Assembly (NCBI GenBank): GCA_019118885.1
Contig: DWYB01000036.1
Location: 1 to 64,000, forward strand
Reading direction: 5' to 3'
DNA: 64,000 nucleotides
Source: Candidatus Mediterraneibacter surreyensis
GTDB lineage: Bacteria; Bacillota; Clostridia; Lachnospirales; Lachnospiraceae
Position 1 is the stretch's first letter. Every line of letters starts with the position of its first letter. The position numbers were made by a program, and so were the translations under genes. Shown piece by piece: positions 1 through 64,000 of the stretch. A model generated the notes under the pieces. It searched no databases and was not told the origin of the DNA. It saw nothing but the letters and a program-made list of their open reading frames with translations.

Positions 1-423
1 TTTAACCATAGCATTGATGAAAAGGGAAGACTCATCATCCCGGCAAAGCTAAGGGATGACCTGGGTGACAGTTTTGTCATCTGTAACGGACTGGAAGGCT
101 GCCTCTTTGTATACTCTCAGGAAGAATGGAATAAATTTGTCGCTGAGCTTGAAACCTTACCACGTATGAATAAGGATGCCAGAATCTTTAAGCGTTACTT
201 CTTTGGAAGTGCTTCTGAGGGCAGCTTCGACAAGCAGGGGAGAGTTCTTGTTCCGCCGTCGCTCAGAAAAGCAGCGCATCTGGAGAAAGACGTTGTTCTG
301 GTGGGAGTCCAGGACCGTGTTGAGATCTGGGACAAGGCTCTGTGGGAGGAGCGCAGCCAGGTGAGTGAAGAAGATCTGGACGCTATCGCAGAGCGTATGG
401 AATCCATAGGAATCAGAATCTGA
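1..423 (+). CDS. mraZ: Transcriptional regulator MraZ (5' partial)
   Basis: MraZ is the conserved first gene of the dcw cluster. It is a DNA-binding protein that forms ring-shaped oligomers and represses its own operon. Reading frame 1 is open from base 1 to a TGA at 421-423, and the start codon lies outside the window. By comparison with B. subtilis MraZ only about six residues are missing. Two SpoVT/AbrB-like half-domains are visible: the first around 'SIDEKGRLIIPAKLR', the second around 'SFDKQGRVLVPPSLR'. The rsmH start follows 15 bp downstream, so the two are cotranscribed. The promoter and the MraZ-binding repeats normally found upstream are outside the window. Confidence 0.95.
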   Translation, partial: FNHSIDEKGRLIIPAKLRDDLGDSFVICNGLEGCLFVYSQEEWNKFVAELETLPRMNKDARIFKRYFFGSASEGSFDKQGRVLVPPSLRKAAHLEKDVVLVGVQDRVEIWDKALWEERSQVSEEDLDAIAERMESIGIRI

Positions 424-437
424 CTTAGGAGGAGACC

Positions 438-1373
438 ATGGCATTCAATCACACATCCGTCCTGCTCAGGGAGACAGTGGACGGGCTTAACGTCAGACCG
501 GACGGCATATATGTGGACGCAACGCTGGGGGGCGGCGGACATGCCTTTGAAGTGTGCAGCCGGTTAAATGACAAGGGGAGATTTATAGGTATAGACCAGG
601 ACGCCGACGCTATCGAGGCGGCGGGAAAACGTCTGGAAGGCTTCGGGGAGAAAGTCACGATAATACGGAGCAATTACCGTGATATGAAGCCGCAGCTCCA
701 CAAGATAGGCATTGATAAGGTCGACGGCATCGTCATAGATCTTGGCGTGTCATCCTATCAGCTTGATACAGCCGACAGGGGATTTTCATACCGGGTGGAT
801 GCACCTCTTGATATGAGGATGGATCAGAGACAGAAGATGACGGCGAAAGATATTATCAATGGTTACAGTGAATCGGAACTTTATCGTGTGATCCGGGATT
901 ACGGGGAGGACAGATTCGCAAAGAACATTGCGAAACATATTGTCGCAGAACGCGAGAAAGCACCGATCGAAACAACGGGACAATTGAATGAGATTATACG
1001 GCACGCCATACCGATGAAGATTCGGAAAACGTCGGGACATCCGTCAAAACGAACGTTCCAGGCGATCAGGATTGAACTGAATCATGAATTGGATGTGCTG
1101 AAAGATTCGCTGGATGAGATGATTGATATGTTGAATCCGGGGGGACGGATCTGTATTATTACATTTCATTCATTAGAGGACAGGATTGTAAAGAGTGCAT
1201 TCCGCAAGAATGAAAATCCATGTACTTGTCCGAGCCATTTTCCTGTTTGTGTCTGTGGGAAAGTCTCAAAAGGAAAAGTGGTGACGAGAAAACCCATCCT
1301 TCCCACTGTGGAAGAGATGGAGTCAAACAGTCGTTCAAAGAGTGCCAAGCTCAGGATATTTGAACGTTCGTAA
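438..1373 (+). CDS. rsmH: 16S rRNA (cytosine1402-N4)-methyltransferase RsmH (MraW)
   Basis: RsmH methylates N4 of C1402 in the decoding centre of 16S rRNA, using S-adenosylmethionine. The 311-residue product has the usual family length. The SAM-binding glycine-rich loop is seen near residue 30 ('[10 protein letters not shown]'), and a conserved '[18 protein letters not shown]' block lies near residue 230. A cysteine cluster near residues 260-280 ([13 protein letters not shown]) is typical of the clostridial form. The ATG is preceded by a strong Shine-Dalgarno sequence (AGGAGG) at a normal distance. It lies directly after mraZ, as in most dcw clusters. Confidence 0.97.
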
Positions 1374-1462
1374 GCAACAGGGAGTAGTTAAGATATATGT
1401 TTACGTTCTGACGGGAAGGGGAGAGCCGGTCGGAACAAAAGCAGGGAGAGGAGCAGTTCGCT

Positions 1463-2005
1463 ATGGCAGCAGGGTATCACACATATAATTACAGAAGATC
1501 TGGTCAAAGGGGTAGAGATCAGAGGCAGTTCTATGTGTACGGAAATACCGTGCGCCAGGCGGAGCCTGTTCCGGTAAGAACACCGAAGGAGCGGCCGGCG
1601 CAGCCTAAGAGGACAAGCCGTCAGGTTGCGAGAAACAGAAACAGGGCTATGAGTATCAGTCCTGCGTATGCGGTATTTCTTACAGTGGCAGCAATATGTG
1701 CGGTTTTGATCTGTGTTCTGTATTTAAATCTGCAGTCAGATGTGGTAAGCCGTTCGGAGCACGTTACGGCGTTGCAGGAGGAACTTGCGGATCTTACGGA
1801 AGCAAATGATACGAAATACAATGCTGCGGCGGATTCGGTTAATCTGGAAACCGTGCGCGAGAAAGCAATGAATGAGATGGGGATGGTGTATGCATCAGAG
1901 GGAACTGTAATAGAATATGACAGTCCTGCCGGCGACTATGTCAAGCAGTACAGCGATATTCCGGAGAATGGAGTGCTTGCAAAGTCCAGCGATGCATCCC
2001 GGTAA
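1463..2005 (+). CDS. ftsL: FtsL-like cell division / septum formation protein
   Basis: This is a small bitopic membrane protein in the ftsL position, between rsmH and the first PBP. The N-terminal 65 residues are cytoplasmic and rich in Arg, Gln and Pro. One membrane segment follows at about residues 68-90 (AYAVFLTVAAICAVLICVLY). After it comes a short periplasmic-type region with leucine/coiled-coil character ('VTALQEELADLTEAND') and a 'NLETVREKAMNEMGM' block, which is characteristic of FtsL/DivIC proteins. FtsL works with DivIB and DivIC to activate FtsW and its partner PBP at the septum. Sequence conservation in this family is low, so the assignment rests on topology, coiled coil and position. 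Confidence 0.85.
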   Translation: MAAGYHTYNYRRSGQRGRDQRQFYVYGNTVRQAEPVPVRTPKERPAQPKRTSRQVARNRNRAMSISPAYAVFLTVAAICAVLICVLYLNLQSDVVSRSEHVTALQEELADLTEANDTKYNAAADSVNLETVREKAMNEMGMVYASEGTVIEYDSPAGDYVKQYSDIPENGVLAKSSDASR

Positions 2006-2046
2006 CATATTTCAGACAAAACAGATATAAATAAGGAAATTTTGAT

Positions 2047-4062
2047 ATGTCAGGCAGAAAAAGAAAGAAGAACAGATTTGAGTTTTTGACTAGAAAATTC
2101 CCGATTAGAATGCAACGAAAGCTGGTAATGCTATTTATGGCAGTGATACTGGCTTTTGTTGTTCTTATAGGAAGGATCACTGTGATCAATGCATCGAAAG
2201 GGAGCAGTTACACAAGGATTGTTTTGGATCAGCAGAATTATGACAGCAGAGTGATTGCGTTCAAGAGGGGAGACATTGTGGACAGAAATGGAACGAAGAT
2301 GGCAACCAGCGAACGTGTCTATAATGTGATACTTGATGTGGCTGTAATGACAGGAAACGGTGAGAAGGATGATTATATCGAACCTACAAAAGCAGTGCTT
2401 GAGGAATGTTTTGGGATTGACGGGAACACTGTGGATGATTTGATCGAGGAGCGTCCAAACAGTCAGTACGAGATCCTGAAGCGGGGGATTGATTATGAGA
2501 CGGCTCAGAAATTTAATGCCATAGATGAAGATGATAAAAATTATCCCAATGTCCGCGGCATTTGGCTGGAAGAGGACTATACAAGATCCTATCCGTATGA
2601 CAGTCTGGCCAGCGATGTGATCGGGTTTACATATGCCGGAAATGCAGGAGCTATAGGAATCGAGAGCGCCTACAACGATGTCCTGAACGGTACGGACGGA
2701 AGAGAATATGGATATTTTGATTCTGAATCTTCTCTGGAAAGAACAGTAAAACCTGCCAAGAACGGAAATACTGTTGTGTCTACTATTGATGTGACATTGC
2801 AGAGTATAGTGGAAAAAGCAATTAAAAACTTTAACGAGGGATTTGAAAAAGACGGAGAGCCGGGCAGTAAGAATACAGCGGTCATCGTAATGAATCCAAA
2901 TACAGGAGAGATACTGGCGGAGGCGTCTTATCCCAATTTTGATCTCAACAATCCCAGAGATCTGTCGCAGTTGTATTCAGATCAGGAGTGGGATGCCATG
3001 AGCGATGACGAGCAGCTTGAAGCGATGAATGATCTGTGGAGAAATTTCTGTGTCAGTGACGCTTATGAGCCGGGGTCGACTATAAAGCCTTTTACTGTGG
3101 CAGCAGCTCTGGAATCGGGAACGCTTAATGGTGATGAGACGTTCTACTGTGATGGCTCAAAAAATGTGCTTGGAGTAGATATAAGCTGTGCTCACAGAGA
3201 TGGACACGGAACACAGACGGTACAGGATGCTATCGCTAATTCCTGTAATGTGGCGCTGATGGACATTGCGCTGGATATGGGAAAGGATAATTTCACTCGG
3301 TATCAGAGTATTTTCGGATTTGGGAAGTATACAGGTATAGATCTCCCCGGTGAGGCGGAGACGTCCGGACTTCTATATTCTGCTGAAAATATGACGGATA
3401 TCGATTTAGCTACCAACTCATTTGGCCAGAACTTTAATGTAACGATGACACAGCTTGCATCGGCATTCTGTTCACTTGTGAACGGCGGTTATTATTATGA
3501 GCCTCATGTTGTAAAGCAGATTCAGGATGAGGAAGGCAACGTAATAGAGACAAAAGATCCTGTGCTGCTTAGAAAGACTGTTTCAGCTGAAACGTCGCGT
3601 GCCCTGAGAACATATATGAAAGCTACATTGGATTATGGTTCTGGTCAGGAGGCCAAAGTAGAGGGATATGATATCGGAGGAAAGACAGGAACAGCGGAGA
3701 AGCTCCCGCGAGGTAATGGAAAGTATCTTCTTTCATTTATCGGATTTGCTCCTGTGGATAATCCGGAAATCGTAATCTACGTTGTTGTGGATGAACCAAA
3801 TACGGATGCCCAGGCAAACAGCGGTTACGCACAGGGAATTGCCAGGGAGATTATGGAGGAGGCTTTCCCTTATCTGGGAATCACCACCATTGAGGAGAGC
3901 GGACAGGAGACAAAGACAGAGGGAACAGGCGTAACGCAGAGCGAGTATACGGATTATGACGAAAACTATGAAGAGACATATGATAATCCGGATGGATCTT
4001 ATATAGATGAAGATTATGATCCGGATCTGGATGACTGGGCCTCGGATGATACGGAAGAGTAA
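2047..4062 (+). CDS. Class B penicillin-binding protein (FtsI/PBP2B/SpoVD type) 1
   Basis: This is a peptidoglycan transpeptidase of the septal class B family, 671 residues. It has an N-terminal cytoplasmic basic stretch, one membrane anchor at about residues 27-47, and the PBP dimerisation domain starting at 'RGDIVDRNGTKMA'. The transpeptidase motifs are SxxK in 'EPGSTIKPF', SxN in 'ANSCNVAL', and KTG in 'GGKTGTAEK' (codons 3682-3690, residue 546). There are no PASTA repeats. Instead the last 60 residues form a very acidic tail rich in Asp, Glu and Tyr. A second PBP of the same class follows; whether this one is the vegetative FtsI/PBP2B and the other SpoVD, or the reverse, cannot be decided from sequence alone. 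Confidence 0.93.
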   Translation: MSGRKRKKNRFEFLTRKFPIRMQRKLVMLFMAVILAFVVLIGRITVINASKGSSYTRIVLDQQNYDSRVIAFKRGDIVDRNGTKMATSERVYNVILDVAVMTGNGEKDDYIEPTKAVLEECFGIDGNTVDDLIEERPNSQYEILKRGIDYETAQKFNAIDEDDKNYPNVRGIWLEEDYTRSYPYDSLASDVIGFTYAGNAGAIGIESAYNDVLNGTDGREYGYFDSESSLERTVKPAKNGNTVVSTIDVTLQSIVEKAIKNFNEGFEKDGEPGSKNTAVIVMNPNTGEILAEASYPNFDLNNPRDLSQLYSDQEWDAMSDDEQLEAMNDLWRNFCVSDAYEPGSTIKPFTVAAALESGTLNGDETFYCDGSKNVLGVDISCAHRDGHGTQTVQDAIANSCNVALMDIALDMGKDNFTRYQSIFGFGKYTGIDLPGEAETSGLLYSAENMTDIDLATNSFGQNFNVTMTQLASAFCSLVNGGYYYEPHVVKQIQDEEGNVIETKDPVLLRKTVSAETSRALRTYMKATLDYGSGQEAKVEGYDIGGKTGTAEKLPRGNGKYLLSFIGFAPVDNPEIVIYVVVDEPNTDAQANSGYAQGIAREIMEEAFPYLGITTIEESGQETKTEGTGVTQSEYTDYDENYEETYDNPDGSYIDEDYDPDLDDWASDDTEE

Positions 4063-4068
4063 AACAGG

Positions 4069-4122
4069 AATAACCCTGCAGAAGATGTAATAAGCTGTAA
4101 CAACATCTTTTGCAGGGTTATT
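4069..4122 (+). terminator. 20-bp hairpin between the two PBP genes, covering the second gene's RBS
   Basis: Bases 4069-4088 pair with 4103-4122 over 20 bp with a single G-U wobble, leaving a 14-nt loop. The right arm contains the only Shine-Dalgarno-like purine run (AGGG, 4114-4117) upstream of the ATG at 4128. No uridine tract follows, so a simple intrinsic terminator is less likely than an attenuating, RBS-masking or mRNA-stabilising hairpin. Confidence 0.75.
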
Positions 4123-4127
4123 ATAGT

Positions 4128-5852
4128 ATGAAGAACAAGACATATAATAAGAAGAAGATACTGGTGGTCTTTCTTGGAGCGGCTTTGATCCTGTGCGCTT
4201 TGATCGGACGGCTTGTCTGGCTGATGATCTTTGATGCAGAGTATTACCAGAAACTGGCTCAGGATCTGCATGAAAGGGAACGGGAGATAAAAGCGGCCAG
4301 AGGCGAGATAGTAGACAGAAACGGAGTGGTTCTGGCTGCTAACCGAACCGTGTGTACGATATCTGTGATCCACAGCCAGATTGAAGATCCGGAACGGGTC
4401 ATAGAAGTGCTCTGCTCGGAGCTTGAACTGGAAGAAAATGATGTGAGAAAACGAGTTGAAAAAGTGTCTTCTATGGAAAAAATCAAGACGAATGTGGACA
4501 AGGAAACAGGGGACAGGATCCGGGATTATGATCTGGCGGGAGTTAAGGTAGATGAAGACTACAAAAGATATTATCCGTTTGATGATCTGGCCTCAAGAGT
4601 GCTGGGATTTACGGGGGGCGACAATCAGGGAATTATCGGTCTGGAAGTAAAGTATGAAGACTATCTGAAAGGAACCAACGGCACGATCCTGACAGTGACG
4701 GATGCCCGTGGGGTTGAGCTGGATGCGGTGGCGGAAGATCGGATCGAGCCGGTTGCGGGAGAGACGCTTCAGGTGAGTCTTGATTATAATATTCAGGCTT
4801 TTTGCCAGCAGGCGGCAGAAAACGTTCTGGAGGAAAAACAGGCGGAAGCAGTTTCGATTCTGTTGATGGATCCGCAAAACGGAGAGATCTATGCCATGGT
4901 AAATGTTCCGGAATTTAATCTGAATGATCCTTATGAGCTGAATACGGGAGTGGATGAGGATAAACTTTCTGATGAAGAACTGCAGGAACAACTTAATCAG
5001 ATGTGGAGAAACCGATGTATTAATGATACGTATGAGCCGGGATCTACATTTAAGATCATTACGGCCTCCGCATGTCTGGAAGAAGGTGTTGTGTCACTGG
5101 ACGATACCTTTTTCTGTCCGGGATACCGGATCGTGGAAGACAGAAAGATACGGTGTCATAAGGTGGGAGGCCACGGACAGGAGACATTTGTACAGGGAAT
5201 TCAGAATTCCTGTAATCCGGTGTTTATGGATATCGGTCTTAGACTGGGATCAGATCGATTCTACGATTATTTTGAAAAATTCGGATTACTGAAGCTGACG
5301 AATGTAGATCTGCCTGGGGAAGCAGGCACGATTATGCACAGGAAAGAGGATATCGGAACGGTGGAGCTGGCTACTATGACGTTTGGGCAGTCTTTTCAGG
5401 TAACGCCGATCCAGATGGCCGTAACCGTCAGTTCCCTTATAAATGGAGGGACACGGGTAACACCCCATGTTGGCACGGCGGTGCTTGATGAAAACGGTGA
5501 AATAATAGATCGATTTGACTATGAAGTGGAGAAAGGCATTGTGTCAGCGAAAACATCAGAAACGATGCGGATGCTTTTGGAAAGCGTAGTATCTGAAGGA
5601 TCCGGGAAAAATGCTTATATTGAGGGGTATGAGATCGGAGGTAAGACGGCTACATCTCAGACTTTGCCAAGGAGTGCAAATAAATATATTTCATCTTTTA
5701 TCGGATTCGCGCCCGCAGATGATCCGCAAATCCTGGGAATGGTCATTATACATGATCCTCAGGGAGTATATTACGGCGGTACTATTGCAGCTCCTGTGCT
5801 GAGGGATATCTATGATAATGTCCTGCCTTATCTCGGGATTGAAAAAAAGTAA
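4128..5852 (+). CDS. Class B penicillin-binding protein (FtsI/SpoVD type) 2, variant KTA motif
   Basis: This is a second septal-type transpeptidase, 574 residues from the ATG at 4128; an in-frame TTG at 4110 lies inside the upstream hairpin and is less likely. The product has a short basic N-terminus, a membrane anchor at about residues 8-28, a dimerisation domain beginning 'RGEIVDRNGVVLA', and then the transpeptidase domain with SxxK in 'EPGSTFKII' and SxN in 'NSCNPVFM'. The third motif reads K-T-A (codons 5643-5651, residue 506) where class B PBPs usually have K-T-G. There are no PASTA repeats. In sporulating clostridia one of the two tandem dcw PBPs is normally SpoVD, needed for the spore cortex; either copy could have that role here. 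Confidence 0.92.
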   Translation: MKNKTYNKKKILVVFLGAALILCALIGRLVWLMIFDAEYYQKLAQDLHEREREIKAARGEIVDRNGVVLAANRTVCTISVIHSQIEDPERVIEVLCSELELEENDVRKRVEKVSSMEKIKTNVDKETGDRIRDYDLAGVKVDEDYKRYYPFDDLASRVLGFTGGDNQGIIGLEVKYEDYLKGTNGTILTVTDARGVELDAVAEDRIEPVAGETLQVSLDYNIQAFCQQAAENVLEEKQAEAVSILLMDPQNGEIYAMVNVPEFNLNDPYELNTGVDEDKLSDEELQEQLNQMWRNRCINDTYEPGSTFKIITASACLEEGVVSLDDTFFCPGYRIVEDRKIRCHKVGGHGQETFVQGIQNSCNPVFMDIGLRLGSDRFYDYFEKFGLLKLTNVDLPGEAGTIMHRKEDIGTVELATMTFGQSFQVTPIQMAVTVSSLINGGTRVTPHVGTAVLDENGEIIDRFDYEVEKGIVSAKTSETMRMLLESVVSEGSGKNAYIEGYEIGGKTATSQTLPRSANKYISSFIGFAPADDPQILGMVIIHDPQGVYYGGTIAAPVLRDIYDNVLPYLGIEKK

Positions 5853-5931
5853 GTGATGGTTTATACTAAATGAGATGTTCAAAAGGGGGGGGAGCCCCTG
5901 TATGAAACAAAAGAGATAAAGAGGTGGATTT

Positions 5932-6888
5932 ATGAGTAGTCATGTAGTGATTCCGGTGTTGATATCCTTTGCCATAAGCCTTGTGCTGGGGCCGGTGGTC
6001 ATTCCTTTTTTAAGAAAACTGAAGATGAAACAAACAGAAAGAACAGATGGCGTACAGTCTCATCTGAAGAAGGCGGGCACACCTACAATGGGCGGGATCA
6101 TTATTCTTATAGCTGTTGTTGTGACGTCGCTGTTTTATGTGCGGGATTATCCGAGGATTATACCGGTGCTGTTCCTTACAGTTGCATTTGGCCTTATCGG
6201 TTTCCTGGATGATTATCTGAAAGTTGTGTTGAAACGTTCTGACGGTCTGATGCCGATGCAGAAGATGGCTTTACAGATTGTCGTAACTGCGGTGTTTGCA
6301 TTTTATCTGGTGAAAGTGGCGGAAGTACCGCTTACTATGCTTGTTCCATTTTCCGGCGGATATTATTGGGATATCGGCTGGCTGGCGATCCCGGTTCTGT
6401 TTTTTGCGGTTATTGGAACAGTCAACGGAACGAATTTTACAGACGGACTTGACGGGCTGGCTTCCAGTGTGACGGTGCTCGTTGCTACATTCTTTACTGT
6501 TGTGGCAATCGGAACAGAGAGCGGAATCGAACCGGTGACCTGCGCGGTGGTTGGGGCCCTTCTCGGTTTCCTTCTGTTTAATGTGTATCCGGCGAGTGTG
6601 TTTATGGGAGATACAGGCTCTCTGGCACTGGGCGGTTTTGTCGCAGGAACGGCATATATGCTGCAGATGCCGTTGTTTATTATCATTGTAGGGTTTATTT
6701 ATCTTGTGGAAGTGGCGTCTGTCATTATCCAGGTTACTTATTTTAAGAAAACCGGCGGAAAACGTATCTTTAAGATGGCGCCGATCCATCATCATTTTGA
6801 ACTGTGCGGCTGGTCGGAGACAAGAGTGGTAGCGGTATTTTCTGTTATCACAGCGCTGCTCTGCCTGGTTGCTCTCATGGGGGTATAG
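5932..6888 (+). CDS. mraY: Phospho-N-acetylmuramoyl-pentapeptide-transferase MraY
   Basis: MraY is an integral membrane enzyme that transfers phospho-MurNAc-pentapeptide from UDP to undecaprenyl phosphate, making lipid I. It has 318 residues and about ten membrane segments. Family hallmarks are 'GTPTMGG' near residue 48, the catalytic aspartates in 'FLDDYLK' near 88, 'NGTNFTDGLDGLA' near 170, 'FMGDTGSLALGG' near 226, and the 'MAPIHHHFEL' HHH motif near 283. The ATG follows an AAAGAGGTGG ribosome-binding site. murD starts four bases after its stop, so the two genes are translationally close. Confidence 0.98.
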   Translation: MSSHVVIPVLISFAISLVLGPVVIPFLRKLKMKQTERTDGVQSHLKKAGTPTMGGIIILIAVVVTSLFYVRDYPRIIPVLFLTVAFGLIGFLDDYLKVVLKRSDGLMPMQKMALQIVVTAVFAFYLVKVAEVPLTMLVPFSGGYYWDIGWLAIPVLFFAVIGTVNGTNFTDGLDGLASSVTVLVATFFTVVAIGTESGIEPVTCAVVGALLGFLLFNVYPASVFMGDTGSLALGGFVAGTAYMLQMPLFIIIVGFIYLVEVASVIIQVTYFKKTGGKRIFKMAPIHHHFELCGWSETRVVAVFSVITALLCLVALMGV

Positions 6889-6892
6889 TACA

Positions 6893-8239
6893 ATGGATTT
6901 AAAAGGGAAAAAAGTACTTGTATTCGGCTCCGGAATAAGCGGGGAGTCCGCAGCTGAGCTTCTTGACAGAGAGGGAGCTGCTGTGATCCTCTACGATGGA
7001 AATGAAAAGCTGGATGCAGAGGAGATAAAGAAAAAGATGCCGGAAAATGTCCGGGTTGTGCTCGGGGCATTTCCGGAGGAGATGCTGGACGGACTGGATC
7101 TGACTGTCATGAGTCCTGGGGTTCCCACAGATCTTCCGATTGTGGAGAAGATGAGAGCAAAGGGGATCCCCATCTGGGGTGAGATCGAACTTGCTTATGT
7201 GTGTGGCAAAGGAGATGTCCTTGCTATTACGGGAACCAATGGAAAAACAACTACGACGTCTCTTCTTGGTCAGATCATGAAGAATTATAAGGAGAGTGTA
7301 TTTGTTGTCGGTAACATCGGTAATCCTTACACGAGTATTGTGCCGGAGACGAAAGCGGATTCGGTCATAGTGGCGGAGATGAGCAGTTTTCAGCTTGAGA
7401 CTGTGCATAGTTTCCGGCCGAGAGTGAGTGCGATCCTCAATATTACACCGGATCATTTGAATCGCCACCATACGATGGAGGCGTATATCGCAGCCAAGGA
7501 AAGAATTGCTGAGAATCAGACGAAGCAGGATTTCTGCGTCATTAACTATGAGGATGATGTGCTGCGGAAATTCGGGGAAAAGGTGGAAGCTCAGGTTCTA
7601 TATTTCAGCAGCCGGCGTAAACTTAACAGAGGTGTATACTTAGACGGAAAGACTATCATCTGTCAGATCGACGCTCCAATATCTGTCTGTGACACAGACG
7701 AACTGCAGATTCTTGGCACACATAATTATGAGAATGTGATGGCGGCTACGGCTATGGCATATGCGTATGGAGTGCCTGTGGAAGTGATAAGAAAGACACT
7801 TTTGGAGTTCAAAGGTGTGGAGCACAGGATTGAGTTTGTGGCGGAGAAGAACGGCGTTGCATATTATAATGATTCAAAAGGCACGAATCCCGATGCTGCT
7901 ATCCGGGGAATCCAGGCTATGAACCGTCCGACAGTTCTGATTGGCGGCGGCTATGATAAAGAATCCGCCTATGATGAGTGGATTCAGGCGTTTGACGGCA
8001 AGGTAAAGAAACTGGTTCTTATCGGCGCGACCAGGGATAAGATTGCGCAGACCGCCCGGAGCCTTGGATTTACAGATATCGTGATGGCAGATAGTTTTGA
8101 GGAAGCTTTTGAGAAATGCGTGGAATATGCACAGCCCGGAGATGCGGTGCTTCTTTCGCCTGCATGTGCGAGCTGGGGGATGTTTAAAAATTATGAAGAA
8201 CGCGGAGATAAATTCAAAGAACTTGTAGAACAACTATAA
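6893..8239 (+). CDS. murD: UDP-N-acetylmuramoyl-L-alanine--D-glutamate ligase MurD
   Basis: MurD is the cytoplasmic ATP-dependent ligase that adds D-glutamate to UDP-MurNAc-L-alanine. The ATG at 6893, just after the mraY stop, gives 448 residues starting 'MDLKGKKVLVFGSG'. A TTG further upstream in frame would overlap mraY and is not needed. The N-terminal Rossmann-like domain carries 'GSGISGESA', the central ATPase P-loop is 'TGTNGKTTTT' near residue 110, and the C-terminal domain contains 'YNDSKGTNPDA' and the final 'LLSPACASWGMFKNYEERGDKF' region typical of MurD. The Shine-Dalgarno sequence (GGGGG) lies within the end of mraY. Confidence 0.97.
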   Translation: MDLKGKKVLVFGSGISGESAAELLDREGAAVILYDGNEKLDAEEIKKKMPENVRVVLGAFPEEMLDGLDLTVMSPGVPTDLPIVEKMRAKGIPIWGEIELAYVCGKGDVLAITGTNGKTTTTSLLGQIMKNYKESVFVVGNIGNPYTSIVPETKADSVIVAEMSSFQLETVHSFRPRVSAILNITPDHLNRHHTMEAYIAAKERIAENQTKQDFCVINYEDDVLRKFGEKVEAQVLYFSSRRKLNRGVYLDGKTIICQIDAPISVCDTDELQILGTHNYENVMAATAMAYAYGVPVEVIRKTLLEFKGVEHRIEFVAEKNGVAYYNDSKGTNPDAAIRGIQAMNRPTVLIGGGYDKESAYDEWIQAFDGKVKKLVLIGATRDKIAQTARSLGFTDIVMADSFEEAFEKCVEYAQPGDAVLLSPACASWGMFKNYEERGDKFKELVEQL

Positions 8240-8253
8240 GGAGTGGATTTTGA

Positions 8254-9339
8254 TTGGAGCGTTCCAATAAGAAGCAGCATTATGACGAGACACTGCTGAC
8301 TGTAGTCGTGGTCCTTGTAGTGGTCGGGCTTGTGATGCTGTACAGCACCAGTTCATATAACGGTGAAGTAAAGTTTCATGATCCTTTTTATTACCTGAAG
8401 AAACAAGGATTTGCGACATTTATCGGATTTTTGGGTATGGCGATTGTAGCCAGGGTCGATTACCACAGATGGGCGGTGCTTGCGATTCCCGGCTATCTGA
8501 CAGCCATCGCCCTGTCAGTGGCAGTCATGCTCTTCGGCGACGAGTATAACGGGTCCAAAAGATGGCTGTCTTTAGGACCTGTTTCTTTTCAGCCTTCGGA
8601 ATTTGCCAAGGTGGCGGTTATTCTTTTTCTCGCATGTCTCATAACGAAATATGTGAAACGAATGGATAAATTTAGGACACTGGTGCTCATGATGCTGCCG
8701 GTCCTTCCGATCGTGGCACTTGTGGGAGCCAGTAACCTGAGTACCGCGATCATCATTCTTGGAATCGCTGTTGTACTTATTTTTGTTGCAAGTCCGAAAT
8801 ATTCCCAGTTTATCTGGATGGGGACGGCAGGAATTGGGTTCATGACTGTATTTCTGGCTATGGAAAGCTATCGTCTGGAACGGCTTGCGATCTGGCGCAA
8901 TCCGGAACGGTATGAGAAAGGATATCAGACACTGCAGGGGCTGTATGCCATCGGAAGCGGTGGGATTTTCGGCAGAGGTCTTGGCAATAGTGTGCAGAAG
9001 CTGGGATTTCTGCCTGAGGCTCAGAACGATATGATCTTTTCAATCATCTGCGAGGAACTGGGGCTGGCAGGAGCGGGGATTATCATAGTGCTGTTTTTCC
9101 TGCTGATATGGAGATTTTTTGTCATTGCAACACGGGCAAGGGATTTGCTGGGGGCTTTGATTGCTTCCGGTGCAATGGCTCATATGATGATACAGGTGAT
9201 TCTGAATATTGCAGTTGTCACCAATTCAATCCCTAATACAGGGATTACGCTCCCCTTTATCAGTTATGGAGGAACGTCTGTTGTATTCCTTCTGCTTGAG
9301 ATGGGGCTGGTACTTAGCGTGTCGGCATCGGCACAATAA
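8254..9339 (+). CDS. ftsW: Lipid II polymerase FtsW (SEDS family)
   Basis: FtsW is a SEDS-family glycosyltransferase that polymerises lipid II at the septum together with its class B PBP. The product has 361 residues and roughly ten membrane segments. Family motifs include 'GSKRWLSLGPVSFQPSEFAK' near residue 91, 'YQTLQGLYAIGSGGIFGRGLGNS', and the C-terminal 'NTGITLPFISYGGTS'. It starts with TTG at 8254, placed by the AAGGAG sequence about ten bases upstream; no ATG would keep the conserved N-terminus. murG, which often follows ftsW, is not here, and divIB comes next instead. Confidence 0.95.
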   Translation: MERSNKKQHYDETLLTVVVVLVVVGLVMLYSTSSYNGEVKFHDPFYYLKKQGFATFIGFLGMAIVARVDYHRWAVLAIPGYLTAIALSVAVMLFGDEYNGSKRWLSLGPVSFQPSEFAKVAVILFLACLITKYVKRMDKFRTLVLMMLPVLPIVALVGASNLSTAIIILGIAVVLIFVASPKYSQFIWMGTAGIGFMTVFLAMESYRLERLAIWRNPERYEKGYQTLQGLYAIGSGGIFGRGLGNSVQKLGFLPEAQNDMIFSIICEELGLAGAGIIIVLFFLLIWRFFVIATRARDLLGALIASGAMAHMMIQVILNIAVVTNSIPNTGITLPFISYGGTSVVFLLLEMGLVLSVSASAQ

Positions 9340-9359
9340 GATAAAGGAGGCAATTTTGG

Positions 9360-10097
9360 ATGAAGAAGAAAAAGCGCAGAAAGATATGGCCTGTAGTCCT
9401 TTCTGTCCTGACAGCTCTGATACTGCTGGCTGTTGTGGCTGTATTCGGATTCAGAACCCGGACGGTTGAAGTAGAAGGAAATTCTTATTACAGTGACAAT
9501 ACAATCAGCACATGGGTGCAGAATGATAAGTTTTCAGTTAATACGCTGTATATACTGATCAAATATAATTTCCTGAATCCTGATCTCCCTTCAGGAGTAG
9601 AGAAACTGGATGTTTCTCTAAAAGATCCCTGGACTGTCCACGTAAAAGTGGAAGAAAAGGAAATGGCGGGATACGTGGATTACGACGGAGCCTATCTGTA
9701 TTTTGATGAAACGGGGACGGCAGTGCTCAGGAGTAAAAAGGTGATAGAGGGAACTCCGTACATTGAGGGGCTGACATTTGATGAGTCTAAGACGGAAATC
9801 GGAAAGATCCTTCCGGTCGAAGATGACAGTATATTTGACAGAATTGTTGAGCTGTCAAGATATCTCAAAGAATATAAGCTTGCTCCAGACCGTATCTCTT
9901 GTGCAGATGGTGATATCGGAGTATATTTTGGAGGAGTCGAAGTGCTGCTTGGAAACGGCAGTTATGAGGAGAAGCTGCAGCAGGTCGATCCCATTCTGGA
10001 GAAACTTAATGAGCTTTATCCGGACACAGCGGGAACTCTGCACCTGGAAAATTACAATTCGGATTCGAAGTCTATTCGGTTTGTACCGGCGGAGTAA
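9360..10097 (+). CDS. divIB: Cell division protein FtsQ/DivIB
   Basis: This is a bitopic divisome protein of 245 residues. A lysine/arginine-rich cytoplasmic start (MKKKKRRKIWP) leads into one membrane segment at residues 9-28, then a POTRA-type FtsQ domain starting at 'FRTRTVEVEGNSYYSDNTI'. A longer FtsQ/DivIB beta domain follows to the C-terminus. It partners with FtsL and DivIC outside the membrane. The AAAGGAGG site at 9343-9350 fixes the ATG at 9360. The gene ends just before a repeat-rich intergenic stretch, so ftsZ is probably transcribed separately as well as by read-through. Confidence 0.93.
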   Translation: MKKKKRRKIWPVVLSVLTALILLAVVAVFGFRTRTVEVEGNSYYSDNTISTWVQNDKFSVNTLYILIKYNFLNPDLPSGVEKLDVSLKDPWTVHVKVEEKEMAGYVDYDGAYLYFDETGTAVLRSKKVIEGTPYIEGLTFDESKTEIGKILPVEDDSIFDRIVELSRYLKEYKLAPDRISCADGDIGVYFGGVEVLLGNGSYEEKLQQVDPILEKLNELYPDTAGTLHLENYNSDSKSIRFVPAE

Positions 10098-10123
10098 GGG
10101 GCGACTATGGTTTGAGCCTCCGT

Positions 10124-10233
10124 GCGAGCTCGATTACGCTGCGCTTCATCTCGCTTTGGCTAAACGCCGTATGAGTTGAGTACGCCATGCGAGCTCGATT
10201 ACGCTACGCTTCATCTCGCTCCGGCTAAACGCC
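10124..10233 (+). repeat. Two direct repeats of 45 bp between divIB and ftsZ
   Basis: A 45-base unit beginning GCGAGCTCGATTACGCT and ending GGCTAAACGCC occurs at 10124-10168 and again at 10189-10233 with three differences, giving a 65-base period. It is non-coding and GC-rich compared with the AT-rich ftsZ promoter region that follows. The function is unknown; it looks like a lineage-specific intergenic repeat. Confidence 0.8.
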
Positions 10234-10237
10234 AAAT

Positions 10238-10298
10238 ACAGATATATCCATATGACCTGTTGCAAGCAAGCTTGCACAGCTCATATGAATATATCTGT
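10238..10298. repeat. 61-bp imperfect palindrome upstream of ftsZ
   Basis: The left arm begins ACAGATATAT and the right arm ends ATATATCTGT. The arms pair almost to the centre (GCAAGC-AA-GCTTGC) with two mismatches and one bulged base. No T-run follows, so it is not an ordinary terminator. Confidence 0.75.
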
Positions 10299-10356
10299 GC
10301 ATGGCTAGATAGTATTGGAAATAGTATAAAAAATCAGAAAAATAGGAAAAAATCTA

Positions 10357-10412
10357 TTGATTATTTGCCAAAAAGACTATATTATATACTTATTGAATTG
10401 TAACGTTCAATA
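10357..10412 (+). promoter_or_regulatory. Predicted ftsZ promoter and 7-bp inverted repeat
   Basis: A TTGATT box at 10357-10362 and TATTAT at 10380-10385 are separated by 17 bp. Just downstream, TATTGAA (10391-10397) and TTCAATA (10406-10412) form an inverted repeat near the expected transcription start, a possible operator. Nothing here identifies a regulator. Confidence 0.5.
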
Positions 10413-10459
10413 TAAGGGATGTATAAGAGATTAATAAGACGACAAAGGAGGAAATACTC

Positions 10460-11644
10460 TTGTTAGAAATTAAGACCAATGAATCAGAAGCGGCCGCAAG
10501 AATAATTGTTGTCGGAGTAGGCGGCGGCGGAAATAACGCTGTGAACCGCATGATTGATGAACAGATCGCGGGCGTGGAATTTATCGCAGTGAATACAGAT
10601 AAGCAGGCACTTCAGCTCTGTAAGGCGCCGACACTTATGCAGATCGGCGAAAAACTTACGAAAGGCCTTGGTGCAGGTGCACAGCCTGAAGTTGGAGAGA
10701 AAGCGGCTGAAGAAAGTTCAGAAGAGATTTCAGCAGCTCTTAAAGGTGCGGATATGGTGTTCGTTACCTGCGGAATGGGCGGCGGAACAGGTACGGGAGC
10801 AGCTCCGGTGATCGCACGTATCGCCAAAGAGCAGGGAGCTCTCACAGTAGGCGTGGTTACTAAGCCGTTTCGTTTCGAGTCCAAGACAAGGATGCAGAAT
10901 GCGCTGAATGGAATTGATAAATTAAAAGAAAATGTTGACACAATCATTGTAATCCCGAATGATAAACTTCTGGAAGTTGTGGACAGACGCACGACAATGC
11001 CTGAAGCGCTGAAAAAAGCGGACGAGGTGCTTCAGCAGGGTATTCAGGGCATTACTGATCTGATCAATGTGCCGTCTCTGATTAACCTGGATTTCGCAGA
11101 TATCCAGACTGTAATGAAGGACAAGGGTATTGCACATATCGGTATCGGTTCCGGCCGCGGCGACGACAAAGCTCTTGAGGCTGTCAAGGAAGCTGTTGCA
11201 AGTCCGCTGCTTGAGACAACGATTCAGGGGGCTTCGAATGTTATTGTCAATGTATCCGGAGATATTACTCTTATGGATGCTTCTGATGCAGCTGACTATG
11301 TACAGGAGCTTGCAGGAGAAAGCGCAAGCATTATCTTCGGTGCTATGTATGATGATACGAAATCCGATGAATGTACGATCACTGTTATCGCGACAGGCTT
11401 ACATAATGTAGGCGGAAGCGCTTCCAAATTAAAAGCCAGACTGGAAGGCCAGCAGAAGGTCGGCTCCATTCTTCCGAATGGTGAGTCACCGGTGAGAAGT
11501 CGTCTTGATGGAGAAAAGAGGACGACAGGTACAGGAAGCACAGCAAGACCGCAGGGCGGTACGATGCCGACGCTTCAGCCGAGGACGCCATCCAGCAATG
11601 TGAAAGAGCAGTCCATCAAGATTCCGGATTTCTTTAAGAAATAA
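10460..11644 (+). CDS. ftsZ: Cell division GTPase FtsZ
   Basis: FtsZ is the tubulin homologue that forms the cytokinetic ring, 394 residues. The GTP-binding tubulin signature GGGTGTG is at residues 107-113 and '[14 protein letters not shown]' is near the N-terminus. The T7-loop region '[12 protein letters not shown]' that completes the neighbouring active site is near residue 210. A low-complexity linker leads to the C-terminal partner-binding peptide 'IPDFFKK', the docking site for FtsA or SepF. The gene starts with TTG, placed by AAAGGAGG at 10444-10451. ftsA is not adjacent, so SepF or an ftsA elsewhere would be needed for membrane anchoring. Confidence 0.99.
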
Positions 11645-11671
11645 GCATTTATAAAATTATATGAATTTGAG

Positions 11672-11706
11672 ACTCCGTGTAAATATTATTTGCACGGAGT
11701 TTTTTT
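11672..11706 (+). terminator. Intrinsic terminator after ftsZ
   Basis: ACTCCGTGTAAAT (11672-11684) pairs with ATTTGCACGGAGT (11688-11700), a 13-bp stem with one G-U pair and a 3-nt loop, followed directly by six T residues. Confidence 0.93.
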
Positions 11707-11800
11707 GATGGCGATAAACCAAAATACGGGCTCGTCCCGGACGATCGCCACCGTTTACAATTCCGGAAAGTACCTTTTGGGACTTCCGGGGATTTCTATC
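11707..11800. other. Two further inverted repeats between ftsZ terminator and spoIIGA promoter
   Basis: TGGCGAT (11709-11715) pairs with ATCGCCA (11744-11750) around an inner CGGG/CCCG hairpin. A second inverted repeat runs CCGGAA (11763-11768) to TTCCGG (11784-11789). No reading frame is convincing. The role is unknown. Confidence 0.4.
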
Positions 11801-11813
11801 TGAAAAAGAACAC

Positions 11814-11880
11814 TGTCGAAATATATTTTGTCCTTTCTGTCATTATCTGACAAATTTCCATAAGACATAAGCTATATAAT
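11814..11880 (+). promoter_or_regulatory. Predicted Spo0A-dependent promoter of spoIIGA-sigE
   Basis: CTGACA (11847-11852) and TATAAT (11875-11880) are separated by 22 bp. That is the unusual spacing known for the Spo0A-activated sigma-A promoter of B. subtilis spoIIG. A TGTCGAA sequence at 11814-11820 matches the core 0A box, and two weaker copies, TGTCCTT (11829) and TGTCATT (11838), lie between it and the -35. The match is seen in the sequence; control by Spo0A is inferred. Confidence 0.7.
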
Positions 11881-11918
11881 AAATCCCGGATCGTTACCGA
11901 AGGGAGAGAAGATGAAAG

Positions 11919-12719
11919 ATGTACTATGAATTGTACATAGATGTGTTTTTCCTGGAGAACTTTATGATGGACAGTCTTATTCTGCTGCTTACCGGCCGCC
12001 TGTTAAAAAATGGTCGTCCATATGGACGGATTATATTGGGGGGAGCGGTGGGAAGCCTGTTAACCTGTCTTGTGATCGCAAGTCCTCTGCCATCCGCTGT
12101 CAGGATGATCCTTTTTCATATGGCGGTCAACAGTATTATGCTGTTTGCGGCTCTTCGGATCAAAAGCATATCACAGTTTGTAAAAGCATATGTACTGTTG
12201 TATGTATCGGCTGTTCTCCTTGGCGGGATCATGCAGATATTCCGTCCTTATATGCGCTATGCAAGTTTGTTTTATGCGGTGGCATCTGTCAGCTACCTGA
12301 TAGCTCTAAAACTGTGGAGCGTGGCAACACAGATACATAGATGCGGGAGTACGATCCTCGAAATGACTTTGTATACAGATAAAGGTGAAAAACCGGTACG
12401 TGCCCTTCTTGATACGGGAAACCGGCTGTATGACTGTGTTACGGGAGATCCTGTGAGTATCATAGACCCCGGAATCGTGCGTGAGATCACGGATCATCCG
12501 GAATCAGAAAGGGGATTCCGATATATTCCATATCGCTGCATACAGGGAGAGTCGGTTATGAAAGTATTTCGGATCAGAAGAATGTGTGTGCGAACGGACG
12601 GTGATAAGTGGATTGAAAATCCTCTTCTGGGAATAGGGCAAGAAAGTTTATCCGGTGAAGGGGAATATGAAATGATCCTGAATCCGTCGGTATTTTCTGC
12701 ATGCGGGAGTCGTTATTGA
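11919..12719 (+). CDS. spoIIGA: Sigma-E processing aspartic protease SpoIIGA
   Basis: SpoIIGA is the membrane-embedded protease that converts pro-sigma-E to active sigma-E in the mother cell during sporulation. The 266-residue protein has about five membrane segments in its first 140 residues. The C-terminal retropepsin-like domain has the catalytic motif 'LLDTGNRLYDCVTGDPV' near residue 165 (Asp in D-T-G). The length is slightly below that of Bacillus proteins. sigE, its substrate, follows after 39 bp, the canonical spoIIG arrangement. The gene is preceded by a promoter with an apparent 0A box. Confidence 0.95.
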   Translation: MYYELYIDVFFLENFMMDSLILLLTGRLLKNGRPYGRIILGGAVGSLLTCLVIASPLPSAVRMILFHMAVNSIMLFAALRIKSISQFVKAYVLLYVSAVLLGGIMQIFRPYMRYASLFYAVASVSYLIALKLWSVATQIHRCGSTILEMTLYTDKGEKPVRALLDTGNRLYDCVTGDPVSIIDPGIVREITDHPESERGFRYIPYRCIQGESVMKVFRIRRMCVRTDGDKWIENPLLGIGQESLSGEGEYEMILNPSVFSACGSRY

Positions 12720-12758
12720 TAATGAAAGCTAAATAAATCAAATAGAGGAGGAGACCAG

Positions 12759-13499
12759 ATGTTATTTAACACAGCAGTTCCGCATCAGATAAAGATGCGG
12801 ATTATACCGGATATCAGAAATCTGATATTCGGGAAAGGAAAAGAAGTTTATTATATTGGAGGAGCGGAAATACTCCCTCCGCCATTAGAAGGAATAGAAG
12901 AAAAAGAGATGATCCGTTGTCTGGGAACAGAACATGACGAGGAAGCAAAAAAGACTCTGATCGAGCATAATCTGCGCCTGGTGGTATATATAGCAAAGAA
13001 ATTCGACAATACAGGGGTGGGAGTGGAGGATTTGATCTCTATAGGAACAATTGGACTTATCAAGGCGATCAATACTTTTAATCCGACAAAGAAGATCAAA
13101 CTTGCAACTTATGCATCACGCTGTATTGAGAATGAGATCCTTATGTATCTGAGGCGCAACAGCAAGACCAAAATGGAAGTTTCCATAGATGAGCCTCTCA
13201 ACGTAGACTGGGATGGAAATGAGCTGCTCCTGTCAGATATACTGGGAACAGACGAAGATACGATATACCGAGATCTTGAAAACGAGGCGGAGAGAAAGCT
13301 GCTTGTCCGGGCGCTCAATAAACTTTCCAGCCGGGAAAAACTGATTGTTAAGATGAGGTTTGGACTTGATAATCCGGAAGGGCGTGAAAAAACCCAGAAA
13401 GAAGTGGCGGATCTGCTGGGAATCTCACAGTCTTACATTTCCAGGCTGGAAAAGAAGATCATGCAGAGATTAAAAAGAGAGATGGTGCGGTATGAATGA
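12759..13499 (+). CDS. sigE: Sporulation sigma factor pro-sigma-E
   Basis: This is the mother-cell sigma factor of sporulation, 246 residues. The N-terminal pro-sequence of about 27 residues ends at '[15 protein letters not shown]', closely matching the known SpoIIGA cleavage region of pro-sigma-E. Regions 2 ('[20 protein letters not shown]', '[18 protein letters not shown]') and 4 ('[15 protein letters not shown]', helix-turn-helix '[22 protein letters not shown]') are complete. The AGGAGGAG site upstream supports the ATG. It is the last gene of the spoIIG operon here; sigG, often found next in Bacillus and Clostridium, is absent and a structured intergenic region follows. Confidence 0.97.
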
Positions 13500-13567
13500 A
13501 ATTCGTGTTTATTGTATAGATTACTCTGCAGAAAACAAAAAAGGGGCTGATCTGAATTACGGACGCC
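13500..13567. other. Left flank of the structured intergenic region
   Basis: This short stretch lies between the sigE stop and the first structured element. No clear terminator is seen here, so the structured block downstream may itself end sigE transcription. Confidence 0.4.
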
Positions 13568-13748
13568 GTGAGAAGCGGATACTGTAACGCCATGATGGCC
13601 CGCTTCTCCTCATCCCCTGGAATCCCTGTAACAAAAAAGCAAATGCTCGTCCATTGGAACTTGCATTTGCTTTTTCTAACAGGGAGAACCCGGTGTATTC
13701 GGAACGCTCCTGCCTTAATTCATGGCTTATACAGTATCCGCTTCTCAC
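13568..13748 (+). repeat. Structured element, copy A (candidate non-coding RNA)
   Basis: An outer helix pairs 13568-13586 with 13730-13748 (19 bp, perfect), and GCCATGA pairs with TCATGGC inside it. A further helix TCCCTGT/ACAGGGA (13623-13629 / 13679-13685) leads to a 13-bp hairpin (13634-13646 / 13663-13675) with a 16-nt loop TCGTCCATTGGAACTT. The unpaired segment CGGAACGCTCCTGCCTTAAT and the 16-nt loop recur identically in the inverted copy B, whereas the helices do not. It could act as RNA or as folded single-stranded DNA. No protein-coding potential is credible. Confidence 0.8.
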
Positions 13749-13750
13749 AG

Positions 13751-13769
13751 CTGACGCATCAGGCGTCAG
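13751..13769. repeat. Small 7-bp hairpin beside copy A
   Basis: CTGACGC (13751-13757) and GCGTCAG (13763-13769) flank a 5-nt loop. No comparable hairpin is seen at the mirrored place next to copy B, although the flanking sequence is related. Confidence 0.6.
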
Positions 13770-13799
13770 ACTTTCTGGTTATCCGCAGCGTATCCTATC

Positions 13800-13881
13800 A
13801 ACAAACATTCATAAAAACGGGAAGAAATAGGGGCTTTCTCGATAAAGCTCCACTCTCGTCCTGTTTTTATGAGTATTTGTT
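13800..13881. repeat. Central palindrome of the structured block
   Basis: Bases 13800-13822 pair with 13859-13881 over 23 positions (two wobbles, one mismatch). An inner hairpin GGGGCTTT/AAAGCTCC has a CTCGAT loop near 13840. This is the symmetry axis between inverted copies A and B, and the flanks on either side are also recognisably related. Confidence 0.75.
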
Positions 13882-13931
13882 CAGAAATCTTTGTGATGAC
13901 CGGACGTAAAACGATCAGACCGGATGAGGCA

Positions 13932-14118
13932 GCAGAAAAAAGGGAAACTGCGTGAGCCATGCATTAAGGCAGGAGCGTTCCGAAAAGCATTTGTTCTGGA
14001 TGTTAGGTGAAAGGAAATGCAAGTTCCAATGGACGAGCATTTCCTTTCGCCGTTACATCCATTCAAATCTTTGAGGTGGAGCGGGCCTGCATGGCGATGC
14101 AGTTTCCCTTTTTTCTGC
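13932..14118 (-). repeat. Structured element, copy B (inverted relative to copy A)
   Basis: The outer helix pairs 13932-13951 with 14099-14118 (20 bp, perfect) but its sequence is unrelated to that of copy A. GCCATGCA pairs with TGCATGGC (13956-13963 / 14088-14095). Helix TGGATGT/ACATCCA (13997-14003 / 14055-14061) and hairpin 14009-14020 / 14037-14048 enclose the same 16-nt loop as copy A, read on the minus strand. The minus-strand sequence of 13963-13982 repeats the conserved CGGAACGCTCCTGCCTTAAT. Different stems with kept pairing are what compensatory change in a functional structure looks like. Confidence 0.8.
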
Positions 14119-14183
14119 GTCAGCATATCTATCTGATATTTTTTACTCGAAACATCACATGATCTCTGTTACAAACACGAATT

Positions 14184-15905
14184 TTACATATTATAATAAT
14201 GTGCATAAATCCCATTCTGTCTGAGCAGAGACTCGTGTGTTCCCCGCTCGGCGATTCCATCCTCGGTGATGACGATGATTTCATCTGCGTTTCGTATGGT
14301 AGACAGGCGGTGAGCGATTGTGATGGTCGTCCGGTTTTTGGACAACTCTTCCAGACTCTGCTGGATCCAGCGTTCGCTCTCATTATCCAGGGCACTGGTT
14401 GCTTCGTCCAGGATGAGGATGGGCGGATTTTTCAGAAAGACACGGGCGATAGAGATACGCTGCTTCTGTCCTCCGGAAAGGCGGGCGCCGCGTTCTCCCA
14501 CGAAGGTATCATAGCCGTCCGGCAGTTCTTCGATGAAATCGTGAATATTAGCTCTTTTTGCAGCTTCGACGATCTCGTCCATGGTTGCTCCCGGTTTTCC
14601 GTATGCTATATTTTCCCGTATTGTCCCGGAGAAGAGGTAAACATCCTGTTGTACCATTCCGATCTGGCTTCTAAGAGACTTCAGTGTCAATGTGCGGACG
14701 TCTTTGCCGTCAATGGTGACCCGTCCTCCGGTTACATCGTAAAATCTTGGAAGGAGAGAGCAGATGGTTGTCTTTCCGCTTCCTGAAGGACCGACAAGAG
14801 CGATAGATTTGCCTGCCGGAATCTCAAAAGAAACATGAGACAGAACGGATGTATTGTCATCACTGTAATGGAAAGAAACATCTTCATAGCTGACGCGGCC
14901 CTTTACATTGACGAGCGGCTTTGCATCCGGTGCGTCCACGATTTCCGGCTCTGTTTCCATTACGTCAAGGAAACGGCGGAAACCTGCCAGCCCTTTCTGC
15001 ATCATTTCAATCAGCTCTACCAGGATCTGAATAGGACTTATAAATATACTGATATACAGGGCGTACATTGCCAGATCAACGGCGTCCATCAGTCCGTGAG
15101 CAATGAGCCAGCCGCCGAAGACCAGAGTCACAAGATACATCATGCCCTGGAAGAACAGGTTCCAGCCCATGAAATTTCCCATGCAGTTGTAATTATCCCT
15201 TTTGGAAATGAGGAAAGCGTGATTGCTCTTTTTGAACTTCTCGCGTTCAATGTCCTCGTTGGCAAAAGACTGCACCACACGGATGCCTGCCAGTGTATCC
15301 TGCAGGCTCGAGTTTACATCTCCGATTTTTCTCCGGTTTTCCATAAAGGTTTCCTGCATACGCTGGTTCTGTCGAAAAGAAAAAATGAACATGCACAGAA
15401 CGAGAACTACAAGCGGAAGAGCCAGCCTCCAGTTGATAAGGAAGAGGAAGATAAAGGAGCCGATGATCTTCACCAGAGAGATGAAGAGGTTTTCCGGTCC
15501 ATGATGCGCAAATTCCGCGATGTCGAACAAGTCCGATACAAGCTTGCTCATCATCTGCCCCGAGTTATTCTGACTGTAATAGGAAAAAGAAAGTTTTTCA
15601 TAATGATCGAAGAGCTGCTGGCGCATATCCCTCTCCATATTGGCTCCCATCATGTGGCCCTGATAACTTACGTAATATTTGCACAGGCTCTGGAGAATAT
15701 ACATGACCAGCAGTCCGGCGGCGATCCATGGCAGAGCATGCAGGATTGTGCTGCTGTCGCGTGTGAACAGTGTGTTTGTCATGGTGCGCAGGATCTGCGG
15801 GTACGCAAGATCCACGATACTGATAAAAGCCGCACATATGAGGTCAATAAAAAAGACCGTCTTGTACGGCGCGTAATAATCTATGAATTTTCTGATCGTG
15901 TGCAT
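14184..15905 (-). CDS. ABC exporter, fused membrane and ATPase domains (MsbA/MdlB type)
   Basis: This is a half-size ABC exporter of 573 residues that would work as a dimer in the cytoplasmic membrane. The N-terminal six-helix exporter domain (about residues 15-310) is followed by the nucleotide-binding domain. That domain has Walker A 'GPSGSGKTT' near 370, Q-loop 'IGMVQQDVYLFSG', signature 'LSGGQKQR' near 472, Walker B 'ILILDEATSALD' near 495 and H-loop 'IAHRLSTI'. The ATG is placed by GGAGTG in a good position. It is convergent with sigE across the structured intergenic block and divergent from the next gene. The substrate cannot be deduced; lipid or drug export is typical of the subfamily. 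Confidence 0.92.
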   Translation of the reverse strand: MHTIRKFIDYYAPYKTVFFIDLICAAFISIVDLAYPQILRTMTNTLFTRDSSTILHALPWIAAGLLVMYILQSLCKYYVSYQGHMMGANMERDMRQQLFDHYEKLSFSYYSQNNSGQMMSKLVSDLFDIAEFAHHGPENLFISLVKIIGSFIFLFLINWRLALPLVVLVLCMFIFSFRQNQRMQETFMENRRKIGDVNSSLQDTLAGIRVVQSFANEDIEREKFKKSNHAFLISKRDNYNCMGNFMGWNLFFQGMMYLVTLVFGGWLIAHGLMDAVDLAMYALYISIFISPIQILVELIEMMQKGLAGFRRFLDVMETEPEIVDAPDAKPLVNVKGRVSYEDVSFHYSDDNTSVLSHVSFEIPAGKSIALVGPSGSGKTTICSLLPRFYDVTGGRVTIDGKDVRTLTLKSLRSQIGMVQQDVYLFSGTIRENIAYGKPGATMDEIVEAAKRANIHDFIEELPDGYDTFVGERGARLSGGQKQRISIARVFLKNPPILILDEATSALDNESERWIQQSLEELSKNRTTITIAHRLSTIRNADEIIVITEDGIAERGTHESLLRQNGIYAHYYNM

Positions 15906-15964
15906 GATGTCACTCCTTTTTATCTGAATTATTGACTACACAATCTTAGCATATCATTTTATGC

Positions 15965-15994
15965 TTGACAAGGTATCGCGACCTGTAATATTGT
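15965..15994 (+). promoter_or_regulatory. Predicted promoter of the dus gene
   Basis: A perfect TTGACA at 15965-15970 is followed after 18 bp by TATTGT (15989-15994); a TAATAT three bases earlier is the alternative -10. Confidence 0.5.
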
Positions 15995-16031
15995 AGTGCA
16001 GAACGACCGCAAGAACAGGAGTGAGCATAAG

Positions 16032-16973
16032 ATGAGACTTTACCTCGCCCCCCTGGAGGGGATTACCGGATGGATCTTTCGCAATGCCGTCAGTCAGTGT
16101 TTCGGAGGATTTGATAAATATTTCGTACCATTTATACGACCAAACCAGATGGGACATTTAAGCGCCAGGGAAAAGAAAGATATCCTGCCGGATCACAATC
16201 GGAATATGTATACGGTGCCGCAGATCCTTACGAACAGAGCAGATGATTTTATACGGACTGCGAAGAAGCTTAAGGAGTACGGTTATCGTGAGATTAATCT
16301 GAATCTGGGATGTCCTTCCAGGACGGTAGTGACGAAAGGAAGAGGAGCAGGATTTCTTGCATATCCGGATAAACTGGACGCTTTTCTGGAGGAGATATTC
16401 AGAGTGTGCGATGTGGAGATATCAATTAAGACAAGACTTGGAATGGAAGATCCGGAAGAGTTCTTCCGGCTGCTTGAGATATATAACAAATATCCTGTGC
16501 ACGAACTGATCGTCCATCCCCGTGTGCAGAAAGATTTTTACAGGAATACGCCGGACAGGAAGATGTTTGGAGAGATGCTGCCAAAGAGCAGAAGCCCGGT
16601 CTGCTATAACGGAGATATATTTACACCCGAGGATTATAAGAGATTCATGGGCGAGTTTCCGAATGTGCAGTGTATTATGACCGGAAGAGGAGTGTTGGCC
16701 GATCCGGCACTGGGCAGACGGATTCGGGGCGGCGAAAGGGCGGACAAAGAGGAACTTCACCGATTCCATGATATGCTGTACAGGGGATACTGTGAAGAAA
16801 TGTCCGGTGACAGGACGATTCTATATAAAATGAAAGAACTCTGGACCTATCTTGCCCCTGCCTTTACAAACGGTAAGAAATATGCAAAAAAGATCAAAAA
16901 GGCAGAAAAATGTGTGGTTTATGAAAGTGTTATAGATGAATTATTTGAAAAAGAAGAGATCATTACGTCCTGA
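16032..16973 (+). CDS. dus: tRNA-dihydrouridine synthase
   Basis: This is an FMN-dependent TIM-barrel enzyme that reduces uridine to dihydrouridine in tRNA D-loops. From the ATG at 16032 (AGGAGTG eight bases upstream) the product is 313 residues beginning 'MRLYLAPLEGITG'; the in-frame GTG at 15996 lacks support. The catalytic cysteine lies in 'NLNLGCPSRTVVTKGRGAGF' near residue 95, followed by 'SIKTRLGMED' and 'VHPRVQKDFY'. The FMN phosphate-binding 'MTGRGVLADPAL' is near residue 217. It belongs to a short DusC/Dus-like clade, and which uridine it modifies is not predictable. It stands alone between divergent and convergent neighbours. Confidence 0.93.
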   Translation: MRLYLAPLEGITGWIFRNAVSQCFGGFDKYFVPFIRPNQMGHLSAREKKDILPDHNRNMYTVPQILTNRADDFIRTAKKLKEYGYREINLNLGCPSRTVVTKGRGAGFLAYPDKLDAFLEEIFRVCDVEISIKTRLGMEDPEEFFRLLEIYNKYPVHELIVHPRVQKDFYRNTPDRKMFGEMLPKSRSPVCYNGDIFTPEDYKRFMGEFPNVQCIMTGRGVLADPALGRRIRGGERADKEELHRFHDMLYRGYCEEMSGDRTILYKMKELWTYLAPAFTNGKKYAKKIKKAEKCVVYESVIDELFEKEEIITS

Positions 16974-16999
16974 TATCAGGATATAATGGTCTCTTTCTT
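16951..16999. terminator. Convergent terminator overlapping the end of dus
   Basis: Bases 16951-16973, including the last dus codons and its TGA, pair with 16976-16999 with few mismatches, and a T-rich tail follows. It lies between converging dus and pyrG and probably works in both directions. Confidence 0.75.
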
Positions 17000-17024
17000 T
17001 CTAAGTTTTAAGTTATTTCGCATA

Positions 17025-18644
17025 TCAGTCGGAAACTGTTTCGTTCTGCTTTTTCAGCGCCGCCTCTACGAAGCCTTTAAAAAGCGGATGCGGTCTGTTA
17101 GGCCTGGATTTGAGTTCCGGATGGGCCTGTGTGGCGATAAACCATGGATGTGAAGGTATTTCTATCATTTCCACGATCCTGCTGTCAGGAGATAAACCGC
17201 ACAGTGACATGCCATGGCTTTCCAGATCCTCCCGGTAATCGTTGTTGACTTCATAGCGATGGCGATGCCGCTCGCTGATCTCTCTTGTGCCGTAGAGTTT
17301 TTCGGCCAGCGAACCTTCCTTGAGTATACACGGGTATGCGCCGAGGCGGAGTGTACCTCCTATATCTTCTACACCGATCTGATCCGGCATGATGTGGATG
17401 ACCGGATGAGTGGTATCCGGTTTCAACTCCATGCTATGTGCATCGTTGTAACCAATCACATTTCTCGCAAATTCCACGATGGCAAGCTGCATGCCAAGAC
17501 AGAGACCCAGGAACGGTATGCCATGTGTACGGGCGTATTTGATAGCAGTGATCTTACCCTCGATTCCTCTGTGCCCGAAGCCGCCGGGTACTAGGATGCC
17601 GCTTACATCAGAGAATATTTGTTCTGCGTTTTCTTCCGTGACAGTCTCTGAATCCACCCATTTGATATTTACAGTAGTATGGGAATAGATACCGCCGTGT
17701 TTTAACGCCTCTACAACGCTGATATAGGCGTCGTGGAGCTGGATGTATTTTCCTACAAGAGCTACCGTGACTTCCTGTGTAGGATGGCGCAGGTTCTCCA
17801 CCATCTCGATCCAGTCTTTTAGATCCGGTTCTGGGCAGTCCAGATGGAGACATTCACAAACGACCTGTGCGAGACGTTCTTTCTCCATGGCAAGAGGAGC
17901 CTCGTAAAGATATTCCACATCCAGGTTCTGGAGTACATGGCTTGCAGGCAGATTACAGAACAGAGAGATCTTGTCCTTCATACCGGCGTCGAGCGGATAC
18001 TCGGAGCGGCATACGATGATATTGGGCTGAATTCCCATTCCCTGCAGCTCTTTTACACTTGCCTGGGTCGGTTTTGTCTTCATTTCCTGAGAAGCTCTCA
18101 GATAGGGGATCAGAGTTACATGGATGAGGATGACGTTCTCGAATCCTTTTTCGTGCTGGAACTGACGGATAGACTCGAGGAACGGCTGACTCTCGATATC
18201 CCCGACGGTACCGCCGACCTCGATGATGGCAATCTCCGTATCTTTTGCAGCCGGATTCCGGTAAAATTTACTCTTGATCTCATTGGTAATATGGGGGATG
18301 ACCTGTACAGTGCCTCCGCCAAAGTCGCCGCGGCGTTCTTTCTGGAGTACGGACCAATAGATCTTACCTGTCGTAACATTGGAATTTTTGGTCAGGCTTT
18401 CGTCGATAAAGCGTTCATAGTGTCCAAGATCCAGGTCTGTCTCGGCTCCGTCGTCGGTGACAAATACTTCACCGTGCTGTACCGGATTCATCGTACCCGG
18501 GTCGATATTGATATAGGGATCGAATTTCTGCATGGTAACGGTATATCCCCGGGCTTTCAGAAGACGGCCGAGGGATGCGGCGGTGATTCCTTTGCCGAGA
18601 CCGGATACGACCCCGCCGGTAACAAATACATATTTTACTGACAT
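17025..18644 (-). CDS. pyrG: CTP synthase
   Basis: PyrG makes CTP from UTP using ATP and glutamine. The product is 539 residues from the ATG at 18644, placed by AGGAGGG. The longer in-frame extension of 33 residues runs into the leader hairpin and is not protein-like. The synthetase domain starts '[16 protein letters not shown]' and includes '[21 protein letters not shown]'. The C-terminal class I glutaminase has the nucleophile in '[10 protein letters not shown]' near residue 380 and the His/Glu pair in '[10 protein letters not shown]'. The leader contains a strong hairpin with a U-run, suggesting regulation by attenuation, as for pyrG of other Firmicutes. Confidence 0.98.
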
Positions 18645-18687
18645 AATAAATGCCCTCCTGTGATAAAGATAACAAATGATGGATCCG

Positions 18688-18760
18688 AAAAAAGAGTACA
18701 GTCTGACATGGATGGGAGAGCGCGCCGTTGCGCCCATGCCCATACATATGTCAGACTGTA
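18688..18760 (-). terminator. pyrG leader hairpin (terminator/attenuator)
   Basis: On the minus strand 18760-18748 pairs perfectly with 18709-18697 (13 bp). Inside are ATGGG/CCCAT and GCGC/GCGC helices with an AACG loop. Six U residues (18693-18688) follow three bases after the stem. It lies about 45 bases before the pyrG start and downstream of a predicted promoter. Confidence 0.85.
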
Positions 18761-18774
18761 AAAAATACTTATAT

Positions 18775-18804
18775 AGTATACACCATGAATAAGGTAAAAT
18801 ACAA
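18775..18804 (-). promoter_or_regulatory. Predicted pyrG promoter
   Basis: On the minus strand TTGTAT (18804-18799) and TATACT (18780-18775) are 18 bp apart. The start would be near 18768, giving a leader that opens GTATTTTTTACAG, then the hairpin. Confidence 0.6.
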
Positions 18805-18812
18805 CACTTTTT

Positions 18813-20288
18813 TTAGGAAAGCAGAATGTGTTCGTAAACTGCCTCGCAAGTAAGCTGAACCCCCAGCTTTTTAAAGATTTTGATATCCACATCCGACAGC
18901 ATGACGGAGGTATGTGCCTGGCAGCCGTCCAGCTTCGGGAGCTGGGAGAGAGCCAGCCGTGCATTGGGATTTACTGCAGCGCTGGCAGAGAGCGCGATCA
19001 GTACTTCATCTGTGTGGAGACGGGGATTTTTGCTCTTTAAATAATCTACTTTCAGTTTCTGGATGGGTTCGATGGATTCCGGTGAAATAATATGAAGATC
19101 ATGGTCGATTCCCGCCAGCTCTTTCAGCACGTTAAGCAATAATGCGGCCGAAGCCCCCAGCAGATTCGTTGTTTTTCCCGTTACGATCCTGCCGTCCTCG
19201 AGCTCCAGGGCTGCTGCGGGACCTTCGGTTTCTTTCGCACGTTCCAGAGCTTTTACAGCCACCTTGCGATCCGTGGTAGAAATCCCCGCCATATTCATGA
19301 GGAGTTCAATCTTCTGAGCCTCTTTATCCGAGGAATCCCCTTTTGCAAGTGAGTTCAATGCAGCGTAATAACGCCGGATGATCTCCTGGCAGGAAGCTTC
19401 CCGGCATACTTCGTCATCACAGATGCAGTTTCCTGCCATGTTAACGCCCATATCGGTAGGAGATTTATAAGGGCTTTCTCCATAGATTTTCTCAAAGATC
19501 GTGTTGAGAACAGGGAAGATCTCCACATCTCTGTTGTAATTGACTGTTGTTTCGCCGTATGCCTCCAGATGATACGGGTCAATCATATTGACGTCGTTAA
19601 GATCAGCCGTTGCAGCTTCGTATGCAAGATTGACCGGATGCTTCAGGGGAAGGTTCCAGATCGGGAACGTTTCGAATTTGGCATAACCTGCGTGAATCCC
19701 TCTTTTATGTTCGTGATAAAGCTGCGAGAGGCAGGTTGCCATTTTTCCGCTCCCCGGGCCCGGAGCCGTAACGATCACAAGCGGGCGGGTCGTACGTATA
19801 TAGTCGTTCTTTCCATAGCCGTCATCGCTGATGATAAGAGGAATGTTGGATGGATATCCGGGTATAATATAATGAAGATATACCGGAATGTCCATATTTT
19901 CCAGTCTGTTCTTGAACAGCAGAGCGCTTTCCTGGCCGGAAAACTGGGTGATCGTAACACTTCCTACATACAGACCCTGATCGCGGTACGTCTGAATCAG
20001 GCGAAGTACATCTGTGTCGTAAGTGATGCCGAGATCTCCGCGTATTTTATTCTTTTCAATATCTTTGGCGCTGATGACGATGACAATTTCCGCCTGGCTG
20101 CTCAGCTCTTTTAAAAGTCTGAGCTTGCTGTCCGGGGCAAATCCCGGCAGTACGCGAGAGGCGTGATAGTCGTCAAATAGTTTTCCCCCGAATTCCAGAT
20201 AAAGTTTGTTATCGAATTTGCTGATCCGGTTCCGGATGTGCTCGGACTGCATCTTCAGATATTTCTCGTTGTCAAAACCGATTTTCAT
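18813..20288 (-). CDS. DUF1846 domain-containing protein
   Basis: This is a 491-residue cytoplasmic protein of the DUF1846 family, widespread in Firmicutes and Bacteroidetes; its function is not established as far as I know. It begins 'MKIGFDNEKYLKMQSEHI', includes a nucleotide-binding-like 'VTAPGPGSGKMATCLSQLYH' near residue 180, and carries conserved histidines and aspartates in the middle domain ('NLAYEAATADLNDVNMIDPYHL'). A cluster of four cysteines occurs in 'NCICDDEVCREASC' near residue 297. The gene has its own promoter, divergent from ftsH, and precedes pyrG on the same strand, but the two are separated by the pyrG promoter and hairpin. Confidence 0.9.
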   Translation of the reverse strand: MKIGFDNEKYLKMQSEHIRNRISKFDNKLYLEFGGKLFDDYHASRVLPGFAPDSKLRLLKELSSQAEIVIVISAKDIEKNKIRGDLGITYDTDVLRLIQTYRDQGLYVGSVTITQFSGQESALLFKNRLENMDIPVYLHYIIPGYPSNIPLIISDDGYGKNDYIRTTRPLVIVTAPGPGSGKMATCLSQLYHEHKRGIHAGYAKFETFPIWNLPLKHPVNLAYEAATADLNDVNMIDPYHLEAYGETTVNYNRDVEIFPVLNTIFEKIYGESPYKSPTDMGVNMAGNCICDDEVCREASCQEIIRRYYAALNSLAKGDSSDKEAQKIELLMNMAGISTTDRKVAVKALERAKETEGPAAALELEDGRIVTGKTTNLLGASAALLLNVLKELAGIDHDLHIISPESIEPIQKLKVDYLKSKNPRLHTDEVLIALSASAAVNPNARLALSQLPKLDGCQAHTSVMLSDVDIKIFKKLGVQLTCEAVYEHILLS

Positions 20289-20373
20289 ATTTTTCCCTTT
20301 CCTGTAACATTTGCTCTGTCGTAAGTCCGGCGTTTTTGCAGAAACCGGAAATAGCAGGACATATTCCTTACCA

Positions 20374-20403
20374 AGTATACTATAAAATCTTATGGATTTA
20401 CAA
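20374..20403 (-). promoter_or_regulatory. Predicted promoter of the DUF1846 gene
   Basis: On the minus strand TTGTAA (20403-20398) and TATACT (20379-20374) are 18 bp apart, divergent from the ftsH promoter. Confidence 0.55.
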
Positions 20404-20422
20404 TATTTTCATAATGTTTTTA

Positions 20423-20451
20423 TTGATTTATGCAAAACCTGTCCTTATAAT
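20423..20451 (+). promoter_or_regulatory. Predicted ftsH operon promoter
   Basis: TTGATT (20423-20428) and a perfect TATAAT (20446-20451) are 17 bp apart, 29 bp before the ftsH ATG. Confidence 0.75.
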
Positions 20452-20479
20452 GATAATAGCTGTTTTTAGGAGGAATAGA

Positions 20480-22570
20480 ATGGATAATAATAATAGAAAT
20501 AATGACCCGAATCATAACCGGCAGGGCTGGGGGATCATCCTCGTTACGACCCTGCTGGTCACTTTTATAGTGATGGGATTATTCTCTCTTATGAGAGGAT
20601 CCGGGCCGGAGGAAATCAGCTATGATGAATTCCTCACAATGGTTGACGACGGCAAGGTTAAGGAAGTCAGCCTGAACAGTGACCGGATCTATATCACGCT
20701 TACGGATAAAGCTCGCCGGGAAGAATTTAACAGCGGAAATTCAGGCAGTATGAACAATATTTTCGGAATGCTCCAGGAACAGACGCAGAGCGGTTCTTCA
20801 AACGGGGAGACAGACAGAGATCCCGATTACTATACAGGTTATGTGAATGATGATGGGCTGGTAGACCGGTTAAAAGACGCCGGAGTGAAATTCGGAAGCC
20901 AGCCGACGGATACACTGGGGCAGATGGTGCTTGAGCTGTTCCTTACACTGATCCTTCCTATCGGTCTGATGGCGGCATTGCTCGTCTATCTTATGCGCAA
21001 GATGACAAAAGGCGGAGGAATGATGGGCATCGGAAAGAGCAATGCCAAGATGTATATGGAGAAAGAGACCGGCGTTACATTTCAGGATGTGGCAGGAGAG
21101 GACGAGGCGAAAGAATCTCTTCAGGAAGTGGTTGATTTCCTGCACAATCCGGGCAAATACAGCGGTATCGGCGCAAAATTGCCCAAGGGAGCTCTGCTCG
21201 TAGGACCGCCGGGAACAGGTAAGACACTGCTGGCAAAAGCGGTTGCCGGCGAGGCGAAAGTTCCGTTTTTCTCACTTTCCGGTTCCGCTTTTGTGGAGAT
21301 GTATGTAGGCGTGGGCGCATCACGTGTGCGCGATCTGTTTAAACAGGCCCAGCAGCAGGCGCCATGTATCGTGTTTATCGATGAGATCGACGCCATCGGT
21401 AAGACGCGTGACACTTCTCTTGGCGGCAATGACGAGCGAGAACAGACGCTGAATCAGCTTCTTGCCGAGATGGACGGATTCGATACGAATAAAGGACTTC
21501 TGATCCTGGCGGCCACAAACCGTCCGGAAATTCTGGATCCGGCTCTTTTGCGCCCCGGACGTTTTGACCGGCGGATCATCGTGGATAAGCCGGATCTGAA
21601 AGGGCGTGTTGAAATACTGAAAGTGCATGCGAAAGACGTGCGTATGGATGAGAGCGTGGATCTGGAGGCTATTGCGCTGGCTACATCCGGAGCCGTGGGA
21701 TCGGATCTTGCGAACATGATCAATGAGGCGGCGATCAATGCCGTCAAACACGGCAGACAGGTAGTGAGCCAGAAAGATCTTTTTGAGGCGGTGGAGGTCG
21801 TTCTTGTCGGAAAAGAGAAGAAAGACAGGATCATGAGCAAAGAAGAAAGACGCATTGTCTCATATCATGAAGTGGGGCATGCTCTTGTTACGGCGCTTCA
21901 GAAGAATACGGAACCGGTACAGAAGATCACGATCGTTCCAAGAACGATGGGCGCGCTTGGATACGTGATGCAGACGCCGGAGGAAGAGAAATTCCTGAAC
22001 ACGAAGAAAGAACTGGAAGCTATGATTGTAGTGGCTCTCGGAGGAAGGGCTGCAGAGGAGCTGGTATTTGATACGGTTACCACCGGCGCGGCCAATGACA
22101 TTGAACAGGCGACGAAGATCGCACGTGCCATGATCACCCAGTACGGAATGTCGGAGAGGTTCGGTCTGATGGGATTGGAGTCTATCCAGAATCGTTACCT
22201 GGACGGAAGAGCTGTCCTCAACTGCGGCGATGCCACCGCGGGGGAGATCGATGAGGAAGTTATGAAGATGTTGAAAGGCGCTTACGCGGAAGCTAAGAGA
22301 CTTCTGGCGGAGAATAGAGAGGCGCTTGATAAGATCGCAGCGTTCCTGATCGAAAAGGAGACGATCACAGGAAAAGAATTTATGAAGATTTTCCGTGAAG
22401 TGAAAGGAATACAGGAACCGGAGGAAAGCGAAGAAGACCAGACCAGGGAACGGGAAGGCAGGATTGTCATGAAACCTTTACCGGACACATCTGCTGACAA
22501 AGCCTCCGAAGATCCGGAAACAGGTGTGACCGGAAAAGAAACACCGGAAATGCCGGCGGACGGTGAATAA
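20480..22570 (+). CDS. ftsH: ATP-dependent zinc metalloprotease FtsH
   Basis: FtsH is a membrane-bound AAA protease that degrades damaged membrane proteins and some regulators. From the ATG at 20480 (TAGGAGGA upstream) it has 696 residues. A membrane segment lies at about 16-38, then an extracytoplasmic domain, then a second segment near 150-172. The AAA domain has Walker A '[13 protein letters not shown]' near 243, Walker B '[11 protein letters not shown]' near 300 and the second region of homology '[20 protein letters not shown]'. The zinc motif 'HEVGH' is near 463. The C-terminus is an acidic, Thr/Glu-rich tail. It leads the ftsH-uvrC-hprK-glk run. Confidence 0.98.
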
Positions 22571-22575
22571 GATCC

Positions 22576-24426
22576 ATGGAGAATAATAATTTTGACATTC
22601 AGGAAGAATTAAAAAAACTCCCGGGCAGACCGGGAGTCTATATTATGCATGACGAAAACGACCATATAATTTATGTGGGGAAAGCGATCAGCCTGAAGAA
22701 CAGAGTACGGCAGTATTTTCAGAGCAGCAGGAACAAAGGTGTCAAGATCGAACAGATGGTGACGCATATCCGGCGGTTCGAATATATCGTGACCGATTCG
22801 GAGCTGGAAGCGCTGGTGCTTGAGTGCAATCTGATCAAAGAGCATCATCCGAAGTACAATACAATGCTTATGGATGACAAGACTTATCCGTTTATTAAAG
22901 TGACAACGAATGAAGCTTTTCCGCGTGTTATGATGTCGAGAAAAATGCTCAAGGACAAGGCGCGGTATTTCGGCCCCTATACGAGTTCCCAGGCGGTGCG
23001 GGATACCATCGATCTGATCCATAAGCTATATCATCTGAGAAGCTGCAACCGAAGTCTTCCAAGGGATATCGGGAAAGAACGTCCGTGTCTGAACTATCAT
23101 ATCAAACAGTGTGACGCTCCCTGTCAGGGGTATATCTCTCAGGAAGAGTACGGGAAAGCAGTCACTCAGGTGCTGCGCTTTCTGAACGGGGGTTATGACA
23201 CTGTTCTGAGTGAGCTGGAAGAAAAGATGAATGATGCGTCTGAGGCACTGGAATTTGAGAAGGCAATCGAGTATCGGGAATTGATCAGCAGTATAAAAAA
23301 GGTTGCGCAGAAACAGAAGATCACGGATTCCAGCGGAGAGGACAGGGACGTCCTTGCCGTTGCATCCGAAGGAGAGGATGCGGTTGTTCAGGTGTTCTTT
23401 ATCCGGGGAGGACGCCTGATCGGAAGAGACCATTTTTATCTGCGTATATCAAAGGATGAGAGCGATTCGGAGATATTGAACAGTTTTGTGCTCCAATATT
23501 ATGCGGGAACTCCGTTTATCCCGGCCGAGCTGATGCTTCAGGACGAAGTCGAGGACAGGAAACTGCTGGAGGAATGGCTCTCCGCCAAGAGGGGACAGAA
23601 GGTTGTGCTGAAAGTTCCGCAGAAGGGCATGAAAGAGAAGCTGGTGGAGCTGGCAAGGGAAAATGCGGCTCTTGTTCTATCGAAAGATAAAGAAAGACTC
23701 AAACGGGAAGAAGGCAGGACCATAGGCGCGGTTAAAGAGATTGCAACTCTTCTCGGTCTGGATGAGATCATCCGTATGGAAGCGTTCGATATTTCCAATA
23801 CGAACGGCTTTGAGTCGGTGGGATCTATGGTTGTCTATGAGAGGGGACGGCCGAAGAGAAATGATTATCGCAAATTCAAGATCAAAGGGATCAAAGGCGC
23901 GGATGATTACGGCAGTATGCGGGAAGTGCTGACTCGCCGTTTTACTCATGGACTTAAGGAGAGAAAAGAAAATACGGAACTGGGAAAGTTTACAGTGTTT
24001 CCGGATCTGATCATGATGGACGGCGGCAAAGGACAGGTCAATGTAGCTCTTCAGGTGCTTGACGAGCTGCACCTTGATATTCCGGTATGCGGCATGGTAA
24101 AAGATGATCATCACCGTACCCGTGGGCTGTATTATCATAATGAAGAGATACCGATCGACAGATCCTCGGAGGCGTTCCGGCTGATTACAAGGATCCAGGA
24201 CGAGGCGCACAGGTTTGCTATTGAGTATCACAGACAGCTTAGAGGAAAAGGGCAGGTACATTCGATACTTGATGATATCGAAGGGATCGGACCGGCCCGC
24301 AGGAAAGCGCTGATGCGCCGCTATCTGAGTCTGGACGAAATAAAGAAAGCATCGAAGGAAGAACTGGCGGAGATACCGTCTATGAATGAAAAAGCGGCAG
24401 AAGCTGTGTACAAGTTCTTTCACTAG
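22576..24426 (+). CDS. uvrC: Excinuclease ABC subunit C
   Basis: UvrC makes both incisions in nucleotide excision repair with UvrA and UvrB. It has 616 residues. The N-terminal GIY-YIG nuclease domain is seen in '[21 protein letters not shown]' and is followed by 'RSCNRSLP...[15 protein letters not shown]'. A UVR motif lies near residue 210 ('[18 protein letters not shown]'). The RNase H-like 5' incision domain starts near 395 ('[13 protein letters not shown]', '[10 protein letters not shown]') and a C-terminal helix-hairpin-helix pair ends the protein ('[18 protein letters not shown]'). It begins five bases after ftsH. Confidence 0.97.
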
Positions 24427-24467
24427 TGATATGATAAAAAGAAGAGTAGAAAGTGAGGAGAGAATCT

Positions 24468-25400
24468 ATGGGACAAGGGATTAAACTAAGTGAAATCATA
24501 GAAAAGATGAATCTGAAGAATCTTACGCCTGAAGTTGACATGGTAGAGAAAGAGGTAAATGTACCGGATGTCAACCGTCCGGCGCTGCAGCTTGCGGGAT
24601 TTTACGACCGCTTTGATTCAAATCGTGTACAGATCATCGGAAATGTGGAATACAGATATGTACAGACATTGAACAGGGAGCAGAGAGAGAAGACGTACGA
24701 TACGCTGCTTAGTCATCCTCTTCCCTGTATCGTATTCTGCAGAGGAATCGTACCGGAAGAAAGTTTTCTGAAAAAAGCGGTGGCCCACGGAGTACCGATT
24801 TTCAATACCGTAAAACAGACTTCAGATTTTATGGCGGAGATTATCCGCTGGATGAATGTACGTCTGGCTCCGTGTATTTCCATACACGGCGTTCTCGTCG
24901 ATGTATACGGTGTAGGAGTGCTTATTATGGGTGAGAGCGGGATCGGTAAAAGCGAGGCTGCTTTGGAACTGATTAAAAGAGGACATCGTCTTGTCACAGA
25001 TGATGTAGTCGAGATACGCAAAGTAAGCGACGAGACTCTGGTAGGAACTGCTCCCGATATCACAAAGCACTTTATCGAACTTAGGGGCATCGGAATTGTG
25101 GATGTGCGGTCCATGTTTGGTGTGCAGAGCGTAAGGGAAACACAGAATATCGATCTTGTTATTACGCTGGAGGACTGGAGCAGAGACAAAGAGTATGACC
25201 GACTTGGCCTTGAGGAGGAGTATACGGAATTCCTCGGCAATAAAGTTGTCTGCCACAGGATACCGATCCGTCCGGGAAGAAATCTTGCCATCATCGTAGA
25301 GTCGGCGGCAGTTAATCACCGGCAGAAACAGATGGGTTACAATGCGGCTCAGGAGCTCTATAAGAGAGTTCAGGAGAACATTGCAAAAAAGAGGAAATAG
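24468..25400 (+). CDS. hprK: HPr kinase/phosphorylase
   Basis: HprK phosphorylates and dephosphorylates HPr at Ser46 and so controls CcpA-mediated carbon catabolite repression. The ATG at 24468 gives 310 residues; an in-frame GTG 15 bases upstream is less likely. The N-terminal domain precedes a P-loop 'GESGIGKSEAALELIKRGH' near residue 155, the catalytic 'DDVVEI', and the signature 'ELRGIGIVDVRSMFG' near 205. It follows uvrC closely and is followed by glucokinase, a common pairing in this family of bacteria that links sugar phosphorylation with catabolite control. Confidence 0.97.
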   Translation: MGQGIKLSEIIEKMNLKNLTPEVDMVEKEVNVPDVNRPALQLAGFYDRFDSNRVQIIGNVEYRYVQTLNREQREKTYDTLLSHPLPCIVFCRGIVPEESFLKKAVAHGVPIFNTVKQTSDFMAEIIRWMNVRLAPCISIHGVLVDVYGVGVLIMGESGIGKSEAALELIKRGHRLVTDDVVEIRKVSDETLVGTAPDITKHFIELRGIGIVDVRSMFGVQSVRETQNIDLVITLEDWSRDKEYDRLGLEEEYTEFLGNKVVCHRIPIRPGRNLAIIVESAAVNHRQKQMGYNAAQELYKRVQENIAKKRK

Positions 25401-25419
25401 AGGAAAGGAGAGAACAGCT

Positions 25420-26358
25420 ATGAAGTATTGTTTTGGGGTGGATATCGGAGGTACCACTGTAAAAATGGGGCTGTTTGAAGAAAACGGAAATATCGTTGAC
25501 AAGTGGGAGATTGCAACAGATACGTCAGAGGAAGGAAAATCAATACTGCCTAACATTGCGGCGTCGATCGAGAAAAAGATCGAAGAACATAAGCTGGACA
25601 AAAACGAAATCGCAGGAATCGGAGCAGGAGTGCCTGCACCGGTGACAGCAGACGGAGTTGTAAACGGAAGCGCAAATCTGGGATGGACATATAAAGAAGT
25701 AAAAAGAGAACTGGAAGAAATGACAGGATTGAAAGCCTGTATCGGAAACGACGCCAATGTAGCGGCTCTTGGAGAAATGTGGAAGGGCGGCGGCGCCGGT
25801 GAGAAGAATATGATCATGGTGACACTGGGAACCGGAGTCGGAGGCGGCGTCATCATCGACGGAAAAATGCTTGTGGGAGAAAACGGCGCCGGAGGTGAAA
25901 TTGGTCATCTCTGTGTAAACTATGAAGAAACGGATCGCTGCGGATGCGGAAACAGAGGATGCCTTGAGCAGTATGCCTCTGCGACAGGAATCGTCCGTCT
26001 GGCAAAACAGAAGCTTGGACAGGAGATGCGTGATACGATCCTTAATAAGGAGGACGTGACGGCAAAAGACGTATTTGACGCTGTGAAAGCAGGGGATGAA
26101 GTTGCGAAAGAGATTGCAACAGTGTTCGGAAGATATCTGGGATATGGCCTGGCAAATCTGGCGGCAGTGGCGGACCCGGCGGTGTTCGTTATCGGAGGCG
26201 GTGTTTCCAAAGCAGGTGAAGTGCTTATACCGTATATAAGAGAGCCGTATATGGAACGGGCATTCTTTGCGGATAAGAATGTCAGATTTGTGCTGGCAGA
26301 GCTTGGAAATGATGCTGGAATCTGCGGAGCTGCAAAGCTGGTTCTTGACAGCGAATGA
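25420..26358 (+). CDS. glcK: ROK-family glucokinase
   Basis: This cytoplasmic kinase phosphorylates glucose to glucose 6-phosphate. From the ATG at 25420 (GGAAAGGAGAG upstream) it has 312 residues, the usual ROK length. The first phosphate-binding motif is 'GVDIGGTTVKMGLF'. The ROK signature follows near residues 125-150, with 'LGTGVGGGVIIDG' and 'GENGAGGEIGHL'. The zinc-binding 'CGCGNRGCLEQYAS' is near 170. The N-terminal region lacks a DNA-binding domain, so it is an enzyme and not an NagC/XylR-type repressor. A strong terminator closes the operon 50 bp downstream. Confidence 0.93.
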   Translation: MKYCFGVDIGGTTVKMGLFEENGNIVDKWEIATDTSEEGKSILPNIAASIEKKIEEHKLDKNEIAGIGAGVPAPVTADGVVNGSANLGWTYKEVKRELEEMTGLKACIGNDANVAALGEMWKGGGAGEKNMIMVTLGTGVGGGVIIDGKMLVGENGAGGEIGHLCVNYEETDRCGCGNRGCLEQYASATGIVRLAKQKLGQEMRDTILNKEDVTAKDVFDAVKAGDEVAKEIATVFGRYLGYGLANLAAVADPAVFVIGGGVSKAGEVLIPYIREPYMERAFFADKNVRFVLAELGNDAGICGAAKLVLDSE

Positions 26359-26404
26359 TCGGAGTGCTGTATTTATTTGAATGGAATATTATTTACAATG
26401 AAAG

Positions 26405-26437
26405 GCGTCGGAGTCTCTATGGATTCCGACGCTTTTT
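26405..26437 (+). terminator. Intrinsic terminator after glucokinase
   Basis: GCGTCGGAGTC (26405-26415) pairs with GATTCCGACGC (26422-26432), with one G-U pair, followed by TTTTT. Confidence 0.92.
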
Positions 26438-26465
26438 GTTTCTTTTTTGGTTTCAGCACAAAAAG

Positions 26466-26485
26466 TTTGAAACAAAGAAAAAATG
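26466..26485 (+). promoter_or_regulatory. Candidate YdjF operator 1
   Basis: TTTGAAACAAAGAAAAAATG; the same 20-mer (C or T at position 8) occurs at 35081 and 35164. A shorter relative, CTTTAAAACAAAG, is at 26569-26581. Confidence 0.6.
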
Positions 26486-26588
26486 TACAAAATAAACAAA
26501 AAATACATGATTTACGTAACGAAAAAAATGGGTTTCAGAAAAATGAAATATGGAAAATGCCGAATGTTCTTTAAAACAAAGAATATTG

Positions 26589-26617
26589 TTGACTGAAACA
26601 AAGAAAAGTAATACAAT
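26589..26617 (+). promoter_or_regulatory. Predicted promoter of the ydj-like operon with internal operator
   Basis: TTGACT (26589-26594) and TACAAT (26612-26617) are 17 bp apart. The spacer contains TGAAACAAAGAAAAG (26594-26608), another copy of the operator core, placed where a bound repressor would block RNA polymerase. Confidence 0.75.
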
Positions 26618-26711
26618 ACAAACAGATAAACAAATAATGTTTCTGGCCGGAAACAAGAAACTCAAAACCGGGGAACCCGGAAAGTTTTAAATGGAAGAGG
26701 AGATTGAGAAG

Positions 26712-27794
26712 ATGAAAGCAATAGCAAGATTTGGAAAAGAATTTGGCGGATACAGAATGATCGATGTTCCGAAACCGACTTGTGGTCCTGATGACATTAT
26801 CATTGAGATCAAGGCGGCCGCTATCTGCGGAGCTGATATGAAGCACTGGAGAGTGGACAACGGATCTGACGAATTCAACTCTGTACGTGGTCATGAGTTC
26901 GCCGGCGACATCGTAGAAGTCGGCGAGAACGTAAAAGACTGGAAAGTCGGACAGAGAGTAGTATCCGATAACAGCGCTCACGTATGCGGCGTATGCCCGG
27001 CCTGTGAGCAGGGAGATTTCCTTTGCTGCGAAGAAAAAGTAAACCTCGGTCTTGACAACAATACATGGGGCGGCGGATTCTCTAAATACTGTAAAGTTCC
27101 GGGAGAAATCCTTGCAATTCATAAACATGCAATCTGGGAGATCCCGGAGAATGTAAAATATGAAGAAGCAGCAGTGCTCGATCCGATCTGCAACGCATAC
27201 AAAGCGGTAGCACAGCAGAGTCACTTTCTTCCGGGTCAGGATGTTGTTGTATTCGGAACAGGCCCGCTCGGACTCTTCTCTGTACAGATCGCAAGAATCA
27301 TGGGCGCTGTAAATATCGTAATGGTAGGACTTGACGAAGATGTTGCAACACGTTTCCCGGTTGCTCTTGAGGTTGGAGCTACACATGTAGTAAATGGTTC
27401 CAAAGAAGATGTTGTGAAGAGATGTACAGAAATCTGCGGAAGAGATAACCTGGGACTTGTAATCGAGTGCTCCGGAGCTAATATCGCTCTGAAACAGGCG
27501 ATCGAGATGCTCCGTCCGAACGGCGAGGTTGTTCGCGTAGGTATGGGATTTAAACCGCTTGAGTTCTCCATCAACGACATTACATCCTGGAACAAGAGCA
27601 TCATCGGACATATGGCATACGACTCCACATCATGGAGAAATGCGATCCGTCTGCTTGCATCCGGACAGATCAAGGTACAGCCGATGATCACACACAGACT
27701 CGGCCTGTCACAGTATGAGGAAGGATTTGACGCAATGGCAAGAAAAGAAGCGATCAAGGTAATCTTCCACTACGATTTTGACGACGAGGAGTAA
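26712..27794 (+). CDS. ydjL: Zinc-dependent alcohol dehydrogenase, YdjL-like
   Basis: This is an NAD(P)-linked medium-chain dehydrogenase for a polyol or sugar acid, 360 residues. The ATG at 26712 is chosen over the one at 26691 because GAGGAG lies nine bases before it and E. coli YdjL starts equivalently (MKALARFG). Catalytic zinc ligands are in 'AAAICGADMKHW' (Cys) and 'RGHEFAGDIV' (His-Glu). Structural-zinc-type cysteines are in 'CGVCPACEQGDFLCC', and the Rossmann motif is 'GTGPLGLFS'. From memory of E. coli YdjL the two are very similar over their full length. It is the first gene of the catabolic operon. Confidence 0.9.
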   Translation: MKAIARFGKEFGGYRMIDVPKPTCGPDDIIIEIKAAAICGADMKHWRVDNGSDEFNSVRGHEFAGDIVEVGENVKDWKVGQRVVSDNSAHVCGVCPACEQGDFLCCEEKVNLGLDNNTWGGGFSKYCKVPGEILAIHKHAIWEIPENVKYEEAAVLDPICNAYKAVAQQSHFLPGQDVVVFGTGPLGLFSVQIARIMGAVNIVMVGLDEDVATRFPVALEVGATHVVNGSKEDVVKRCTEICGRDNLGLVIECSGANIALKQAIEMLRPNGEVVRVGMGFKPLEFSINDITSWNKSIIGHMAYDSTSWRNAIRLLASGQIKVQPMITHRLGLSQYEEGFDAMARKEAIKVIFHYDFDDEE

Positions 27795-27799
27795 TCCGG

Positions 27800-28492
27800 A
27801 TGGAGAAGAAACTTTTGCTGGCTCCCTCAATGGGATGCTGTGACCTATATGATTTTGAAAATCAGGTGAGATATATCGATGAACATGCAGATTTCCTGCA
27901 TATCGACATAAAGGACGGTAATTATGTCAAGACATTCGGCGTAGGGCCTGACTTTATGACCGTATTAAAAAAAGTTGTAAAAACACCGATGGATGCTCAT
28001 CTGATGGTAAAACATCCACAGGACTTTATCGAAGCGTGTGCGGAGGCCGGAGCGGAATATATTACCCCGCATACCGACTGTATCGAGAGTGATGCTTTTG
28101 TCACGATCAATAAAATCCTCTCTCTTGGCTGCAAGGCGGGAATCGCGATGAATCCCGCCGCGCCGCTGGAGGCCATCCGCTATTACCTGCCGCTGCTTTC
28201 AAAGGTTACGATCATGATCGTGGACGCAGGTTATGCCGGACAAAAAGTCATCACACAGATGTATGATAAGATCCGTACGCTTGTAAAGTGGAGAGAAGAG
28301 ATGGGCCTTGACTTCCTGATCGAGGCGGACGGTTCCATGAACGCAGGCGTATATGCTCCCCTGTATGAAGCGGGCGCAGATGTGGTAGTCCTCGGACCGC
28401 CGGCGCTGTGGAATAAAGACCCGGACATCAAGAAGGCCTGGGCCATCATGCAGAATGAAGTGGATGAAGAATTAAAGAAAATTAATCGTTAA
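27800..28492 (+). CDS. Ribulose-phosphate/allulose-6-phosphate 3-epimerase family protein (AlsE-like)
   Basis: This is a TIM-barrel metal-dependent epimerase of 230 residues that inverts C3 of a ketose phosphate. The order of motifs follows the Rpe/AlsE family: 'APSMGCCDL' (Ser of the catalytic set), 'DFLHIDIKDGNYV' (His-x-Asp metal ligands), 'DAHLMVKHPQDFI' (His), 'IMIVDAGYAGQKVI' (catalytic Asp) and 'IEADGSMN'. The pattern of insertions resembles E. coli AlsE (D-allulose-6-phosphate 3-epimerase) more than Rpe. It starts five bases after the YdjL-like gene. E. coli has no such gene in its ydj locus, so it may extend the pathway to another epimer. Confidence 0.85.
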   Translation: MEKKLLLAPSMGCCDLYDFENQVRYIDEHADFLHIDIKDGNYVKTFGVGPDFMTVLKKVVKTPMDAHLMVKHPQDFIEACAEAGAEYITPHTDCIESDAFVTINKILSLGCKAGIAMNPAAPLEAIRYYLPLLSKVTIMIVDAGYAGQKVITQMYDKIRTLVKWREEMGLDFLIEADGSMNAGVYAPLYEAGADVVVLGPPALWNKDPDIKKAWAIMQNEVDEELKKINR

Positions 28493-28499
28493 ACAGAAA

Positions 28500-28539
28500 C
28501 GGCGGCACGGCTATATTACCTCTGCCTGCTGTGCCGCCG
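28500..28539 (+). terminator. 9-bp GC-rich hairpin without T-run
   Basis: CGGCGGCAC (28500-28508) pairs with GTGCCGCCG (28531-28539). No U-tract follows, so it is more likely an mRNA-stability or partial-attenuation hairpin between the epimerase and the transporter. Confidence 0.6.
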
Positions 28540-28582
28540 GATATAAAAGGATAAGAAAAAGAAAGGAAGAGAGGAAAAAATC

Positions 28583-29962
28583 ATGGCATCAACAACAAAA
28601 AGTGCGAATATCGGTGCAAGACTGGATCGTCTGCCGAATTCCGGCTGGCATATAAAAATGTGGCTTATTACAGCATTTGCCCTTCTGGTGTGCTGGTCAA
28701 ATGCAATCGGAGGTTCTGTACAGAACGTTCTGTTAAACGAACTTCACTGGCTGGAACCGGGTACGACGCTCCTTGCAATGTGGGGAACAACTTATACGGC
28801 AGGTCAGCTCTTCGGAGCGCTGGTCGGAGGTCCTATCGGTGATAAGATCGGACGTAAAAAAAGTATTATGTTATACGAGATAATACATATCATCGCTATG
28901 ATCGGAGGAGCTATTTCTCCTAATGTATATGTACTGTATGTATTCAGACTGATCCAGGGATTCGGGCTGGGAGCTCTTCTGGTCGTTCTGTTCGCGGGAT
29001 TCACAGAGTATGTGCCGGGCAGAAACCGTGGTACATGGTCCAGCCGTAACTCCTTTATCGGAAACTGGTCTCATCCGGTCAGCAACGGTATTGCATTTCT
29101 CATTGGTCTGACTGGTGTCGGCCTGAATGCAAACTGGAGAATCCAGTATATGATCCCGTCAATCCTGTCAATCATCGCAGCTGCTCTTATTGCAAAGAAA
29201 TTCCCGGAGTCTCCGAGATGGCTGGAATCTCAGGGCAGAGTAGACGAGGCGGATGCGATCCTTACAAAGATTGAAAAAGAGATCGAAGCTTCCACAGGCA
29301 AACCGCTTCCTCCTGTAACAGAAGCGCCGAAGCCGGTTAAACAGCTTCCGTATTCCGCACTGTTCAAAGGAAAGCTGCTCAGAAGAACAATCGTCGGTTC
29401 TCTTGTACTGATCGGTATGAACACGATCCAGTATACATTGATGACATGGATGCCTTCACTGCTTGTATCACTCGGATATGATACGTCGCAGTCTCAGTTC
29501 ATGACAATGTTCGGTCTCTTCGGAGCTCCGTTCGGAATCTTTATCGCATCACTTTACATGGATAAGATCCCGAGAAGAGTCACAGGTGTGGTCCTGCTCA
29601 TACTTATGGCTGTACTCGGTGTTATCACGAGTCAGCAGACGTCAATGACTCCATTGATCGTATCAACGTTCTTACTGAACACGGTTATTTACATGTATGT
29701 ATGCTACGCATCAGCAGTATATGTGCCTGAGATGTGGCCTACATCAGCGAAACTGTCAGGTTCCGGTTTCTGTAACGCGATCGGACGTGTCAGCAATATC
29801 TTCTTCCCGTTCCTCGTTACATACGTTGCGGCAAGCTCAATGGGAAGCGCAGGCGTATTCGTCCTGATCTCTATCGTAGCCGTTGTCATCGCAGTAAGTG
29901 TTGCAGTGTTCGGTGTTGAGACAAGAGGAGAGTCTGTAGAAGATATCGGTAATGTCGACTAA
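28583..29962 (+). CDS. ydjK: MFS transporter, YdjK-like
   Basis: This is a major facilitator superfamily uptake permease of 459 residues with twelve predicted membrane segments. The start 'GARLDRLPNSGWHIKMW' and 'LLVCWSNAIGG' closely resemble E. coli YdjK. The MFS loop motif 'GDKIGRKKSIML' lies between helices 2 and 3, and the sugar-porter-like 'FPESPRWLESQGR' after helix 6. A further YdjK-like block is 'YMYVCYASAVYVPEMWPT'. It probably brings in the pathway substrate, a carboxylated sugar or polyol if the E. coli locus is a guide. It sits between the epimerase and the second dehydrogenase and is cotranscribed with both. Confidence 0.9.
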   Translation: MASTTKSANIGARLDRLPNSGWHIKMWLITAFALLVCWSNAIGGSVQNVLLNELHWLEPGTTLLAMWGTTYTAGQLFGALVGGPIGDKIGRKKSIMLYEIIHIIAMIGGAISPNVYVLYVFRLIQGFGLGALLVVLFAGFTEYVPGRNRGTWSSRNSFIGNWSHPVSNGIAFLIGLTGVGLNANWRIQYMIPSILSIIAAALIAKKFPESPRWLESQGRVDEADAILTKIEKEIEASTGKPLPPVTEAPKPVKQLPYSALFKGKLLRRTIVGSLVLIGMNTIQYTLMTWMPSLLVSLGYDTSQSQFMTMFGLFGAPFGIFIASLYMDKIPRRVTGVVLLILMAVLGVITSQQTSMTPLIVSTFLLNTVIYMYVCYASAVYVPEMWPTSAKLSGSGFCNAIGRVSNIFFPFLVTYVAASSMGSAGVFVLISIVAVVIAVSVAVFGVETRGESVEDIGNVD

Positions 29963-30023
29963 ACTAAATCTGTGCTGAATATTCTGTGCAGAATATAAAT
30001 TAAAAAGGAAGGAAGTAACGAAG

Positions 30024-31079
30024 ATGAAAAATTCAGAAGCAATCTTAGTGACTCCGAAACATTTTGAGATTCAGGAGTGCCCGGTTCCGGAGCCGAAGGA
30101 GAATGAAATCCTCCTGAAAGTAGAGTATGTGGGAATGTGCGGGTCTGATATCCACGGGTTTGAGTTCGGACCATTCATCCCTCCGAAAGATCCGAACCAG
30201 AAGATCGGTCTTGGCCATGAGGTTGCAGGTGAAGTGGCAGCCGTAGGCGCGAAAGTAACGAAGTTTAAAGTGGGAGATAAAGTTCTCATCGAGCCGGGCG
30301 TGCCGGACAATACATGCGACTACTGTAAGTCTGGCCGCTACAATATCTGCCCGGGCGTAGATTTTATGGCGACACAGCCCAACTATAAGGGGGCTCTGAC
30401 ACAGTATATGACGCATCCGGAGGAGTGGACTTACCACATTCCGGAAGGCATGACGACGATGGAAGCGGCTCTGGTAGAGCCTGCGGCAGTCGGCATGCAT
30501 GCGGCTATCCTGGGTGAGGCAAGACTTGGAAAGAGCATTGTTATCCTTGGCGCTGGTACGATCGGACTTATGGTCCTTCAGGCATGCTTGAGCCTTGGAG
30601 CTACGGATATCACGGTTGTAGATGTTATCGAGAAACGTCTGGATCTGGCAAAGAAACTTGGCGCAAAGAGAGTGATCAATGGAAAAGAGCAGGATACGGT
30701 TGCATACCTGCGCTCCGAAGAAATGTACGGAGATCACGGCGTGGAACTTGTATTTGAGTGCGGCGGTTCCGTATTCCTGGCTCAGCAGGCAGTACAGATC
30801 GTTGCCCGCGGCGGTAAGATCATGATGGTCGGAACACAGTCCAAACCGGTTCCGATTGACTTTCTTAAGATCAACCGCGAGGTGACCATCCAGACATCTT
30901 TCCGTTATTGCAATAACTTCCCGCAGACGATCGAAGCGATTGCTACAGGCAAGTTTAATGTGAAAGATATGGTAACAAATATTTACGATTACAAAGACGT
31001 TCAGCAGGCATTTGAAGACGCTATCGATCCGGTCAAGAAGACCGAGATGATCAAAGGTGTAGTGAAGGTTGCGGAGTAG
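30024..31079 (+). CDS. ydjJ: Zinc-dependent sorbitol/polyol-type dehydrogenase, YdjJ-like
   Basis: This is a second medium-chain dehydrogenase, 351 residues, orthologous in appearance to E. coli YdjJ (start 'MKNSEAIL', 'FGPFIPPKDPNQKIGLGHE', 'VDFMATQPNYKGALT'). The catalytic zinc site is Cys in 'VGMCGSDIHG', His-Glu in 'GLGHEVAGE' and Glu in 'LVEPAAVGM'. The NAD-binding motif is 'GAGTIGLMVL'. The structural zinc site is incomplete: 'EPGVPDNTCDYCKSGRYNIC' has Asp where the first of the four cysteines usually stands. Sorbitol dehydrogenases without structural zinc are known, so it is probably active. A good Shine-Dalgarno sequence (AAGGAAGG) precedes it. Confidence 0.9.
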   Translation: MKNSEAILVTPKHFEIQECPVPEPKENEILLKVEYVGMCGSDIHGFEFGPFIPPKDPNQKIGLGHEVAGEVAAVGAKVTKFKVGDKVLIEPGVPDNTCDYCKSGRYNICPGVDFMATQPNYKGALTQYMTHPEEWTYHIPEGMTTMEAALVEPAAVGMHAAILGEARLGKSIVILGAGTIGLMVLQACLSLGATDITVVDVIEKRLDLAKKLGAKRVINGKEQDTVAYLRSEEMYGDHGVELVFECGGSVFLAQQAVQIVARGGKIMMVGTQSKPVPIDFLKINREVTIQTSFRYCNNFPQTIEAIATGKFNVKDMVTNIYDYKDVQQAFEDAIDPVKKTEMIKGVVKVAE

Positions 31080-31112
31080 ACGTTCAACCGTGGTGAGAAA
31101 GGAGAAATAGTT

Positions 31113-31952
31113 ATGATATCAGATATCAGATATTGGGAAAAGAAAGCAAGTGAAGGACATTACGCAATTCCTCATTTTAACGTGTGGAATGCAGAGATGC
31201 TGATGGGAGTTATCGATGCCGCAGAGGAATTACGGGCCCCGATCATTATCTCTTTTGGAACTGGATTTACGGGGAACACTTCCTTTGAAGACTACTGCTA
31301 TATGATGGAATCTATGGCGAAAAAGGCAACTGTACCGGTTATCCTGCACTGGGATCACGGACGCAATATGACGATCCTGCAGAATGCGGTAAATCACTGC
31401 ATGAACTCTGTAATGCGTGACGCTTCGGCTCTTCCGTATGAGGAAAATGTTGCGGAGATAAAGAGATGTGTTGATTATTTCCATGCATATAACATTCCTG
31501 TTGAGGCCGAGCTTGGACATGTGGGAAATGAGACGATATACGAAGAAGCTCTGGCGGAGTATCACTATACAGATCCGAAACAGGCGAAGGATTTTGTGGA
31601 CAGAACAGGGTGTGATTCTCTGGCGATTGCTATCGGAAATGTACACGGAGTATACTCTTCCGAACCGAAACTGGCGTTTGATATACTTGAGGAAGTTGCA
31701 AAAACAGTAGATGTTCCTATCGTTCTGCACGGCGCTTCCGGCATCGGTGATGAGGATATCAAAAAAGCAATCTCTCTTGGAATTGCAAAGATCAATATCC
31801 ATACAGAACTGTGTCAGGCTGCGATGGAAGCTATCAACGAGCATAAGGATGAGCCGTTCCTGGCGGTAGAACGAGCTGTAAGACAGGCAGTGAAAGAGCG
31901 CGCTATGTATAAGATCAAATTGTTTGGTGATGATGGAAGGGCTGATGAATAA
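31113..31952 (+). CDS. ydjI: Class II ketose-bisphosphate aldolase, YdjI-like
   Basis: This is a zinc-dependent class II aldolase of 279 residues that would split a ketose 1-phosphate into dihydroxyacetone phosphate and an aldehyde. It matches E. coli YdjI nearly block by block as I recall it ('DIRYWE', 'HYAIPHFNVWNAEMLMGV', 'ISFGTGFTGNTSFED'). Metal ligands are His in 'LHWDHGRNM', Glu/His in 'EAELGHVGNE', and His in 'IVLHGASGIGDEDI'. The phosphate-binding 'KINIHTELC' ends the barrel. E. coli YdjI was reported to act on eight- or nine-carbon keto-sugar acids phosphorylated at C1. Its last codons overlap the start of the next gene. Confidence 0.93.
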   Translation: MISDIRYWEKKASEGHYAIPHFNVWNAEMLMGVIDAAEELRAPIIISFGTGFTGNTSFEDYCYMMESMAKKATVPVILHWDHGRNMTILQNAVNHCMNSVMRDASALPYEENVAEIKRCVDYFHAYNIPVEAELGHVGNETIYEEALAEYHYTDPKQAKDFVDRTGCDSLAIAIGNVHGVYSSEPKLAFDILEEVAKTVDVPIVLHGASGIGDEDIKKAISLGIAKINIHTELCQAAMEAINEHKDEPFLAVERAVRQAVKERAMYKIKLFGDDGRADE

Positions 31953-32922
31953 AGTGAGTAAAGGTACAGATGTAATTATCATCGGGGCGGCGATCGTGGA
32001 TCTGCCGCTGCGCCCGGTGAGCAAAGAGGTGTTCGATACCGTCTCCTATCCGGTGGATGGGATTTCCATGACCATAGGCGGGGACGCTATAAATGAAGCT
32101 ACGATCATTACAAGGCTGGGACATAAGGTGTCGTTGATGAGCTGTATCGGCGTTGATGTGGCAGGCGCTTTTGTGCTGAGTCATTGTGAACGTACCGGAA
32201 TTGATACTACATATATCAAACAGGATCCCGCAATCGACACCTCGATCAACGTGGGGCTGGTAGCTGCGGACGGGGAACGTACGTTTATTACGAACCGTCA
32301 GGGCAGCCTGTGGAAATTCAAATATGAAGATCTGGATCTGTCCGCTCTGAAGGATGCGAAGATTCTCTCGTTTGCAAGTATTTTCAATAATCCGCTGTTT
32401 GATAACAAAGCAATGGTATCGGTATTTAAGAAAGCCAAAGAAGAAGACATGATCATCTGTGCGGATATGGTATCCCCCAGATTAAATGAAAAACTGGAGG
32501 ATATCACGGAGGCGCTGAGTTATGTGGATTATTTCTTCCCGAACTTTGAAGAAGCCAGCGAAATGACAGGCGAAACAGACGAGGCAAAGGTTGCGGATAA
32601 GCTGTATGCGTGCGGAGTGAAGAATGTGATCATGAAGATTGGAAAGAGAGGCTGCTATATCCGCAATGCGGAAGGAGCACAGATTGTTCCGGCATGCAAA
32701 GGAGTGACAGCCATTGACACGATCGGCGCCGGAGATAATTTTGCATCAGGATTCATAACCGGGCTTCTTGAGGGCAGGAACATCCGGGACTGTGCCGTCT
32801 ATGCAAACTGTACGGCAGCTGTGTCGGTTCAGTATGTCGGCGCTACCGGAGGAGTCCAGGAGAAGTCGGATGTAGATAAGATGCTCGCGAAGTACCTTGT
32901 GGACTACGGACAGCAGCAGTAA
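31945..32922 (+). CDS. ydjH: PfkB-family sugar kinase, YdjH-like
   Basis: This is a ribokinase/PfkB-family kinase of 325 residues. The ATG at 31945 overlaps the aldolase stop by eight bases (ATGAATAA); a GTG at 31954 is an alternative start. It resembles E. coli YdjH throughout: 'IIGAAIVDLPLRPVSKEVFD', 'GGDAINEATIITRLGHK', 'DTSINVGLV', 'LSYVDYFFPNFEEA'. The ATP-site and catalytic base motif is 'DTIGAGDNFASGF' near residue 255. YdjH has been reported to phosphorylate C1 of higher-carbon ketoses ending in a carboxylate. The overlap with the aldolase suggests translational coupling of kinase and aldolase, consecutive steps. Confidence 0.92.
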   Translation: MNKVSKGTDVIIIGAAIVDLPLRPVSKEVFDTVSYPVDGISMTIGGDAINEATIITRLGHKVSLMSCIGVDVAGAFVLSHCERTGIDTTYIKQDPAIDTSINVGLVAADGERTFITNRQGSLWKFKYEDLDLSALKDAKILSFASIFNNPLFDNKAMVSVFKKAKEEDMIICADMVSPRLNEKLEDITEALSYVDYFFPNFEEASEMTGETDEAKVADKLYACGVKNVIMKIGKRGCYIRNAEGAQIVPACKGVTAIDTIGAGDNFASGFITGLLEGRNIRDCAVYANCTAAVSVQYVGATGGVQEKSDVDKMLAKYLVDYGQQQ

Positions 32923-32968
32923 AATCTGTACGGACAGGTACCGGACAGGAGAAAGGAATAAATCAGTT

Positions 32969-33961
32969 ATGAAAACAATGAAATTAGGAAAAACAGGAAT
33001 AGATATCTCGAGAATAGGTCTTGGAACATGGTCCATCGGAGGCGGTTCCGCATGGGGCGGAGATCATGAGCTCCAGGTCGTGGTAGATACGATCAGAGAA
33101 GCTCCGAAAGCAGGCGTTAACCTGATTGATACAGCTCCCGGGTACAACTTCGGAAACAGTGAGAAGATCCTTGGAAAAGCGCTTGAGGGTATGAACCGTG
33201 AAGATCTCGTTATCATCACAAAATGTGGTGTGACATGGGATCAGGAGATGAAAGGCGATATGTTCAATGTCGTAAACGGTATTCAGCTTTATAAGAATCT
33301 GAACAGCGAGTCTGTAAAGAAGGAGATCAAAGCTTCTCTGGAGCGTATGGGTACGGATTATGTAGATGTTTACATGACACACTGGCAGGCAATTGAAGGA
33401 TCACCATATTATGTTCCGATCGAAAAGACAATGGATGTTCTCAATGATCTGAAGGCACAGGGCAAGATCAGAGCAATCGGCGCTGCAAACGTTGATATCC
33501 ACCATATTGAAGAGTATCTGAAATGGGGCGAGCTTGATATCGTACAGGCAAAATACTCCATCCTTGACCGTGGCATTGAAGATGAGATCATACCGTGCTG
33601 CCGTGAGAACGGTGTGACGATCCAGGCTTATTCTCCGCTTGAGATGGGGCTTCTGTCCGGAACAATGCCAAGAGACTACAAACCGGTAGGAGCACAGATC
33701 CCGAAGAAATGGTTCCAGCCGGATAATATGCAGGCCGCAATGGATATGATGGATAAATGGAAACCGCTGTGTGAGAAATACAACTGTACTATTGCTAATC
33801 TGGCGCTCGGCTGGATCCTCGCGCAGGGAGACTTTATGAATCTGCTCAGCGGCTCAACGACGGCAGAACAGATCGAGGAGAATGTGAAATCTGCAGAGCT
33901 TGATCTTGATCCGGAAGATGTGGCTTACATGAGAGAACTTGCGGAAGAGATTGATAAATAA
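32969..33961 (+). CDS. ydjG: Aldo/keto reductase, YdjG-like
   Basis: This is an NAD(P)H-dependent aldo/keto reductase TIM barrel of 330 residues. The ATG at 32969 follows AAAGGA; a longer frame upstream overlaps ydjH and is not needed. The catalytic tetrad is visible: Asp and Tyr in 'LIDTAPGYNFGNSE', Lys in 'IITKCGVTW', His in 'YMTHWQAIEG'. The match to E. coli YdjG is strong ('GTWSIGGGSAWGGD', 'IRAIGAANVDIHHI', 'IVQAKYSILDRGIE'). YdjG was described as reducing methylglyoxal or L-glyceraldehyde, so here it would dispose of the aldehyde released by the aldolase or reduce a keto intermediate. Confidence 0.92.
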   Translation: MKTMKLGKTGIDISRIGLGTWSIGGGSAWGGDHELQVVVDTIREAPKAGVNLIDTAPGYNFGNSEKILGKALEGMNREDLVIITKCGVTWDQEMKGDMFNVVNGIQLYKNLNSESVKKEIKASLERMGTDYVDVYMTHWQAIEGSPYYVPIEKTMDVLNDLKAQGKIRAIGAANVDIHHIEEYLKWGELDIVQAKYSILDRGIEDEIIPCCRENGVTIQAYSPLEMGLLSGTMPRDYKPVGAQIPKKWFQPDNMQAAMDMMDKWKPLCEKYNCTIANLALGWILAQGDFMNLLSGSTTAEQIEENVKSAELDLDPEDVAYMRELAEEIDK

Positions 33962-34144
33962 ACAGTAAAAATTGAACTGTCTGCTTTTTAAAGACCGTTT
34001 GAGTGGGTTTAGACCTCGAATGTTTAGGTTTTAAAGGAGGATAACATGCTTTCACAGGACAAAAGTCTTGCAAAAACCAACTCGGAAGGTATATTATTAG
34101 ATAAACGAAGGGTAAATACCGTAAGCGGGGAAAGGGAAGAAAGC

Positions 34145-34903
34145 ATGGCTGGCAAAGAGAGATTGATGGTTATCCGCCAGACTGTTCAGACGGAAAAGAA
34201 AGTAAGTGTCAGTGATCTGAGCAGGATATGCCGGGTGACAGAGGAAACAATACGAAGAGATCTGGATAAGCTCGAGACTGAGGGGATTCTGACAAGGATA
34301 CATGGGGGCGCCATCTGGAATGAAGGCGCCCAGAAAGAAGGTATCCATTTTTACAGACGTTTGAGCAGGCATCTAAGAGAGAAACAGGAAATTGCCCGGA
34401 AGACGGCAAGACTTCTGGAAGGGAAGAGCACGGTCATTGCGGACTCAAGCACAACGGTTGCGAAAGCGCTGAAGATCATCCCGGAATCTCAGGAGATTAC
34501 GATCGTGACGAATTCTACGGAAGTGTTCCGCGAATTTCAGCAGTCGCCCTTTAATATCATCTCGACAGGCGGAGAGTTCAACAAGAAAGCTCTGTCGCTT
34601 CAGGGACAACTGGCGAAATCTAATATTGAAAAGTATAATGTGGATCTTGCGCTGATCAGCTGCAAAGGACTCAGTATTGAAAAAGGCGTACTGGATTCCA
34701 ACGAGAGCGAGGCGGAGATCAAGAAAGCCATGCTTGCACAGGCAGAAGAGGTAGCTCTGCTGGCAGATTATTCCAAGTTCGGGCAGTCGGCGTTTGTCAA
34801 CCTGATCGATCTGGACCGTGTGAATTATCTGATTACGGACAGAAAGCCGGCGGATGAATGGGTCGAATATTGCAATGAACACGGGATCACATTGATCTGT
34901 TGA
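34145..34903 (+). CDS. ydjF: DeoR-family transcriptional repressor, YdjF-like
   Basis: This is the probable local repressor, 252 residues, the same length as E. coli YdjF when begun at the ATG at 34145 ('MAGKERLMVIRQTV'). An in-frame ATG at 34046 has the better Shine-Dalgarno sequence (AAAGGAGG) and would add 33 residues without family similarity, so the start is uncertain. The N-terminal helix-turn-helix is 'VSVSDLSRICRVTEETIRRDLDKLE' with 'ILTRIHGGAI'. The C-terminal sugar-phosphate sensor domain has 'ADSSTTV', 'VTNS', 'STGGEFNKKALSLQG' and 'LLADYSKFGQ'. It probably binds the shared motif found at both promoters of the region and is released by a pathway sugar phosphate. Confidence 0.9.
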   Translation: MAGKERLMVIRQTVQTEKKVSVSDLSRICRVTEETIRRDLDKLETEGILTRIHGGAIWNEGAQKEGIHFYRRLSRHLREKQEIARKTARLLEGKSTVIADSSTTVAKALKIIPESQEITIVTNSTEVFREFQQSPFNIISTGGEFNKKALSLQGQLAKSNIEKYNVDLALISCKGLSIEKGVLDSNESEAEIKKAMLAQAEEVALLADYSKFGQSAFVNLIDLDRVNYLITDRKPADEWVEYCNEHGITLIC

Positions 34904-34964
34904 AACTGCGCATGCTGCGGTGTGTTGATATAAATGTGAAATTTTACAGCAGTGCGAATAGCCG

Positions 34965-35012
34965 GGCATCCGGATTCTGATGGTTATATCAGGATTCGGA
35001 TGCCTTTTCTTT
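34965..35012 (+). terminator. Intrinsic terminator after the ydjF-like gene
   Basis: Bases 34965-34981 pair with 34988-35004 (17 bp, two G-U pairs) around a GGTTAT loop, followed by TTTTCTTT. Confidence 0.9.
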
Positions 35013-35080
35013 ATCTTCTTTTTCACAGATCCGTTCAAAGAAGAACAAAGGAGCTGTCTGCATATTTCTTTGAAAATACC

Positions 35081-35100
35081 TTTGAAATAAAGAAAAAATG
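35081..35100 (+). promoter_or_regulatory. Candidate YdjF operator 2
   Basis: TTTGAAATAAAGAAAAAATG, an exact repeat of the site at 35164 and one base different from 26466. Confidence 0.6.
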
Positions 35101-35163
35101 CATAAAACAAAAAAATATGTCATAAAAATAAGGGATAAAAATTAGTGAAAACATATAAAAATC

Positions 35164-35218
35164 TTTGAAATAAAGAAAAAATGTTGACAACAGAAAAAGT
35201 GAAATGTAAAATACATTT
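35164..35218 (+). promoter_or_regulatory. Promoter of the symporter gene with candidate operator 3
   Basis: A copy of the 20-mer operator (35164-35183) abuts a perfect TTGACA at 35184-35189. TAAAAT (35207-35212, preceded by TG) follows after 17 bp. AAATGTA-AAA-TACATTT (35202-35218) is an additional perfect inverted repeat over the -10. The remaining 389-bp gap between the ydjF-like gene and the symporter is AT-rich and holds only the terminator and these sites. Confidence 0.75.
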
Positions 35219-35292
35219 AAAGGATTTGTGCAGGATTCACAATAGAGCATGAAGCGGCACAATTAATCAACAGAAACGAGGAAGGTGGAATT

Positions 35293-36654
35293 ATGGGAAA
35301 AGAGAAGAAAGAAAAGAAGAGAGGATCTATCGTAAAACGAATGATCATCGCAGTGATCGCCGGTTTTGTGGTCGGTTTCCTGTGCCTGGTACTCAGAGAG
35401 TTTCTTAATGGAAATGGAAATGAGAATGTATGGAACGTAGTCGATGCAATATTTTTCCAAGATATTACAGCTACAAACGGCTTTGAAGGGCTTGGTATCC
35501 TTTATATTGTAGGGCAGTTATTTATGCGCGGTCTTCAGATGGCGATCGTACCTCTGGTACTTACCTCATTGAGCCTCGCAATGTGCAGTCTGGCAAATCC
35601 GGAGAGGCTCGGAAAGATCGCAGGAAAGACATTTATTACATACATCTGCTTTTATGTAGTAGCTGCAGCGCTTGCTGGAGCTGCGGCTTATTTTGTAAGA
35701 AGCATGGGATGGTTTAATGTAAATCTTCCAAGCGAGATGGCTACAGAGGCCGTGACGATGGAGGGATATAACCCGCTGACAGCGGTTATCACCGCCGTAC
35801 CGTCCAACCTGTTTTCCGCTTTTACATCAAACAATGAGATCCTGGCGGTATGTGTCGTAGCAATCATCATGGGCTTGTGTATGACGTTTATGGGTGAGAA
35901 AGCGGATCCGTTAAAGAAAGTGCTTGAAAATCTGAATGATATTATCCAGATGTTCCTGAACTTCCTGATCGACAGAGTCGGACCTGTTGCAATTTTCTGT
36001 ATGATCTGCAGAACACTTGCTGTTTATGGTGTGGAGTATATCAGACCGACACTTGTATGGATGGTTACAACGATCATTGTGAGCCTTGTACTGGTCTCAA
36101 CGATCTATCCGATCGGAATCTTCCTGACGACACGGCTGAATCCGTTCCCGTTCCTCAAGAAATCATTTAAGATCGGTTTGTTTGCAGCTGCAACAAACTC
36201 CTCTGCTGCAACCCTTCCTCTGAATACAAAGACATGTATCAACGAGCTTGGGTGTACGGAAGAAATCAGCAGTTTTGTGCTTCCGACCGGTATGACGATC
36301 AATATGAACGGTACGACGGCGATGCATATGATAGCGGTCACATTTATCGCGACAGCAGCAGGCATTGACATCTCACCGTCAACTCTGGTAATGGCGGCAT
36401 TCCTTTCTATCTGTACAGCAATGGGCTGCCCGGCAATCCCGGTGGCAGGTACCACAATGGTATATGTCGTTATGTCCGGCCTCGGAATGACGTCAGAACT
36501 GTGTATGATCGGCTATTCACTTGTTCTTGCTATGAATTATCTGCCGGGCATGGCGGTTATCACACTGAATGTTATCGGTGATGCGGCTACGAACGTTATC
36601 GTGAACTTCAAGGAAGGCGTATTGAACAAAGAAGTTTATAACAAGATGGACTAA
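35293..36654 (+). CDS. Dicarboxylate/amino acid:cation symporter (DAACS family)
   Basis: This is a membrane symporter of the glutamate/dicarboxylate (DAACS, SdcS/GltP/DctA) family, 453 residues with eight or more hydrophobic segments. Family hallmarks are modified but clear: 'NSSAATLPLNTKT' in place of the usual SSSTATLP, 'LPTGMTINMNGTT' in place of NMDGTA, and 'IGDAATNVIVN' in the last conserved helix. These substitutions suggest a substrate other than plain C4-dicarboxylates. It has its own promoter flanked by two copies of the putative YdjF operator, so it probably belongs to the same regulon as the ydj-like operon and imports an acidic substrate. Confidence 0.9.
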   Translation: MGKEKKEKKRGSIVKRMIIAVIAGFVVGFLCLVLREFLNGNGNENVWNVVDAIFFQDITATNGFEGLGILYIVGQLFMRGLQMAIVPLVLTSLSLAMCSLANPERLGKIAGKTFITYICFYVVAAALAGAAAYFVRSMGWFNVNLPSEMATEAVTMEGYNPLTAVITAVPSNLFSAFTSNNEILAVCVVAIIMGLCMTFMGEKADPLKKVLENLNDIIQMFLNFLIDRVGPVAIFCMICRTLAVYGVEYIRPTLVWMVTTIIVSLVLVSTIYPIGIFLTTRLNPFPFLKKSFKIGLFAAATNSSAATLPLNTKTCINELGCTEEISSFVLPTGMTINMNGTTAMHMIAVTFIATAAGIDISPSTLVMAAFLSICTAMGCPAIPVAGTTMVYVVMSGLGMTSELCMIGYSLVLAMNYLPGMAVITLNVIGDAATNVIVNFKEGVLNKEVYNKMD

Positions 36655-36679
36655 ATCGGCCGGATGAGGAGTTGACATT

Positions 36680-37441
36680 ATGATGAAAGAAATATCCCTG
36701 GAAGGGAAAACGGCGCTGATCACAGGCGGTGCGACAGGGATTGGTTATGCGATTGCAGGAGAAATGTGCGATGCAGGTGCCGATGTGGTGATCGTCGGGC
36801 GGAGAGAGGAGAAGCTCAGGGAAGCTGCTCAGAATCTCGGCGACCACTGCCGCTGGTATCAGTTTGATGTGACGCAGATAGAGGAATATGAGAGGTTGCT
36901 GAATCAGATAGAAGAGCAGGGAACGATAGATATCCTTGTGAATAATGCGGGAATCAATATTAAGAAAGATTTCTTTGACTTTAAGGCTGAGGAATTTGAC
37001 AGGATCGTTGAGACGCAGGCAAAAGCTCCGTTTATGCTGTCACAGGCTGTTGCAGAGAGGATGAAGTCCAGAAGATCCGGTAATATAATCTTTATATCTT
37101 CCCTGGCCTCTGTCCTCGGTATGCATGAGATACAGGCATATACAGTCTGCAAGAGCGGGATAAAGGGGCTGGCAAGGAGCCTCGCACGTGATCTGGGCCC
37201 GTATGGGATAAGGGTAAACAGCCTGAATCCGGGATTTGTCTACACGGATATGCTTGAACGGACAAATCTTAAAACTCCGGAAAGACTCAGGGAAATTGAG
37301 GAGAGGACGCCGTTGAAAGGGTTTACACAGGCGAAAGATCTCGGAATGGCAGCTGTATTCCTTGCATCAGATGCAGCAAGATTTATAACAGGAATCGATC
37401 TTGTGGTAGATGGAGGAATAAGCAGTTCTTTTTTGATATAG
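36680..37441 (+). CDS. Short-chain dehydrogenase (gluconate 5-dehydrogenase-like SDR)
   Basis: This is an NAD(P)-dependent short-chain dehydrogenase of 253 residues. The cofactor motif 'GGATGIGYA' lies near residue 17, 'NNAGIN' near 90, the catalytic Ser in 'ISSLASV', and Tyr/Lys in 'YTVCKSG'. The C-terminal 'FITGIDLVVDGGISSSF' is typical of gluconate 5-dehydrogenase and related sugar-acid or polyol oxidoreductases. It starts 26 bp after the symporter gene and shares its promoter. Its likely task is oxidation or reduction of the imported acid before entry into the ydj-type route; the exact substrate is unknown. Confidence 0.87.
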   Translation: MMKEISLEGKTALITGGATGIGYAIAGEMCDAGADVVIVGRREEKLREAAQNLGDHCRWYQFDVTQIEEYERLLNQIEEQGTIDILVNNAGINIKKDFFDFKAEEFDRIVETQAKAPFMLSQAVAERMKSRRSGNIIFISSLASVLGMHEIQAYTVCKSGIKGLARSLARDLGPYGIRVNSLNPGFVYTDMLERTNLKTPERLREIEERTPLKGFTQAKDLGMAAVFLASDAARFITGIDLVVDGGISSSFLI

Positions 37442-37468
37442 TACAGTACGAAAAGTTAATAAAGAGAT

Positions 37469-37505
37469 AAAAGCAGTGCCCGAAATGGTTATGGGCACTG
37501 CTTTT
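37469..37505. terminator. Bidirectional terminator between SDR and PBP1A genes
   Basis: AAAAGCAGTGCCC (37469-37481) pairs perfectly with GGGCACTGCTTTT (37493-37505). A and T runs on the two sides allow it to serve both converging genes. Confidence 0.9.
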
Positions 37506-37521
37506 ATATTGATATTAAGTT

Positions 37522-40152
37522 TCAGCCTGTCGGCTGCTCGGTTCCGGTATTGCCTCCGCCGGTTTCGCCGCCTGTACCTCCGCCGGTTTCGCCGCCTGTA
37601 CCCCCGCCGGTCTCACCGCCACCTGTACCTCCGCCGGTTTCGCCGCCGGGTGTGCCGCCGCCGGTATCAGTGTTACTGCCGGAGCCTCCGCCATTGTTGG
37701 TATTAGAGCCGGTATTGCCATTATCGGTATTGCCACCGGTATTGGTATCATTATTAGTTGTATTGTTATCTGTAGTCTCTTTGTCGTCGTCATCACTGCC
37801 GCTGGAAGTATTCCGGTATCCATGACCGGAACAGCTCTGGGTCGGCGCCGTTTCTTTATCAAAATACTCTGTTCTGGACGGACAGCCGCTTACAGCGAGC
37901 AGACCGGTTCTCGTACATACAGTCTTTCTCACAACAGAAGACGGCATCTCAAAATCTTTGTCCTGGAGATCCTGATGGATCCGGTCCATAATGGCATGCC
38001 AGATGGTCAGATGCCATGATCCCAAACTTTCCATTGACTTATTCTCATCATAACCGCCCCAGATACCGGCTGTGTAATAAGGCGTATATCCGACAAACCA
38101 GCGATCGTCATAATTATCTGTTGATCCGGTCTTTCCTGCTGTTGCCATGCCGCCCAGTCCGGCACCGTATCCGGTACCGCTGCTGACTACATCTTCCATT
38201 GCGCTTGTCAGAAGATAAGCGGTAGAGTCTTTGATCACTTCGTGAGTTGATGGAGAAGTGTTGTCGATCAGGACGTTGCCGTCATGATCAAGAATCTCCG
38301 TATACAGGATCGGTTCTGTATATGTGCCGCTGTTTGCAATAGAAGCGAAAGCGGCTGTCAGCTCCAGATTATATACACCGTTGGTGATTCCGCCAAGAGC
38401 AGTAGCCTGAGCAATATCTGATTCGCTCAATGTACTGAATCCGAAATCCTGAAGGTATTCATATCCTGTCTCCAGTCCTACATCGTCTGTGAGAGTCTCC
38501 ACAGCAATCGTGTTACAGGATATTTTGATCGCATCGCGCACGGACATGGATCCACGGTATCCTCTGTAAGAGTTGGGGACGTTCTGACCGCTCTTGTATT
38601 TGTAAGGTTTATCCACTTTTGTTGTTGCAAGAGTGATCTTATCTTCGTTGAGTCCGGGCGCATAAGTCGATAAAATCTTGAATACGGAACCGGGCTGCTG
38701 AGGATCGTCTGTGGCACGGTTCAGCGTACGGTTTCCTGTCTTATCCCCGCGTCCGCCCACAAGTGCTTTTACCTGACCGGTATACTGATCCATGACGACA
38801 AAGGAAACCTGGGGCTGCAGTGTGATCGTGCAGTTTTCATCTACAGTGTCGCCGGCATCTTCATCGATATTGAGCGTACCTTTGTATTCCTCGATCCTCT
38901 GTTTCGCCTCATCCTCGGAAGAGAAGACGAGAGGATTGCTGTCATTGTAGGTTTCTCTGATATACTCCGCAAGATTTTCCTTGCTGTAATTTTCAGCGGA
39001 ACCGTCTGCCCGGTGGATTGTCAGAGCATACTGTAATCCATATTCTGTCAGAGGATAGTAATCACTGTCCGCTACTTCTTCATCGCAGATACTCTGGATC
39101 GTCTGATCCTGTGTGGATTTGATCGTAAGACCGCCACCATAGAGCAGATTGTATGCCTGAGTTTCGGAGTACCCTTTTTCATCCATGAGATCCTGTACCA
39201 CATCTTCGATCAGAGAGTCGGTAAAGTAAGAATAAGGTGTTGTATCTTCCGTAATAGCCGAAGTCTCAAGAATGCGGTCATATACCGGATCCTCGATGGC
39301 CTCGTCATATTCCGACTGGTTGATATATCCCTGATCGAGCATATTATTCAGGACTACTTTCCGACGTTTGGCGTTGTTGTCGGGGTTGGTCACGGGATCA
39401 TAAGCCGTAGGATTTTGTGTGATGGCAGCGATAACTGCACATTCCGAAAGGGTCAGATCAGCCGCATCCTTATTGAAGTACCGTTCCGCCGCTGTCTGCA
39501 CACCGAGACATCCCTGGCCCAGGTTGATCGTATTCATATAGGCTTCGAGAATCTCGTTCTTGCTCATTTCCTTTTCAAACTGGAGGGCGAGATACTGTTC
39601 CTGCAGCTTTCTTTCAACTCTTTCAAAACTGCTTTCATTGACAAAATCAGGGAAGACATTGTTTTTGATAAGCTGCTGAGTCAGTGTGCTGGCGCCTTCT
39701 GAGAAATCAAAGCCATTGGTGATGCCGACGATACCGGCACGAATAATGCCTTGGAGGTCAATTCCGTTGTGTTCATAGAAACGTTCGTCCTCAATGGCAA
39801 CAAATGCGTGCGGGAGATACTCGGAATTGGCTGTGATCTCCTCATATGTCTTATATACACGATTGGAATCGGCATCGCTCAGAGTCTCAAGCACATTCCC
39901 GCTCTGATCGGTGATATTGGTCGTATAACCCTGAGGGAGTATGTCTTCTGCCGAGACAGCAGGAGCGTTGTCTATGATCTTTTTGGCAAAGACCGCTGCT
40001 CCGATGACACATATGATTCCCAGAAGGAGTATACAGATAATGAGGGCTTTAAAGAATCGTACGCCTACGCGTTTCTTTTTCATTCTTTTTTTAGAAGAAA
40101 TACTTTTTTTTCTTCTGGAAAGGTTTCTTTTCCCGTAATTCACGAATAACAT
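37522..40152 (-). CDS. Bifunctional class A penicillin-binding protein (PBP1A)
   Basis: This is a peptidoglycan glycosyltransferase and transpeptidase, up to 876 residues. The N-terminus is strongly basic, followed by a membrane anchor near residues 33-55. The GT51 domain shows 'FVAIEDERFYEHNGIDLQGI' (catalytic Glu) and 'EGASTLTQQLIKN'. The transpeptidase has SxxK in 'QQPGSVFKIL', SxN in 'KISCNTIAVE' and KTG in 'AGKTGSTDNYDDRWFVGYTP'. The last 110 residues are a low-complexity tail of Asn/Thr/Asp and then Gly-Gly-Glu-Thr repeats. The ATG at 40152 touches the AGGAGG; a GTG at 40143 has better spacing and may be the true start. Convergent with the SDR gene. Confidence 0.95.
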   Translation of the reverse strand: MLFVNYGKRNLSRRKKSISSKKRMKKKRVGVRFFKALIICILLLGIICVIGAAVFAKKIIDNAPAVSAEDILPQGYTTNITDQSGNVLETLSDADSNRVYKTYEEITANSEYLPHAFVAIEDERFYEHNGIDLQGIIRAGIVGITNGFDFSEGASTLTQQLIKNNVFPDFVNESSFERVERKLQEQYLALQFEKEMSKNEILEAYMNTINLGQGCLGVQTAAERYFNKDAADLTLSECAVIAAITQNPTAYDPVTNPDNNAKRRKVVLNNMLDQGYINQSEYDEAIEDPVYDRILETSAITEDTTPYSYFTDSLIEDVVQDLMDEKGYSETQAYNLLYGGGLTIKSTQDQTIQSICDEEVADSDYYPLTEYGLQYALTIHRADGSAENYSKENLAEYIRETYNDSNPLVFSSEDEAKQRIEEYKGTLNIDEDAGDTVDENCTITLQPQVSFVVMDQYTGQVKALVGGRGDKTGNRTLNRATDDPQQPGSVFKILSTYAPGLNEDKITLATTKVDKPYKYKSGQNVPNSYRGYRGSMSVRDAIKISCNTIAVETLTDDVGLETGYEYLQDFGFSTLSESDIAQATALGGITNGVYNLELTAAFASIANSGTYTEPILYTEILDHDGNVLIDNTSPSTHEVIKDSTAYLLTSAMEDVVSSGTGYGAGLGGMATAGKTGSTDNYDDRWFVGYTPYYTAGIWGGYDENKSMESLGSWHLTIWHAIMDRIHQDLQDKDFEMPSSVVRKTVCTRTGLLAVSGCPSRTEYFDKETAPTQSCSGHGYRNTSSGSDDDDKETTDNNTTNNDTNTGGNTDNGNTGSNTNNGGGSGSNTDTGGGTPGGETGGGTGGGETGGGTGGETGGGTGGETGGGNTGTEQPTG

Positions 40153-40296
40153 CCTCCTTTTTAACTCCCATGATTATATCAAATATAAGCATATAAATAA
40201 AGGAAAAAATAAAATCTTCATATTTTCTACAATTTTTGATAATATATTAAAAGCAGCCCGTATCAGGCGGATTTTGAACCGGAAGGAGAGTGCTTT

Positions 40297-40950
40297 ATGG
40301 ATAGATATGATACTGTGTACAGAGGCGGAACGGGAGAATATGCAGAGAAAAAATCCCGTTTTATTGCAGAGGTGTTTCCGGTTAACTCGGAAGAAGAGGC
40401 CTTTTCTTATCTGGAAAAAGTAAAAAAGAGATACTGGGATGCAAGGCATCACTGCTGGGCGTATATTCTTGGGAGAAATCCGGCTTCCGAGCGCATGAGT
40501 GATGACGGGGAACCGGCAGGAACGGCCGGGAAGCCGATCCTGGAAGTGATCAGAGGAAGAGGACTTACAGATGTGTTCGTGGTAGTGACGAGATATTTCG
40601 GAGGAACACTTCTCGGAACGGGAGGATTAGTGCGCGCTTATACGGCTGCAGCCTCTGAAGCTCTTTCGCATGCTGTGATTATCACGAGAATATGGGGATC
40701 CAGGCTTAATATTGCGACAGACTACACAGGACTTGGAAAGATCCAATATCTGATCGGGCAGAGGGGGCTGCATGTATTGGATACAGTCTATACGGATCAG
40801 GTTGTAATGACGGTCCTTGTTCCGGAGGAAGAAAAGAAGTCGTTTATAAAAGAGATCATGGAGGGAACCAACGGGCAGGCTGTGATCGAGCTGGAAAATA
40901 AATGTTGGTTCGCAAAAACCGAAAATGGTACAGAAGTCTGGGATGCATAA
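40297..40950 (+). CDS. yigZ: YigZ/IMPACT family protein
   Basis: This is a small cytoplasmic protein of 217 residues with the N-terminal UPF0029/IMPACT domain and a C-terminal DUF1949-type domain. Conserved blocks are 'EKKSRFIAEVFPVNSEEEAF', 'DARHHCWAYILG', 'SDDGEPAGTAGKPIL' and 'VVVTRYFGGTLLGTGGLVRAY'. The family is widespread; its molecular role in bacteria is not settled, although the eukaryotic relative IMPACT regulates the GCN2 pathway. An RBS of AAGGAGAG precedes the ATG. It stands between divergent PBP1A and convergent hpf. Confidence 0.92.
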   Translation: MDRYDTVYRGGTGEYAEKKSRFIAEVFPVNSEEEAFSYLEKVKKRYWDARHHCWAYILGRNPASERMSDDGEPAGTAGKPILEVIRGRGLTDVFVVVTRYFGGTLLGTGGLVRAYTAAASEALSHAVIITRIWGSRLNIATDYTGLGKIQYLIGQRGLHVLDTVYTDQVVMTVLVPEEEKKSFIKEIMEGTNGQAVIELENKCWFAKTENGTEVWDA

Positions 40951-40954
40951 AGAG

Positions 40955-41009
40955 CCGCCCCTGAAATATGCTTTTGGCAGCGATTGCTGAAAGAATATTT
41001 CAGGGGCGG
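40955..41009. terminator. Convergent hairpin between yigZ and hpf
   Basis: CCGCCCCTGAAATAT (40955-40969) pairs perfectly with ATATTTCAGGGGCGG (40995-41009) around a partly paired 25-nt loop. T-runs are weak on both sides. Confidence 0.75.
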
Positions 41010-41027
41010 TTATAAATTTACAGGAAC

Positions 41028-41585
41028 TTATGAAAATTCCGGCTCGATAAGTCCGAAAGAACCGTCTTTTCTCTTATATACGACATTGACTTCTTCTGTC
41101 TCCGCATTGGAGAAAACAAAGAAACTGTGTCCCAAAAGTTCCATCTGGATGCAGGCATCTTCCGGATACATCGGTTTGATACCGAATTTTTTCGTACGCA
41201 CGATGCGGATCTCGTCATCCTCGGGTGATTCTTCCTCAGAATCAATGAATTCTTTCCGGATACTGCCGGTTGATGCTGCCGAAGTGGGATGACCCTGATT
41301 CTTAGCTACCAGCTTGTTCTTATATTTACGGAGCTGGCGCTCGATGATCTCTTCCACAAGATCGATGGATACATACATGTCATTGCTCGTCTGCTCTGAG
41401 CGGATAATGTTTCCTTTGACCGGGATCGTTACCTCGATCTTCTGGCGTCCTTTCTCTACGCTCAATGTTACGATGATTTCTGTTTCAGGAGTGAAGTACC
41501 TCTCAAGCTTGCCTAATTTCTGCTCGATTGCGTCTTTGAGTCCTTGAGTTACTTCGATGTTTTTTCCACTGATGATATAATTCAT
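41028..41585 (-). CDS. hpf: Ribosome hibernation promoting factor, long form
   Basis: Hpf dimerises 70S ribosomes into inactive 100S particles in stationary phase. From the ATG at 41585 (AAGGAG nine bases upstream) it has 185 residues, the long form found in Firmicutes. The N-terminal domain starts 'MNYIISGKNIEVTQGLKDAI' and has the conserved 'KGRQKIEVTIPVKGNIIRSEQ'. The C-terminal dimerisation domain contains 'IVRTKKFGIKPMYPEDACIQMELLGHSFFVFSNAET', and the two are joined by an acidic linker. An in-frame ATG eight codons upstream is less well placed. Confidence 0.95.
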   Translation of the reverse strand: MNYIISGKNIEVTQGLKDAIEQKLGKLERYFTPETEIIVTLSVEKGRQKIEVTIPVKGNIIRSEQTSNDMYVSIDLVEEIIERQLRKYKNKLVAKNQGHPTSAASTGSIRKEFIDSEEESPEDDEIRIVRTKKFGIKPMYPEDACIQMELLGHSFFVFSNAETEEVNVVYKRKDGSFGLIEPEFS

Positions 41586-41654
41586 ACTGTTCAACTCCTT
41601 TTTGTTCATATTCTACATAAACATGTGTTAAATATGTGTATGTATTATGTAAAT

Positions 41655-41663
41655 ATTATAGCA
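41655..41663 (-). promoter_or_regulatory. Extended -10 promoter element for hpf
   Basis: On the minus strand the sequence TGCTATAAT (41663-41655) is a perfect extended -10, 70 bp before hpf. No convincing -35 was found. Confidence 0.6.
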
Positions 41664-41725
41664 TGGAACAGCGTTAATGTATAGAATGAATCACTTTGAT
41701 CCATATGTTTTTTTCGTTTATAAGT

Positions 41726-43552
41726 TTATTTCATATTTGCTCTTTTCCGCATTCTGGAATCAAGAATCTTCTTGCGGATGCGCAGAGATTTCGGCGTTAC
41801 TTCCAGCAGCTCGTCCGTATCGATGAAGTCAAGTGCCTGTTCCAGACTTAAGATCCGCGGCGGCGTGAGCCGGAGGGCTTCGTCAGCGCTGGAGGAACGT
41901 GTATTCGTCAGATGCTTTGTCTTGCAGACATTGAGTTCGATATCCTCGGCTTTCCCGTTCTGACCGATGACCATACCTGCGTATACCCTTTCTCCAGGGC
42001 CGATAAACAGTGTACCGCGTTCCTGCGCGCTGTACAGACCGTAAGTGACGGCTTCACCTGTCTCGAAAGCGATGAGTGACCCCTGCTTGCGGTATTGGAT
42101 ATCTCCTTTGTACGGCGCATAACCGTCAAAACTTGTGTTCAGGATTCCGTTTCCTTTTGTGTCGGTCAGAAATTCTCCGCGGTATCCGATCAGTCCTCTG
42201 GCCGGAATGGAGAACTCCAGGCGTGTATAGCCGCCTCCTGTAGTGCCCATATTCCGCAGCTCGCCTTTTCTCTGTCCAAGCTTTTCAATTACGACCCCGG
42301 TGAACTCATCCGGAACATCAATGTATGCCAGTTCCATAGGTTCCAGTTTTTTCCCGTTTTCATCTGTTTTATAGAGAACTTCCGCTTTGCTGACTGCAAA
42401 TTCATATCCTTCTCTGCGCATGTTTTCGATCAGGACAGAAAGGTGGAGTTCTCCACGCCCGGACACTTTAAAACTGTCTGTATTTTCCATTTCTTCCACG
42501 CGCAGGCTGACATCAGTGTTGAGCTCGCGGAAGAGACGGTCGCGCAGATGACGGGAAGTTACATATTTTCCTTCCTGCCCCGCAAAGGGACTGTCATTTA
42601 CAATAAACTGCATGGCGATAGTCGGCTCCGAGATCTTCTGGAACGGGATCGGTTCCGGTTTCTCGGGAGAGCAGAGCGTGTCTCCGATGGAGATATCAGA
42701 TATACCGGAGATGGCTACGATTGATCCGATCGTCGCTTCCTTTACCTCTACTTTATTCAAACCGTCGAACTCATAGAGACGGCTGATCTTTACTTTCTCC
42801 TGTTTGTCCGGATCATGATGGTTGACAAGAACCATCTCCTGATTGACGGCAATGGTTCCGTTATCGACTTTCCCGATTCCGATACGGCCTACATATTCAT
42901 TGTAATCAATGGTGCTGATGAGCACCTGTGTCGGAGCGTCCGGATCCCCCTCGGGAGCCGGGATGTAGTCGAGAATTGTCTCAAAGAGGGGTTTCATGTC
43001 TCTTTCTTCATCAGTAAGATCCAGCACGGCCACGCCGGCTTTTGCAGAAGCGTAGACGAAAGGACACTCCAGCTGTTCGTCGGAAGCGCCAAGGTCGATA
43101 AAGAGTTCGAGTACTTCGTCGATCACTTCCTCCGGGCGTGCTTCCGGCCGGTCGATCTTATTGATGCATACAATGACCGGAAGATTTAACTCCAGCGCTT
43201 TTCTGAGTACAAATTTTGTCTGAGGCATAGCTCCTTCAAAGGCATCTACCACAAGGATGACGCCGTTTACCATTTTTAGAACACGCTCTACCTCGCCGCC
43301 GAAATCGGCATGCCCGGGAGTATCGATAATATTGATTTTAACCCCTTTATAATGTACGGCGGTATTTTTAGAGAGAATTGTGATGCCTCTTTCCCGTTCG
43401 ATATCGTTGGAATCCATGACTCTTTCGGCCACTTCCTGATTTTCACGGAATACTCCGCTCTGTTTTAAAAGCTCATCCACAAGAGTTGTCTTCCCGTGGT
43501 CTACGTGAGCTATGATAGCAATATTTCTTACATCTTCGCGTTTTGTCTTCAT
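41726..43552 (-). CDS. typA: Translational GTPase TypA/BipA
   Basis: TypA is a ribosome-binding GTPase related to EF-G and LepA that helps ribosome assembly and stress growth. From the ATG at 43552 it has 608 residues; a GTG four codons upstream is the alternative. The G domain has '[15 protein letters not shown]', '[14 protein letters not shown]' and '[13 protein letters not shown]'. It is followed by an EF-Tu domain 2-like barrel, EF-G domain III and V-like parts, and the TypA-specific C-terminal domain ('[37 protein letters not shown]', split here by 'RV'). It is divergent from the SSB-like gene across a structured intergenic element. Confidence 0.96.
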
Positions 43553-43635
43553 AATATTCTGCACTCTTTCCTTATAATATACACATTATATAACTGCAAC
43601 TCTCTTATTCTATCACAAAATCTGTAATTTACAAG

Positions 43636-43796
43636 TAACAGTTTAGCCATCGGGAAGGGAGGAACCGGATTTATGCTTGTATAAGGATCCGGCCCCTCCC
43701 TTCCCGATGAGCTGAGCGCCAGTATATGAGCAAAGGTGCGGCAAAGCCGCGGTAAGCACGGAGTGCGACTTTGCGAATGGCGCGGCTAAACTGTTA
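43636..43796. repeat. Structured intergenic element with three-way junction fold
   Basis: The outer arms TAACAGTTTAGCC (43636-43648) and GGCTAAACTGTTA (43784-43796) pair perfectly. Directly inside, 43649-43662 pairs with 43695-43708 (14 bp), continued by CCGGAT/ATCCGG. A second branch is closed by GCGCCA/TGGCGC (43716-43721 / 43778-43783) with inner GCAAAG/CTTTGC pairing. The arms meet without spare bases. The 375-bp gap between typA and the SSB-like gene holds this element and otherwise AT-rich sequence. It could be a MITE-like repeat or a structured RNA. Confidence 0.75.
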
Positions 43797-43927
43797 TGTA
43801 TGTGAAAAAAGCCGTTGAAAAACATGTCGAACGATTTTCGGAAAGAATGGTTCTAAAGCATCCCGAATGTTCATACATTTAGTAGTGACTCAAAAATACC
43901 AGGAAGAGGAAGGGAGAACTACAGATT

Positions 43928-44557
43928 ATGTCAGATAAGATCATTGAGAACAATCAGGTAACGGTCATAGGAACAGTGGTGTCGGAGTTTACATACAGCC
44001 ACGAGGTGTTCGGGGAAGGATTCTATATGGTGGATATCCTTGTCAGGAGACTGAGCAGTTCAAATGACAGAATTCCGGTCATGGTGTCAGAGCGCCTGAT
44101 CGATGTGACCCAGGATTACAGAAAGCGGTGTATCATGGTGACAGGGCAGTTCCGTTCCTACAATCGCCATGAGGAACAGAGAAACAGGCTGGTCCTGTCC
44201 GTATTCGCCCGTGAGATCGAGTTCGTGGAAGAGGAGCCTGACGGCGCGCGTACGAATCATATCCTGCTGGAGGGATATATGTGTAAGCGGCCGGTATACC
44301 GGAAGACACCTCTGGGCAGAGAGATCGCGGATCTTTTGCTTGCCGTGAACAGGCCTTATGGGAAATCAGACTATATTCCCTGTATATGCTGGGGCAGAAA
44401 CGCCAGGTATGCCTCGGGCTTTGATGTGGGAGAACATGTCAGGATACTGGGCAGGATCCAGAGCAGGGAGTATGTAAAGAAACTGTCGGAGACAGAGACG
44501 GAGACCCGGACTGCATATGAGGTCTCGGTGAGTAAATTAGAGTGCATCGAAGAGTGA
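43928..44557 (+). CDS. Single-stranded DNA-binding (OB-fold) protein
   Basis: This is a 209-residue protein with two OB-fold-like regions. The first half runs from 'NQVTVIGTVVSEFTYSHEVFGEGFYMVDILV'. The second half, 'ILLEGYMCKRPVYRKTPLGREIADLLLAVNR', matches the SSB family pattern and includes 'YIPCICWGRNARYA' and 'VGEHVRILGRIQSREY'. It lacks the acidic C-terminal tip of replicative SSB, so it is probably an accessory or PriB-like SSB paralogue, not the main one. The RBS is GGAAGGGAG. A strong terminator follows, so it is monocistronic. Confidence 0.82.
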   Translation: MSDKIIENNQVTVIGTVVSEFTYSHEVFGEGFYMVDILVRRLSSSNDRIPVMVSERLIDVTQDYRKRCIMVTGQFRSYNRHEEQRNRLVLSVFAREIEFVEEEPDGARTNHILLEGYMCKRPVYRKTPLGREIADLLLAVNRPYGKSDYIPCICWGRNARYASGFDVGEHVRILGRIQSREYVKKLSETETETRTAYEVSVSKLECIEE

Positions 44558-44568
44558 CGAATTTTGTT

Positions 44569-44617
44569 AAAAGGATATCATATATTGAGATTAACTCTCA
44601 GATATGATATCCTTTTT
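44569..44617 (+). terminator. Intrinsic terminator after the SSB-like gene
   Basis: AAAAGGATATCATAT (44569-44583) pairs perfectly with ATATGATATCCTTTT (44602-44616) and ends in a T-run. Confidence 0.88.
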
Positions 44618-44648
44618 ATATGTGATAACAGACAGGAGGATGAAAATA

Positions 44649-45407
44649 ATGATAAAATTTATGTTGCACGGATGCAATGGTAAAATGGGAAGAATGATCA
44701 CTGAGATCGTAAAAGGAGAGGAGAATGCCGCAATCGCTGCCGGCGTGGATTCTTATACCGGCGTACCCAATGACTATCCGGTATTTGACTCTGTTGAAAA
44801 ATGTGATGTGGATGTGGATGTTGTTATTGATTTTTCGACGGCAAAAGCCATAGATGCTCTTCTTGATTACTGCGTAGAAAAAAAACTTCCGGTCGTTCTC
44901 TGTACGACAGGACTTTCGGAGGAACAGCTCGAGAGGGTTGCCGAGGCTTCAAAAAAGATTGCAATCCTCAAATCAGCTAATATGTCGCTGGGGATCAATC
45001 TCCTCTTAAAGCTTTTAAAAGATGCGGCGAAAGTGCTTGCCCCAGCAGGATATGATATAGAGATCGTGGAGCGCCACCACAACCAGAAGCTGGACGCGCC
45101 CAGCGGCACCGCACTTGCCCTTGCGGATTCTGTCAATGAGGCGCTGGATAATGAATATCATTATGTATATGACAGAAGTCAGGTACGACAGAAACGAGAT
45201 AAAAAAGAAATCGGTATCTCAGCTGTCCGCGGAGGAACGATCGTGGGAAATCATGAGGTGATCTTTGCGGGAACAGATGAGGTCATTGAGTTTACCCATA
45301 CGGCATACTCCAGAAGTGTGTTCGCAAAAGGCGCCGTAGAGGCGGGAAAATATCTGGCGGGTAAAGAGTCCGGAATGTATGATATGGGAGATGTAGTAGG
45401 TCTGTAA
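44649..45407 (+). CDS. dapB: 4-hydroxy-tetrahydrodipicolinate reductase
   Basis: DapB performs the second committed step of lysine and diaminopimelate synthesis, which also supplies dipicolinate for spores. The ATG at 44649 lies nine bases after AGGAGG; the ATG at 44640 is too close to it. The product is 252 residues. The NAD(P)H-binding motif is '[10 protein letters not shown]', and the catalytic and substrate-binding '[16 protein letters not shown]' is near residue 140. '[18 protein letters not shown]' is also family-typical. dapA is not adjacent. fbp follows after 25 bp. Confidence 0.97.
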
Positions 45408-45432
45408 TCAGAGAACATTTTGGGAGGATAAA

Positions 45433-47385
45433 ATGAAAGATCTTGGAACAAGATATCTGGAACGTTTGTCAGACCTGTATCCGACGATCGCGGCAGCAGC
45501 CACTGAGATCATCAATCTTCAGGCAATACTGAATCTGCCAAAGGGAACCGAACATTTTCTGACGGATGTACACGGGGAATATGAAGCTTTCTCCCATGTG
45601 TTGAAAAACGGTTCGGGTTCCGTAAGGCGCAAGATTGACGATGTGTTCGGAAATACGATGAGCATGAGAGATAAAAGGTCTCTAGCAACATTGATCTATT
45701 ACCCGAAGCAGAAGATGGACATGGTTAAAAAGACCGAGACTAACATGGAAGACTGGTACCGTGTGCATCTTTATCTTCTGATTGAAGTGAGCAAACGGGC
45801 TGCAAGCAAGTATACCCGGTCAAAAGTACGGAAAGCTCTTCCAAAAGATTTTGCATATGTAATTGAAGAGCTGATCACTGAAAAAGCGGAAGTAAGCGAT
45901 AAGGAATCTTACTACAATGCGATCATTTCCACGATTATAAGGATCGGGAGGGCGGAGGAATTTATTGCTGCTATTTCCGAACTGATCCAAAGGCTTGTGG
46001 TTGATCATCTTCATATTGTGGGAGATATCTATGACAGGGGACCAGGTCCTCATATCATCATGGATAAGCTTATGACGTATCACTCGCTGGACGTTCAGTG
46101 GGGAAATCATGATGTCCTTTGGATGGGAGCAGCGGCCGGGCAGCGCGGCTGTATCGCGAATGTGATACGTATCTGTGCACGATACGGCAATCTGGATATT
46201 CTGGAGGAGGGATATGGCATTAATTTACTCCCTCTCGCAACATTCGCGTTGAAAGTGTATAAGGATGATCCGTGTGCCTGTTTTAAATTGAAAGTGCCGG
46301 AACGAACAGATACTGACGAGATGCAGATGAATCTCAGAATCCACAAAGCCATCTCTATCATACAATTTAAGGTGGAGGGGCAGATTATAGAAAGACAGAA
46401 GTCGTTTCATCTTGAGGATCGCGCGCTGCTCCACCGGATTGATTATGAGAAGGGAACGATAGAGCTGGACGGCAAAGAGTACCGGCTTCTGGATACAAAT
46501 TTCCCAACGATAGATCCGAAAGATCCGTATGCGCTGACGGAAGAGGAGGAGGAAATCATGGACCGCCTCGAAAAGGCTTTTATCAACTGTGAGAAGCTTC
46601 AGAGTCATATGCGTTTTTTGCTGGCTAAGGGTGGCCTTTACAAGGTGTACAACGACAATCTGCTGTATCACGGCTGTGTCCCTCTTGCGGAGGATGGAAG
46701 CCTGAAAGAAACGGAAGTATACGGTAAGAAGTATCGGGGAAAGGAATTGTATGATGCGCTGGACGCCTACGTGAGAAAAGGATTTTTTGCATTAGACGAA
46801 AAGGAGAAGAAGGATGGGCAGGATATTATGTGGTATATCTGGCTTCATCCGGATTCCCCGCTTTTCGGGAAAAATAAGATGGCTACGTTTGAACGCTACT
46901 TTCTTGCTGAAAAAGAGACACATGTAGAGAAGAAAAATCCCTATTATTCTTACATAGAAAATGAAAAAGTGATCGATAATATCATGAGGGAATTCGGTCT
47001 TGATCCGGCGGAAGGACACATTGTAAACGGTCATGTGCCGGTAAAGAGAAAAGACGGCGAGAGTCCGATCAAATGCGGCGGAAAAGTCATGGTCATTGAC
47101 GGAGGTTTCTCAAGGGCATATCAAAAGCAGACCGGAATTGCCGGATATACGCTTATTTTCAATTCATACGGATTGCTTCTTGTGGCTCACGAACCGTTTG
47201 AATCAACGGAAGCGGCCATCGTAAAAGAAAATGATATCCATTCGGAGATCACGGTTGTTCAGCGGGTACATGACCGCCTGCTCGTGGGCGATACTGATAT
47301 CGGCAGAGATCTCAAAGGTCAGGTGAAAGATCTGGAGCGTTTGCTTTCAGCATACAGAAACGGTGAAATCATAGAAAAACTATAG
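45433..47385 (+). CDS. fbp: Fructose-1,6-bisphosphatase class III
   Basis: This is the Firmicute-type gluconeogenic fructose bisphosphatase, 650 residues, unrelated to class I FBPase. It has a calcineurin-like metallophosphoesterase core: '[12 protein letters not shown]' near residue 40, '[23 protein letters not shown]' near 190, '[16 protein letters not shown]' near 220, and '[33 protein letters not shown]' (read in two halves) near 540. The AGGAGG site is well placed. The gene leads into the sigma factor gene 19 bp downstream, so both may share a transcript with dapB. Confidence 0.95.
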
Positions 47386-47404
47386 CAGAAAAGGAACGGC
47401 AGTT

Positions 47405-48238
47405 ATGGAAAAAGAGCAGATAAGACCAGTGGAGGAAACATCTGAGCCACTTCAGATTTATTTAAACGAGATCGGACAAATCCCGCTTTTAAGCGAGGAG
47501 GAGGAGCGCAGTCTGGGCGAGAAGAGCGCCCGGGGCGATGAGGAGGCGAGAAGAAAGCTTTCCGAAAGCAATCTGAGACTGGTCGTTTCTCTGGCGAAGC
47601 GCTATACAGGGAGGGGGGTCCCGTTGATGGACCTGATCCAGGAAGGAAATATGGGATTGATGCGTGCGGCACAGAAATATGATTATACGAAAGAAAATCG
47701 GTTTTCTACTTATGCGTCATGGTGGATCAAAGAAGCCATGCAGCGTGCGATTGATCAGCAGTCCAGGGAGATCCGGGTCCCGGTACATGTAGCCGAGAAT
47801 ATGAAACGGGTACAGAAGACAGGAAGGGAGCTCCAGCAGTCGCTGGGCCGGGACGTCACTCCGAAGGAGATAGCGGAGAAACTGGGGGATAAGACGGAGG
47901 AAGAAGTAAAAAATATTCTCAATTATCTTCAGAGTCCGGTGTCTCTGGAGACGCCGGTCGGAGACGATGGGGAGAACAGCCTGGGAGATATGGTGGAAGA
48001 CCGGACGGAGCCGACTCCTGAGGAGGCAATGAATGCTCTGGTGCAGCAGGAGGAGGTAAAAGAACTTCTGGAAACATTAAGCGACAGGGAACGTCAGGTG
48101 ATACGTCTGAGGTACGGACTTGACGATGAAAAGCCGCATACGCTGGAGGAAATCGGCGAGATCCTGGGCGTCACCAGAGAACGTGTGCGCCAGATCGAGG
48201 CGCGGGCATTGGAAAAACTTCGTAAAAGTGCAAAATAG
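47405..48238 (+). CDS. RNA polymerase sigma-70 factor, short group 2 type
   Basis: This is a sigma factor of 277 residues with regions 1.2 to 4.2 but no region 1.1 and no long non-conserved region. It is therefore a group 2 (RpoS/HrdB-like) factor and not the main SigA. Region 1.2 is '[17 protein letters not shown]', region 2 '[18 protein letters not shown]' and '[25 protein letters not shown]'. Region 3 follows, then region 4 '[20 protein letters not shown]' with helix-turn-helix '[20 protein letters not shown]'. It lies 19 bp after fbp. The regulon is unknown. Confidence 0.93.
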
Positions 48239-48316
48239 CAGCCCTTTATGTATAAATATTGAAAATGTGCAGATAGTAAAAGTACAACAATATTTATGGA
48301 AAGGGAGATTGCTTTT

Positions 48317-48670
48317 ATGAAAAGAATGAAGAAATTGCTGCTGATTTTGACATGTGCTTTTGTACTTCTTGGAACAACAGCCTGCGGCAGCCGGGATAAT
48401 GCAGACAACGGAGCCGATCAGTCCACAACGGATACGGAAAGAAATGATAATAACGGTGCGGATGACAGCGTTGATGATACTGCTGACGACAGAACAATGA
48501 ATGATGCAACGGAAGGGGACGGTATTCTGGACGATGCAGTGCATGATGTGACCGATGGCGTAGATGACGTGACCGACGATGTGACAGATGGGATCGATAA
48601 GGCCGCGGATGATCTGACAGATGATAACGGTGCTCGGAATGATGCCGGAAACGATGCGGATAACCGGTGA
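48317..48670 (+). CDS. Small acidic lipoprotein
   Basis: This is a 117-residue secreted lipoprotein of unknown function. The ATG at 48317 follows AAAGGGAG; an upstream in-frame ATG at 48296 is less likely. The signal peptide 'MKRMKKLLLILTCAFVLLG' ends at a lipobox-like 'TTAC', with the lipidated cysteine at about residue 25. The mature part is almost entirely Asp, Asn, Thr, Ala and Gly, with repeated 'DDVTD/DDVTDG' units near residues 78-95, and would be disordered and strongly negative at the cell surface. It may bind cations or act as a spacer. It stands alone after the sigma factor gene. Confidence 0.75.
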   Translation: MKRMKKLLLILTCAFVLLGTTACGSRDNADNGADQSTTDTERNDNNGADDSVDDTADDRTMNDATEGDGILDDAVHDVTDGVDDVTDDVTDGIDKAADDLTDDNGARNDAGNDADNR

Positions 48671-48701
48671 TCTGTTACAGTGAATAATTAGAAGAAAAGC
48701 A

Positions 48702-48740
48702 GAACTGTCGCAGGAGGATTCTGTCTTCCTGCGGCAGTTC
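48702..48740 (+). terminator. 17-bp hairpin after the small lipoprotein gene
   Basis: Bases 48702-48718 pair with 48724-48740 with two G-U pairs around a TTCTG loop. No T-run follows, so termination efficiency is uncertain. Confidence 0.65.
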
Positions 48741-48786
48741 AATGTAATGTAAAGATACAGAGGTAAGAGATGGAAGTAGGTAAAAG

Positions 48787-49557
48787 ATGAGATTCAGACC
48801 ATGTATTGACATACATAATGGAAAAGTAAAACAGATTGTGGGAGGCAGCCTGCGGGATAAAGATGATCAGGCCAGAACTAATTTCGCTTCAGAACTTGAT
48901 GCTTCATTTTATGCGGAACTTTACAAGAGTGACGGGCTTCGAGGCGGTCATATCATATTGTTGAATCCAGTTGGCTCCCGTTATTATGAGGATACAAAAC
49001 GGCAGGCCATGGAGGCGCTTGCCGCATATCCGGGAGGCATGCAGATCGGAGGGGGAATTACCGCGGAAAACGCCGCGCATTTTCTGGATGCAGGGGCAAG
49101 TCATGTGATTGTCACATCTTATGTGTTTCAGGAGGGAGCCTTTCGCAGGGAGAACTTGGAACGGTTGATTTCCGCTGTGGGAAAGGAGCACATTGTCCTG
49201 GATTTAAGCTGCAGGAAACGCGAGGACGGCTATTATGTGGTGACAGACCGATGGCAGAAATTTACGGCTATGCGTCTGACGAAAGAAGTGCTGGCAGAGC
49301 TGGCGGATGGCTGTGATGAGTTCCTGATCCACGGCGTGGACGTGGAAGGAAAGCGCTCCGGGATGGAGGAAGAGCTTGTCCGCATGCTGGGAGAGTGGCA
49401 CGGAATTCCGGTCACATATGCCGGCGGCATCAGTTCCATGCAGGATCTGGAGCACTTTGCGGCAGTAGGCGGTGGAAACGTTGACTTCACTGTTGGGAGC
49501 GCTCTGGATCTGTTCGGAGGAGATCTGCCGTATGATGAAGTGAAAAGATATAGTTGA
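48787..49557 (+). CDS. hisA: Phosphoribosylformimino-AICAR ribotide isomerase, eukaryotic-type HisA
   Basis: This is a histidine biosynthesis isomerase of 256 residues, a TIM barrel with two phosphate-binding halves. The start 'MRFRPCIDIHNGKVKQIVGGSL' and 'GGHIILLNPVGSRYYEDTKRQAMEALAAYPGGMQIGGGI' (in two halves) match the fungal/plant HIS6 form better than ordinary bacterial HisA. The second half has 'DLSCRKREDGYYVVTDRWQKF', 'FLIHGVDVEGKR' and 'PVTYAGGISSMQDL'. It is not in a his operon here; its neighbours are a lipoprotein gene and secA. Some Lachnospiraceae carry this eukaryotic-type enzyme as a stand-alone gene. Confidence 0.88.
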   Translation: MRFRPCIDIHNGKVKQIVGGSLRDKDDQARTNFASELDASFYAELYKSDGLRGGHIILLNPVGSRYYEDTKRQAMEALAAYPGGMQIGGGITAENAAHFLDAGASHVIVTSYVFQEGAFRRENLERLISAVGKEHIVLDLSCRKREDGYYVVTDRWQKFTAMRLTKEVLAELADGCDEFLIHGVDVEGKRSGMEEELVRMLGEWHGIPVTYAGGISSMQDLEHFAAVGGGNVDFTVGSALDLFGGDLPYDEVKRYS

Positions 49558-49559
49558 TG

Positions 49560-49588
49560 TTGAATTAGCCTTCCGTTAGTGTTAAAAT
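49560..49588 (+). promoter_or_regulatory. Predicted secA promoter
   Basis: TTGAAT (49560-49565) and TAAAAT (49583-49588) are 17 bp apart. A small hairpin TGCATCGG/CCGGTGCA follows in the leader. Confidence 0.65.
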
Positions 49589-49655
49589 GGAAAACGTAAG
49601 TGCATCGGGGCAGTGCGCCGGTGCAAGATTATTTATAAGGAGTTAATTGGGTAAT

Positions 49656-52235
49656 ATGGGTATTATAGAGAAGATTTTCGGCACCCACAGTGAGAACGAA
49701 CTGAAGCGGATCTACCCGATCGTCGACAGGATTGAGGCGATGGAACCGGAGATGAAAGCACTCTCTGACGAAGAACTGAAAGGAAAGACCAGAGAGTTCA
49801 AAGAGCGCTTAAGCGAGGGCGAGTCTTTGGATGATCTTCTTCCGGAAGCATATGCAGTCGTACGGGAAGCGGCATTCAGAGTCCTCGGAATGCGCCATTA
49901 CAGAGTTCAGCTCATCGGTGGTATCATCCTGCATCAGGGCCGTATTGCCGAGATGAAGACTGGTGAAGGTAAGACACTTGTATCTACACTTCCGGCATAT
50001 CTGAATGCGTTGGAAGGAAAAGGCGTCAACATCGTTACTGTCAATGACTATCTGGCAAAACGTGACGCCGAGTGGATGGGAAAAGTTCATGAATTCCTTG
50101 GCCTGACGGTAGGCGTTGTGCTAAATGGCATGGATAATAAAGAGCGCCGCGAGGCTTATGGCTGTGACATTACGTATGTGACCAATAATGAGCTCGGATT
50201 TGATTACCTGCGCGATAATATGGTTATTTACAAGGAACAGCTCGTGCAGAGAGGGCTGCATTTTGCGATTATTGATGAGGTGGACTCCGTTCTGATCGAC
50301 GAGGCAAGAACACCGCTTATCATTTCCGGACAGAGCGGGAAATCTACAAAGCTGTATGAAGCATGCGATATCCTGGCCCGTCAGCTTGAGCGGGGAGAAG
50401 CAAGCGGAGAATTCTCCAAGATGAACGCGATTATGGGAGAGGAGATCGAGGAGACCGGAGACTTTATCGTCAACGAAAAAGAGAAGACGGTCAACCTGAC
50501 GGAAGACGGCGTCAGAAAAGTGGAACAGTTCTTCCATATAGAAAATCTGGCTGATCCTGAGAATCTGGAGATCCAGCATAATATCATACTTGCGCTGCGC
50601 GCACACAATCTGATGTTTAAAGATCAGGATTACGTTGTGACTCCGGAAGGGGAAGTTATGATCGTCGATGAGTTCACCGGGCGTATCATGCCGGGACGCC
50701 GGTATTCTGACGGCCTCCATCAGGCAATCGAGGCGAAGGAGCATGTGAAGGTCCGCCGGGAGAGCAAGACACTGGCGACGATCACATTCCAGAACCTGTT
50801 CAATAAATTTGATAAGAAGAGTGGTATGACAGGTACGGCTCTTACGGAGGAAAAGGAATTCCGTGATATTTACGGAATGGACGTTATCGAGATTCCGACG
50901 AACAAGCCGGTACAGCGTGTGGATCTCGAAGATGCTGTTTACAAGACTAAGAAAGAAAAATATAAGGCTGTTATCGATGAAGTAAAGAGAGCTCATGCAA
51001 AAGGACAGCCGGTGCTTGTCGGCACGATTACCATCGAGGTGTCCGAGCTTCTGAGCGGTATGTTGAAAAAAGAAGGAATCAAGCACAACGTGCTGAATGC
51101 GAAATACCATGAGCAGGAGGCTGAGATCGTTGCGGACGCCGGCCTTCACGGCGCGGTGACCATTGCTACCAATATGGCGGGCCGTGGTACGGATATCAAG
51201 CTGGACGATGAGGCAAGGGCAGCAGGAGGATTGAAGATCATAGGTACGGAGCGTCATGAGTCAAGGCGTATCGATAATCAGCTCCGCGGACGAAGCGGAC
51301 GTCAGGGCGATCCTGGAGAATCCCGCTTCTACATCTCTCTGGAGGATGATCTGCTGCGTCTGTTCGGATCTGAACGACTGATGAGCGTATTTAATGCGCT
51401 TGGCGTACAGGAAGGTGAACAGATTGAACATAAGATGCTTTCAAATGCCATTGAATCTGCTCAGAAGAAACTGGAGATCAACAACTTTGGTATCCGTAAG
51501 AATCTGCTTGAGTATGACCAGGTTATGAATGAGCAGAGAGAGATCATCTACGGCGAGAGACGCCGGGTGCTCGACGGCGAGAGTATGAGAGATACGATCT
51601 ACAATATGATCACAGAGTACGTGGAAAATATCACAGACCGTTTTGCATCTCCGGAGGCAGACTCGGAAGACTGGGATATCAAAGGTCTTGATGTCAATTT
51701 GCACAATGTGATCCCGCAGCTGGAGCTGCCGACAGAGAAAGAGTGCCAGGATATGCGCCAGAAAGAGCTCAAACATCTGTTAAAAGAACGTGCGGTCAAG
51801 GCGTATGAGGCGAAAGAGGCTGAGTTCCCGGAGGCAGAACAGATCCGTGAGATCGAGCGTGTCGTTCTTCTGAAAGTCATTGATGCAAGATGGATGGATC
51901 ATATTGATGATATGGACCAGCTCCGCCAGGGAATCGGACTTCAGGCATATGGCCAGAGAGATCCGCTTGTGGAGTACAAGATGACAGGTTACAATATGTT
52001 CGGTGAGATGACGAACATGATCGCAGAGACAACGATCCGTACGCTCTTCCACATCCGCGTGGAACAGAAAGTAGAACGTGAAGAGGTTGCGAAAGTGACC
52101 GGCACGAACAAAGACGACACTTCGGTTCGCGCACCGAAGAAACGTGCGGAGAAGAAGATTTATCCTAACGATCCGTGTCCGTGTGGAAGCGGAAAGAAAT
52201 ACAAACAGTGCTGCGGCCGTAAAAAAGTCGGCTGA
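49656..52235 (+). CDS. secA: Preprotein translocase ATPase SecA
   Basis: SecA drives post-translational export through SecYEG. From the ATG at 49656 it has 859 residues; a TTG nine bases upstream is closer to AAGGAG than normal. The first nucleotide-binding fold has '[18 protein letters not shown]' near residue 100 and the DEAD-like '[19 protein letters not shown]'. The cross-linking domain, '[11 protein letters not shown]' and '[26 protein letters not shown]' follow. The C-terminal zinc motif '[14 protein letters not shown]', which binds SecB or ribosomes, is intact. prfB comes next, as in many Firmicutes. Confidence 0.98.
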
Positions 52236-52282
52236 GGCTGAAAGTAATTTTCAAAATGAAATTTGAGAAAGAGGTGAATAAG

Positions 52283-53402
52283 GTGGTTTTATTAGATGAA
52301 TTAAAGTCAAGACTGACTGCATATGAAGAACCGCTGAAAGATCTGAGGGATTCACTTTGACTTAGCGTCAAAGAAGCTTAGAATCGAAGAATTACAGAAA
52401 AGACTGGAGGAACCCGGTTTCTGGGATGATCCTGAAGTCTCCCAGCAGGTGATGAAAGAACTGAAGAATCTTCAGGATTCTGTCAAGCAGATCGAACAGT
52501 TATGCTCAGATTATGAGGACATGAAGCTGCTGATCGAGATGAGCGAAGAAGAACCGGATGAGGATACTTCAAAAGAGATCGAGGAGGAACTGGAAGCGTT
52601 TGAGACGACGTTTGAAGAGCTTCGGATCAGTACGCTTCTGACAGGTCCTTATGACAAAGACAATGCCATCGTGACGCTCCATGCGGGAGCCGGCGGTACG
52701 GAGTCCTGCGACTGGGCGGGCATGCTGTACCGCATGTATACAAGATGGGCGGAAAAAAAGGGTTACGACGTGGAGGAATTGGACTATCTGGAGGGAGATG
52801 TAGCCGGCATCAAGGGAGTTACCTTTGAAGTAAAAGGCGAGAATGCCTACGGCTATCTGCGCTCTGAGAAAGGCGTGCATCGTCTGGTGCGCATCTCACC
52901 GTTTAACGCGGCCGGGAAGAGGCAGACGTCTTTTGCGTCCTGCGATGTGATCCCGGATATTGAGGAGGATATCGATATTGAGATCAATGACGATGATCTG
53001 AAGATCGATACTTACCGGTCCAGCGGTGCGGGCGGCCAGCATATTAATAAAACCTCATCTGCTGTGCGTATCACACACCTTCCGACCGGAATCGTAGTGC
53101 AGTGTCAGAATGAACGTTCCCAGCATATGAATAAAGATAAGGCGATGCAGATGCTCAAATCAAAGCTTTATCTGATGAAGCAGCAGGAACAGGCCGAGAA
53201 AATGTCGGATATCAGGGGCGAGGTCCGGGATATCAATTTCGGAAACCAGATACGTTCCTATGTCATGCAGCCCTATACTCTTGTGAAAGATCACAGGACC
53301 AACACAGAGGTCAGCAATGTAAACGCCGTGATGGACGGCAATATCGATCCGTTTATCAATGCATACTTAAGTGCTGAAACGGGACAGCCGGCAGAAGAAT
53401 AA
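52283..53402 (+). CDS. prfB: Peptide chain release factor 2, programmed +1 frameshift
   Basis: RF2 ends translation at UGA and UAA. The coding region is in two frames: a 25-codon leader from GTG at 52283 (or GTG 52274) to an in-frame TGA at 52358-52360, then the +1 frame from GAC at 52359 to the TAA at 53402, giving about 372 residues. The shift site CTT-TGA-C is preceded by the Shine-Dalgarno-like GAGGGA (52345-52350). This is the classic autoregulatory frameshift of prfB, not a mutation. The codon-recognition motif SPF is in 'LVRISPFNAAG', and the catalytic GGQ in 'SGAGGQHINKTSSA'. Confidence 0.96.
52345..52361 (+). promoter_or_regulatory. prfB recoding signal
   Basis: GAGGGA followed by TTCA, then CTT TGA C: an internal anti-SD pairing site and slippery codon with the stop. 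Low RF2 slows termination at UGA and favours the +1 shift that makes RF2. Confidence 0.95.
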
Positions 53403-53454
53403 AACCGGTTTAAATGAATTAGCGAATCAAAGAGTACGTAAGAAGGAGAAAACG

Positions 53455-54672
53455 ATGGTAAATATAGCAGTAATGGGATACGGCACCGTAGGTTCCGGAG
53501 TCGTGGAAGTGATCAATACGAACGGAGACGTGATCAATCAGCGTGCGGCTGATGAGATCAATATCAAATATGTGCTCGATCTCAGAGATTTTCCCGGAGA
53601 TCCGATCCAGGAAAAAATTGTTCATGATGTGGATGTGATTATCAATGATCCGGAAATCCGGATCGTAGTTGAGGTGATGGGCGGCATTGAGCCTGCATAT
53701 ACATTTGTGAAACGCTGCCTTGAGGCGGGAAAGAGCGTTGTTACGTCCAATAAAGCTCTGGTTGCAAAGCACGGGGCAGAGCTCCTTTCCATTGCCAGAG
53801 ATAGAGAACTTAATTTCCTGTTTGAAGCGAGCGTGGGCGGCGGGATCCCGATCATCCGCGCTCTGAACTCCTGTCTGACAGCAGATAAGATCGAGGAGAT
53901 CACGGGTATCCTGAACGGAACGACCAACTATATGCTCAGCAAAATGTTCTATGAGGGAGCTGACTATGACGAAGTTTTGAAGGAGGCCCAGGACAACGGA
54001 TATGCGGAGCGTAATCCGGAAGCGGATGTGGAAGGATATGACGCATGCCGCAAGATTGCGATTCTTTCTTCCCTTATCTCCGGACAGCAGGTTGACTTTG
54101 AGGATATTTATACAGAAGGTATTACAAAAATTACGAAAAAAGATATGCTCTATGCGAAAAAAATGGATATGGCGATCAAGTTGATTGCATCCAGTAAACG
54201 CCATGACGATCATGTGCACGCGATCGTAGCGCCAATGCTTTTGAACAAGGAACACCCGCTGTACAGCGTGGACGATGTGTTCAATGCCGTATTCGTACAT
54301 GGAAATATGCTCGGAGACGCTATGTTCTATGGCAGCGGCGCGGGTAAGCTCCCGACGGCCAGTGCAGTTGTAGCCGATGTTGTTGACGAGGCAAAGCATC
54401 TGCATAGAAATATTATGACAATGTGGAAGAATGAGAAACTGACGCTCCTTCCCATCGAGGATACGGAAAAGCAGTTTTTTGTTCGGATCAGCGGCAGCGC
54501 CGATGAGCGTATGGCCGAGATAGAAAGCATATTCGGATCGGTTCGGAAGGTTACGGTTGATGAACTGGACGATGAGTTCGGTATCGTGACAGAGGTAATG
54601 ACGGAAGGTGAATATCGGAAGAAAGCCTCTCAGATCGATGGAATTCTTCATATGATCCGTATTGAAAACTAG
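53455..54672 (+). CDS. hom: Homoserine dehydrogenase
   Basis: Hom reduces aspartate semialdehyde to homoserine, at the branch to threonine and methionine. The ATG at 53455 follows AGAAGGAG and gives 405 residues; a longer upstream frame overlaps prfB. The N-terminal NAD(P) motif is 'VMGYGTVGSGVVEV', followed by 'MGGIEPAYTFVKRCLEAGKSVVTSNKALVAKHG' (in two halves) and the catalytic-domain signature 'GILNGTTNYMLSKM' near residue 155. The C-terminal ACT-like regulatory domain ('FFVRISGSADERMAEIESIFG') suggests feedback inhibition. An ApgM-like gene follows after 30 bp. Confidence 0.96.
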   Translation: MVNIAVMGYGTVGSGVVEVINTNGDVINQRAADEINIKYVLDLRDFPGDPIQEKIVHDVDVIINDPEIRIVVEVMGGIEPAYTFVKRCLEAGKSVVTSNKALVAKHGAELLSIARDRELNFLFEASVGGGIPIIRALNSCLTADKIEEITGILNGTTNYMLSKMFYEGADYDEVLKEAQDNGYAERNPEADVEGYDACRKIAILSSLISGQQVDFEDIYTEGITKITKKDMLYAKKMDMAIKLIASSKRHDDHVHAIVAPMLLNKEHPLYSVDDVFNAVFVHGNMLGDAMFYGSGAGKLPTASAVVADVVDEAKHLHRNIMTMWKNEKLTLLPIEDTEKQFFVRISGSADERMAEIESIFGSVRKVTVDELDDEFGIVTEVMTEGEYRKKASQIDGILHMIRIEN

Positions 54673-54702
54673 AGTGCTGCAGACTGATATCAGGAGGAAA
54701 AA

Positions 54703-55935
54703 ATGAAGTATATTGTGATCTTATGTGACGGGATGGCTGATGAGCCGCTGGATAAACTGAGCGGGAAAACCCCGCTGGAAGCCGCCCGCACTCCGAATAT
54801 GGACCGTCTTGCAAAGTCAGCGGAGATCGGAATGGCGCGTACAGTGCCGGAGGGCATGGCGCCGGGGAGCGACACGGCAAATCTGTCAGTGATCGGGTAT
54901 GATCCCCGGATATATTATTCCGGACGTTCTCCTCTGGAGGCTTTGAGTATCGGTGCGGACATGGGGAAAGATGACGTGTCTTTCCGATGCAATCTTGTCA
55001 CTTTGTCAGAGGGTGAAGAGCGATACGAGGATCATACAATATTAGATCACAGTTCCGGAGAGATCAGCACGGAAGACGCCGCCGTCCTGATCGAAGCCTT
55101 GAAGGATGAATTTGCACATGGCAGTGTATCTGAACGCCCCTGCTATGCACCCGGATATACGTTTTACGTGGGAACAAGCTACCGCCATCTGCTGATCCAG
55201 AATAACGGGAAGGTAGTGGATTTGACAGCTCCTCATGATATATTGACAAAACGGATCGGAGACTATCTGCCTTCAGATCCTGTGCTGCGGGATATGATGG
55301 TCAGAAGCTATGATATCCTTAAAAGTCATCCGGTCAATGTGAAGCGCCGTGCGGAGGGGAAAAATCCTGCTAACTCTGCGTGGTTCTGGGGAGCGGGAAC
55401 ACGGCCTGCGCTGACCTCATTTGAAGAGAAAAACGGTGTGAAAGGGGCTATGATCTCTGCAGTTGACCTGTTGAAAGGAATTGCGGTGGGAGCCGGGATG
55501 CACAATATTATCGTAGAGGGCGCTAACGGAGGCCTGCATACGAATTACCGGGGAAAGGGACAGGCAGCAGTAAAAGCGCTGACGGAAGATGGCTATGATT
55601 TTGTCTATGTACATATCGAAGCACCCGATGAGATGGGGCATCAGGGAAGTGCGGAAGATAAGATCAGCGCCATTGAGTATATCGACGATCAGGTGATCGG
55701 TCCGGTAGTGGAAGCTCTTGAGAACGCAGATGTTGAATTCCGCATGCTCATCATGCCGGATCATCCGACACCGGTGCGTGTGCGCACCCATACATCAGAT
55801 CCTGTGCCATATATGATCTATGACAGTACAAATCCGGTTCAGGGAAAAGACAGTTATAGTGAGAAGACCGGTCAGGAGACAGGTATCTTTATTGAAAAAG
55901 GATATACTCTGATCGATCATTTGCTTGAAAAATAA
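54703..55935 (+). CDS. ApgM-like phosphomutase-fold protein, probable homoserine kinase analogue
   Basis: This is an alkaline-phosphatase-superfamily metalloenzyme of 410 residues, related to archaeal cofactor-independent phosphoglycerate mutase. Metal and catalytic motifs are 'VILCDGMADEP' (Asp), 'GMAPGSDTANLSVIGYDP' (catalytic Ser/Asp), 'YVHIEAPDEMGHQG' (His/Glu/Asp) and 'LIMPDHPTPVRVRTHTSDPVPYMI' (in two halves; Asp-His and His). The insert 'PAHDI'-like 'DLTAPHDILTKRIGDYLPS' and 'AWFWGAGTRPALTSFEEK' place it in the ApgM clade. Its position directly after hom, with no thrB visible, fits the ThrB-replacing homoserine kinase clade annotated in other bacteria. A strict glycolytic mutase remains possible. 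Confidence 0.85.
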   Translation: MKYIVILCDGMADEPLDKLSGKTPLEAARTPNMDRLAKSAEIGMARTVPEGMAPGSDTANLSVIGYDPRIYYSGRSPLEALSIGADMGKDDVSFRCNLVTLSEGEERYEDHTILDHSSGEISTEDAAVLIEALKDEFAHGSVSERPCYAPGYTFYVGTSYRHLLIQNNGKVVDLTAPHDILTKRIGDYLPSDPVLRDMMVRSYDILKSHPVNVKRRAEGKNPANSAWFWGAGTRPALTSFEEKNGVKGAMISAVDLLKGIAVGAGMHNIIVEGANGGLHTNYRGKGQAAVKALTEDGYDFVYVHIEAPDEMGHQGSAEDKISAIEYIDDQVIGPVVEALENADVEFRMLIMPDHPTPVRVRTHTSDPVPYMIYDSTNPVQGKDSYSEKTGQETGIFIEKGYTLIDHLLEK

Positions 55936-55956
55936 AAGATCCGAAGAGGAATATTT

Positions 55957-56020
55957 CAGCCGGAATCCAGGCTGGCGCACAAGAGGTGCTTGCCTGGATT
56001 CCGGCTGCTTTGTGTTTTTT
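55957..56020 (+). terminator. Intrinsic terminator after the hom operon
   Basis: CAGCCGGAATCCAGGC (55957-55972) pairs perfectly with GCCTGGATTCCGGCTG (55992-56007), followed after a few bases by TTTTTT (56015-56020). Confidence 0.88.
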
Positions 56021-56044
56021 GAGAATATAATTTTTTCGGCTCTG

Positions 56045-57007
56045 TCAATCCGACTTCATTTCGATATCGCCGCTCTCCGCGGTGAATTCTATCATTTTAT
56101 TTCCATCAGCCTGTGATGTGTAGCTCATCTCTGCAATATCTGTGGCATCCAGCTTTCCGGGAGCATTGTCGGGAATGGTGATTACTCCGTATTCCGTGCT
56201 GAGATTTAATGTATATTCGTTCAGCGGGCCGTGGAGCAAAAGAGATGTGTCTCCGTATTCATTGACGCCGGTCAGCGTTTCAAACCCTGCGGCCTCAAGG
56301 AGAAGGTCTCCGCATTCGATTGTCAGATCTGCCGTTTTTACAGTCATGGAATTAAATTCGGAATCTCCATATTCATTTATAAAACTGAGCTCATCTACAG
56401 ACGAAGCATCGGCCTCAAAATCTCCGGCTGAAATATCAATATCAGCGCTTGCAAATGTGCTGTCCGTCAAATCCATATCACCGTAGTCGAGATTGATATC
56501 CGCATGCTCTGCTTTTATCTGCTGTATGGAGAGATTACCATAATCGTTATAGACTGTAAGATCGGAAAGCTTCAGACCTTCAGGAATATACAGGCGTATT
56601 TCAGGGGTTATGTTTTCCGAATCTGTTCCGGGGCCGAAGAAATAAACTCCATTGACCACTGCACCTGTATCCCCGTGAGTGAAGTGGAGTGTGCCGTCAG
56701 AGATTTTGCAGGACGGTTCATTATAATCGCCGTCCAGAGTGTATTCGAGATAGAAGTGATCGTCATCTGACGGTTCAAGTATAATATCAGCCTCGGAACC
56801 TATATTGATATCCAGAGAAGAAAAGCTGCCGATCTGTGTTTTCTCCAGGATATACGGCTGCCGTTGGGTGGCGGAAGAACGCAGCCCGTTTCGTGTGATT
56901 TTAAAGCCCGGCCATCCGCCGGCGGCGATTCCGGCGCAGGTGAGAAGAACTCCGGCGCCCATTAAGCAGGTGGAAAGGATAAGTATTTTTTTTGTGAGTG
57001 GTTTCAT
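56045..57007 (-). CDS. DUF4097-type membrane-anchored beta-helix protein
   Basis: This is a 320-residue envelope protein with an N-terminal membrane segment or signal anchor (about residues 8-30). An extracellular region follows, built of short repeating beta strands such as 'DLTVYNDYGNLSIQQIKAEHADINLDYGDMDL' (in halves), 'LSFINEYGDSEFNSMTVKTADLTIECGDLLL' and 'TGVNEYGDTSLLLHGP'. The alternating 'YGD' turns are typical of the DUF4097 beta-helix family. Its role is unclear, although such genes commonly sit with PadR and DUF1700 genes. Here it is last in that three-gene operon and overlaps the DUF1700 gene by four bases. Confidence 0.85.
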   Translation of the reverse strand: MKPLTKKILILSTCLMGAGVLLTCAGIAAGGWPGFKITRNGLRSSATQRQPYILEKTQIGSFSSLDINIGSEADIILEPSDDDHFYLEYTLDGDYNEPSCKISDGTLHFTHGDTGAVVNGVYFFGPGTDSENITPEIRLYIPEGLKLSDLTVYNDYGNLSIQQIKAEHADINLDYGDMDLTDSTFASADIDISAGDFEADASSVDELSFINEYGDSEFNSMTVKTADLTIECGDLLLEAAGFETLTGVNEYGDTSLLLHGPLNEYTLNLSTEYGVITIPDNAPGKLDATDIAEMSYTSQADGNKMIEFTAESGDIEMKSD

Positions 57008-57588
57008 TTTTTATGTCCTCCTTTCGTGATCTTACTCAGCAGCACGGAAAACTTTCTCACACACCAGCGGAAGAAAAGTATTGCTCCGTATATAAAAAGT
57101 ATTCCGATTCCCGCACAGAAAAGTCCGAGACCGATGCAGCATACTCCGTCTGCAAAAGACTGGAACAGAAGCGCCGCGCCGCCGGCCACACTGAGAATTC
57201 CTGCTGCAGCTATTCCCACTGCTGCAGCTATGATGCTCAGGATCACAGCGCCTAGTGTGAGGAGAAGGGCACCGGCTACGATGATCACACACAGGGCTAA
57301 GGGAACCGCAATAGGTGCCGCAAAAATGGCGAGAATGGCAATCCACACTGCGGAGAGACCTTTTTTGATCGTTTTCGGCGGCTCTTTTACATTTGCGGCA
57401 GCCAGATCTACGATCAGTGCTTTGGCTGCTTCCTCCGGTGATCCAAGGTCTTCTATAGCCTGCTGTTCCTGATCGGGACCTGCCTCTTCAAAATACTCTT
57501 CAAAGTACTCCACTGCTCTGTAATAATCATCTTTCGGAAGGCAGCGGAGTTTGTGTGTCAGTATCTTCATATATTCACTTCTGGTCAT
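57004..57588 (-). CDS. DUF1700 (HAAS-domain) membrane protein
   Basis: This is a 194-residue protein. The first 65 residues form the HAAS signalling domain ('MTRSEYMKILTHKLRCLPKDDYYRAVEYFEEYFEEAG', in halves), a small helical unit usually encoded next to PadR regulators. The rest has several hydrophobic segments rich in Ala, Gly, Ile and Leu (about residues 78-175) and a basic C-terminus. It is thought to relay envelope or membrane signals to PadR, but the mechanism is not established. It overlaps padR by 14 bases upstream and the DUF4097 gene downstream, so translation is coupled. Confidence 0.87.
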   Translation of the reverse strand: MTRSEYMKILTHKLRCLPKDDYYRAVEYFEEYFEEAGPDQEQQAIEDLGSPEEAAKALIVDLAAANVKEPPKTIKKGLSAVWIAILAIFAAPIAVPLALCVIIVAGALLLTLGAVILSIIAAAVGIAAAGILSVAGGAALLFQSFADGVCCIGLGLFCAGIGILFIYGAILFFRWCVRKFSVLLSKITKGGHKK

Positions 57589-57901
57589 CTGAGATCCCTC
57601 CTTTTACAATGTCATCGATAATGAATTTAAATGTCTCCCATTCCTTAACAAGCTCTTGCTGTCTCTGCCTGCCGTTTGGAGTAATTCGGTAATAACGCCG
57701 GTTGCGGCCCTGATACTGCTGATCATAAGTTTCCACATACCGGTTTTCCTGGAGCCGTTTGAGCACAGGGTACAGGGTGGAATCTTTTGACGGTATGGCG
57801 CGTTTGATGATCTGGCTGATCTGATAGCCGTAGGCGTCGCCCTCGGCAATGACAGACAGAACAAGGAAATCCATCATGGAAGAGTTTGATGTAAATGTCA
57901 T
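57575..57901 (-). CDS. PadR-family transcriptional regulator
   Basis: This is a 108-residue winged-helix regulator with the PadR N-terminal domain: 'MMDFLVLSVIAEGDAYGYQISQIIK' and 'IPSKDSTLYPVLKRLQENRYVETYDQQYQGRNRRYYRITPNGRQRQQEL' (read in parts). The second block holds the recognition helix and wing. The C-terminal helix for dimerisation is short, as in the PadR-s1 subgroup. It is the first gene of its operon and probably represses it. The promoter region carries an ATATGTTT...AAACATAT inverted repeat between the -10 and the gene. Confidence 0.93.
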   Translation of the reverse strand: MTFTSNSSMMDFLVLSVIAEGDAYGYQISQIIKRAIPSKDSTLYPVLKRLQENRYVETYDQQYQGRNRRYYRITPNGRQRQQELVKEWETFKFIIDDIVKGGISDDQK

Positions 57902-57925
57902 AAACTCAGCCCTTTCTTAAGATTT

Positions 57926-58007
57926 ATATGTTTGGAGTTTTTATATATTAAAATGAAACATATATTTAATTTATTTATATTATATTTTGTATAATATATA
58001 TTGTCAA
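57926..58007 (-). promoter_or_regulatory. padR operon promoter and candidate PadR operator
   Basis: On the minus strand a perfect TTGACA (58007-58002) and TATAAT (57984-57979) are separated by 17 bp. Downstream, ATATGTTT (57926-57933) and AAACATAT (57956-57963) form an 8-bp inverted repeat, consistent with the ATGT/ACAT half-sites known for PadR-family proteins. Autoregulation is inferred. Confidence 0.75.
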
Positions 58008-58043
58008 CACATATGAAGATTCTTTAGAAAATCTTTGGAATTG

Positions 58044-58072
58044 TTGATAAGAACCGGAAAATAGGATAGTAT
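58044..58072 (+). promoter_or_regulatory. Predicted promoter of the GNAT gene
   Basis: TTGATA (58044-58049) and TAGTAT (58067-58072) are 17 bp apart, divergent from the padR promoter. Confidence 0.6.
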
Positions 58073-58103
58073 AAGACCATATCTGTAGCTGGAGGTAAAA
58101 ATA

Positions 58104-58547
58104 ATGGTACGAAAAATGGCAGAAAATGACAGAAAATTATATGTGGAGATGGCAGAAGAGTTTTACAGCTCGGATGCAGTGCTGCATCCGGTTCCCCGTT
58201 CTTATTTCGAAAAGACGGCGGACGAGGCTCTCAGATCTGACGCGTATGCGGAAATCTATCTGTTGGAGCATGAAGGGAAGCCGGCCGGGTATGGGTTGAC
58301 AGCAAGAACTTTTTCTCAGGAAGCGGGCGGCCAGGTATTGTGGATAGAAGAACTCTATATCAGAAGTGAATTCCGATCAAAAGGCCTGGGCAGAGAGTTC
58401 TTTTCCTGGTTGGAAGAAAAGAACAGAGGCAAGGTTGCGCGGCTCAGACTTGAGGTGGAAGAGGAGAATTGCCGGGCTATATCTTTATATGAAAGATTGG
58501 GATACAAGGTTCTTGACTATGTGCAGATGATAAAGGATTTTCAGTAA
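58104..58547 (+). CDS. GNAT-family N-acetyltransferase
   Basis: This is a 147-residue acetyl-CoA-dependent acetyltransferase. The conserved GNAT core has 'LWIEELYIRSEFRSKGLGREFFSWLEEK' (motif A, with the Arg/Gln-x-x-Gly-x-Gly/Ala pyrophosphate loop as 'RSKGLG') near residue 92, and 'ENCRAISLYERLGYKVLDYVQMIKDF' (motif B) at the C-terminus. The acceptor substrate cannot be predicted. The RBS GGAGG is well placed. It is monocistronic between the divergent padR operon and the promoter of the DUF5717-like gene. Confidence 0.9.
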   Translation: MVRKMAENDRKLYVEMAEEFYSSDAVLHPVPRSYFEKTADEALRSDAYAEIYLLEHEGKPAGYGLTARTFSQEAGGQVLWIEELYIRSEFRSKGLGREFFSWLEEKNRGKVARLRLEVEEENCRAISLYERLGYKVLDYVQMIKDFQ

Positions 58548-58600
58548 ATATTTTATTGAATACATGTATACAATTCGACAGAAATTCTTTGAATACGCCA

Positions 58601-58630
58601 TTGCATGTTACCATACAACAATGCTATAAT
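58601..58630 (+). promoter_or_regulatory. Predicted promoter of the DUF5717/DUF5716 operon
   Basis: TTGCAT (58601-58606) and a perfect TATAAT (58625-58630, preceded by TGC as an extended -10) are 18 bp apart. Confidence 0.7.
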
Positions 58631-58678
58631 TCAAAGTAGCGTACTTTTGCCATTGGGTGGAAGAAGAATTGTGAGTAG

Positions 58679-61600
58679 GTGACTGATTTGAAGAATAAGA
58701 TCAAACGTTTGGCCAAAGGTGATTTTCATATTCCGCAGCCGGAGATTATCTTTCCGGAGACACGAATCATCATGCGTGTCGGGGAAGGAGAAAAATACAG
58801 AGGAAGCTTCTCGCTTCAGAATCAGGGAAAGGGTACGATCCGGGGACTGGTGTATCCGTCCTCCTATCGTGTTCACTGCGATGAACAAGGATTCGATTGC
58901 AATCCTGTGAACATTTATTATACATATGATGGAACGGGGCTTGTGCCTGGACACGTGGAACACGGGAAGTTCACTATTGTCTGCAATGGAGGAGAATTTG
59001 ACATTGCGTTTACGGCCATCATTGAAAAACCTTTCGTGATGACAAGCTACGGAAAAGTCCAGAGTCTGGATGATTTTAAAAAGCTTTCATTCAGAGATGC
59101 GGCTGAAGCTGTCAAGCTGTTCCGCTCCAGGGATTTCTATGAGATTTTAAAATATGAAGATAAAAGAATTCAGGCTCTCTATGACAATATGCGCCGTTGG
59201 GAGCTGGATCAGCAGGCGCTGGAAGAATTTCTTGTCGGATGCAAGCAGAAAGAAAAGATATTCCTGACGCTGGAGGAGGAGAGCAGGGCATTTATCTCTC
59301 TTACAGAGCCGAGGAAAGAGACTTTTGCCATCAAGAAAAATACATGGGGTTATCTGGAGATTGATGTAAAGACAGAAGGCGATTTTCTCTATGTTGAGCA
59401 CACGCGCATCACTACGGAAGAGTTTATAGGCAATTCCTACCGTCTGGAGTATTTCCTTGATACGGAGAAACTGCACAGGGGAAGCAATTTCGGACGGATT
59501 ATACTGGAATCTCCCTATGAGACGCTGACTTACGAGGTCGTCGTCGAGAAGGATATCGTAAGAGATGAGGACAGAAGGGCAAACGACAGGGAGTTTGCCG
59601 GTATCGTGAAGAATTATTTGAAATACGAGAGCGGGAAGATGCAGCTTAATGACTGGGTGGAAGAGGCGATCCGCAGGATCAGTCATCTGCGCGAGATGGA
59701 TGACAAAAATGAATTTTATCTCCTTTTCCATGCGCATATCTGTCTGATCGGAAAGCAGATGGACGAGGCAAAGTGGCTGCTGGAATCGTACAATTATAAC
59801 AGATTTGCCATTGGTAAGGATGTGGAGCTAAGTTCCTATTACCTCTATCTGACGACTCTGCTGTCCAATGATACGATCGGACAGCGGAAAGTGGCAGAGG
59901 AGCTTTCCAAGTCATTTATGAAGCATCCGGACAGCTGGAAGATCCTTTGCATGCTTGTAGAAGTGGATTCGGAATATAAGATATACAGCGAGAGACTGCG
60001 GGCTCTTGAAAAACAGTTTTACGAGGACAAATCCCACAGTATCTGGTTCTATCTGCAGGCGTTCCGGTGTTTCCGCGACAAGAGTTCTTCGCTTAAGAAA
60101 CTGGGAATGTTTGAGGTGCGCGTGCTCCTTTTCGCTGTAAAATACAAGCTGATGACAAGAGAGCTGGCTTTGTATACCGCCAATCTGGCAAGTCAGATGA
60201 AAGTGTTTGACAGGCATCTTTACGACGTCCTCGTGCGTGCATATGAGATGTACAACGAGACGATGATTCTGACAGCCATCTGTACGCTTCTGATCAAAGG
60301 AAACTGCGCAGAGAGCTGCTACTTTAAATGGTATGAAAAAGCAGTGGAAAATGAGTTGAAAATCGCACAGCTCTATGAATTTTACATGGCTACCGTGATT
60401 CCGGAGCAGTTCCGCAAGCCGCTGCCCAGATCAGTGTATCTGTATTTTATGCACGGGAACAATCTGGATTTTCACAAGTGTGCGTTCCTGTATTCCAATC
60501 TTATTACATATGAGGATGAATCCAGCGAAATTTACGCGCATTACAGGGATGAGATGGAGGCCTTTGCCTGGAACCAGCTTGACCGCAGGAATGTGGACGA
60601 GCAGCTTAGGATTATATATAAAAGATTTGTTGTGGAATCATCGATGAATCCGGAACGGATAAAAGCACTGTACGATGTATGCCATGCATACTGGATCACA
60701 ACGAAGGTTCCGAATATGAAATTTATCCATGTGATTGCGGAAGACGGAACGATCACTCAGAAAGCGCCGTACACGGAGAAAGGCGCCAGAGTGTTCCTGT
60801 ATGCAAAGACAGACAGGCTCGTGTGGGAGTCGAAAGACGGAAGGCACTATACGGATTCTATTCCATATGAGAGCAAACGGCTGTTCTACGAACTGCGATA
60901 TATGGACATGTGCAGAAAGTATATCAACGGTCTGCGGAGAAACAGGGAGGAAGAAAAAACTCAGGAGCTGACGCTGGAGGTCGTAAAAGAAAACGGTCTG
61001 GAAAACTACGACGAAGAGGAAATCTTCGGACTTTGCAGCAGGACTATCCGGGAAAACAACTATGAGAATGACGATTTCCTTACTTATGTCTGCTTTGAAC
61101 TGTTCAAAAAGCAGCAGTATGACAAGGTAATCCTGACTTATCTGGCCAACTATTACTGCGGCGCTACTTCAGATATGAAGCTGCTGTGGCGCGAGGCGAG
61201 AGATTACGAAGTGCATACGCATAAGCTGGCAGAGCGGATTCTGACGCAGATGCTGTTTTCCGAGGAACTTTTCCAGGAGGCTCAGATTTTCGAACAGTAT
61301 TATGCGGAAGGGGCTTATTTCCGTTTGCAGCAGGCTTATCTTACTTATGTGTCCAGAGAGTATGTGGTGGAGGAACGGAAGATCGGGCGTAGCGTGATCG
61401 ATATCATCTGCCGGGAGTACGAGAAAGGCGAGGATACTATTGATATCTGCAAGATAGCCGTGCTTAAGTACTATTCTACAAGAGAGTATAATTCACAGAC
61501 GCGAAGAACGTTGAAGAAGTTCCTTCAGGAGCTCTGCGGGAAACAGATTTATTTTCCGTTTTTCCTTTCCTATGAGAAAGACTGGCTGATCGAACTGCAG

Positions 61601-61981
61601 CTTTGGGATAAGACGCTGATCGAATACAAAGGACAGAAAGGCAGCAGGGTTATGCTTTACTACCAGCTGCAGAAAGGCGGAAAAGAACAGGCAGATTACT
61701 CGACGGAAGTTCTGACCCCTATGTATGAAAATCTCTATGTGAAGAAGTTCGTCTTATTTGCAAACGAGCAGTTAAAATACTATTTCAAAGAGACAATAGA
61801 CGGAAATTCTTACCGCAGTGACAAAGAGACGTGCGTGAGGGAAATCGAGCTCGGTGAACAGGGCAGATATGGACGTCTGAACGATATACTGATGGAGAAG
61901 AATGAGAAAGAAAGAAAGAGGAAAATGCGGGCGTATGCGCTGGAAGATGCTGTAGCGGCGCACATGTTCGCACCGGAATAA
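58679..61981 (+). CDS. Large uncharacterised protein (DUF5717-like)
   Basis: This is a 1100-residue protein with no signal peptide or membrane segment. I associate it from memory with the DUF5717 family of Lachnospiraceae. Residues about 10-120 look like a beta-sandwich domain ('IFPETRIIMRVGEGEKYRGSFSLQN'), and a second comes near 215-300. From about 310 to 950 it is helical, with TPR-like repeats ('FYLLFHAHICLIGKQMDEAKWLLE'), then a C-terminal beta-rich part. The start is GTG at 58679; TTG at 58688 has a better-spaced AGGTGA and may be correct. The function is unknown. The next gene starts 17 bp later and encodes a degenerate Hsp70/actin-like protein. Confidence 0.9.
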   Translation: MTDLKNKIKRLAKGDFHIPQPEIIFPETRIIMRVGEGEKYRGSFSLQNQGKGTIRGLVYPSSYRVHCDEQGFDCNPVNIYYTYDGTGLVPGHVEHGKFTIVCNGGEFDIAFTAIIEKPFVMTSYGKVQSLDDFKKLSFRDAAEAVKLFRSRDFYEILKYEDKRIQALYDNMRRWELDQQALEEFLVGCKQKEKIFLTLEEESRAFISLTEPRKETFAIKKNTWGYLEIDVKTEGDFLYVEHTRITTEEFIGNSYRLEYFLDTEKLHRGSNFGRIILESPYETLTYEVVVEKDIVRDEDRRANDREFAGIVKNYLKYESGKMQLNDWVEEAIRRISHLREMDDKNEFYLLFHAHICLIGKQMDEAKWLLESYNYNRFAIGKDVELSSYYLYLTTLLSNDTIGQRKVAEELSKSFMKHPDSWKILCMLVEVDSEYKIYSERLRALEKQFYEDKSHSIWFYLQAFRCFRDKSSSLKKLGMFEVRVLLFAVKYKLMTRELALYTANLASQMKVFDRHLYDVLVRAYEMYNETMILTAICTLLIKGNCAESCYFKWYEKAVENELKIAQLYEFYMATVIPEQFRKPLPRSVYLYFMHGNNLDFHKCAFLYSNLITYEDESSEIYAHYRDEMEAFAWNQLDRRNVDEQLRIIYKRFVVESSMNPERIKALYDVCHAYWITTKVPNMKFIHVIAEDGTITQKAPYTEKGARVFLYAKTDRLVWESKDGRHYTDSIPYESKRLFYELRYMDMCRKYINGLRRNREEEKTQELTLEVVKENGLENYDEEEIFGLCSRTIRENNYENDDFLTYVCFELFKKQQYDKVILTYLANYYCGATSDMKLLWREARDYEVHTHKLAERILTQMLFSEELFQEAQIFEQYYAEGAYFRLQQAYLTYVSREYVVEERKIGRSVIDIICREYEKGEDTIDICKIAVLKYYSTREYNSQTRRTLKKFLQELCGKQIYFPFFLSYEKDWLIELQLWDKTLIEYKGQKGSRVMLYYQLQKGGKEQADYSTEVLTPMYENLYVKKFVLFANEQLKYYFKETIDGNSYRSDKETCVREIELGEQGRYGRLNDILMEKNEKERKRKMRAYALEDAVAAHMFAPE

Positions 61982-61997
61982 GGAGGGCGCCTGTTAC

Positions 61998-63281
61998 ATG
62001 GGACAAGGCAGTATCATTGGTTATGAGATAAATGAAAAGACATGTCAGATCAGTTTCTATAACGATGAGGAGCTGGAACCGGACACACTGGAGGTGGATT
62101 CCGACAATTACCAGATCCCTCTGATCATTGGAAAACTGAGAGATACGTGGGCATACGGGAAAGAAGCGAAGCGTCTCGTCACCATCAAAGAAGGTTTTAC
62201 GGTCACAAGACTTCTGAGCAAAAGCCTTGCAGGAGAAAAGATTGAATTCGGAGAAGAGACATATGATGCAGTATGGCTTCTTTCACAGTTTATACAGATG
62301 TCTCTTCAGACATTCCCTGTAATCGACGGCATCGTGTTTACAGTTCCCAGTCTGACGGAGGAACTGGCGCAGATGCTCAGGGGAATCGCTGTCCGAATGA
62401 ATATAGATAAAAGACATATATTTATCCAGGATTATAAGGAGAGTTTTTGCAACTATCTTTTCTACCAGCCCAAAGAACTCTGGCAGTATGACGCAGCGCT
62501 TTTCTGCTGCGACAGAAATGAGATCAAGGCATATATGCTGCGGCGTCTTCGTCCGGGGCTTGGCGGAGGGAAGACTACTTTTGTCACCGTGGATGAAGTG
62601 GCAAGCGCGCATATGAAAGAACTGGCAATGGTCTATCCGGTGCTCAATGAGGACAAGGCAAAGGAAGCGGACGCTATGTTCTGTAAATTTATTGAGAGCG
62701 TGTTTGACAAAAGGATTGTATCTTCTGTGTTTTTGACAGGGGAAGGGTTTGAGAACAACTGGTATCCGAAAGCGCTCCGTGTTCTGTGCAATGGAAGACG
62801 GGCGTTTATCGGGAATAATCTCTATAGCAAAGGAGCCTGTTACACAGCGTACAGAAAGCTTTTCATGCATATTGAGAATCCGGTCTATCTGTCGGAAGAT
62901 AAACTGACGGATCAGATTACGGTAAATATGCGGGTGGACGGTCAGGAGATGTGGTATCCGATCGTGTCGTGGGGCGCACACTGGTATGAGTCCAACAATC
63001 AGTGGGAAGTTCTCTGCGAGGACATGGATGAGATCGAATTTCATATCGAATCCCTAATCCAGGGCAATGTGAGAACAGAAAAGATATCTCTTGCTCAGCT
63101 CCCGAAACGCTCGGAATATTCTGTGCGTCTGCAGCTTGAAACATTGTTCCTTGACAATAAGACCTGCAGGATTTCCGTGAGGGATGCCGGATTTGGAGAT
63201 TTCTTCCCGGCAACGGATTTTCATGCCGAGAAGACGATACATTTAGGAGGCAATGATGGGAAGTTTAATTCTTTGTCATGA
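61998..63281 (+). CDS. Degenerate Hsp70/actin-fold ATPase-like protein (DUF5716-like)
   Basis: This is a 427-residue cytoplasmic protein, DUF5716-like by recollection. Its layout follows the Hsp70/actin nucleotide-binding fold: an N-terminal 'IIGYEINEKTCQISFYN' in the phosphate-1 position, 'IPLIIGKLRDTWAYGKEAKR' like the Hsp70 'G(D/E)xAK' stretch near residue 50, 'IDGIVFTVPSLTEELAQ' like 'VITVPAYF' near 110, and 'SSVFLTGEGFENNW' like the adenosine-binding 'VLLVGGS' near 248. The usual catalytic Asp and Gly of phosphate-1 are altered, so ATP hydrolysis is doubtful. AGGAGGG precedes the ATG. It overlaps the next gene. Confidence 0.88.
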   Translation: MGQGSIIGYEINEKTCQISFYNDEELEPDTLEVDSDNYQIPLIIGKLRDTWAYGKEAKRLVTIKEGFTVTRLLSKSLAGEKIEFGEETYDAVWLLSQFIQMSLQTFPVIDGIVFTVPSLTEELAQMLRGIAVRMNIDKRHIFIQDYKESFCNYLFYQPKELWQYDAALFCCDRNEIKAYMLRRLRPGLGGGKTTFVTVDEVASAHMKELAMVYPVLNEDKAKEADAMFCKFIESVFDKRIVSSVFLTGEGFENNWYPKALRVLCNGRRAFIGNNLYSKGACYTAYRKLFMHIENPVYLSEDKLTDQITVNMRVDGQEMWYPIVSWGAHWYESNNQWEVLCEDMDEIEFHIESLIQGNVRTEKISLAQLPKRSEYSVRLQLETLFLDNKTCRISVRDAGFGDFFPATDFHAEKTIHLGGNDGKFNSLS

Positions 63282-64000
63282 CAGACATGCCGCACATCCA
63301 TATGAGATCACCCGGATACACTGCCGTATCTTTACGATCGAGGAGTTGTGCTACTATCTGTGTAATAATCTTTATCTGATCGACTATACGATTATGAACG
63401 CTCAGCTTTGTGAGTGGCTGGACGAAGAGCTGGGGATGGACAAACTGGCATCGGATCTAAGGGATGTGCTCAGGCTCCGCGGATCGGTAGAGAAATTTGT
63501 GCTGACCATACTCAAGGCATCTAAGATCTACCGGGAACCGGAGATGATCCGTATCCAGAATGTGCTGGAGCATCTGAAAAACCAGAAGGATATCGAACGG
63601 CAGAAATATAAAGGTGATAACCTGCTGGAAAGCGGTGAAGTGGAAGAGGCGATCCTTGTCTATCAGGCAATCCTGAATCAGGAAAAGGACGAGTCCGTGG
63701 ACGAAAAGTTTTACGGCAAGATCTATGCGGGACTTGGCGCGGCATACGGACGTCTGTTTCTTTACCAGGAAGCGGCCCGTATGTATGACAGAGCATATCA
63801 GATCTGCCAGGACAAGGCGCTGATCAAGCCCTATCTTTACGCGTCATATAAATATATGTCGCTGGAGGAATACCATATCCTCATCACAAAACAGGATGAT
63901 TATATGGAGATCAATGCGCAGATGCGAAGAGAAATTGACGAGATCAAAGAGACTATGACGGATGATGTAAGCCCTGAGCTTCTGGAAAAATGGAAAAGGC
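63256..64000 (+). CDS. TPR-containing protein, third gene of the DUF5717/DUF5716 operon (3' partial)
   Basis: This open frame begins at ATG 63256 (or 63253; TAGGAGG at 63244-63250 favours 63256), overlaps the previous gene by 26 bases, and runs off the end of the window without a stop, giving at least 248 residues. It starts 'MGSLILCHDRHAAHPYEITR', has a helical N-terminal region, then TPR-like pairs of helices ('GDNLLESGEVEEAILVYQAIL', 'YGKIYAGLGAAYGRLFLYQEA', 'ARMYDRAYQICQDKALIKPYL'). No membrane segment is seen. It is probably a structural or scaffold partner of the two upstream proteins. Confidence 0.88.
   Translation, partial: MGSLILCHDRHAAHPYEITRIHCRIFTIEELCYYLCNNLYLIDYTIMNAQLCEWLDEELGMDKLASDLRDVLRLRGSVEKFVLTILKASKIYREPEMIRIQNVLEHLKNQKDIERQKYKGDNLLESGEVEEAILVYQAILNQEKDESVDEKFYGKIYAGLGAAYGRLFLYQEAARMYDRAYQICQDKALIKPYLYASYKYMSLEEYHILITKQDDYMEINAQMRREIDEIKETMTDDVSPELLEKWKR

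Follow-up and report, generated by a model that had tools for sequence, protein, structure and literature searches.

REP dimers are described as imperfect palindromes in inverted pairs, many of them heterodimers whose members differ in stem or loop; the partners fold either separately or together, and the single-stranded REP fold is recognized by the RAYT of E. coli (PMC3733652). The bcr1-bcr18 repeats of the Bacillus cereus group, as far as the accessible text of PMC6542083 and PMC3446304 goes, are lineage-restricted, intergenic and 100-400 bp long, some of them being MITE-like and some having a conserved RNA structure. Clostridiales-1 is presented, in the accessible part of PMC2864571, as a structured RNA of the same gut bacteria that is neither cis-regulatory nor a switch. 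No description of an element like the one reported here was found in the accessible text of the open-licence literature searched. The element was found in a stretch of 64,000 nucleotides from Candidatus Mediterraneibacter surreyensis (hereafter the window). The folds of its arms are kept by compensating mutations, which gives the element the look of a mobile DNA family not described before, with selection on structure.

Layout and folding of the element

The element is a 684-bp near-palindrome at positions 13500-14183 of the window and takes up the whole spacer, stop to stop, between the convergent genes sigE and ABC exporter. It consists of TIR, arm B, central hairpin, arm A and TIR in this order, with TIRs of the type AATTCGTGTTT and inverted arms of ~185 nt each (182 and 187 nt in the window).

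12759-13499, plus strand: sigE, whose stop codon TGA (13497-13499) abuts the element
13500-14183, no strand: whole element, a near-palindrome from TIR to TIR, with TIR-bounded relatives at 18 other places in its own genome
13500-13521, plus strand: left TIR, AATTCGTGTTTATTGTATAGAT, from the TIR consensus search
13568-13749, minus strand (the strand with G-U above A-C, centre to TIR): arm B, model core 13587-13728
13800-13881, no strand: central hairpin, an inverted repeat with A-rich and T-rich stem flanks
13932-14118, plus strand (the strand with G-U above A-C, centre to TIR): arm A, model core 13954-14097
14162-14183, minus strand: right TIR, AATTCGTGTTTGTAACAGAGAT, from the TIR consensus search
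14184-15905, minus strand: ABC exporter, MsbA-like but below the curated cut-off, whose stop codon (14184-14186) abuts the element

The earlier note, which was made from the window alone, had described two inverted structured copies at 13568-14118. Both were found, with the following helices:

13565-13586/13730-13751: outer helix of arm B, 22 nt, 95% paired
13634-13646/13663-13675: apical helix of arm B, 100% paired
13932-13951/14099-14118: outer helix of arm A, 20 nt, 100% paired
14006-14020/14037-14051: apical helix of arm A, 93% paired

The segments said to be shared by the copies, TCGTCCATTGGAACTT, CGGAACGCTCCTGCCTTAAT, GCCATG and CATGGC, each occur once per arm, and the label sigE is correct (389.7 bits to the NCBIfam SigE equivalog, with a cut-off of 339). 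The extent of the element had to be enlarged: the block flagged earlier stands as its inner part, but the TIRs, the copy number and the stop-to-stop placement had been missed, and the central hairpin (13800-13881), left out at that time, is taken here as part of the unit. The ORF upstream of sigE matches SpoIIGA at 126.9 bits, under the cut-off of 209.55. A second sigE-like gene, 89% identical, is present in the same assembly (G000:C63:14140-14874) and could be either contamination or a second copy.

The coding capacity of the window element is limited to mechanical ORFs of at most 113 aa. Compared with dinucleotide shuffles, the folds of the arms on both strands have z values of -10.5, -10.6, -11.3 and -13.3, and in each of the four arm/strand tests none of 200 shuffles matches the native fold. 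When the whole element is single-stranded, two folds are open to it, one with the arms apart and one forming a single long hairpin, and their computed energies hardly differ (-312.5 kcal/mol for the plus strand folded as the long hairpin, -310.4 kcal/mol for the minus strand folded as separate arms). The region around the central hairpin (13795-13885) has a computed fold of -36.1 kcal/mol, and by eye this hairpin is terminator-like, which would be its presumable function.

The earlier note had recognized no riboswitch or intron type in the arms. Rfam has no match to them either: no family gives a gathering match in the window, nor anywhere in 11 of 12 related loci, the single match in the twelfth lying outside the arms, at the centre of an element of the single-contig genome G027. 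Searching 13400-14300 at E up to 10 returned 11 matches, all far below the cut-offs, and these were set aside as miRNA, snoRNA or lncRNA types.

Compensatory changes in the arms

An alignment of 42 arms (A1) was made by MAFFT, and its consensus structure was derived by RNAalifold. The arms were selected from 74 extracted ones by removing 2 spurious sequences and, from the remaining 72, 30 that shared at least 93% with an arm already retained; the extraction passed over arms that lie at contig ends or lack the flanking motifs. Of the 68 consensus pairs, 51 have double-sided changes. The cells of these pairs are paired at 97.8%, compared with 80.6% after shuffling (0 of 500 shuffles as high), the covariation score is 0.517 compared with 0.193, and the pairing falls to 40-49% when one side is slid by 1-3 columns. 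In none of five measures is the observed value attained by any of the 500 shuffles, counts which take no account of kinship and concern a structure derived from the same alignment. Both sides vary in all 20 pairs of the outer helix and in 13 of 14 pairs of the apical helix. GTTCCGAA and TGAGG, which face each other mid-arm, are invariant across A1, and their register suggests tandem G-A pairs.

A further arm class, D, has 30 of 62 pairs doubly changed among 12 dereplicated sequences. Class D arms (L105, L150, L152, L292, L297, L300) display strong covariation of their own as well as recurring GTTA internal loops.

The earlier note had predicted selection on a fold. For the arms, none of the refuting outcomes named there arose as far as homologues, covariation and Rfam are concerned. 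With covariation above both the shuffled and the slid controls, this reading is supported, and it is compatible with an RNA class as well as with a folded-DNA mobile element. Covariation alone is no proof of an RNA gene.

Copies and host range

Allowing up to 3 mismatches, the loop motif has 48 matches in the own genome (11 of them exact) versus 18 for the reversed control, and the TIR consensus has 49 (25+24) versus 0. Twenty loci of this genome and the window, 21 loci together, were examined for TIR pairs. A unit of 311-740 bp enclosed by TIRs that face each other is present in 19 of them; L116 and L117 have no TIR at up to 2 mismatches, with one 3-mismatch match in L117. By the covariance model described below, the own genome has 35 arms; its TIR-bounded elements number at least 19 and are of two main kinds, the A/B composites and the C-type elements whose second arm is of class D. 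G027 holds 66 arms, and 32+37 TIR matches versus 1 in the reversed control.

The search by covariance model, the route proposed in the earlier note, yielded many homologues. The model of the arm core (R1; 42 sequences, 144 positions) detects arms in 44 of 58 Mediterraneibacter genomes, the other 14 being without any. It matches 4 of 397 genomes in a family-level sample, the own genome included, and a broader model (R2) matches 7 of 392 genomes in an order-level sample, namely the own genome, four other Mediterraneibacter (G009 by a 60-nt partial match), G236 and G737 (a 34-nt partial match). Therefore, the family is largely restricted to Mediterraneibacter and a few relatives within these samples, which were searched with strict filters and few candidates scored per genome, and distant copies may escape. 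In G036, loop matches lie within ~80 bases of the start of contigs C8, C14, C15, C16 and C42; hence short-read assemblies probably tend to break at the elements, which may make the copy counts too low. Records of M. catenae SW178 contain copies as well.

In viral contigs, the exact loop pattern has 3 matches, none with arm context, and two core patterns have 0; the plasmid collection gave no element match. The phage collection gave one 72% match over 18% of the query, in MT838801, where a portion of a G027-type element lies next to an open-ended frame of 1511 aa. This record (MT838801.1, L305) is an unannotated 'Bacteriophage sp.' contig that looks like bacterial chromosome, and it was not accepted as a phage copy. 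Eleven of 54 loop matches in genome contigs (Rhodopirellula, Paenibacillus, Roseburia and others) have no arm nearby and were taken as chance.

Spread as a unit and the search for an enzyme

The identity of arms between loci is 0.90 for A-A and 0.92 for B-B, and that of A to B is 0.73, equal within and between elements. Ten whole composites share 0.86, with left flanks at 0.52. These values argue that the composite spreads as one unit. The copies in G027 are 84-97% identical (median 90%), which speaks against a very recent burst. By eye, the flanks are not repeated beyond AATT as a target-site duplication would be; a constant duplication of AATT itself would be compatible with this, no near-identical empty site having been found.

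No autonomous copy with the same ends was seen among the paired TIR matches of G027 or in the own genome, which is incomplete. The G027 pairs span 613-959 bp, except three of 2.2-2.4 kb. These three contain IS630-type transposases or an Rpn-like gene and look nested, and they were rejected as autonomous elements. The Rpn-like (Transposase_31) gene (L235, 2357-3379) lies between two half elements, with its stop abutting a TIR-like end. The two IS630-type transposases (DDE_3; L236, 2184-3374 and L237, 2412-3683) differ from each other but seem to have entered the central loop at an identical CTAG, next to Clostridiales-1.

The own genome encodes a RAYT-like protein of 269 aa, which scores 68.4 bits with a cut-off of 80; its gene (L323, 1841-2650) lies between two large reading frames. 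No arms were seen in the five regions read around this gene and four relatives. The search of G027 gave only one Y1 frame, of 159 aa, ~2 kb from an element. Among 16 genomes searched, 13 have Y1/RAYT genes: 7 of the 8 that carry arms and 6 of the 8 that lack an R1 match. The gene therefore does not track the element.

Clostridiales-1 as a passenger

Full matches of Clostridiales-1 (Rfam RF01699) are located in the centre loop of seven G027 elements; two further centre-loop matches are short and just above the cut-off, and a tenth match lies outside an element. Direct repeats of 7 bp (TTTACTA, TTTACGA or TTTAATA) flank Clostridiales-1 in six of the nine centre-loop cases and, with one mismatch, in a seventh, while an IS630 copy breaks one side in two of the nine. 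Six uninserted sister elements have the 7-bp sequence once.

L240, L242, L329, L336, L249, L338 (G027): centre-loop Clostridiales-1 between 7-bp repeats

In L239, a copy outside an element has an apparent repeat too. At the cut-off, Clostridiales-1 occurs in 26 of 58 Mediterraneibacter genomes, with at least 40 matches in G027. Clostridiales-1 looks like a mobile element; these observations speak for an insertion of the passenger and have no bearing on that of its host element. Some copies of what Rfam lists as an sRNA of unknown function look like inserted DNA in one genome.

Placement between convergent stop codons

At 32 of 38 element ends in the own genome, an ORF no shorter than 60 aa has a stop codon whose first base precedes AATT by 17 to 1 nt, and this stop often shares A's with AATT. 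Such a stop is present at both ends in 14 of 19 elements, and 6 ends are without one. In G027, the stop of an ORF of at least 60 aa is found no more than 20 nt away from 39 of 56 ends (two of those stops inside the TIR), compared with 173 of 4000 random points in the same loci, and 14 of 28 elements have a stop at both ends; unpaired TIR matches and 2 of 30 listed elements without flank are not in this count.

Other convergent spacers in the fetched loci, as delimited by a crude ORF caller, cover a wide length range; several in the window are 51-109 bp long, three with an evident hairpin. The orthologous sigE-exporter spacer measures ~11 to 110 bp by eye in the 5 of 30 loci where the junction is readable (L121, L123, L128, L139, L146), the others having a different sequence after sigE, a contig end or a wrong frame. 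For six other sites of the own genome, 20 regions of relatives were picked where both flanks lie close together (other flank pairs lay apart), and they comprise seven short spacers (7, 30, 50, 55, 94, 126 and 145 bp), the other 13 regions having inserts of 286-1029 bp. The 55-bp spacer keeps TIR-like ends and resembles an internal deletion. Two of the 13 inserts, both in G070, are of the same family as the element, and two in G078 resemble deleted C/D elements. By eye, most inserts are palindromic and most have AATT-type ends (AATTCGTGTTTGTT, AATTCGTATTTATC, AATTCCGTATTTTTCG, AATTCCGGATTTATC), at least one (in G020) being without. In a common gut genus, convergent junctions are repeatedly filled by fold-selected palindromes that end at stop codons.

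Origin and selection of the element

We consider that the element is probably a non-autonomous mobile DNA element, similar to a REP dimer or a MITE but larger and structure-selected. This reading rests on dispersed copies, agreement of the unit and not of its flanks, sharp ends, differing occupants of orthologous junctions and compensated folds. Mobility is supported by this distribution, and the mechanism is proposed from sequence features. The two ends (TIR AATTYGTGTTTGTT) enclose two long irregular hairpins, inverted relative to each other, with the central hairpin between them; an enzyme supplied in trans would recognize the ends and the folded arm. The recognized form would probably be a single strand, the one running from centre to TIR, as RAYT transposases recognize REP dimers. 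Copies would persist chiefly at convergent junctions, since the hairpins there can act as 3′ ends for the genes on both sides. If the element is mobile, one must ask by what means its transposition system locates the 3′ ends of a convergent gene pair.

On the centre-to-TIR strand, A1 has 149 G-U versus 22 A-C cells, or 96 versus 20 when the internal helices P3-4 are left aside. A wider set comprises 88 of 97 matches, the 9 omitted ones being partial, and includes a few duplicates (same contig, two locus ids); in its alignment, which was fitted to the model, the counts are 185 and 33. The D arm, with 72 versus 5, has the same outward-reading polarity. The excess is absent in G027 (1 versus 3) and in G115/G431 (14 versus 13). 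The bias points to the centre-to-TIR strand as the selected one, presumably as RNA or as single-stranded DNA, the polarity being compatible with both. G-T wobble is tolerated in folded DNA as well.

A further-reaching proposal, which we put forward tentatively, is a new mobile class in which the arms act as strand-specifically folded RNA or single-stranded DNA, insertion is aimed at the 3′ ends of genes, the whole stop-to-stop spacer is exchanged, and rival families (four TIR types by eye) take the same junctions across species.

It is rather unlikely that the arms encode two regulatory or structural ncRNAs whose transcription runs from the centre towards the flanking gene ends, in antisense to these, and whose fold acts as RNA. 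The deep compensatory changes with invariant internal-loop sequences would suit such RNAs, as would the polarity of G-U over A-C in A1 and in the D arm, but this polarity is missing from the genomes named above and is open to folded DNA too. Moreover, the promoter scan of the stretch found no promoter of the element's own, the sole promoter-like site in that stretch lying at the right end of the element, with 1.3 such sites expected by chance in the scan, and copies in genus g59 lie near genes in either orientation, by eye.

Unlikely, too, is a host-serving bidirectional terminator or mRNA 3′-end module, long resident and spread between junctions by gene conversion. Such a module would explain why the element ends at stops on both sides, leaving no room for a native terminator, why the central hairpin is flanked by A/T and why a given junction can be taken by inserts that differ from one another but have similar ends. 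However, a source of the first copies would be needed, the TIRs are more conserved than a terminator requires, a short spacer suffices at orthologous junctions, the element is far longer than a terminator, and the terminator scan gave no call at the central hairpin (13800-13881).

A guide RNA scaffold for a TnpB/IscB-like nuclease, with the flank beyond the TIR as guide, would fit the outward course of the favoured strand of both arms to the element end, but is very improbable given that the arms have no gathering match to any Rfam family. Chance or a decayed duplication without selection can practically be dismissed, because none of the 500 shuffles attains the observed value in any of the five measures (kinship uncorrected), slid partners lose their pairing and dozens of homologues exist.

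Comparison with known systems

An attC site was considered and rejected, as the TAAC boxes that face each other lack complementarity. Clostridiales-1, although multi-copy, is a different family from the arms, a passenger and not an arm, and has 7-bp direct repeats. The mobility of bcr repeats is described as tied to TTTAT repeats, whereas the element described here forms inverted pairs between convergent stops.

Like REP/REPIN sequences, the arms form inverted dimers, often heterodimers. Unlike REPs, which according to the available text are 20-40 bp long with GTAG/CGTC tags, the arms are 182/187 nt long with conserved AATT ends, have invariant internal loops and are accompanied by TIRs and a central hairpin; and in contrast to the REP/RAYT system, no RAYT gene flanked by arms was seen in the five regions examined or at the Y1 frame of G027. 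Like MITEs, the element has TIRs, many copies and no transposase of its own that was seen. It differs from them in that no target duplication was seen, no parent transposon with the same ends was found and the arms are under fold selection. As a fold-selected dispersed palindrome, the element behaves like a REP dimer or a MITE while corresponding fully to neither definition.
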